Source of the DNA: a virus
Virus record (IMG/VR): IMGVR_UViG_3300046167_000320
Span: 1-29,633 of that record
DNA length: 29,633 nucleotides
Direction: 5' to 3' (one strand)
How positions within the stretch are numbered: position 1 is the stretch's first letter; each line of letters begins with the position of its first letter. The notes under the pieces are model-generated. The model had not been told where the DNA came from. It was given only the letters and a program-made list of their open reading frames with translations, and did not search any database. The position numbers and the translations under genes were made by a program. Of this stretch, positions 1 through 29,633 are shown piece after piece.

Positions 1-1
1 T

Positions 2-292
2 GAAGCCTTTGTAGCTCTTCGGGATGAGCCCTTTCCCTTTGCTCGCTTCACCGAGTCAAACATCCGTAGCAACTGGAAGTTTGTCAGGGAGGCACTCAAC
101 GAAACCGACCCAGAGTTTGTGTTCTACCTTACTCGACACACATGTGCTTCCCGTCTGGTGCAGCGCAAGGTGGAACTCTACACCGTCAAGGAGTGGATGG
201 GTCACAAGACTTACGAGATGACCATGCGATATGCTAAATTATCTCCCAGAAATATGCTTGACGCGGTGGAGGCACTGCAACAAGCTCTCTAA
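2..292 (+). CDS. int: Phage tyrosine-recombinase integrase, C-terminal part (5' end cut by window)
   Basis: The last 96 residues of a tyrosine integrase are visible; the reading frame runs into the window edge, so the start is missing. Counting from the first complete codon, box II is present as TRHTCASRLV (R45, H46; the position of the usual HxxR histidine is a tyrosine), box III is WMGHK (G67, H68), and the nucleophile is Y77 in TMRYAKLSP. This arrangement is diagnostic of phage integrases that catalyse attP x attB recombination by a 3'-phosphotyrosine intermediate. About 1.25 kb downstream lies a tRNA-derived core flanked by repeats that fits its attachment site. Integrase upstream of a T7-like RNA polymerase is known from temperate-type marine T7-like podoviruses. 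Confidence 0.93.
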   Translation, partial: EAFVALRDEPFPFARFTESNIRSNWKFVREALNETDPEFVFYLTRHTCASRLVQRKVELYTVKEWMGHKTYEMTMRYAKLSPRNMLDAVEALQQAL

Positions 293-322
293 ATCACACC
301 AATAATACACCTAATCCTTACT

Positions 323-805
323 ATGAAATACAAACTACTACTGGCTCTCGTGGCCCTCTCAAACGTGGCATCCGCTTCCGCGTTCAACATTAACTCGGGT
401 GTGCTATCCAACACTCCCGACGTAGCCTTCAACGGTGGTTCCTCCATGGTTCGCTTTACTGATGGTAACTTCTTTAGGATGCAAGGCTTCGGCGACCGCG
501 TAGAGCTGCAGAGCTTATCTACTATGGACTGGTCGTTCGACGTTAAGGTTATCTATCCTAGCATGTTGCCGCTCGCGGACATTCACAACATCACGGAAAG
601 CGACATCAAGACTATCGTGGCCACCGCGAGGCACGACAACATGACTCAGTATTCTATTGGCGTCATTAAGTATCTAAAGAACGGACGCTTGCGTCTCCGC
701 GTTGTTTCCGCTCACGTCATACCAGAGCCAGAGACCTTTGCTTTAATCGCAGGACTGGTAGCTTTCACAGCTATCGCCCTAAAACGTCGCAGAGTTGCGG
801 CTTAA
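323..805 (+). CDS. Secreted PEP-CTERM (exosortase-sorted) protein encoded by the phage
   Basis: 160 residues. Residues 1-20 form a Sec signal peptide (K2/K4, hydrophobic LLLALVAL core, ASASA cleavage site). The C-terminus is a complete PEP-CTERM sorting signal: P134-E135-P136, a hydrophobic helix about 139-153, then K154-R155-R156-R157. In established systems exosortase recognises the PEP motif in the inner membrane, cuts near it, and the protein goes to the cell surface or exopolysaccharide matrix. The central ~110 residues are not a family I recognise and look beta-rich. The gene lies between int and attP, a lysogenic-conversion position. The start is the ATG after CCTTACT; no Shine-Dalgarno is visible. 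No exosortase gene is in the window, so the host machinery would be needed. Topology and sorting motif are clear; function is unknown. Confidence 0.9.
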   Translation: MKYKLLLALVALSNVASASAFNINSGVLSNTPDVAFNGGSSMVRFTDGNFFRMQGFGDRVELQSLSTMDWSFDVKVIYPSMLPLADIHNITESDIKTIVATARHDNMTQYSIGVIKYLKNGRLRLRVVSAHVIPEPETFALIAGLVAFTAIALKRRRVAA

Positions 806-841
806 CCAACAAACAATAACAACCAATAACACACATAAACT

Positions 842-1024
842 ATGAAAAACATAAACACAGAAAAACTAATTCAATACATTAACGACTGGGCAGAAGAATC
901 AGAGGAACAAGCCGATAAGTGGGGTGCCGATGGTCATTTTTCGGAATCCTATAAAGCTGAAGTGATCGCTGAGTTCTTAAGGGAAGACCTTGTGCGAGGT
1001 ATCGAGATGGACTTAGTCAAGTAA
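842..1024 (+). CDS. Small acidic protein of unknown function
   Basis: 60 residues, acidic, predicted almost wholly helical, no cysteines, no signal peptide or membrane segment. I do not recognise a family. It starts 36 bp after the PEP-CTERM gene and is preceded by AACACACATAAACT directly before the ATG, a leader nearly identical to that of the next small ORF and to those of the polymerase and exonuclease genes. The shared leader argues that it is translated. It belongs to the int-to-attP cassette of small genes. Role unknown; an early host-takeover or lysogeny-control peptide is possible but unsupported. Confidence 0.6.
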   Translation: MKNINTEKLIQYINDWAEESEEQADKWGADGHFSESYKAEVIAEFLREDLVRGIEMDLVK

Positions 1025-1048
1025 CCACTAACACACATAAGCCTTACT

Positions 1049-1225
1049 ATGAAATCCGCACCAACGTTATTCAAACCTACGGAAGTCCAGCTGCTCACAA
1101 GCGGTCTCAACTCTATGACTAAAGCTTGTGAAGCACAGGAGCTTCTCATTAAAAAGATGGAGGAGGACATAGCCGAGCTAAGAGCGAAGCTAACTCCTGT
1201 GGGTGAATATTCTCCCGACCAATAA
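1049..1225 (+). CDS. Small coiled-coil-like protein of unknown function
   Basis: 58 residues from the ATG following AACACACATAAGCCTTACT. Residues about 24-48 look like a charged amphipathic helix (EAQELLIKKMEEDIAELRAK), a likely coiled coil; the ends are short and polar. No recognised family. It begins 24 bp after the preceding small gene and ends 10 bp before the next start, so these genes form a tight run between int and attP. The leader matches that of the preceding gene almost exactly, which supports a real start. Confidence is limited by the short length. Confidence 0.5.
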   Translation: MKSAPTLFKPTEVQLLTSGLNSMTKACEAQELLIKKMEEDIAELRAKLTPVGEYSPDQ

Positions 1226-1235
1226 CTCATACACT

Positions 1236-1436
1236 ATGAAATACACCTGCACACTAGAAATGGACAACGAGCAAGAGGAACGCTGCCGCGTCGCCGTTGC
1301 TTTTAACGCTGACGCCTTCAAACGATTCGGAGGATTCACTTCAATACACTCGGACAACCCTCTTTATTACGATGATCTGCATTACTTGGAGCAGTTTGTA
1401 ATGATGGAGAAGGATAAATGGGTGACAAATCGGTGA
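1236..1436 (+). CDS. Small protein of unknown function ending inside the attP-arm repeats
   Basis: 66 residues from the ATG at 1236. A GTG in the same frame at 1203 would overlap the preceding gene, and the ACTATGAAA context matches the other starts here, so the ATG is preferred. It is acidic, with one pair of closely spaced basic residues and aromatic-rich segments (YYDDLHYLEQF). No family recognised. Its last codons (WVTNR and the stop) are formed by the first two copies of the GGTGACAAA repeat, so the gene runs into the left arm of the candidate attP. Confidence 0.5.
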   Translation: MKYTCTLEMDNEQEERCRVAVAFNADAFKRFGGFTSIHSDNPLYYDDLHYLEQFVMMEKDKWVTNR

Positions 1437-1470
1437 CAAACTGTGGCTTTGGTGACAAATGGCGACGAAT
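1421..1470 (+). repeat. Left cluster of direct repeats, candidate integrase arm-type sites (P arm)
   Basis: GGTGACAAA occurs at 1421, 1432 and 1451, followed by a degenerate copy GGCGACGAA at 1461. All are in the same orientation, with spacings of 11, 19 and 10 bp, close to one or two helical turns. The cluster ends about 70 bp from the tRNA-derived core and mirrors the cluster at 1671-1710. Lambda-type integrases use such arm-type repeats for their N-terminal DNA-binding domain; assignment to that role here is inference from placement. Confidence 0.72.
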
Positions 1471-1541
1471 CTAACCCTAAATGAGAACATTCCGTAAACT
1501 TGACAAAACACCGAATAAGTCTTTTAATTCAGAGACTTAAG

Positions 1542-1605
1542 TGGTGCCCAAGGAGAGAATCGAACTCTCACGCCATTGCTGGCGGGGGATTTTGAATCCA
1601 CGGGA
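1542..1605 (-). other. Candidate attP core: 3' part of a tRNA-Leu(CAA) gene without its 5' half
   Basis: Read on the minus strand, from about 1601 down to 1542, the sequence folds as the 3' part of a tRNA-Leu. It has an anticodon loop TTCAAAA (CAA anticodon at 1594-1592), a stem with one T-C mismatch, a long variable arm CGCCA/TGGCG with loop GCAA, a perfect T-arm (GAGAG, TTCGATT, CTCTC), the acceptor 3' strand CTTGGGC and an encoded ACCA. The matching 5' acceptor strand and D-arm are absent upstream, so this is not a working tRNA gene. It is the kind of fragment that restores a host tRNA after integration. Integrase-bearing T7-like cyanophages are known to carry a tRNA-Leu fragment as attP. 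Confidence 0.85.
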
Positions 1606-1670
1606 TTTCCTAGACTCAAGACAACTCACTGAAAATACTACAATAATTACAAATACTTATCCCCAGTAAA

Positions 1671-1710
1671 GGTGACAACGCTCTAGCGGCGGTGACAAAC
1701 TGGTGACAAA
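1671..1710 (+). repeat. Right cluster of direct repeats, candidate integrase arm-type sites (P' arm)
   Basis: GGTGACAAC at 1671 and GGTGACAAA at 1691 and 1702, spaced 20 and 11 bp apart. This reverses the left cluster's 11/19 spacing while keeping the same sequence orientation. The cluster begins about 65 bp from the tRNA fragment and ends 10 bp before the RNA polymerase ATG, so integrase bound here could also affect expression of the polymerase gene (inference). Confidence 0.72.
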
Positions 1711-1720
1711 TTCTTCAACT

Positions 1721-2809
1721 ATGGACACACTGACACAAGACGAACTGAACAACGATATGACCACTGTAGGTGTAGGCCGCTACCGTAATAAGGTAGAGGG
1801 AGCCCAAGCCAGAGGCATGGAGTCTGAAACGTCCTATGGTCAGCGACTCATACGCGGAGCTTTGCCAGCTTATATCAAAGCTATCGATGAAGTGAAAGAC
1901 AAATGGCGGGGCTACAAGAATAACGCTCAGTGGCAGCTAGACCTCCTAGAAATATCCTCGGACAAGATTGGGTTCCTAGTAATCCGCACTGTCCTCGACC
2001 AACTAACTAAGAACTCTAAGATGACGGCGTTGTGCACCAAGGTGGGCAATGTTCTCGATTACCAGAGACGCTCGGAGTTCCTTGTTCGTAACAACCCCAA
2101 AGGTGAAGGGATTGTTCTAGGGGCTACCCGTAAGCGCGGCTGGCAAGCGACCAAGAACCACATCCGTGTTAGCACTAAGCACGAGGTAGAGAAGGGCTTG
2201 ATGGAAGATACCCATTCTTGGACACGCCGAGACATAGCCACATCTGGATTGAACCTTGTAGAGCTCCTTAGGGACGTCACAGGGATCATTGAGTATCGCT
2301 TCATTACAGATACGGGACGCAGGAACCCTACACGCTACGTCACAGCCTCCTCAGAGACCTTAAAGTGGATTGATGAGTTCAACTATCACAAGGAAATCAT
2401 AAGCCCCTTCTGGCTCCCTACAGTGGATACACCAATGGAGTGGAAGAACGTATGGGAGGGAGGATATAAGACAGATGATACCTCTCTCCCTAAGCTTCCT
2501 TTCATTAAGTCAACCAACATGGACTTACTCCGAGGCATCGAGGGTAAACTCGACGAGCCCATGGAGGCTTGTAATCTTATCCAGCAAACACCTTGGAGGA
2601 TTAACGAGGACGTTCTCCAGACCATGCAGTGGGCTTGGAAGAACTCAGTAAAGGTAGGAGGACTACCCAGCCGTGATGACGAGGTGATGCCCGACATCCC
2701 CGATGACTTCCACGAAAACAAAAAGAGCAACCTTCAGTGGCGCACGATGGCCTCTGGTGTTCACAAGCGTAACATGGGGACGCGCTCAAGACGCCTACTG
2801 GTAGCCTAA
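1721..2809 (+). CDS. T7-like single-subunit RNA polymerase, N-terminal segment
   Basis: The N-terminal and thumb/palm-entry part of a T7 gp1-type DNA-dependent RNA polymerase, which transcribes the middle and late phage genes. The ATG at 1721 is preferred over an in-frame GTG at 1703 that lies inside the attP repeat. The segment ends with the conserved VHKRN block that precedes the DxRGR region. The frame then breaks at 2804-2807: dropping one C of GTAGCCTAAG lets it continue as VAKVLYLAEKLKVSQ. The repaired gene (1721-4141, three +1 breaks) would give about 805 residues, against 883 in T7. It directly follows the attP arm repeats. Confidence 0.9.
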   Translation: MDTLTQDELNNDMTTVGVGRYRNKVEGAQARGMESETSYGQRLIRGALPAYIKAIDEVKDKWRGYKNNAQWQLDLLEISSDKIGFLVIRTVLDQLTKNSKMTALCTKVGNVLDYQRRSEFLVRNNPKGEGIVLGATRKRGWQATKNHIRVSTKHEVEKGLMEDTHSWTRRDIATSGLNLVELLRDVTGIIEYRFITDTGRRNPTRYVTASSETLKWIDEFNYHKEIISPFWLPTVDTPMEWKNVWEGGYKTDDTSLPKLPFIKSTNMDLLRGIEGKLDEPMEACNLIQQTPWRINEDVLQTMQWAWKNSVKVGGLPSRDDEVMPDIPDDFHENKKSNLQWRTMASGVHKRNMGTRSRRLLVA

Positions 2810-2847
2810 GGTGCTTTACTTAGCAGAGAAGCTTAAGGTTAGTCAGG

Positions 2848-3852
2848 TTCTTCTATCCGTCACATTGTGACTTCCGAGGTCGGGTTTATAACATCCCCGC
2901 TTTCCTAGGTATCCAAGGCCCTGACATGTGTCGTGGGTTACTTAAGTTTGCTAGACCTCAACGTATCAAGACAGCAACAGACCGCAAGTGGTTAGGCATT
3001 CAAGGTGCTAACACTTGGGGCTACGATAAAGTCACACTCGACGAACGCGCTGAGTGGGCTGAGAACTTTTCCAAGGACGCTATCCGCATCGCAGCTAACC
3101 CTACCAAGGAGTTACTATGGACAGAAGCGGGTGACCCTTGGCAATTCCTTGCGTGGTGCTTTGAATGGGCAACGCTACAGAACACGGGTAAGCTAGATAC
3201 CTTTCTCCCAGTGAATATGGATGCCACCAATAACGGCCTTCAGATTCTCTCTATGCTTACCCGTGACCCTTACGGGATGACTGCTACGAATGTGTTACCT
3301 ACTGACACACCAGCAGACATCTACGGAGTGGTCGCAAAGCAAGCGGAGATCATCCTGAAGCAACAAGCAAGCGAGGGGGACGCTATTGCGAACGCTTGGG
3401 TAAACTTTGGGATCGACCGTAAGACAACCAAGCGCCCCGTCATGTGCTACTCGTATGGACTGACTGAATACAGCAATCGTCTATACATCACCGAGTGGTA
3501 TGAAGACCAGATACACGGCGAAGGACGGACAAGACCTTTTGACGATAAAGAGAAGTATCTAGCCGTTCACATTTTGGCGAAGGCGGTATGGAAAGGCATC
3601 GAGAGCGTCCTAGAGAAACCAAAGGAATGTATGAAGTGGTTCCAAGACTGTGCTTCGATACTTACCGAGGCTGAGTTGCCCGTGTCTTGGGTGACTCCTA
3701 GTGGCTTCCCTGTGCACCAAGAGTATTTCAACTTCACAAGTAAGAACATCAAGACTTGGATTAGCGGAACAGCTACTCACATTCGTTTCCGTGAGAACGA
3801 CGATAAGCTTTCCAAGGTTCGCCAACGCAACGGAGTGAGCCCTAACTTTGTT
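2848..3852 (+). CDS. T7-like RNA polymerase, central catalytic segment
   Basis: Same polymerase in a second frame. Coding resumes as FFYPSHCDFRGRVYN (the YPxxxDxRGRxY motif) just after a GG at 2846-2847 that needs one base removed. The segment holds the palm motif with catalytic Asp in VNMDATNNGLQ (T7 D537 equivalent) and the fingers O-helix region KTTKRPVMCYSYG (T7 K631/Y639 region). It also carries a TPSGFPVHQEY block like T7 TPDGFPVWQEY. An ATG-initiated reading would begin only at 2926, inside the conserved core, so this is not a separate gene. It ends at GVSPNFV, where CC at 3853-3854 breaks the frame again. Confidence 0.88.
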
Positions 3853-3853
3853 C

Positions 3854-4141
3854 CACTCACTAGATGCTGCGGCTCTTCACAAGACAGTCATCAAAGCAAA
3901 CGAGGAGGAAGGTATTTATGACTTTGCATTTATCCATGACAGCTACGGAACCCACGCCACAGGATGTGAAGTTCTAAGTAAATGTTTAAGAGATGTATTT
4001 ATTTCTACTTTTAGTGTTGACCTCTTACGGGATTGGAAACATCAATTAGAACAGCAGTCGGGATTAGAGCTTCCCGAGCCGCCAGAATATGGCACTGCTG
4101 ACATCTCCAAAATCAAAGATAGCACATATTTCTTCAGTTAG
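3854..4141 (+). CDS. T7-like RNA polymerase, C-terminal segment
   Basis: The last ~95 residues of the polymerase, back in the starting frame after the third +1 break. It opens as HSLDAAALHKTV, matching T7 HSQDGSHLRKTV, and contains the second catalytic aspartate in FIHDSYGTHA (T7 D812 in HDSFGT). The end is short, DSTYFFS, comparable to the FAFA foot of T7 RNAP that reaches into the active site. An ATG at 3848 exists but is internal. A 59-bp gap separates it from the SSB gene. Confidence 0.88.
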   Translation, partial: HSLDAAALHKTVIKANEEEGIYDFAFIHDSYGTHATGCEVLSKCLRDVFISTFSVDLLRDWKHQLEQQSGLELPEPPEYGTADISKIKDSTYFFS

Positions 4142-4200
4142 CATTCTGCTGGCTGATCAGTAACAACCACCGATAACAGGTAATAGTAAGACAAAAAAAA

Positions 4201-4803
4201 ATGAGTAAAATAGTAACAACACCAAAAGGTAAAGCAGTATGGCCACGCATCGACACACCAGACACCAAGTTTGATGAAGATGGCGTTTATAGCTGTAAGC
4301 TCCACGTAAGTGAGGCAGACTTCAAAGCTTTCGAGGCGCTTATTCAGCCGAAGCTTGATGCCGCTTACAAGGACGAGTGCAGTCGCCAAGGTAAAGAGAA
4401 GATCCGCATGGCAGCGTCTTCGCCTCTCCGTATTAACGATGAAGGTGATCACGAGATCTATGCGAAACAAAAGGCTAAGGTTCATACCAAGTCTAAGGGA
4501 ACATTAGAGTTCTCTATCACAGCAGTAGATAGCCAAGGTAAGAAGATCGACATGCCTAAGATTGGCAGCGGTTCTACCCTCAAGATGGCAGTCGAAGTAA
4601 ACACTTGGTTCGTTCCAAGTCAGGGCTTCGGTTACACCTTGCGTCTCCGCGCAGTCCAAGTGCTCGACCTTATCGAGTATGGTGGCGGTGATAGCTCCTT
4701 CGGCTTTGGTGCTGAAGCAGACGGCTACGTAGGTAGCGGTGAATCCCTAAGTGATGCCTTCGAAGTAGCTGATGAAGCGGAAACGACCAACGCGCCGTTC
4801 TAA
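4201..4803 (+). CDS. T7 gp2.5-like single-stranded DNA-binding protein
   Basis: 200 residues. It matches the gp2.5/DUF2815-type phage SSB family: N-terminal KGKAVWPRIDTPDTKFD, an OB-fold-like central part, and an acidic glycine-rich tail ending in Phe (NAPF). T7 gp2.5 also ends in an acidic tail with a terminal Phe that binds DNA polymerase and helicase, and that feature is kept here. It coats ssDNA and coordinates the replisome. The start is the ATG after an A-run; no Shine-Dalgarno is visible. Its 3' end overlaps the endonuclease I gene by 32 bp. Confidence 0.9.
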   Translation: MSKIVTTPKGKAVWPRIDTPDTKFDEDGVYSCKLHVSEADFKAFEALIQPKLDAAYKDECSRQGKEKIRMAASSPLRINDEGDHEIYAKQKAKVHTKSKGTLEFSITAVDSQGKKIDMPKIGSGSTLKMAVEVNTWFVPSQGFGYTLRLRAVQVLDLIEYGGGDSSFGFGAEADGYVGSGESLSDAFEVADEAETTNAPF

Positions 4804-5149
4804 GTTTCGCTCGAAGTTCGAAGAGACAGTAGCCTCCGCCTTAAATGCGGCGGGGGTTACCCACTCTTACGAGTCGATGAAACTAGATTACACGAAGGTC
4901 TGCAAATACACGCCAGACTTCGTTTTAGACAATGGAATAATACTGGAGGTAAAGGGCTATTGGATAGCGTCAGACCGAACCAAACACCTGCGAGTAAGGG
5001 AAGCACACCCCGACCTCGACATCCGCTTTGTATTCCAACGAGCATCAAACACACTAAGCAAAAAGAGCAAGACCACCTACGGGGACTGGTGCGACAAACA
5101 CGGGTTCCTCTGGTGCGAGAAAAAGCTCCCACACGAATGGACGATTTAA
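4772..5149 (+). CDS. T7 gp3-like endonuclease I (Holliday-junction resolvase)
   Basis: 125 residues, close in length to T7 endonuclease I (149). The PD-(D/E)XK nuclease residues are in place: E17/E18 in KFEET, D49 in YTPDF, E59 and K61 in LEVKG. They are followed by the family blocks KHLRVREAHPDLDIR and YGDWCDKHG. The enzyme cuts four-way and branched DNA and helps break down host DNA and resolve phage concatemers. The basic N-terminus (KRKRPTRRSK) fits DNA binding. It overlaps the SSB gene by 32 bp and the primase-helicase start by 13 bp, so the three are probably translated as one unit. Confidence 0.92.
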   Translation: MKRKRPTRRSKFRSKFEETVASALNAAGVTHSYESMKLDYTKVCKYTPDFVLDNGIILEVKGYWIASDRTKHLRVREAHPDLDIRFVFQRASNTLSKKSKTTYGDWCDKHGFLWCEKKLPHEWTI

Positions 5150-6258
5150 CGGCGATAGCCACACACCAACCTTGCGATGACTGCGGAAGCAGCGACGCTC
5201 TCACACACAACTCTGACGGAAGCACCAAGTGCTACTCCTGCGGTATCTTTACACCGAACAGAGACAAACAAGACACAACTACACAACACACAAAAATGGA
5301 AAATGTATCACCACTAGGATTCGTAAACGGAAAGTTCATGGAGATTGCCCCACGGGGTATCAATAAAGACACATGCGTAAAGTATGGGTATCAAATCGGG
5401 GAGCTTAACGGTAAGCCCTGTCACGTCGCAAACTACCGCAACCTAGATGGCACTCAGGTAGCTCAGAAGTATCGCTTTGCGGACAAGAGCTTTCACTGCA
5501 ATGGCTCACCTAACTATTTCTTCGGTCAGAACCTCTGGCCTAATGGAGGTAAGAAGCTGGTCATCACTGAAGGTGAGATTGATTGCCTTACTGTTAGCCA
5601 ACTCCAAGGCAACAAGTGGCCAGTCGTATCGCTACCCAGTGGCGCTCAGTCAGCCAAGACAATCTTTAAGAAGCAACTAGAATGGCTATCCTCGTGGGAT
5701 GAAGTCATCGTTATGTTTGATGAAGACAAGGCGGGACGCGAAGCTGCTGAGAGTGTAGCCCACATCCTTCCTGCTGGCACTTGTAAGATCGCTCGGTTGT
5801 CCATGAAAGACCCGAACGAAATGCTTCTAGCTAACAAAGGAGAAGAAGTAATCCAAGCTTTCTGGAACGCTAAGGTATGGCGTCCTGATGACATCGTGGA
5901 TGGCTCTGAGCTTTATGAGCGTCTCACTGTCCCTAAAGAAAACGACAGCATCCCTTATCCTTACTATGGACTTAACTCCCTCACTCACGGTCTCCGCAAA
6001 GGCGAGATTGTTACCTTCTGTGCTGGCTCTGGCATCGGCAAGTCTGCTGTTTGTAAAGAGATTGCGCTACACGTTCTCAAGACTACTGATCGTAAGCTCG
6101 GCTATATTGCCTTGGAAGAGTCTATCGAGCGTACAGCTAACGGTATTATCGGTCTGGAAATGTCTAAGCCGCTACACCTAGAGCCCTTTGAGCCAGACGC
6201 TAAATACAACGAGGCTTACAAAAAGACAGTCGGCTCTGGTCGCTTCTACCTTGTATGA
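5137..6258 (+). CDS. T7 gp4-like primase-helicase, primase domain and helicase N-part
   Basis: The ATG at 5137 is chosen because it gives the zinc-binding module directly: C13-x2-C16 and C32-x2-C35, as in T7 gp4A. The TOPRIM primase motifs follow: ITEGEIDCLTV and VIVMFDEDKAGREAAE. The helicase Walker A is GSGIGKSA, followed by LEESIERTANGIIGL. An internal ATG at 5296 (M54) lies just after the zinc module, where T7 starts the helicase-only gp4B, and carries the same ACAACACACAAAA leader as other genes here. The frame breaks at about 6249-6252; removing one C or T gives FYLYDHW, matching T7 FHLYDSF. The repaired protein (5137-6763) is about 541 residues (T7: 566). Confidence 0.92.
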   Translation: MDDLTAIATHQPCDDCGSSDALTHNSDGSTKCYSCGIFTPNRDKQDTTTQHTKMENVSPLGFVNGKFMEIAPRGINKDTCVKYGYQIGELNGKPCHVANYRNLDGTQVAQKYRFADKSFHCNGSPNYFFGQNLWPNGGKKLVITEGEIDCLTVSQLQGNKWPVVSLPSGAQSAKTIFKKQLEWLSSWDEVIVMFDEDKAGREAAESVAHILPAGTCKIARLSMKDPNEMLLANKGEEVIQAFWNAKVWRPDDIVDGSELYERLTVPKENDSIPYPYYGLNSLTHGLRKGEIVTFCAGSGIGKSAVCKEIALHVLKTTDRKLGYIALEESIERTANGIIGLEMSKPLHLEPFEPDAKYNEAYKKTVGSGRFYLV

Positions 6259-6763
6259 CCACTGGGGTTCCCTAGATAGCGACAACCTACTAGGACACAT
6301 CCGCTACATGGCTAAGGCTATGGATGTAGACTACGTGGTTCTTGATCACCTCTCTATCATCGTATCTGGTATGGGTGATGGCGACGAGCGTCGTATGATC
6401 GACAACACAATGACCAAGCTACGTGCTCTTGTAGAAGAGACTAAGATTGGTGTTGTTCTTGTTAGTCACCTCAAGCGTCCTGAAGGTAAGGGACACGAGG
6501 AAGGTGCAGCGACATCCCTAGCACAACTACGAGGCTCTGCCGCTATCGCTCAGTTGTCCGATATGTGCATCGGCTTAGAGCGTAACCAGCAAGACATCGA
6601 GAACAAGAACAGGACAACACTGCGTGTCCTTAAGAACCGATTCAGCGGTGAGACAGGCGTAGCTTGTAACCTGCTTTACGATAAAGAGACCTGCCGTCTC
6701 TCAGAGGATACTAACCCTCTCTTTGAGGACACCGACGATGTCACAGCAGGCTTCGGACACTAA
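6254..6763 (+). CDS. T7 gp4-like primase-helicase, C-terminal helicase segment
   Basis: Continuation of the helicase in the next frame. It carries Walker B (YVVLDHLSIIV), the GDGDERRMIDNTMTKLR block, motif H4 region VVLVSHLKRP with KGHEEG, and LRGSAAIAQLSD followed by IGLERNQQ, all directly alignable with T7 gp4. The acidic C-terminal tail (LFEDTDDVTAGFGH) corresponds to the tail T7 helicase uses to dock DNA polymerase. An ATG at 6188 in this frame is upstream of the true join and is not a real start. Confidence 0.9.
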   Translation, partial: YDHWGSLDSDNLLGHIRYMAKAMDVDYVVLDHLSIIVSGMGDGDERRMIDNTMTKLRALVEETKIGVVLVSHLKRPEGKGHEEGAATSLAQLRGSAAIAQLSDMCIGLERNQQDIENKNRTTLRVLKNRFSGETGVACNLLYDKETCRLSEDTNPLFEDTDDVTAGFGH

Positions 6764-6784
6764 TCACACAAAACAAAGGAGTAT

Positions 6785-7204
6785 ATGAGCAGATGGATAC
6801 AAGACCAATCATGGAAGCGAGGTCAAGGCGTAGAAGCCATGTTCGCTAGACTGTTAAACAAACGAACAACGGATGTGAGAGCGGCTGACCTAAAGGAGCA
6901 GTTCTCTCATGTCGATTACATCTCTGACTTCGGTAAGATCGACGTCAAAGCCCGTAAGCGTGTTGCTCGTAAAGATGCAAATGTCCAAGACGACCTAGTG
7001 TGGCTGGAGTTTAAGAACGTCCAAGGGAAGTTCGGATGGCTCTACGGGAAAGCCGACTGGATTGCCTTTGAGCGAGATGAGGACTTCGTTCTAGTCAAGC
7101 GTCACGACCTAGCACTCATGGCTGAGAAGCTGTGTGATGTAGGTGATCGCGTAGCTGTAGGCAAGGACGCCTCTCTACAAGGGATACCAACGGAGTGGTC
7201 GTAA
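6785..7204 (+). CDS. PD-(D/E)XK-like nuclease candidate
   Basis: 139 residues. The N-terminal part has the spacing of a PD-(D/E)XK active site: E17, D44, then D53-V-K55 (HVDYISDFGKIDVKARK). A second conserved-looking block, KNVQGKFGWLYGKADWIAFE, is typical of uncharacterised proteins found near gp4/gp5 in marine T7-like phages. It is the only gene in the window with a clear Shine-Dalgarno (AAAGGAG 5 bp before the ATG), which suggests a different translational regime or a recent arrival. It lies between primase-helicase and DNA polymerase. Nuclease function is inferred from the motif pattern. Confidence 0.7.
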   Translation: MSRWIQDQSWKRGQGVEAMFARLLNKRTTDVRAADLKEQFSHVDYISDFGKIDVKARKRVARKDANVQDDLVWLEFKNVQGKFGWLYGKADWIAFERDEDFVLVKRHDLALMAEKLCDVGDRVAVGKDASLQGIPTEWS

Positions 7205-7312
7205 AGACCTTCTATCAATCGTTAAGATGTCAGACATCCTAAAGTTGTATCATCAACTATGGACAAAAGACGTTGACAGCACTCAACACTAACCATTGAT
7301 TAAATAACACAC

Positions 7313-7597
7313 ATGAAAACAATAGCTTACTTCGACATAGAAACCAACGGCATCACAGACTGGTCAACTCTAAGTGACCTTAAAGATCTGCACTGCCTTG
7401 TAGTAATTGACCAGAACGGAACGGGAGCTTACCGAGCAGACAGCATCCAACAAGGATTAGACCGTCTCTCACAAGCTGACCATATCGTAGGACACAACAG
7501 CATCGGCTTTGACGCTATCGCCCTTTGGAAGCTCTACGGCTACCGTCACGCTGGTGTATTAGACTCCGCCGTGATTGCTAGGTTGATGTATCCCTGA
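7313..7597 (+). CDS. T7 gp5-like DNA polymerase, 3'-5' exonuclease N-terminal segment
   Basis: N-terminal proofreading domain of a family A phage DNA polymerase. Exo I is YFDIETN (D8, E10) and Exo II is VGHNSIGFD. The start ATG is preceded by AAATAACACACA, the recurring leader of this genome. The frame ends at MYP; removing one C from the CCC at 7592-7594 gives RLMYPDVRSDDF and continues into the rest of the polymerase. The repaired gene (7313-9110) gives about 598 residues versus 704 in T7, shorter mainly in the exonuclease part. Confidence 0.9.
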   Translation: MKTIAYFDIETNGITDWSTLSDLKDLHCLVVIDQNGTGAYRADSIQQGLDRLSQADHIVGHNSIGFDAIALWKLYGYRHAGVLDSAVIARLMYP

Positions 7598-9110
7598 CGT
7601 TCGTAGCGATGACTTCAAACGTGAAGGTTTCCCAAAGCAACTCATCGGTTCCCACAGCTTAAAGGCTTGGGGCTATCGCATTGGGAACAACAAGAGCGAC
7701 CACGGGGAAACCGAAGACTGGTCTCAGTGGTCTCAAGAGATGGAAGACTACTGCGTTCAAGATGTGGAGGTCACCAAGTCTCTCTATGAGTTCTTTCTAA
7801 AGAAGGGATTAGGTAGCCTCCAGCAAGCGTGTGACCTAGAGCATGCCTTTGCTAAAGCTATCCGTATCCAAGAGATGAACGGGTTTCCTTTTGACGTTAA
7901 AGCAGCAGAAGAACTTACAGCTACCCTTATGGGTCGCCGTGCTGCTCTTGACGTAGAATTGCGTGAGTTATTCACGCCTACTGAAGAAGTCACCAAGAGT
8001 AACTGGTGGCTCGCTCCTGATGGCACAAAGTCCCGCACCAAGAAAGCCTTGGTCGAGAAGGGCTACAAAGCTAAGGAGATAACCAAGGGAGAGCCTGTTG
8101 TTAAGCTCATCCCGTTCAACCCCAACAGTCGTGACCAGATCGCCGAACGACTAATGGCTAATGGCTGGAAGCCTAGCTCCTACGAGGGCAAACGACCAGC
8201 AATCAACGAGGCGGTGCTCAAGGACATCGGAACACCCCAATCCGAAAAGCTCCTTGAGTACCTCCTCGTTACCAAGCGTCTCGGTCAAGTGGCTGAGGGT
8301 AAGCAAGCGTGGCTAAAGCTAGAGCGCAACGGACGTATCCACGGTTCTGTGAATACCAACGGAGCTGTCTCTGGGCGATGCACTCACCGAAATCCGAACG
8401 TGGCTCAAGTGCCATCCACTCGTGCGCCTTATGGTGGCGAGTGTCGCTCTTGCTTCACAGCTCCAGAGGGCAAGGTGCTTGTAGGTGCTGATGCTAGTGG
8501 CCTAGAGTTGCGCTGTCTTGCTCACTACCTAGCCCTGTTCGGAGATAAGGAATACGCGAAGACTATCCTCGAAGGAGATATTCACACGGCTAACCAAAAG
8601 GCCGCTGGGTTGCCCACTCGGGATGCCGCAAAAACATTTGTGTATGCCACTCTCTACGGCGCTGGAGATGCTAAGATTGGTGCTATTGTTGGTGGAGGAG
8701 CTAAAGAGGGCAAAAAGATTAAAGCTACCTTCATGAAGAATGTTCCTGCGTTAAAGCGTCTCAATGACGGCGTGGCTAATGCGCTAGAAACTAAAGGAAT
8801 GCTGCGTGGCTTAGATGGTCGGCCCTTACCCTGTCGCTCACCACACTCAGCGCTCAACCTCCTACTTCAATCTGCAGGTGCTATCATAATGAAGCAAGCC
8901 CTCGTGGAGTTTACCAAGATGGCTAAGTTCCCCTATGAGAATCACGCCAATGTTCATGACGAGACGCAATTTAGTTGTGCTCCAGAACACGCTGATGAGC
9001 TTGGTAGGACGTTCTGTAATGCCCTAGGAAAAGCAGGGCAAGTTCTCAATCTCCAGTGCCGTATTGATGGCGAGTTCTCTGTAGGAGCAAATTGGAAATC
9101 TACCCACTAA
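7593..9110 (+). CDS. T7 gp5-like DNA polymerase, exo III and polymerase domain
   Basis: Continues with IGSHSLKAWGYR, Exo III (YCVQDVEVTK), then the polymerase palm and fingers. Motif A is VGADASGLELRCLAHYLA, the O-helix is TRDAAKTFVYATLYGAG, and motif C is NVHDETQ. The O-helix position equivalent to E. coli Pol I 762 (T7 Y526) is tyrosine. Upstream of motif A is a GAVSGRCTHRNPNVAQVPS block typical of the family. The host thioredoxin-binding loop of T7 cannot be confirmed by eye. An ATG at 7740 is internal, not a start. It is followed 3 bp later by an endonuclease VII-like ORF. Confidence 0.93.
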   Translation, partial: PDVRSDDFKREGFPKQLIGSHSLKAWGYRIGNNKSDHGETEDWSQWSQEMEDYCVQDVEVTKSLYEFFLKKGLGSLQQACDLEHAFAKAIRIQEMNGFPFDVKAAEELTATLMGRRAALDVELRELFTPTEEVTKSNWWLAPDGTKSRTKKALVEKGYKAKEITKGEPVVKLIPFNPNSRDQIAERLMANGWKPSSYEGKRPAINEAVLKDIGTPQSEKLLEYLLVTKRLGQVAEGKQAWLKLERNGRIHGSVNTNGAVSGRCTHRNPNVAQVPSTRAPYGGECRSCFTAPEGKVLVGADASGLELRCLAHYLALFGDKEYAKTILEGDIHTANQKAAGLPTRDAAKTFVYATLYGAGDAKIGAIVGGGAKEGKKIKATFMKNVPALKRLNDGVANALETKGMLRGLDGRPLPCRSPHSALNLLLQSAGAIIMKQALVEFTKMAKFPYENHANVHDETQFSCAPEHADELGRTFCNALGKAGQVLNLQCRIDGEFSVGANWKSTH

Positions 9111-9113
9111 GTT

Positions 9114-9551
9114 ATGTATTGCACAAGTAATCCACTAAAGAAGGATCAAACCGCTAATGCTTCTAAATATCCCCAAGGATACTTCAAACCAAAAGGATGC
9201 AAGACGTGTGGCAATGTCTTCACACCTAATGCTCCCTCTGAACTTTATTGCTCAGACGAATGCAAGGACTTGGGATGGAGTAATTCCTATCTTAAACGCA
9301 CATATAATATTACAGCGTAGGATTATAAGGAAATGTTTAGAGAGCAAAAAGGTATTTGTAAGATATGTGGTGAAGAAGGTTTCGTTATGGCTAAGCATCA
9401 CAAAACTAAATTAGTCGTTGACCACTGCCACACTACGGGCAAAGTTCGTGGTTTATTATGTCACAAATGTAATCAAGCTCTCGGTCTTTTTCAGGACTCA
9501 GTTAAAAATTTAACAACAGCTGCATCCTATCTACAACAACATAAACACTAA
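9114..9551 (+). pseudogene. Endonuclease VII-like HNH nuclease interrupted by an in-frame TAG
   Basis: One frame from the ATG at 9114 gives an N-terminal zinc-ribbon-like region (CKTCGN, YCSDECK) up to a TAG at 9318-9320. The same frame then continues DYKEMFREQKGICKICG, VVDHCHTTGKVRGLLCHKCNQALGLFQDS to 9551. The consensus of this family is roughly ITxEDYxxMxxxQxGxCxICG, so the TAG replaces a single residue, with no frame change. Without readthrough, only a 68-residue fragment or a restart at 9333 (72 residues, HNH core only) could be made. TAG is a normal stop elsewhere here (10745-10747), so recoding is unlikely. Freestanding nucleases of this family behave as homing endonucleases. It sits between gp5 and gp6. 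Confidence 0.75.
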
Positions 9552-9558
9552 CACACAC

Positions 9559-10308
9559 ATGAAAGAAACAAAGAACAAACTACTACTAATTGATGGAGAC
9601 ATCATCCTATACAAGTCCGCTTCTGCAGCCGAGCAGGAGATGCGCTGGGATGATGACACGTGGACACTTCAGACTAACATGGTGGAAGCCAAAGCTGAGG
9701 TAGACCGTCACATCACAAGTATCACCAAGGCTCTCAGCAGTAAGAACATTAAGGTGTTCTTCTCTCCTAGTCGCACGTTCCGCCACCAACTGTGTTCCAC
9801 CTACAAGGAGAACCGTAAAGGCAAACGTAAGCCTCTAGGCATGAGTGAGCTTAAAGAGTGGATGATGAAGGAGTATGACTCTGAGTTATATGCTAACATT
9901 GAGGCGGACGACGCCATCGGCATCTGGTCTACCGAAGACCCCGAGAACCGTGTGGCTGTCTCTATCGACAAGGACTTCGCAACACTCCCTATCACTCTCT
10001 ACAATCCCGACAAGGATGTTCTCCGAGTGATCTCTAAGGAGGAAGCAGACCACTTCCATCTCGTTCAGTCCCTCATGGGCGACTCTACGGATGGCTTTGG
10101 AGGTCTCAAAGGCTGTGGCCCTATGACCGCTAAGAAACTCCTAGAGAAGAACGGAGCCACTTGGAAGACTGTTGTGGACGCCTACGAAGCCAAGGGGTTC
10201 ACTAAGGATGACGCCCTACTGACAGCTCGTTTATCTCACATCCTACAGGATGGTGATTATGACTTTGACACCTGTGAAGTAACCTTATGGACGCCTACCA
10301 ATGCCTAA
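9559..10308 (+). CDS. T7 gp6-like 5'-3' exonuclease (FEN family)
   Basis: 249 residues. FEN/5'-nuclease signatures in order: LLLIDGDIILY near the N-terminus, basic helical arch region (STYKENRKGKRK), the metal-binding acidic cluster EADDAIGIW, SIDKDF, and the helix-three-turn-helix GLKGCGPMTAKKLLEK preceded by GDSTDGFGG. The T7 homologue removes RNA primers and degrades host DNA. The leader is CTAACACACACATG. Its last 8 bp overlap the start of the next gene. Family and order are clear. Confidence 0.92.
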   Translation: MKETKNKLLLIDGDIILYKSASAAEQEMRWDDDTWTLQTNMVEAKAEVDRHITSITKALSSKNIKVFFSPSRTFRHQLCSTYKENRKGKRKPLGMSELKEWMMKEYDSELYANIEADDAIGIWSTEDPENRVAVSIDKDFATLPITLYNPDKDVLRVISKEEADHFHLVQSLMGDSTDGFGGLKGCGPMTAKKLLEKNGATWKTVVDAYEAKGFTKDDALLTARLSHILQDGDYDFDTCEVTLWTPTNA

Positions 10309-10747
10309 CAAACTCGACAAACTAATATACGACATCGAACAAGCCAACAAAAGACACACTAAAAATATGCAATCAGTAATCACAGCAGCAGACGAACACC
10401 TTAATCCAACCCTTCCAGACTCAGGGGCTCGCTCCGAGTTTGCTACAGGAGCCGTCCGAGATGCCTCCGAAGGCAAAGGTAATCCCTCCCTCATTCCTAT
10501 TGACGCTCTTCGGGCTGTCTCTAAGCGCTTTGAGGACGGAGCTACTAAGTACGGAAGAGACAACTGGCAAAAAGGTATTCCCCTTAGTCGCTACGTAGAT
10601 TCCCTATATCGTCACCTCTGGCAGTTCATGGAGGGAGACACCACGGAAGACCACGCGGGGGCTATCATCTGGAACGCTATGTGCCTCACCCAGACCAAGA
10701 AATGGGTCGATCAAGGGAGGCTCCCAAAGGAACTTAACGACCTGTAG
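10301..10747 (+). CDS. dATP/dGTP diphosphohydrolase-like protein (DUF5664 / MazG-like fold)
   Basis: 148 residues. From about residue 40 it follows the DUF5664 (dATP/dGTP diphosphohydrolase N-terminal, MazZ-related) pattern: GARSEFATGAVRDASEGKG, a GATKYGRDNWQKGIP block, then RHLWQFMEGDTTEDHAGAI with W and N near the end. The all-alpha fold coordinates metal by E/D residues in the RHLxxFxEGDxxEDH helix. Family members hydrolyse dGTP/dATP to the monophosphate and occur both in Z-genome phages and in many ordinary phages. No PurZ is visible here, so a base-modification role is not supported by this window; nucleotide-pool control is the simpler reading. It overlaps the exonuclease gene by 8 bp. 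Confidence 0.8.
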   Translation: MPNKLDKLIYDIEQANKRHTKNMQSVITAADEHLNPTLPDSGARSEFATGAVRDASEGKGNPSLIPIDALRAVSKRFEDGATKYGRDNWQKGIPLSRYVDSLYRHLWQFMEGDTTEDHAGAIIWNAMCLTQTKKWVDQGRLPKELNDL

Positions 10748-10769
10748 AAACTAATCAGATACCGTAACG

Positions 10770-10970
10770 ATGGAAACAGAAGAACATATAGAAATACCAG
10801 CAATTAACAAGGCGCTCCTAGATGCCCTAGAGAGCTCCTTTCCCGCTATGGATTTCCCCGCAACTGACAGTGTTCCTATGCTTAACTTTCACTATGGACA
10901 ACGCTCCGTGGTGAACTTTCTTAAGCATCACTACCAAATTCAAACCGAAAATATAATCAACCCAGAATAA
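10770..10970 (+). CDS. Small conserved phage protein upstream of the head genes
   Basis: 66 residues, acidic at the N-terminus (METEEHIEIP). A central ALLDALESSFPAMDF segment and a FHYGQRSVVNFLKHHY C-terminal helix resemble a short protein found at this position in many T7-like podoviruses. No catalytic motif is seen. Function unknown. It ends 6 bp before the gp7.3-like gene, so the two are probably co-transcribed and co-translated. Confidence 0.65.
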   Translation: METEEHIEIPAINKALLDALESSFPAMDFPATDSVPMLNFHYGQRSVVNFLKHHYQIQTENIINPE

Positions 10971-10976
10971 ATCATT

Positions 10977-11180
10977 ATGTGCATGTCCACCCCCAAGGTT
11001 CCCGATCCAGTGCCTCCTCCCGCTCCTCCTCCCCCTCCTACTAAGGTGGCCAAGAAGGTCGAGAATAAGGCACTCAAGAATCGCCAAAGCTCCAAAAAGC
11101 GTGGCACTTCTGCTCTTACCGTTCGTCGCTCTACAGTGAACACTGGTTCATCTGGTAGTGGCGCTAATATCAATTACTAA
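10977..11180 (+). CDS. gp7.3-like virion assembly protein
   Basis: 67 residues. A proline run (PPPAPPPPP, about residues 14-22) is followed by a strongly basic stretch (KVAKKVENKALKNRQSSKKR) and a Ser/Gly-rich tail (SALTVRRSTVNTGSSGSGAN). The end resembles that of T7 gp7.3 (KSLSVARSSGGGINI), a small virion protein needed for tail assembly and adsorption. Identification rests on composition, the tail motif and the position just upstream of the portal region; similar short proline-rich proteins are widespread in tailed phages. Confidence 0.65.
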   Translation: MCMSTPKVPDPVPPPAPPPPPTKVAKKVENKALKNRQSSKKRGTSALTVRRSTVNTGSSGSGANINY

Positions 11181-11192
11181 TTAAATACTAAT

Positions 11193-12194
11193 ATGGCAGA
11201 CCGAACCCTCACGATTAACCACGCAGATGGAGGCAGTGAAACTTATACCCTAAAGACCGAGGACGTCTTGGGGGTTCGGAGTATGTCGGTAGATGGAGAG
11301 ACGGTCACGATCGACCGCACGGCTCCAGACCTCGTTCGCACTATTATAGCAGACGGACAGACCATTACCATTGATACCACTAGGGAAGGTGTTCGCACTC
11401 TCACAGTGGATGGCACAGAGATCACCATCGATCGCACCGAAGAGGCTAACCTCGAGAGCTTCCTTCAGCAATACGTTACACCCGAAATTGCTATTTCCCT
11501 TCGCGATCTAGCGAGCACGTCTGGCAATACTACCGTAATTCGCGCTAGGCGTGGTGATAATAACCTTGAGGCGGACTTTACGGCCAACGAGGTAGCAGAC
11601 GGAACGCTTGTTTCGTGGGGAGGCGTTGGTAATGATGTATTTGTCCCTATAATTTACGACCAAAGCATTAACAGCAACCACGTAACTCAAACTGATCCGC
11701 TTAAACAGCGTAAGATTATTGATGCTGGGGTATTGGTTACCGAAGGTGGGTTGCCTGCTGTTCAAGGTAATATACACAATATGGTGATGCCCCCTATAGA
11801 GCTCATAGGGGACTTTACGTGTATGCTATTAGCAAACATCGGGTTTAATCACGCGATACTCGGAGCAGTTGGCGGTTCACCTAGATTTCGCTTCGTTCAA
11901 TCTGTTAAATTCGAGCTAGTTGACAACGCATCTCGTGAAATTAACTTCACTCCAACGACAGCCTCCGCTGCTTACAACTTTGATGGGACTCGAAAGCTTG
12001 TTGCTATTTACCGTGATGGCGCGGGTGCCACAACATTGAACATCAATAGTGAGGACACGTTAGACTCTCCGCTATCTGAAATGTCTGGAACTATTACTTT
12101 CAGTAGGCTCTTTGTCCGACAAAACACATTAAACCCATTTACAGGTAATTTCCAAGAACTAGTTTTGTGGAACCGAGACATCAGAAATGATTGA
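11193..12194 (+). CDS. Tail spike/fibre-like protein: N-terminal repeats plus lectin-like domain
   Basis: 333 residues in this frame. Residues 28-82 are three near-identical ~20-residue beta repeats (core VRTLTVDGTEITIDRT), with a degenerate copy at 4-13. Residues about 100-330 resemble a concanavalin A/LamG-like jelly roll seen in phage adhesins: SLRDLASTS, ARRGDNNLEADF, YDQSINSNHVTQ, and a C-terminal FQELVLWNRD. The frame stops two codons after DIR. Removing one A from the AAA at 12185-12187 joins it to the following esterase without losing a residue, so both are probably one ~602-residue protein. Codons look more A/T-rich than in neighbouring portal and scaffold. The placement, between gp7.3-like and portal, is not where T7 keeps its fibre gene. 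Confidence 0.72.
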   Translation: MADRTLTINHADGGSETYTLKTEDVLGVRSMSVDGETVTIDRTAPDLVRTIIADGQTITIDTTREGVRTLTVDGTEITIDRTEEANLESFLQQYVTPEIAISLRDLASTSGNTTVIRARRGDNNLEADFTANEVADGTLVSWGGVGNDVFVPIIYDQSINSNHVTQTDPLKQRKIIDAGVLVTEGGLPAVQGNIHNMVMPPIELIGDFTCMLLANIGFNHAILGAVGGSPRFRFVQSVKFELVDNASREINFTPTTASAAYNFDGTRKLVAIYRDGAGATTLNINSEDTLDSPLSEMSGTITFSRLFVRQNTLNPFTGNFQELVLWNRDIRND

Positions 12195-13002
12195 TAACGT
12201 ATATAGCTACTACTCAACCCCATCAGAATTTTACTTTATGGCGGGACAGTCAAATATGGCAGGCCGTGATGTTGATGGGACAAGCTTAACATCTCGCACT
12301 AACGATGCTGATATTTATGAATACAACAGGGACGCTAGCTGGAAGAGATCATTCTCTACAATATACCCAGAGGGAGGTGCGATAGGAAACTTCGGGCCAA
12401 ATGTAGGCTTACTGAGAACTCGATATAACCAAACAACAAACAGGCTTATCAGCTTTCGTTATGCTGTAGGTGGCCATTGTTTACCAGCTTTCCTTCCAGA
12501 ATCAGAAAGACTGATTGACCCGCAGTCGGCGCTTCCCTCAAGCAACGCTGATCGTTCTCAAGATATGATTGATTTGTTTGCTGAGAAATCATTTCTGGAA
12601 TACAGACAAAATTTTAACAAACCCGTTAAGACGTTCTTAATTTGGTACCAAGGCTCAGAAGATTCTAAATACAATGGGGAGCAGTCCTACGCCCATGACC
12701 TTTCGGGTTTATATAATTCTCATCTCGTCAAACTACTAGATTACATAAAAGCCAATGTGCCTTTGTTTGATGGAGAAATTACCATTATACGCTCTCCCGA
12801 CTGGCAGGCTAATAACCCAACCGTAAAAGCCTATCAGGAAGTTGTACGCACAGCACAGGTGAATGTTGGTAATAGCTACCCCAAGGCACAGTGGATAACA
12901 TCCGACGTCAATCAAGGTGTAACAGCTACGTGGGAAGATAACTCCCACATTGATGCGGCCTCTCAAGAGCGGTTAGGCATTGACCTAGCTGCAGTTATAT
13001 AA
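12187..13002 (+). CDS. SGNH-type carbohydrate esterase domain (sialate O-acetylesterase-like)
   Basis: 271 residues if started at the ATG at 12187, though it is more likely the C-terminal half of the preceding lectin protein. Block I is FMAGQSNMAGR with nucleophile S22. A central IWYQGSED block matches the SASA family WxQGExD. The catalytic Asp/His pair is D251 and H254 in WEDNSHIDAASQERLG. Members remove O-acetyl groups from sugars. In a phage adhesin this would deacetylate host capsule, exopolysaccharide or LPS during adsorption (inference). A terminator follows about 140 bp downstream. Confidence 0.85.
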   Translation: MIDNVYSYYSTPSEFYFMAGQSNMAGRDVDGTSLTSRTNDADIYEYNRDASWKRSFSTIYPEGGAIGNFGPNVGLLRTRYNQTTNRLISFRYAVGGHCLPAFLPESERLIDPQSALPSSNADRSQDMIDLFAEKSFLEYRQNFNKPVKTFLIWYQGSEDSKYNGEQSYAHDLSGLYNSHLVKLLDYIKANVPLFDGEITIIRSPDWQANNPTVKAYQEVVRTAQVNVGNSYPKAQWITSDVNQGVTATWEDNSHIDAASQERLGIDLAAVI

Positions 13003-13137
13003 TGACTGCATCTGTTGTTGACAGCTACCTAATCCCAGACACTATCGAAGATAACATTTAACTACCCTTTATTCCCCGTTCGTTCCATGAGAGCTCCTTA
13101 ACCCCAATCGGTTAGATTCAAGCCCAACAGAAGGAAG

Positions 13138-13163
13138 CCCACCGTTCGGACGGGGATTTTTTT
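13138..13163 (+). terminator. Rho-independent terminator after the spike/esterase gene
   Basis: CCCACCG, loop TTCGGA, CGGGG, then ATTTTTTTA. Five base pairs with one bulged A, followed by seven T residues. It lies between the esterase (stop 13002) and the portal gene (13178), separating the spike transcript from the head genes. The stem is modest; the T-run and position are the stronger evidence. Confidence 0.6.
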
Positions 13164-13177
13164 ATTACAACAAATAT

Positions 13178-14722
13178 ATGAATACTGAAACAGCTCAAGC
13201 ACTCTACTCCAAACTGGAAGGTAAGCGATACCAATACGTAGATCGTGCTCGCCAGTGTTCCAAACTTACCCTTCCTTACATTATGACTGAGGAAGGCTTC
13301 GGCGCACATAGCCGCCTAGAAACACCCTTTCAAGGCATTGGGGCTCGCGGAGTGAACAACCTCGCTTCTAAATTACTACTAGCACTCCTACCACCCAATG
13401 CCCCTTTCTTTCGTCTCAATGTAGACAACCACGGACTAGAGCAAGAAGGAGCTCCAGCAGAGTTAATCTCTGAGATCGAGAAGTCCCTTCAGCAAGTCGA
13501 AGAGTCCGTCATGGATGAGATTAGCCGCGAGACCTATCGCACTGCTCTCCATGAAGCCCTCAAGCATCTTATCATTTCTGGTAATGCACTTATCTACCTT
13601 CCTGAAGAGGGTGGTATGCGTGTGTTCCATCTAGATCGTTTCTGCGTAGAGCGCGACCCAATGGGCAACATTCTCTACATCTGCACCAAAGAGCAGCTAT
13701 CCTATATGTCCCTCTCCCAAGAGATGCGAGACATCGCTGGTAACGCTGACGGTGAAGGAGCTGACAACGACGTCAACCTGTTCACTGCTGTTTGCCGCAA
13801 GGAGAATGGCTGGAAGGTATGGCAAGAGATCAACGGTAACCTTATTCCTGATAGTGAAGGCTTCTACCCACTAGACAAGAACCCCTTTATCCCACTCCGC
13901 TTCTCCCGCATCGACGGTGAGGACTATGGACGAGGATACGTTGAAGAGTATCTAGGCGACCTGCAATCCCTTGAGAGCCTCCAAAGAGCTCTTGTTGAAG
14001 GCTCAGCAGCCGCCGCTAAGGTACTCTTCCTCGTAAATCCCAACGGCACAACCCGCGCTAAGACACTTGCTGAATCACCCAATGGTGCTATCGCTCAAGG
14101 CAACGCTGCTGATGTGTCCGTTCTCCAGCTAGAGAAGTTCAATGACTTCCGAGTAGTCCAAGAGAGCATCGTTAAGATCGAAGAGCGTCTTGGACACGCC
14201 TTCCTGTTGACCTCTGGTGTTGTTCGTAATGCAGAGCGTGTGACAGCAGAAGAGATCCGCATGCTAGGACAAGAGCTAGAGACTGCTATCGGTGGTCTTT
14301 ATTCGTTACTCTCAGTGGAGCTCCAGATGCCTATGGTTAATCGCCTCATGGAAGTGATGCGTAAGAAGAAGAAGCTTCCTAAGCTCCCCAAGGATATTAT
14401 CAATCCTGTTATCATCACAGGTGTAGAAGCCCTTGGTCGTGGTCACGATCTACAGAAGCTAGATATGTTCCTAGCTGGTGCCGCTCAGATCGTAGGCCCT
14501 GAAGCCGTAGCTCAATATGTGAGCGTCGGAGAATACTTTAAACGTCGCGCTACATCCCTCGGTATTAAAACTGATGGATTGGTTAAGACAGAAGAACAAA
14601 TGGCTCAAGAAGCCCAACAAGCCCAACAAATGCAAATGGCAGAAAAGCTAGGCCCAGCAGGGATCAAAGCTATGTCTGACCAAGCGAAAGTACAACAAGA
14701 ACAAGCTCCAGAACAGGAATAA
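13178..14722 (+). CDS. Portal protein (T7 gp8-like head-tail connector)
   Basis: 514 residues (T7 gp8: 536). It opens with a helical region ARQCSKLTLPYIM, then GARGVNNLASKLLLALLPPNAPFFRL, the most recognisable gp8 block. Later come VFHLDRFCVERDPMGNI, RGYVEEYLGDLQSLESL and RNAERVTAEEIRMLGQELE, all typical of podoviral portals. The C-terminal ~50 residues are Gln/Ala/Glu-rich. The protein forms the dodecameric DNA entry ring. It begins 15 bp after the terminator T-run, so its transcription must come from within or through that region. No frameshift is seen in it. Confidence 0.93.
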   Translation: MNTETAQALYSKLEGKRYQYVDRARQCSKLTLPYIMTEEGFGAHSRLETPFQGIGARGVNNLASKLLLALLPPNAPFFRLNVDNHGLEQEGAPAELISEIEKSLQQVEESVMDEISRETYRTALHEALKHLIISGNALIYLPEEGGMRVFHLDRFCVERDPMGNILYICTKEQLSYMSLSQEMRDIAGNADGEGADNDVNLFTAVCRKENGWKVWQEINGNLIPDSEGFYPLDKNPFIPLRFSRIDGEDYGRGYVEEYLGDLQSLESLQRALVEGSAAAAKVLFLVNPNGTTRAKTLAESPNGAIAQGNAADVSVLQLEKFNDFRVVQESIVKIEERLGHAFLLTSGVVRNAERVTAEEIRMLGQELETAIGGLYSLLSVELQMPMVNRLMEVMRKKKKLPKLPKDIINPVIITGVEALGRGHDLQKLDMFLAGAAQIVGPEAVAQYVSVGEYFKRRATSLGIKTDGLVKTEEQMAQEAQQAQQMQMAEKLGPAGIKAMSDQAKVQQEQAPEQE

Positions 14723-14733
14723 TAAACTAGAAT

Positions 14734-15561
14734 ATGGCTGACCTACATCAAGTACAGATCAATGAAGTAAACGAGGAGGAGAACATCTCCCTCGAACAAC
14801 AAGCTGCTATGCAAGAAGAAGCAGCTAACCAGCGTAACCAAACGCTTGAAGCCGACCCCAAGGAAGGCAAAGAGACTATCGAAGAACAGCTCAAAGAAGA
14901 CGAGCCAGAAGCCAAGGAAGAAGAACGCCCAGAGTGGCTCGACGAGAAGTTCGAGAGCCCCGAAGAAATGGCTAAGGCTTACAAGGAGCTTCAGAAGAAG
15001 ATGTCCAAGCCCAAGGCAGAGAAGAAAGAAGCCAAAGCTGAAGACGCTTCTCCCGTAGAGGCAACCACAGGTGCTATTGATGCGGCTCGTGGTGAGTTCG
15101 CTGAGAGCGGTGAGTTGTCCGACAAGACCTTTGATGCCCTAGAGCAAGCAGGTCTTCCTCGTGAGTTCGTAGAGCAATACATCGCTGGTCAACAAGCTAT
15201 GTCCGTTCAACAAGCCGCTACCATCCAAGAGTCTATTGGTGGTGCTGGTAACTACGAAGCTATGTCCGAGTGGGCTGGTGAGAACCTTGCTGATGGCGAC
15301 CTAGATGCCTTTAACGACATCGTCGAAGGTGGCTCAGTAGAGCAAGCTCGTGTAGCTGTTAAAGGACTATATGCTCAGTTCCAAGCGGCTGGCGGCAAAG
15401 GCCCCTCGCTCGTCCAAGGATCCACTTCAGGTGACGCAGGTGTAAAGCCATTTGGTTCTACAGCGCAAGTTACAGAAGCTATGCGTGATCCTCGTTATGC
15501 CAGTGATCCAGCTTATCGTGAAAACGTAGAGAAGCGGATGGCTGTTTCCTCAATCTTTTAA
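14734..15561 (+). CDS. Scaffold / capsid assembly protein (T7 gp9-like)
   Basis: 275 residues (T7 gp9: 307). Highly acidic N-terminal half with many Glu/Gln/Ala residues, the DEKFESPEEMAKAYKELQKK block diagnostic of gp9-type scaffolds, and a less charged C-terminal part ending in TEAMRDPRYASDPAYRENVEKR. The scaffold directs procapsid assembly and is removed on packaging. It starts 11 bp after the portal gene; order portal-scaffold-capsid is as in T7, except that four small genes are placed before the capsid gene here. Confidence 0.92.
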   Translation: MADLHQVQINEVNEEENISLEQQAAMQEEAANQRNQTLEADPKEGKETIEEQLKEDEPEAKEEERPEWLDEKFESPEEMAKAYKELQKKMSKPKAEKKEAKAEDASPVEATTGAIDAARGEFAESGELSDKTFDALEQAGLPREFVEQYIAGQQAMSVQQAATIQESIGGAGNYEAMSEWAGENLADGDLDAFNDIVEGGSVEQARVAVKGLYAQFQAAGGKGPSLVQGSTSGDAGVKPFGSTAQVTEAMRDPRYASDPAYRENVEKRMAVSSIF

Positions 15562-15580
15562 CCAATAAATAAATAATATT

Positions 15581-15985
15581 ATGCCTATTGAACTTATAGC
15601 AATGCTCGGCGGCGGTGTGTCAGGCTTTGTAATGAAAATGATTGCCGCACAAGGAGAAGCTCAGACTCGCAACTTCGAGATGCTCCTTCAAAAACAAGTC
15701 ACAGCAGATGAATCAGCAGATAAAGCAGAAGCTCGTGGTGGCGTATGGATTAGGCGTGTGTTCGTCTTCTTTATACTGTTTGCTGTTATCGTAGCTCCAT
15801 TCCTACTTTCCCTCGTAGGCACTCCCGTAACTGTTGAGAAAGAAGGACTCGGTGGTATCTTTTCACTCATCGGTCTCGGAGCTGGTAGCTGGGAATCCCT
15901 GAACGGTTTCGTCCTGTTACCAGAAGTCCGCCAAGCAATGCTTGCTATCGTAGGCTTCTACTTCGGCTCTTCGCAGGTTCGCTAA
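15581..15985 (+). CDS. Small membrane protein, holin candidate
   Basis: 134 residues. Short N-terminal hydrophobic/Gly-rich segment (IELIAMLGGGVSGFVMKMIA), a charged middle, then a strong membrane helix about residues 56-80 (RRVFVFFILFAVIVAPFLLS) and a second hydrophobic C-terminal region about 90-130. Two or three membrane segments plus the muralytic gene immediately after it (TTG 1 bp past its stop) suggest a holin-endolysin pair. Similar proteins occur as uncharacterised membrane proteins in marine podoviruses, so holin is inference from context. Confidence 0.6.
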   Translation: MPIELIAMLGGGVSGFVMKMIAAQGEAQTRNFEMLLQKQVTADESADKAEARGGVWIRRVFVFFILFAVIVAPFLLSLVGTPVTVEKEGLGGIFSLIGLGAGSWESLNGFVLLPEVRQAMLAIVGFYFGSSQVR

Positions 15986-15986
15986 C

Positions 15987-16481
15987 TTGATCCCTAAAAT
16001 TGCAGTCCTGTTGTTGCTAGTTGCTGGGTGTTGTCCAGCCACTCCTTCAATAACCCTTAAAGACTTCGTTAAGTTAATCCCTCAGTGGGAAGTCTACCCT
16101 GATAGTCCTCACGATGTAGTGGGTGACAACGGGGCTGCTTACGGTCACTACCAGATCCACAAGGTAATGGTAGATGATTACAACCGTATAACGGGTTCTA
16201 AAGCCTCCCATACGGACGTATTTGACCCAGCGTTCGGCCAGAGGGTCGCGTATACTGTCCTGAGTCACTACGCAAAGCACATTAAAGCCTCTGGGGTTAC
16301 ACCTACGGCTGACCACATGCTGTTCATCTGGAATGGTGGAGGTGGTGCATGGAAACGCGTAGAGAATCCCCGAGCTGACCAGAAGCAAATCAATCTTAAT
16401 ATCTACAGAAGTAGAGCAACCCTAATAATAAATAACTATCTAAATGAAAAGAAAAGGCGTCAGTCTCCGCAAGGAGCATAA
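15987..16481 (+). CDS. Muralytic enzyme candidate with lipoprotein-type signal (endolysin / transglycosylase-like)
   Basis: 164 residues from TTG at 15987, the only start that includes the hydrophobic leader. Residues 4-15 form a signal with a lipobox-like LVAG-C15. The body resembles the lysozyme-like/lytic transglycosylase fold: an acidic residue in IPQWEVYPD (candidate catalytic Glu), GAAYGHYQIH (G-x-x-Q motif), VFDPAFGQRVAYTVLSHY (family DP-x-N-x-x-x-A-like stretch) and FIWNGGGGAWKR (NGG near the end). It would cleave peptidoglycan for lysis after export. A lipid-anchored endolysin is unusual; a simple cleavable signal is possible. It overlaps the next gene by 38 bp. Confidence 0.68.
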   Translation: MIPKIAVLLLLVAGCCPATPSITLKDFVKLIPQWEVYPDSPHDVVGDNGAAYGHYQIHKVMVDDYNRITGSKASHTDVFDPAFGQRVAYTVLSHYAKHIKASGVTPTADHMLFIWNGGGGAWKRVENPRADQKQINLNIYRSRATLIINNYLNEKKRRQSPQGA

Positions 16482-16683
16482 ATCTTCCAAAGGTGGTCTC
16501 ACCGCTAAAGGGCGGAAGTATTACAACTCGAAGACTGGCTCCAATCTAAAAGCACCTCAGCCCAAAGGAGGCTCTCGTAAGAAATCCTTCTGTGCTCGTA
16601 TGGGTGGCGTCAAAGGCCCCATGAAGGATTCCAAAGGTCGCCCAACACGTAAGGCTTTGGCACTAAAAAGATGGAAATGCTAA
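16444..16683 (+). CDS. Small basic conserved phage protein (DUF6321-like)
   Basis: 79 residues, very basic. It carries the blocks SLRKEHKSSKGGLTAKGRKY, TGSNLKAPQPKGGSRKKSFC, ARMGGVKGPMKD and GRPTRKALALKRWKC, which I recognise as a widely conserved short protein of T7-like and other marine phages (DUF6321-like). Two cysteines near the C-terminal half. Function unknown; the charge suggests nucleic-acid or virion-DNA contact. It overlaps the muralytic gene and is followed 1 bp later by another tiny basic gene. Confidence 0.75.
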   Translation: MKRKGVSLRKEHKSSKGGLTAKGRKYYNSKTGSNLKAPQPKGGSRKKSFCARMGGVKGPMKDSKGRPTRKALALKRWKC

Positions 16684-16684
16684 T

Positions 16685-16807
16685 ATGAGCTTATACAAAA
16701 ACATTAATCGTCGCCGTAAACTCGGCATCTCTCGCAGTAAGAAGAAATCTACCGTGAGTAATAAAGCCTATTCAAATATGAAGAAGGGCTTTCCAAAAAA
16801 GAAGTAA
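16685..16807 (+). CDS. Very small basic protein of unknown function
   Basis: 40 residues from the ATG at 16685: begins MSLYKNINRRRKLGISRSKK and ends GFPKKK. It is strongly basic and Ser/Lys/Arg-rich. Proteins with the same MSLYxNIN opening and FPKKK ending occur next to the preceding family in marine podoviruses, as far as I can recall, which supports it as real. It starts directly after the previous gene's stop and precedes a 149-bp leader of the capsid gene. Function unknown. Confidence 0.6.
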   Translation: MSLYKNINRRRKLGISRSKKKSTVSNKAYSNMKKGFPKKK

Positions 16808-16898
16808 ACCAATTTCGTTCGTATCCGCAAGTAGTAACAGCTTTGCCCTCCGAGGAGGATAACCTAGCGGTGAACCAAGTGAGTAAGAACAACCAACT

Positions 16899-16921
16899 GT
16901 AGTCCCCACTCTGGGAGCTAC
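16899..16921 (+). promoter_or_regulatory. Hairpin in the capsid gene leader
   Basis: GTAGTCCC, loop CACTCT, GGGAGCTAC: eight base pairs with one bulged G. It lies 35 bp before the capsid ATG in a 149-bp non-coding leader and has no T-run, so it is not a terminator. In T7, RNase III processing hairpins and the phi10 promoter precede gene 10; an mRNA-processing or stabilising element is a reasonable reading. The rest of 16808-16956 shows no gene and no recognised promoter. Confidence 0.4.
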
Positions 16922-16956
16922 TCTAAGTAAACTAACTCAAAAATAGAAATAATATA

Positions 16957-17977
16957 ATGGCTAATACAAGTCCGTCCCGTTTGGGACAAGTAAACGGTTC
17001 TGGAGACGTCGATAGTCTCTTTCTCAAAGTGTTCTCGGGAGAAATCCTGACGACTTTCGAGGAGCAGAACATAATGAAGGATCTCCACATGGTCCGCACC
17101 ATCTCGTCTGGTAAGACAGCTCAGTTCCCTGTTACAGGTGTCGCTGATGCTAAATATCACACTGTTGGTGAAGACATCGTGGACAGCTCTAACAGCTACC
17201 TATCAACCATCAAGCACGCTGAGCGCACCATCAACATCGATGACGTTCTGATTGCTTCGACATTCATCGCCAACATCGATGAGCTCAAGAACCACTACGA
17301 CGTCCGTAGCATCTACGCTAAGGAACTCGGTAAGGCTCTTGCTAAGCGCTTCGACATTGCCACCATGAAGACTCTCTTCGCTGCTGCTGGTGGTACGTCT
17401 CCTATCGGTGGTAACGGTGGTACAAGCATCTCTGGTGCTACTACTGACACTGCTGCTGGTCTTGTTGACTCGCTCTACGCTGTTGCTCGCTCTCTTGACG
17501 AGAAAGATGCTCCAGATGAAGGTCGTTTCGCTATCTTGACTCCTTCTCAGTACTACACTCTCCTCACTTCCGACAACGTCGCTATCAATCGTGACACTGG
17601 TGGTGTAGGTAATGTTGCAACTGGTAAGATCGCTCAGGTCGCTGGTATCAACCTCTTCAAGAGCAACCACCTCGACAGCGTTATCGGTCTCGGTGATGCT
17701 TCTGCTGTTGCAACTGACGACGGTGCTGCAAACAACGACGTGTTCGGTGCTGGCGGTGCTGGCTACAACGGTGACTTCTCCGCTCTTAGCGGTACAGCAT
17801 CTGCTAAGGGATTCCTTGCAGGTACTAAGGAAGCTATCGGAACTGTTAAGCTCCTCGATCTTGCTACTGAAAGCGAGTACCAAATCCAACGTCAAGGTAC
17901 TCTGTTCGTTGCTAAATACGCAATGGGACATGGCGTCTCTTCGCCCAGAATGCTCTGTTAAGGTTCTTCCTGCATAA
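16957..17977 (+). CDS. Major capsid protein (T7 gp10A-like), frame break near the 3' end
   Basis: About 339 residues after repair (T7 gp10A: 345). Recognisable blocks: LKVFSGEILTTFEEQNIM, HMVRTISSGKTAQFPVTG, GEDIVDSS, RTINIDDVLIAS, LGKALAKRFDIATMKTL, and the end AKYAMGHGV followed by RPE, as in T7 AKYAMGHGGLRPEAAG. As written, the first frame runs past the break at about 17938-17942 to a stop at 17961 (SSPRMLC). The +1 frame gives RPECSVKVLPA and stops at 17977, which is the homologous C-terminus. Unlike T7 10A/10B, which uses -1 slippage, this break is +1 and resembles the other indels in the window. HK97-fold coat protein. Confidence 0.93.
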
Positions 17978-17994
17978 GCAATAATCATTAATCT

Positions 17995-18032
17995 GAGACC
18001 CCCTTGGGACGATCCCCTTGGGGTCTCTTTTT
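17995..18032 (+). terminator. Strong rho-independent terminator after the capsid gene
   Basis: Outer stem GAGACCCC (17995-18002) with GGGGTCTC (18020-18027), inner GGGA/TCCC helix, then TTTTT. It lies 17 bp after the capsid stop, the same place as the T7 late terminator T-phi. As in T7 it would reduce, not abolish, transcription into the tail genes, giving excess coat protein. Confidence 0.9.
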
Positions 18033-18055
18033 AAACCACACAACCCAAGATATAT

Positions 18056-18436
18056 TTGAAAGAAACTAAAAAGTGTAATAAGTGTAATGAGGTTAAGCCT
18101 CTGGATATGTTCCATAATAGGACTTACTCGCCTGACGGTAAAAGAAACCAATGCAAGAGGTGTCGTTCCGAAGAAGCGTGGAAACGCGTTTATGGATTAG
18201 AAGCTGGAGAATATGACACACTACTAGCATCTCAAAAAGGCGTTTGCGCTATTTGTGGCACCGACTCGCCTACCACCACTCAAGAAGACACTCACAAACA
18301 CTTATTCGTAGACCATTGTCACACCTCAGGAGCCGTTAGAGGTCTCCTCTGTAGTTCTTGCAATACTGGTCTCGGACTTTTCAAAGACAACCCTGAGCGT
18401 CTAAAAGCCGCCATTCAATATTTAACAAAGAAATAA
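18056..18436 (+). CDS. Endonuclease VII-like HNH nuclease (freestanding homing-type)
   Basis: 126 residues from TTG at 18056, the first start in frame and directly after the terminator. The N-terminal zinc module is CNKCNEVK and CKRCRSEEAW; the nuclease core is GVCAICG, FVDHCHTSGAVRGLLCSSCN, TGLGLFKDNPERL. It matches the recombination endonuclease VII family (T4 gp49 fold, two CxxC knuckles and DHCH). The C-terminal half is clearly paralogous to the interrupted gene at 9114-9551, the N-terminal halves are not. It is inserted between the capsid terminator and gp11 and ends 1 bp before gp11. Its location suggests a mobile homing nuclease. Confidence 0.85.
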   Translation: MKETKKCNKCNEVKPLDMFHNRTYSPDGKRNQCKRCRSEEAWKRVYGLEAGEYDTLLASQKGVCAICGTDSPTTTQEDTHKHLFVDHCHTSGAVRGLLCSSCNTGLGLFKDNPERLKAAIQYLTKK

Positions 18437-18437
18437 T

Positions 18438-18791
18438 ATGCCAACAACTGACATCTCGACTACTCTCCTTGAGTCCGTAAATATCGTGCTTGCGAACTTA
18501 GGTGAAGCACCAGTTAATACTTTATCTGCTAGTGCCTTGCCTCAGCAAGTATCGCTGGCGTTAAACACGATTGATGAGGTCAGTACCGATATTCAGTCTA
18601 AAGGCTGGTGGTTCAATCAACAAACTGGTGGCAACTACAGCACCACAGCAAACATTGTTATCTATCCGAGCAACACGGCGAACGCTTGGAGCTCCAGACA
18701 TCCCAGAGGAAGCAAGACGGTACATTACAATCCGTTCCTCTCGCATCGCACAAACACGCTTAATTGGCTCAGAAGAGCTACAGAAATTTAG
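18438..18791 (+). CDS. Tail tubular protein A (gp11), first module, N-terminal segment
   Basis: N-terminus of a gp11-like tail tube gatekeeper: ESVNIVLANLGEAPVNTL, QVSLALNTIDEVSTDIQSKG and GWWFNQQ match T7 gp11 (NDILASIGEPPVSTL, IQSRGWTFN). The true frame extends to about 18686; removing one T from TT at 18686-18687 gives ANAGAPDIPEEARRYITIRSS, the middle of gp11. The rest of this reading (to 18791) is out of frame. The full repaired gene, 18438-20070, gives about 543 residues, far longer than T7 gp11 (196). Confidence 0.85.
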   Translation: MPTTDISTTLLESVNIVLANLGEAPVNTLSASALPQQVSLALNTIDEVSTDIQSKGWWFNQQTGGNYSTTANIVIYPSNTANAWSSRHPRGSKTVHYNPFLSHRTNTLNWLRRATEI

Positions 18792-20070
18792 TTACAATGA
18801 GGAGCTAGTCAGTCTAGCAATCCTCCAACAAGCTCACGTCCGCAACTCTAACGGCGTTCTAGACTTCAACGATTTCCCAGCGGAACTTAGAGGCCTCGGT
18901 ATGGACGAGGTTATGTTCCTTCAAGGGACAGTAGAAGAGAAGATTGGAACCCTACGTCTTGGAGGTGAACTAGCTAATACAGCTAAGACCAAAGCTGAGA
19001 CGGCGCTCATCGCTGACCAAGAGGCATTAGTTACCGCTCAAGTTCTCACGGAGGCTGAGAATACAGCCAAAGTTGCCGCTGAGACTTCCCTCCTAGGTGA
19101 GCAGGAAGACCTAGTAGAAGCTCAAGCTTTAGACGTAGCAGCTGATACTACTCTTAAAGGTAAACAGGGCAGTCTTGTGGATGCTCAAACTACCGACGTT
19201 GCAGCAGATACGACCCTTAAAGGAAAACAGGGTTCCCTAGTTGATGCTCAAGCTACAGATGTTGCCGCCGATACTACTCTCAAGGGTAAACAAGGCTCCT
19301 TGGTAGACGCTCAAACTACCGACGTGGCCGCAGACACTACTCTGAAAGGCAAGCAAGGCTCCTTGGTAGATGCTCAAGCTACCGACGTAGCGTCAGACAC
19401 AGCCCTAAAGACAGCCCAGAAAGACCAATTACTAGCCCAGACTGCTATCGAAGTTGCCGCTGAAAAAGCATTCTATGATGGGGTTGTAGCTGGCACTCAG
19501 GATACCTACCGAGACTACGCTTCTGAAATGCGTATCATGGGTGTCCAAGAGTCCACGTTCCAGCAGACTCCCGCTTACAAGAAGGTAGAGCTACTCAAGG
19601 ACGCCGCGAAGCTACGCATAGTGACGGCCACAGAGACAAGCACAGATGCCACAGAACTCCTAGAGGTCAACAAGGTGATGCGCTTTATTGGTGAGCCTCC
19701 AGTGACAGCTCTTAATGACAACTCATTAGCCTCTGAGTGTGTTCGCCTACTGCGCGACACAGACACAGAGCTACAAGGCCGTGGGTGGTATTTCAACATA
19801 GAAGAAGTAGACGATGAGGATGTTATTGTTCCTAAGTCACTAGTAGATACCCCACAGAAATACCGAGAGTATCTCAACGTCCGTGTAGCTATCCTACTGA
19901 CCGAGCTATATCCGCAGAGTGGCATAGACATCCAGAGGCTTCCTAAGATGGAATTAGAGCTACGTGCTTACTTCAAAGACCGAGAGTTTGATGATGCTAA
20001 CTACTCAGTATTTGACAACTACGACGCCGCTTCCAGAATTGGTATCAACCGCAACTACGATCTTACATAA
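18688..20070 (+). CDS. Tail tubular protein A (gp11), rest of module 1, repeat linker and second gp11 module
   Basis: Continues gp11: IPEEARRYITIRSSRIAQTR finishes module 1 (about to 18960). Then comes an Ala/Thr/Gln-rich linker holding a 21-residue tandem repeat (19132-19446), and from about 19660 a second gp11-like module: LEVNKVMRFIGEPPVTAL, LRDTDTELQGRGWYFN, YREYLNVRVAILLTEL, ending FDNYDAASRIGINRNYDLT. The two modules share the GExPVxxL, IQ/LQxxGWxFN and RxYxxxR signatures in the same order, so the protein is an internal duplication joined by a probable coiled coil. The stop overlaps the gp12 ATG (TAATG). Confidence 0.85.
   Translation, partial: GAPDIPEEARRYITIRSSRIAQTRLIGSEELQKFSYNEELVSLAILQQAHVRNSNGVLDFNDFPAELRGLGMDEVMFLQGTVEEKIGTLRLGGELANTAKTKAETALIADQEALVTAQVLTEAENTAKVAAETSLLGEQEDLVEAQALDVAADTTLKGKQGSLVDAQTTDVAADTTLKGKQGSLVDAQATDVAADTTLKGKQGSLVDAQTTDVAADTTLKGKQGSLVDAQATDVASDTALKTAQKDQLLAQTAIEVAAEKAFYDGVVAGTQDTYRDYASEMRIMGVQESTFQQTPAYKKVELLKDAAKLRIVTATETSTDATELLEVNKVMRFIGEPPVTALNDNSLASECVRLLRDTDTELQGRGWYFNIEEVDDEDVIVPKSLVDTPQKYREYLNVRVAILLTELYPQSGIDIQRLPKMELELRAYFKDREFDDANYSVFDNYDAASRIGINRNYDLT
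19069..19446 (+). repeat. 63-bp (21-residue) tandem repeat inside gp11
   Basis: Copies start at 19132, 19195, 19258 and 19321 with the unit DVAADTTLKGKQGSLVDAQT plus T. A degenerate copy lies on each side (19069 and 19384), and weaker traces extend further. The four central units are identical in protein except for an alternating TT/AT at the end, yet differ at many third codon positions. 21 residues equal three heptads, fitting a coiled-coil or helical rod. Confidence 0.9.
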
Positions 20071-22817
20071 TGGCTTTAATTAACACTTCGGTTCCTAACC
20101 TTATTCAAGGTGTCTCTCAACAACCTGATGCCACTCGTTTTGATGGCCAATGTGAGGAGCAGGAAAATGCTCTTAGCTCTGTTGCGGAGGGACTGAAGAA
20201 ACGCCCTAACACTCGGCATGTTGCTAGGTTGTTAGAGGAGGCTATTGATGATGATAGCTTTGTTCACTTTATCAATCGAAGCGACGAAGAGAAGTATGTA
20301 GTCATCCATGATACTAATTCACTTCAAGTTTGGAATCTCGACGGAACACCTTGTACTATTAACGGGGCGGCTTCTTATAACCAAGCGGGTTCATACTTAG
20401 TTACTCAAAATCCACTAAAAGATTTAAAAGCATTAACAATAGCCGATGGGACATTTCTGCTTAATTCAGAGCAACAGGTTGGGTTGGATTCTACACATTC
20501 CCCAGAGTTGGAAAAAGAAGCATTAGTATTTGTTAAGCAAGGAGACTACTCAAAGAAGTATAATCTACATCTAGAAGGCTCCTTTGCTACTGGAGGAGCA
20601 TCAGGGGATATAGCAGCAGCCACTATTAATATGATTCCTAGTGGTGGTAATAACATGAAGGTAGGCTCGGTAACTATAACTGATGGAGGAACCCTATACG
20701 AAGCGGGGACTACAACTACATTTTCAATACCAACAGAACATACCACGCTGGCGGGAGCCAACCCGTATACGTTAAATACATTAAGTGACGCTGTGTTTGA
20801 AATTAGCGTCAATAGTAATGGGACAATACAAAACAATGTTAACATTTTAAATGCTGGGTCTTACCAGTACAAAAGCACTAATTTACTTAATCAAGCTTTT
20901 TACGAAACAAGCTCCTTTACTGAAACCACCACTGTATCAGCCCCTACTGGCACTGGTCCTTCTACTGAGACTGTAGTAGAAGCTGAATCATCATCTACGG
21001 ATGCGGATACACAAAACATTCTTACTCTAATAGAAACAGAATTTGTTACTAACTTTCCAGTAAATAATAATACCGACGATGATTTCACAACCCACAAAGA
21101 GGGCAACCTTTTAGTAATAACGCGTGATAACAATAAAACAGATTTTAAAATATCAGGTAGTGACGGTCTTGCAGATACAGGACTGGGAGTTGTTTATAAA
21201 GAAGTTAATTCGATAAGTGATTTACCTGTCTATGCTAAGAATGGTTTTCGCGTAAAAGTTATAGGAGACGCAGAACTTAGCGAGGATGATTACTACGTAA
21301 AATTCGAAACTACTGATGGTCAGACTTATGGTAATGGAAGTTGGGTTGAGTGTATTGCGCCTAATGTCAGATTTGGATTTAATTCAAACACCCTTCCACA
21401 TATACTTCTAAATACTGCTCTTAACACTTTCACCTTGGAAGTAATGCCAGTAAGAGACAGAGGTGCGGGAGATGATATTACAAACCCTCTTCCGTCCTTT
21501 TCCGCACAAACAATCAGCAATCTGTTCTTCTTTAAGAATAGATTAGGGTTCCTCAGTAATGAAAACATTATTCTTTCTGAAAGCGGCTTGGGTGCGCTTA
21601 ACACCTCAAATAATTTAGAATACAATTTCCTTAGAACGACAGTGACAACACTACTAGACTCTGATCCTATTGACGTATCGGTAGCTAGTAGCCGCGTGAC
21701 TAACCTTAAAGCCGCCAAGGGCTTTCAAGAGAACCTTGTGTTGTTCTCAGAGAGCGGACAGTTCGTTCTAAAGGGTGGAGACGTTCTTACACCAAAGACA
21801 GTAAGCATCACTCCAATTACTAACTTCAGTTTTGAAGATAAAGTAGACCCACTCCCGCTAGGTTCTTACATCTACTTCCCATTCACTCGCGGCGCATTTA
21901 CGGGTATGCGTGAGTTCAATATCAACGCTTCTAATGACACCTACGATGCCGCAGAGGTGACTGAGCACGTTCCTGCTTACATTCCTAAAGACATCATTGA
22001 TATGGCGGGAACCACGTCAGAGGACATGCTTGCTCTTCTGAGCTCTGACGAGAAAGGTTCGCTATACATATACAATTACTTCTGGAACAACAATCAGAAA
22101 GTCCTGAGTGCTTGGTCTAAGTTTACCTTCACGGGTGAGATACGAGGTATTCAGTTTATCGAGTCTACTCTCTATGCGGTCATAACCAACAACGGTGAAA
22201 CGAACCTCGTAGAGATGCCCTTAGAGTCTGGCTTAAAGGATAATGCTGGTTATGTTACGCACTTAGACAGTCGAGTGTCTACCACAGTAGACATTGGCGA
22301 TAATACAATCACCCTACCGTACACCCCAGAGGACAACTCAGTGGAAGTCTACACGACTGATGGGTTAGCCCTTAACTGCACCAATAGCGGCTCTACGGTC
22401 ACCCTAAGCAACCCTGTGTCGGCTGATACTGACGTCTGGGTAGGTATTCCTTACACAATGAAGTATACGTTCTCTGAGCAACTCTTTAAAGCTCAAGCAG
22501 GCAACGGTAAGAGTCCCTCTAATGCCGCCAAGATGATGATCCGTAATGGTTCTCTCTACTACGATAATACCAGCTACTTCAAAGTTAAGGTTACTCCTAA
22601 GTTCCGTGATACCTATGAGAATGTCTTTACTCCTGACGTAGTTGGTTCTTCTACCATAGGAGCTCTAAGCCTCGACAGTGGCTTCTATCGCTTCCCTGTG
22701 TTCACCAAACCACAGGATACAACTATAACCATTGAAAACGAGAGTGCGCTACCTAGCACATTCCAGAGCGCCGAGTTTGAATCCTTTGTTCACTCCCGCT
22801 CTAACCGATATGGATAA
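20070..22817 (+). CDS. Tail tubular protein B (T7 gp12-like nozzle)
   Basis: 915 residues, longer than T7 gp12 (794), in a single uninterrupted frame. The N-terminus LINTSVPNLIQGVSQQPDATR followed by CEEQENALSSVAEGLKKRP is diagnostic. The conserved core includes ISNLFFFKNRLGFLSNENIILSESG and VASSRVTNLKAAKGFQENLVLFSESGQF, then the PKTVSITPITNFSFEDKVDPLP block. It forms the hexameric tail nozzle. Residues about 160-420 (20550-21320) are Ser/Thr/Asn-rich, poorly conserved in appearance, and written with A/T-richer codons than the part after about 21650, so this may be an exchanged insertion domain. It overlaps gp13 by 8 bp. Confidence 0.93.
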   Translation: MALINTSVPNLIQGVSQQPDATRFDGQCEEQENALSSVAEGLKKRPNTRHVARLLEEAIDDDSFVHFINRSDEEKYVVIHDTNSLQVWNLDGTPCTINGAASYNQAGSYLVTQNPLKDLKALTIADGTFLLNSEQQVGLDSTHSPELEKEALVFVKQGDYSKKYNLHLEGSFATGGASGDIAAATINMIPSGGNNMKVGSVTITDGGTLYEAGTTTTFSIPTEHTTLAGANPYTLNTLSDAVFEISVNSNGTIQNNVNILNAGSYQYKSTNLLNQAFYETSSFTETTTVSAPTGTGPSTETVVEAESSSTDADTQNILTLIETEFVTNFPVNNNTDDDFTTHKEGNLLVITRDNNKTDFKISGSDGLADTGLGVVYKEVNSISDLPVYAKNGFRVKVIGDAELSEDDYYVKFETTDGQTYGNGSWVECIAPNVRFGFNSNTLPHILLNTALNTFTLEVMPVRDRGAGDDITNPLPSFSAQTISNLFFFKNRLGFLSNENIILSESGLGALNTSNNLEYNFLRTTVTTLLDSDPIDVSVASSRVTNLKAAKGFQENLVLFSESGQFVLKGGDVLTPKTVSITPITNFSFEDKVDPLPLGSYIYFPFTRGAFTGMREFNINASNDTYDAAEVTEHVPAYIPKDIIDMAGTTSEDMLALLSSDEKGSLYIYNYFWNNNQKVLSAWSKFTFTGEIRGIQFIESTLYAVITNNGETNLVEMPLESGLKDNAGYVTHLDSRVSTTVDIGDNTITLPYTPEDNSVEVYTTDGLALNCTNSGSTVTLSNPVSADTDVWVGIPYTMKYTFSEQLFKAQAGNGKSPSNAAKMMIRNGSLYYDNTSYFKVKVTPKFRDTYENVFTPDVVGSSTIGALSLDSGFYRFPVFTKPQDTTITIENESALPSTFQSAEFESFVHSRSNRYG

Positions 22818-23280
22818 AGTCCTCAGCACTCATGGGTCTTGTAAGGTAGTAGAAGCTAATACTGCCCACGTAGCAATGATCTATCCGCACATGCGTAAAG
22901 CAGACAAGATAGAGATTGCCTGTATGGGTAATGAGCCGTGCACATCTCTCCTAAGAGCCTTAGAAACAGATGACGTTACCCTTACAGCCCTAGATGCTGA
23001 TGACGTTCCCTTTGCAATGTTCGGTGTAGGACAGGTAGATAATCTAGCGTATATCTGGTGTCTAGGCACCGATGGTGTCTCTGACAACGCCTACGACTTC
23101 CTTAAAGCGTCCCGTGAGTGGACTCAACGATTAACCAAGCCTTATGGCGCAACCTTTAACTTTGTCCATGAGGATAACCACGTAGCCCTAAAGTGGCTCA
23201 AATTCTGTGGAGCAATCTTCATTCGTAAACTTACCTTCAGCAATCAACCCTTCTTTGAATTTATAATCCCCTCTAAATAA
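22810..23280 (+). CDS. gp13-family protein (GNAT-like fold)
   Basis: 156 residues from the ATG overlapping the gp12 stop. The pattern matches the T7 gp13 family, which has an acetyltransferase-like fold: VVEANTAHVAMIYPHMRKAD, PFAMFGVGQVDNLAYIW, and the C-terminal YGATFNFVHEDNHVALKWLK followed by FCGAIF, comparable to T7 YDTLWNYVWVGNTSHIRFLK. In T7, gp13 is needed for virion maturation. A longer in-frame reading begins at 22732 inside gp12; the ATG at 22810 gives the family N-terminus. Confidence 0.85.
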   Translation: MDKVLSTHGSCKVVEANTAHVAMIYPHMRKADKIEIACMGNEPCTSLLRALETDDVTLTALDADDVPFAMFGVGQVDNLAYIWCLGTDGVSDNAYDFLKASREWTQRLTKPYGATFNFVHEDNHVALKWLKFCGAIFIRKLTFSNQPFFEFIIPSK

Positions 23281-23281
23281 T

Positions 23282-23791
23282 ATGTGTCCTCCAGTAATAG
23301 CAGTAGGTCTCGGCGTCGCCCAAGCGGGTGCCCAAATCATGGGTCAACAGCAACAAGCGAAAGCCCAAGCACGTTCCCAAGCAAACGCTTCGGCAGCAGA
23401 ACGTCAGCGTTACCTCCACGAAGTTTCCTCTATGCGTCTCCAGCAAGGACAAGAGCAGGTAGCAGCCGCACAGAGAATCCAAGAGTCCACTCGTAAAGCA
23501 CGTGAGGCTCGCTCAACAGCACGAGTAAGCGCTGGGGAAGCAGGAGTAGCAGGACTTAGTGTTGATGCTCTTATCAACGATTTGACACGAGAAGAAGCTA
23601 GCTATAACTTTGCTACACAACAGCAGACCCAAATGAATGACGTTAATCGTTCGCTACAGCTACGAGATGCTGGCCTTGGGTTCACTAACAACATGCTTCG
23701 TATCAACAAGCCTATTGAACAACCTGATTACCTTGGAGCGGCTCTTAGTGGTGCTCAAACAGGAATGTCCACTTATTCAACTCTTAAATAA
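23282..23791 (+). CDS. Internal virion protein B (T7 gp14-like)
   Basis: 169 residues (T7 gp14: 196). It starts with a short hydrophobic Gly/Ala segment (PPVIAVGLGVAQAGAQIMG), then a long Gln/Ala/Arg-rich helix (AKAQARSQANASAAERQRYL) and the family block RSTARVSAGEAGVAGLSVD, ending in a LGAALSGAQTGMSTYSTL tail. gp14 is ejected and forms the outer-membrane part of the T7 DNA channel. Starts 1 bp after the gp13 stop; gp15 follows 2 bp later. Confidence 0.88.
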   Translation: MCPPVIAVGLGVAQAGAQIMGQQQQAKAQARSQANASAAERQRYLHEVSSMRLQQGQEQVAAAQRIQESTRKAREARSTARVSAGEAGVAGLSVDALINDLTREEASYNFATQQQTQMNDVNRSLQLRDAGLGFTNNMLRINKPIEQPDYLGAALSGAQTGMSTYSTLK

Positions 23792-23793
23792 TA

Positions 23794-24198
23794 ATGCGTA
23801 AACAAGTACAACTAGACCTAGGAACACCAGCGTTATCCCCAACGGTTCAACGCGCGGGGCAGTATAACGTAGCCGTCCAAGCGACACCTAAGACCAACTC
23901 AGCGTTACAACTAGCGCAAGCCCTTAGGCGCACCCCTCAAGTCCTAGGGCAAGCCTCTAACATCGCTAAGGAGATGGGAGCGGAAGCTGCTGCGTCTACT
24001 ATGGACGTAGAGGGCGCACTGAATGATCCCGAAACGAAAGGCATCCTAGGCTACGATAAAGCTTACCAACAAGGTCTCGTTAAGCGTCACTTTGTAATGA
24101 ACGAGGAGTCGATCAAAGAACGCTTCATGGGTCTCTCTCGCACTGATGCTTCCCTCAAGCAAACACCAGAGGAGTTCATTGCAACAATGGAAGGGTGA
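23794..24198 (+). CDS. Internal virion protein C (gp15), N-terminal segment
   Basis: Position directly after gp14, size and composition identify gp15. The repaired gene (23794-25907, five +1 breaks) gives about 702 residues, close to T7's 747. Opening block QLDLGTPALSPTVQRAGQYN, then QALRRTPQVLGQASNIAKEM and EGALNDPETKGILGYDKAYQ, are helical and Gln/Ala-rich. The frame is true to about 24187; one base removed from AA at 24186-24187 (or nearby) gives EFIATWKGERKAFADEL and passes into the next segment. gp15 forms the periplasmic ejection tunnel with gp16 in T7. Confidence 0.82.
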   Translation: MRKQVQLDLGTPALSPTVQRAGQYNVAVQATPKTNSALQLAQALRRTPQVLGQASNIAKEMGAEAAASTMDVEGALNDPETKGILGYDKAYQQGLVKRHFVMNEESIKERFMGLSRTDASLKQTPEEFIATMEG

Positions 24199-25003
24199 GC
24201 GCAAAGCGTTTGCTGATGAGTTGTTAGACCAGTTTGGTGGTAACGGTAATCGTGAGCAAGCTATAGCGGCACTCACAGGTTCCTTTGTAGATAACCTACG
24301 GGACGAAGCTACAGCCGCTTGGGTAGACAACAAGAAAGACCAAGCCTTTATGCAGCTCTCTGCTGACTCATCTGACATCACTAAGAAGAAGGGTATTACT
24401 GCTGGATTGAACCACGCTCGCGCTGAGATGAACGCTTGGGCTCTTGACCTGAAGTCCTCTGAGAAAGCCGCTAAGCTCCGTGGTATTGTTACTGCTGATG
24501 CCGCTGTGTTGATAGAGCAAGGTAAACTCTCCCAAGCTGAAGCCCTGTTAAATGAAGCTTCAACTTACAATTTACATGGCAACGCTAAGCTCTTTGGTTC
24601 CGCTGAAGGTAAGAAAGAGCTGACATCTGTTAAGCGTGCTATCCGTTCCGCTAGGGAAGCCTCTGAGGTATCCTTCTCGGACAACTCTAAAGGCGTGGAG
24701 CGCTCTGTAGATGCCCTGATGCAAGACGTAGCTGACCCTGACGTTACCGTAGAAGAAAGACAAGCGTCTGCTCTACGTATGGCTAAGCGTGCTGGTGTTT
24801 CTGATGAGGAAGCACAGGCGTTCGCTGAGGCCGCTTCTGTTGGCGGTATTGATGCTATGATAGACGCCTACCGCGACCTAGCTCGTAACGCAGATAACGA
24901 AACAACTCGTGACCTCCTTAACGACCAACTCGGAGAGATCAACAGAGCTAAGAAAGAATACTTTGGAGGTAACTGCTTCTACTATTGGCACATTCAGCGC
25001 TGA
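24188..25003 (+). CDS. Internal virion protein C (gp15), second segment
   Basis: Helical, Ala/Glu/Lys-rich continuation: WKGERKAFADELLDQFGGNG, AALTGSFVDNLRDEATAAWV, GIVTADAAVLIEQGKLSQAE, ALRMAKRAGVSDEEAQAFAE. There is no recognisable catalytic motif; it resembles the helical tunnel part of gp15. The true frame ends at about 24962: removing one T of TTT gives KKEYLEVTASTIGTFSADDI and enters the next frame. The last residues of this reading (after about 24963) are out of frame. The ATG at 24146 in this frame precedes the join and is not a real start. Confidence 0.8.
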   Translation, partial: WKGERKAFADELLDQFGGNGNREQAIAALTGSFVDNLRDEATAAWVDNKKDQAFMQLSADSSDITKKKGITAGLNHARAEMNAWALDLKSSEKAAKLRGIVTADAAVLIEQGKLSQAEALLNEASTYNLHGNAKLFGSAEGKKELTSVKRAIRSAREASEVSFSDNSKGVERSVDALMQDVADPDVTVEERQASALRMAKRAGVSDEEAQAFAEAASVGGIDAMIDAYRDLARNADNETTRDLLNDQLGEINRAKKEYFGGNCFYYWHIQR

Positions 25004-25340
25004 CGATATAGCAGACCTCAAGGCTCAACGTGAGGCTATCCTCATGCAAGACCCTAACACTCCCCTTACACAGCTTCCTACATCCGTTAATGGACGTAAG
25101 ATGAACGTAGAGGATGATGACTACAAGACTTTACTGCGTGAGGAACGCCGCGACTTCGGTTGGGCTACATCTCCTAGTCAGCTTAGGGACCATCACAAGA
25201 GGACACTCAGCAGTGCTATTACAGGGCAACGGACAACGCTCGTTCCTTTGGTGCTTATGCTGGTGAGTATGGCACAGCTATTAAGAATGACCTACGCGCA
25301 GAAGCTCCTGCTCTATGGCGTAAGGCTAAGTATGACGTAG
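24963..25340 (+). CDS. Internal virion protein C (gp15), third segment with two close frame breaks
   Basis: True in this frame from about 24963 (LEVTASTIGTFSADDIADLK) to about 25224 (HHKRTLSSAITG). Two +1 breaks follow at GGG 25224-25226 and within TTCCTTT at 25243-25249. The repaired text reads TGNGQRS, then FGAYAGEYGTAIKNDL, RAEAPALWRKAKYDVAEYDA in another frame up to about 25385. The reading to the stop at 25340 is therefore only partly genuine. Function as for the rest of gp15. Confidence 0.72.
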   Translation: MEVTASTIGTFSADDIADLKAQREAILMQDPNTPLTQLPTSVNGRKMNVEDDDYKTLLREERRDFGWATSPSQLRDHHKRTLSSAITGQRTTLVPLVLMLVSMAQLLRMTYAQKLLLYGVRLSMT

Positions 25341-25385
25341 CTGAGTATGATGCTTTGTTGCAAGACAAAGCAGACACAGTTGTTT

Positions 25386-25907
25386 GCTAGCTACCAGCGC
25401 CGTGCAGAGCTCCGTGGAAGCACTGAGAGCCTCCTAGATACTAACCTACCGGCATCTTTTGAGTCAGACGCGCAAGAAGAGGCATCAGACAACAAGCGTG
25501 TGCGTGATCTACCTTCGTTCTCCGCTACGGAGGTTTCCGTCGCTAATGTTATAGCTGACCGTAAGACGATCTTTGACCTCGCTACAACAGGAAGAGGCGC
25601 AATAAAGACTAGCGAAAGAAGACGTCTACTGCAAGCTAGCCTCATGGACTACGGGTTCCCTACAATGGAATCCTTAGACCTAGAGCTCCTCAGTGAAGCC
25701 GACATGGGCTTTGAGGATGTTCTTCTTGGTGACGCTGTTCTCCGTGAGATGATACCAGCACTCAGAGGAATGGCGGCGGGTGATGAGGCTACGTCAGAGC
25801 AGAAAGCGGCTATTGAGAAATGGGCTGGTTACGGCTTTGACAGTGTAGAAGATTTTTACAGACTAGAGGAAGCTCAAGAAACGCTAAGAAACCTCAACAA
25901 CAGATAA
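25386..25907 (+). CDS. Internal virion protein C (gp15), C-terminal segment
   Basis: After the fifth +1 break (TTT at 25383-25385) the frame runs ASYQRRAELRGSTESLLDTN, FESDAQEEASDNKRVRDLPS, RRRLLQASLMDYGFPTMESL, GDAVLREMIPALRGMAAGDE, ending EAQETLRNLNNR. Acidic, helical. It closes 4 bp before the gp16 ATG. The ATG at 25347 in this frame lies before the join and gives a few spurious residues. Confidence 0.78.
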   Translation, partial: ASYQRRAELRGSTESLLDTNLPASFESDAQEEASDNKRVRDLPSFSATEVSVANVIADRKTIFDLATTGRGAIKTSERRRLLQASLMDYGFPTMESLDLELLSEADMGFEDVLLGDAVLREMIPALRGMAAGDEATSEQKAAIEKWAGYGFDSVEDFYRLEEAQETLRNLNNR

Positions 25908-25911
25908 TTAC

Positions 25912-26622
25912 ATGGGACTATTTGACGAACTAGAAAACGCTCCAGAAGCACCCACAGAGGATGTCATTCGGAGGAACACTGAGAGACCTACTTTAGAAGC
26001 ACCTGAGGTCGCTCCAGAGACACCTGAAGAGGTCATGATGGTTTCTAGGACTGTCCGTAAGCAAGCTCAGAAGGAAGAAGGCATGGCCTTTGGAACTCCT
26101 GTAGACCTTGCTACACAGTTCAATAACACACTTATAGGTGCTATAGGTGGTTCTGCTGATATGGTAGCTTGGGCTGGTCGTAAAGCTATGACCACACTAG
26201 GAGCTAGCGAAGAGACAGCTGAGAAGTTCTTTGCTAGTGGTAGTGCGGACTTAATTAAGAGAACCACAGGACTTGGTTCAGACGAGAAAGCTGACACATT
26301 CATGGGACACACAGGGAACACTTTTGGTGAAGCCGCTGCGTTCCTTGCTGGTGGTGCTGGTGTTGTAGCTAAGACTAAACAAGCTAGTGGTGTTGTAGGT
26401 GCTATATCAAGACAAGCTGACGTAGCTCTTAAAACTAAGTTAGGAACAGTTGTAGCTGGTGAAGCCGCCGTATCTGCGGGTGCTGCTGGTGGTCGTCAAT
26501 ACTCAGAAGAGAATGAGTTTGGTGCTACTGGTTCTCTAGCCGTAGAATTTGCTACAGGGAGCTCTTGCTCTGTTATCTGCTGGAGGAGCCAAGAAGGTAG
26601 TCCTAGACCCACTCACAGCTAA
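25912..26622 (+). CDS. Internal virion protein D (gp16), N-terminal segment
   Basis: First segment of a very long gene that runs off the window (at least 25912-29633; T7 gp16 is 1318 residues). Acidic Pro/Glu-rich N-terminus, then Gly/Ala-rich helices that could enter membranes: LIGAIGGSADMVAWAGRKAM, EAAAFLAGGAGVVAKTK, GTVVAGEAAVSAGAAGG. The lytic transglycosylase domain found at the N-terminus of T7 gp16 is not visible here. The frame is true to about 26559; dropping one G of GGG at 26557-26559 gives FATGALALLSAGGAKKVVLD. gp16 is ejected into the cell with the DNA in T7. Confidence 0.82.
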   Translation: MGLFDELENAPEAPTEDVIRRNTERPTLEAPEVAPETPEEVMMVSRTVRKQAQKEEGMAFGTPVDLATQFNNTLIGAIGGSADMVAWAGRKAMTTLGASEETAEKFFASGSADLIKRTTGLGSDEKADTFMGHTGNTFGEAAAFLAGGAGVVAKTKQASGVVGAISRQADVALKTKLGTVVAGEAAVSAGAAGGRQYSEENEFGATGSLAVEFATGSSCSVICWRSQEGSPRPTHS

Positions 26623-27637
26623 GCTCAAGAACATGACCCAGAAGGAAGCCCTTGAGAAGCTCTCAAAGGAAGAGATTGCTGAGGTAGTTGCCGAGGGCCA
26701 ACGAGTGATTGCTAAAGAAGACGGTGGTAAGGTTCGCCAAGAGACCGTCATTGAGGAAACCATAGGAGAGACACAACCCTTAGAGGTCACTGTAGGAGGC
26801 GAGAAGATACCTTCAGGAGCCCCAGCGACACCTAAAGAAACCCCAGAACTTAAAAACGAAGATTTAACAGATGCTTTTAATGTTTTATTAGGTAAACGTG
26901 CCTTGGATAGTTACAAGGAGGAATATAGAGCAACAATACAATCAACAGCGGATGTTCTCAAAAAGAGCCTCAGTAAACAGGATATTGATGAAATACAGGC
27001 AGGAAGTAAGCTAGGATTAGACTTTAAGGCGGATGATATTAGGAGAAGAGCTAAACTAGAAACCCCAGAGGCTACCCCAGCTCCTAAGACCGATGCTGAG
27101 ATAGAGGCGCTGTCCGACGATGAGCTACTAGCGGAACTAGGAGTAGAGATACCAAAAACCAAGCCTAATGTGCAGACCTTTTATCACGGAACTGACGCTG
27201 ATTTTGATGTGTTTGATATGACTAAATTAGGGAAAGCACAAGGATTTGGTGAATCTGGTTTCTTCCTACACTCTGACCCTAAAGGGGCCGTAGTTTACGA
27301 TAAACGCTTTAACAGAAAGTCCAAGTTCAGTCTAACCGCAGATGAAAAAGCAGTAAACGAAAGTATTAAACCATTGGAGTTTGAAGTGGATACGTCCAAA
27401 GCTCTTACGGTATCTGACGTTCGTCGTTTAAAAAGTGAAGGCAAGATAAAGGCTGATGTAGATTTTGAGGGTCACGTTAGACCAGAGAGTTACTTTGATA
27501 ATAACAGAGATGCTTGGAAAGAAGCTATGGAGGTTACTGGTAAAAAGGTAGCTGTTGTTAAGGCTGAAGGCTCACAGATTGTTTTATTTAACGACCCTAA
27601 GGTAGCTAAAAGAGTTAAAAAGGGGAGAAACACCTGA
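26561..27637 (+). CDS. gp16 second segment with embedded ADP-ribosyltransferase-like (ART-PolyVal type) domain
   Basis: Begins ALALLSAGGAKKVVLDPLTA and runs through charged helices. At about 27170-27610 it holds a compact domain: VQTFYHGTDADFDVFDMTKL, then GESGFFLHSDPKGAVVYDKR and later AVVKAEGSQIVLFNDPKVAK. H-G-T after an aromatic, GFFLHSDP followed by A-x-x-Y, and a C-terminal IVLFND strand follow the ADP-ribosyltransferase layout of phage polyvalent proteins. The glutamate expected before the last strand appears as Gln, so activity is uncertain. The stretch about 26850-27620 has visibly A/T-richer codons than the flanks, suggesting an inserted module. The frame is true to about 27624; one G of GGGG must be dropped to continue. 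Confidence 0.72.
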   Translation, partial: ALALLSAGGAKKVVLDPLTAKLKNMTQKEALEKLSKEEIAEVVAEGQRVIAKEDGGKVRQETVIEETIGETQPLEVTVGGEKIPSGAPATPKETPELKNEDLTDAFNVLLGKRALDSYKEEYRATIQSTADVLKKSLSKQDIDEIQAGSKLGLDFKADDIRRRAKLETPEATPAPKTDAEIEALSDDELLAELGVEIPKTKPNVQTFYHGTDADFDVFDMTKLGKAQGFGESGFFLHSDPKGAVVYDKRFNRKSKFSLTADEKAVNESIKPLEFEVDTSKALTVSDVRRLKSEGKIKADVDFEGHVRPESYFDNNRDAWKEAMEVTGKKVAVVKAEGSQIVLFNDPKVAKRVKKGRNT

Positions 27638-28589
27638 GGACGCTATCGACGCTTCTATAGCCGCCATTAACGACATCCTCACAGGTGACCGCACAGGTGG
27701 TAAAGGCGCACGTGTTACACGCAAGGTTAAAGCTCACTTCCGAGTAGTCGCTCAGGAGTTCTTCGGGGACATTAACGATCTCCTAAAGACTAAAGACATA
27801 GCGACCGCTAAGAAAATCCTTAGTCGCATTGATAAGTACACAGAGTTTGACCGTGCTATCTCCAAGAAGGACTACGCACAAGGCTCAGAGCTCCAAGCGA
27901 ACACCCGTCAAGCTATGGATAACGGCACGACGGACTACGCCGCTGGTATCACTGCTGCTGGTAACAAGCGTACAGAAGACCTTATCGTTCTCAAAGGGAT
28001 GCTACAGAAGCTCGTAGACGAGGACGTAGCGATTGATCCAACGGTTGCTAAGAAGGTAGCTGGAGACGCTAAGAAGAAAGCTGAAGGTGCTCCTAAGCTC
28101 TCTAAAGAGGAGAAATTAGACGCTATTGCCGACCAAGTGGCTAAGACTTTCACAGGAGAGCGTGTAGGCGTCTTTCAGCAAGCCATTGACGGTTACTTTA
28201 CTCTACGTCTTACTCAGATGCTTAACCAAGCTAAGACTGCTTTCGTGGGTGTTCCTTCTGCTACTCTTATGGCTGTAGCTCGTCCAATCGTTAACACTCC
28301 CTACAACATAGCCAAAGCTCTGAAGTTAGAAGGCGTCTCGATCTCTCGTCGCGCTCAATATGCCGCAGCGGACATCTCAGGAACCTACGAGTATGTGCGG
28401 ATGATTACAAAGCACCTAGGGGACACTCTGCGCTCCTCTAAGGATACCATCTTAAACAAGGGCGATAGTAACTTCCTTTATCGTGATCGTAATGCCTACA
28501 TCAAAGATCAACTAGCGGAAGCCTCTGAGCCTAACCACCGTGTTAAAAGACGCATCAAACAAGCGCCAGCGCCGACAAGCTGTCACTGA
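27627..28589 (+). CDS. gp16 third segment
   Basis: Coding resumes as ETPEDAIDASIAAINDILTG, with VKAHFRVVAQEFFGDINDLL, DNGTTDYAAGITAAGNKRTE, GVFQQAIDGYFTLRLTQMLN and TAFVGVPSATLMAVARPIVN. It is helical with Gly/Ala stretches typical of large ejected virion proteins. An ATG at 27915 exists but conserved-looking sequence extends upstream of it. The frame is true to about 28547; removing one A from AAAA at 28545-28548 gives HRVKDASNKRQRRQAVTEAQ and continues. Confidence 0.78.
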   Translation, partial: ETPEDAIDASIAAINDILTGDRTGGKGARVTRKVKAHFRVVAQEFFGDINDLLKTKDIATAKKILSRIDKYTEFDRAISKKDYAQGSELQANTRQAMDNGTTDYAAGITAAGNKRTEDLIVLKGMLQKLVDEDVAIDPTVAKKVAGDAKKKAEGAPKLSKEEKLDAIADQVAKTFTGERVGVFQQAIDGYFTLRLTQMLNQAKTAFVGVPSATLMAVARPIVNTPYNIAKALKLEGVSISRRAQYAAADISGTYEYVRMITKHLGDTLRSSKDTILNKGDSNFLYRDRNAYIKDQLAEASEPNHRVKRRIKQAPAPTSCH

Positions 28590-29633
28590 AGCTCAGTCTG
28601 AATTAGCTCGGAAATACCTTAAAGCTAAAGCTACCATCCTAAACAGCAAGCCAGCACAAGTTCCTGCTTTCTTCTTTGATTATGGTATCTCGCTCATTGG
28701 TGGCCTTGAGGAAATCTCTTTGATTGCTCACTCGATGCGTGCTGCTCGTGCTAAGGGCATCAAAAAAGCTATTGATGATGGAGCTGATAACGTCTGGAAG
28801 TCCTCTGAGGAATACATGGAGGCGGCCTTTGATCGTTCCCGTGGTGGTCTACAAGCTAAGTATGACCCTGAGTATGCTGACATCTTTAACACTGCTCGTC
28901 GTGACCACTTCCGCGCTATGGATTTAGACCCGAAGGACATCCGTAAGGATCTTACAGACGGTCTTATTTCAGCCCTCGTTAAAACATCAGGTAACATGGA
29001 TGAAGCAGGGCTCCTCGCTAGGACACTCTTTGTGTTCATTGGTGTCCCTATGCGTGCCTTGAGTGCTAACCTCTCTTACATTGCCGCTCCTATTAACGTG
29101 ACTAAGAACGTAGCTGGTGGTTTAGCAAGACGCACTGAATCCGCCATGGGAAGCTCCGCTACCTTTGGTAAGTATAACAAAAAGATTTCAAACCTAGAGC
29201 TTGATATTAAAGAACAGAAAGCGCTCCTAAAGTCACAAGATGACGATGTGGTTAAGACTGCTGAGAAGAAGATTGCAGAACTAGAGAACTCTCTGGCTGA
29301 CGTCAAAGACCTCAAGATGCAAAAGGACTACGAAGATCTAGGTAAGCTCGGAGTGGGCGCTGGGCTGTTCTTCCTTGGCTACGAGATGGCTAAGAATGGG
29401 CAGGTTGCTGGTACTGACTCTTGGATGACTGAAGACCAAAAGCGAGCAATTTCTAAAGTTCAAGGTGCCCCCAATAGCTGGAAGATCACCATGGGAGGCT
29501 CTGAGTATGACTTTAAATACTTCGAGCCACTCAAGGGTGTCTTTGCTCTTGGTGCTGACTACGCTCGCCGTCAAGCCGCTAAGGAAGCTGGCGCACTCAC
29601 AGAAGACCAAACGATGACCCAGTTCCTTACCTC
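28549..29633 (+). CDS. gp16 fourth segment, open to the window edge
   Basis: Runs without a stop to the end of the window. Blocks: VPAFFFDYGISLIGGLEEIS, EEYMEAAFDRSRGGLQAKYD, RARTLFVFIGVPMRALSANL-like stretch at about 29010-29070, a Lys/Glu-rich coiled-coil-like part at about 29185-29330, and KITMGGSEYDFKYFEPLKGV followed by ADYARRQAAKEAG near the edge. The last blocks resemble the C-terminal half of gp16-type proteins in marine podoviruses. The 3' end and the rest of the late region are outside the window. Confidence 0.8.

Follow-up and report, generated by a model that had tools for sequence, protein, structure and literature searches.

A PEP-CTERM-like secreted protein gene exchanged among unrelated phages with probable hosts in marine Verrucomicrobiota

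The locus examined here raises the question of why a phage should encode a secreted protein that ends like a substrate of bacterial exosortase; namely, whether it is a recently captured host gene or an accessory function that phages maintain and share. The DNA analysed (the window) is the 29,633-nucleotide stretch comprising positions 1 to 29,633 of IMG/VR virus record IMGVR_UViG_3300046167_000320. Its features are listed in Table 1.

Table 1. Features of the window discussed in the text
Feature	Position	Strand	Basis
Tyrosine integrase, C-terminal part, cut by the window start	1..292	+	PF00589
PEP-CTERM-type secreted protein, 160 aa	323..805	+	ORF and translation, PF07589 (below cut-off)
Predicted signal peptide, residues 1–20, ASASA before F21	323..382	+	Sequence features
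Mature beta domain, residues 21–133 (113 residues)	383..721	+	AlphaFold2, dN/dS
PEP-CTERM-like tail: PEP 134–136, hydrophobic helix, KRRR 154–157	722..793	+	PF07589 below cut-off; helix in model
Small gene, directly after int in the cassette-less sister phage L024	842..1024	+	
Putative attP core resembling the 3' half of a tRNA-Leu gene	1542..1595	-	Also in L005 and L024
Membrane protein phrog_38283, host marker	15581..15985	+	Isolate relatives

Architecture of the protein

The open reading frame at 323–805, noticed in a first-pass annotation made from the sequence alone, is real. Residues 1–20 (MKYKLLLALVALSNVASASA) resemble a Sec signal peptide, with lysines, a hydrophobic core (mean Kyte–Doolittle value of 2.38 over 12 residues) and an AxA motif before F21. 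At the other end, the tail (IPEPETFALIAGLLA..KRR) carries a C-terminal PEP motif, a hydrophobic helix and a basic cluster: the stretch after P134-E135-P136 reaches a maximum Kyte–Doolittle value of 2.54 over 15 residues and the cluster occupies K154–R157. Sequence features and the AlphaFold2 model are both compatible with a putative N-terminal signal peptide and no other transmembrane segment.

PF07589 is the sole Pfam match of the protein (15.3 bits against a cut-off of 20.7, residues 133–156), TIGR02595 scores 14.1 bits against 16, and the best NCBIfam matches are PEP-CTERM models, every one scoring under its curated cut-off; in the tail, at residues 132–157, floc PepA ranks first among the NCBIfam matches (E = 0.002), with a score far short of its cut-off. 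PEP-CTERM models are also the best matches for most members of the family. As the curated cut-offs of TIGR02595 and PF07589 are not reached, we do not claim a formal PEP-CTERM assignment. The cut-off is the detection threshold of a 24-residue model and not a biological feature, and models of this length commonly give low scores; for this reason the match was checked in three further ways, and it rests on position, a shuffle test and conservation. A six-frame search of whole records with PF07589 found the family gene as the only match in 6 of the 7 carrier records (E between 3.5e-5 and 8e-4, all short of the cut-off); in the seventh, L004, an assembly gap interrupts the gene before its C-terminus. 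The signature arose in 15 of 200,000 shuffles of the protein and occurs in 1 of the 134 frames of the window and in 7 of 2,753 distinct frames from all fetched loci, six of the seven being members of this gene family. Among the ten readable tails, seven have PEP (window, L005, L006, L007, G002, L030 and L081) and three divergent copies have PEL or PEI in its place (L034, L079 and L084), and the helix and basic cluster are retained in all ten. What is conserved in the tail is its architecture.

The first-pass annotation had described a complete exosortase sorting signal and proposed a comparison with PEP-CTERM models. As anatomy the description stands, with signal peptide, PEP, helix and KRRR in the expected places and in a combination that is rare by chance; as an HMM assignment it does not, because these models are the best Pfam and NCBIfam matches but all fall short of their curated cut-offs. 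The likeness to PEP-CTERM substrates of exosortase (EpsH) lies in the signal peptide and, at the very end of the chain, in the PEP, hydrophobic helix and basic cluster, together with a mature part that has no known homology (definition in PMC1569441). Unlike EpsH substrates, the family is phage-encoded, is swapped among unrelated backbones, scores below the cut-offs and includes the three PEL or PEI alleles.

For the mature domain, no match was found in Pfam, PHROGs or PADLOC, the last of which returned nothing meaningful. AlphaFold2 with eight homologues predicts a beta domain followed by a C-terminal helix at residues 136–159 (mean pLDDT of 82.8, with block means of 91–97 over residues 31–130); an earlier model was poor (pLDDT of 61). 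In fold comparison, every PDB match had an E of 0.1 or above and VIA Z stayed under 5; the resemblances seen were weak PAS-like arrangements of sheets. The viral-library comparison covered the earlier model. The structure prediction that the first-pass annotation had suggested therefore yields a confident beta domain, but no convincing PDB relative.

Distribution across phage backbones

Homologues with 36–80% identity are present in 11 other IMG/VR contigs, and the carriers fall into five backbones: temperate T7-like phages (the window and its relatives L004, L005, L030 and L034); a 34-kb phage with TerL, Erf and DnaB (G001/G002); a second DnaB phage (L006); a primase/helicase phage (L007 and L084); and a T4-like phage with gp32-like and helicase-loader homologues (L079 and L081). 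The G002 and L006 backbones are distinct and may be distantly related, because their DnaB and helicase-loader proteins are about 40% identical. Between the window and L006, L007 or G002 the PEP gene is the only alignable DNA, and an all-against-all comparison of proteins singles it out as the sole gene to be well conserved throughout the five backbones. The L006 copy extends to the contig end and was compared in separate pairwise alignments; the L084 gene is intact and overlapped by a longer frame. No homologue was found in isolate phages (queried with the window, L081 and L034 proteins), in plasmids (query P0002) or, among cellular genomes, in GTDB (one profile-guided scan with narrow patterns).

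The view that the gene sits in a temperate T7-like phage between int and an att site is borne out by the integrase upstream (PF00589 at 53–244, 39.6 bits, over cut-off; stop codon at 290–292) and the tRNA-Leu-like core downstream. Among viral contigs, the att tRNA-Leu pattern is found only in L005 and in the empty-site sister phage L024, and none was found in GTDB genomes. The suggested tie to lysogeny fared less well: the gene also occurs in T4-like and DnaB contigs in which no integrase was detected, so that lysogeny seems not to be required, with the proviso that these contigs may be incomplete. Uncultured phage_MedDCM-OCT-S45-C18 (Autographiviridae, Ayaqvirus, AP013544) shares with the window the gene order int, small genes and RNA polymerase (head–tail protein 68.7% identical, RNA polymerase 41%), but its slot between int and the RNA polymerase gene has other small genes instead of the PEP gene.

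A single-gene cassette with exchanged alleles

The sister phage L024 matches the window at 97.5% identity before the locus and 95.8% after it, and differs by a clean single-gene indel that removes the PEP gene, which is therefore dispensable. Among phages with RNA polymerases at least 75% identical to that of L005, the int–RNA polymerase slot contains the gene in the window, L004, L005, L030 and L034 and is without it in L024, L028, L029 and L035; in phages with RNA polymerases more distant from that of L005, the gene was not found. It thus behaves as a single-gene accessory cassette that phages gain and lose. The protein of L005 shares 93% identity with its L006 and L007 counterparts but 80% with that of the window, although L005 and the window have 90% identity in backbone DNA. 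Over 4 kb of upstream DNA, L007 and L084 share 97% identity, yet the proteins encoded at the same place are only 38% identical. Alleles therefore move between backbones, and one has replaced the other between L007 and L084. In the mature domain, dN/dS is about 0.02–0.09 where dS is not saturated, ratios that are rough, with several dS values above 1. Purifying selection on the gene is strong in more than one phage group. It lies before the RNA polymerase gene in T7-like phages or in replication-gene regions, and the G002 copy is within the replication block, on the strand opposite to the structural genes.

Probable hosts

Isolate-phage relatives of the phrog_38283 membrane protein occur only in Verrucomicrobia phage P8625, which infects Puniceicoccales strain IMCC8625, and in Phage C75C1, which, judged by terminase, is also nearest to G002. 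In each of the five backbones, carriers have at least one accessory protein in common with P8625. Shine–Dalgarno-like motifs precede 1 of 22 hand-picked starts in the window, compared with 7 of 12 in LUZ100, and the window genes start after A/T-rich leaders; in neither the window nor G002 do the motifs exceed background, and the same holds for P8625 (8 of 52, against 0.155 expected). Some Verrucomicrobia are listed as Shine–Dalgarno-scarce (PMC10783764), the phylum bears PEP-CTERM proteins with EpsH (PMC1569441, PMC4960237), and Coraliomargarita is related to IMCC8625 (PMC4642752); the genome papers of Coraliomargarita and Lacunisphaera mention neither PEP-CTERM nor exosortase, and no exosortase (EpsH) was found in the phage record. 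Gene sharing with P8625, the absence of Shine–Dalgarno motifs and the presence of PEP-CTERM proteins with EpsH in the phylum together make marine Verrucomicrobiota of a Puniceicoccales-like kind the likely, not proven, hosts. The first-pass expectation of an exosortase-bearing Gram-negative host accords with this probable phylum.

Proposed function and alternatives

The best explanation, to which we assign a probability of roughly 0.45, is that exosortase sorts the protein to the surface, where it interferes with competing phages. According to this model, an accessory cassette would circulate among unrelated phages whose hosts are marine Verrucomicrobiota of a Puniceicoccales-like kind. In infected or lysogenic cells, the protein would be exported through the host Sec system and lose its signal peptide, after which the C-terminal helix would keep the exported protein in the inner membrane. 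Host exosortase would recognize the PEP region and trim the tail, and the small beta domain would be passed to the cell surface or exopolysaccharide, where it would obstruct the adsorption or entry of competing phages. Export and handling by exosortase are probable, judging from what is established for the PEP-CTERM family; interference with other phages is put forward more tentatively. It is suggested by a gene that is dispensable yet common to unrelated phages of probably one host group, that precedes the RNA polymerase gene or sits close to replication genes, and that is replaced by strongly diverged alleles in near-identical phages. Against the explanation as a whole stand the sub-cut-off HMM scores, PEL or PEI in three divergent alleles and an endolysin gene that adjoins the PEP gene in two backbones. 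The role would be akin to that of lipid-anchored exclusion proteins such as Ltp, with the exosortase tail as the address. Ltp, a surface-anchored exclusion protein spread as a moron (PMC3952083), is likewise small and exported, and is a moron of temperate (Streptococcus) phages; it differs in its lipid anchor and Gram-positive host, and no similarity to known exclusion proteins, Ltp included, was detected through the family libraries Pfam, PHROGs and PADLOC.

Several other readings share parts of this evidence. The sorted protein could be an accessory of lysis or release that, together with the endolysin, loosens a surface layer or keeps progeny off debris, as its position directly downstream of a SleB-like hydrolase gene in L007, L084, L079 and L081 (two backbones) would suggest; the T7-like copies, however, occupy the int–RNA polymerase slot, a long way from the lysis-like genes at 15581–16481, the G002 copy lies in the replication block as described above, and L024 does without the gene. 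We consider this role unlikely. About as unlikely is a plain membrane-anchored periplasmic effector, in which the C-terminal helix and arginines would serve as an anchor only, exosortase would not recognize the PEP, and the beta domain would act in the periplasm, perhaps on the DNA of incoming phages or on the channel through which it enters. Sub-threshold PEP-CTERM scores and the PEL and PEI alleles would be expected of such a protein, whereas the retention of PEP in 7 of 10 readable tails, of the helix and basic cluster in all of them, and the rank of PEP-CTERM models as best matches for most members speak against it.

Improbable, in our judgement, is a matrix protein that sticks infected or lysogenic cells together in the manner of host PEP-CTERM floc proteins: the PepA match and the link between PEP-CTERM proteins and aggregation in work cited in PMC12642866 point that way, but PepA similarity spans the tail alone and does not extend to the mature domain, and no clear benefit of aggregation explains the strong divergence of alleles. 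Capture of a host PEP-CTERM gene, a possibility raised in the first-pass annotation, would suit a probable host phylum in which such proteins are typical. Whether neutral or recent, capture with no role in the phage is highly improbable: dN/dS is far below 1, the gene is spread over five backbones (the two grounds on which we rejected neutral capture), and the one narrow-pattern scan gave no cellular homologue.

If interference through an exosortase-sorted protein is the correct reading, phages exploit a sorting system of bacteria that is still poorly understood, exosortase in Verrucomicrobiota becomes open to genetic study through this gene, and the tail could flag viral contigs that infect exosortase-bearing hosts. 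In a broader and somewhat more speculative form, unrelated Verrucomicrobiota phages from T7-like to T4-like may draw on a common, exchangeable pool of proteins addressed to exosortase, the strongly diverged alleles of which would alter the surface of the infected cell to the detriment of competitors; a stronger and less likely version has the PEL and PEI alleles as pseudo-substrates that block exosortase. Full-text searches of open-access papers, judged mostly by titles and abstracts, gave no description of a phage-encoded exosortase substrate. Two pairs could serve as natural experiments for testing phage–phage exclusion: L007/L084, with different alleles, and window/L024, with and without the gene. 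Beyond the first-pass annotation, the analysis adds a shared, allele-swapping family in five phage types; its function and its use of exosortase are what we infer.

Neighbouring genes and other observations

The SleB-like cell-wall hydrolase encoded directly upstream of the PEP gene in two backbones is a secreted protein (L007 5130–5549, L084 5513–5932, L079 5425–5883 and L081 5369–5827). Beside the PEP gene in three carriers are genes for YDANGNxTYYEDSDGYW-like repeat proteins, often in several tandem copies (L005 4287–4799, L006 2622–4463 and L007 6198–6919); P8625_42 also belongs to this family.

The RNA polymerase, primase/helicase and DNA polymerase frames of the window are split (1703–4141, 4960–6763 and 7313–9110), whereas L005 has RNA polymerase and helicase in one frame each; the splits look like assembly frameshift errors, and the open reading frame of the PEP gene is unaffected. 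At 478–552 of L005, ARAGORN calls a tRNA whose anticodon, TTA, would pair with a stop codon; the call may be false. The window frame at 12187–13002, which starts MIDNVYSYYSTPSEFYFMAGQSNMAGRDVDG, bears a putative resemblance to sialate O-acetylesterase (SASA) domains and is possibly part of a tail spike.
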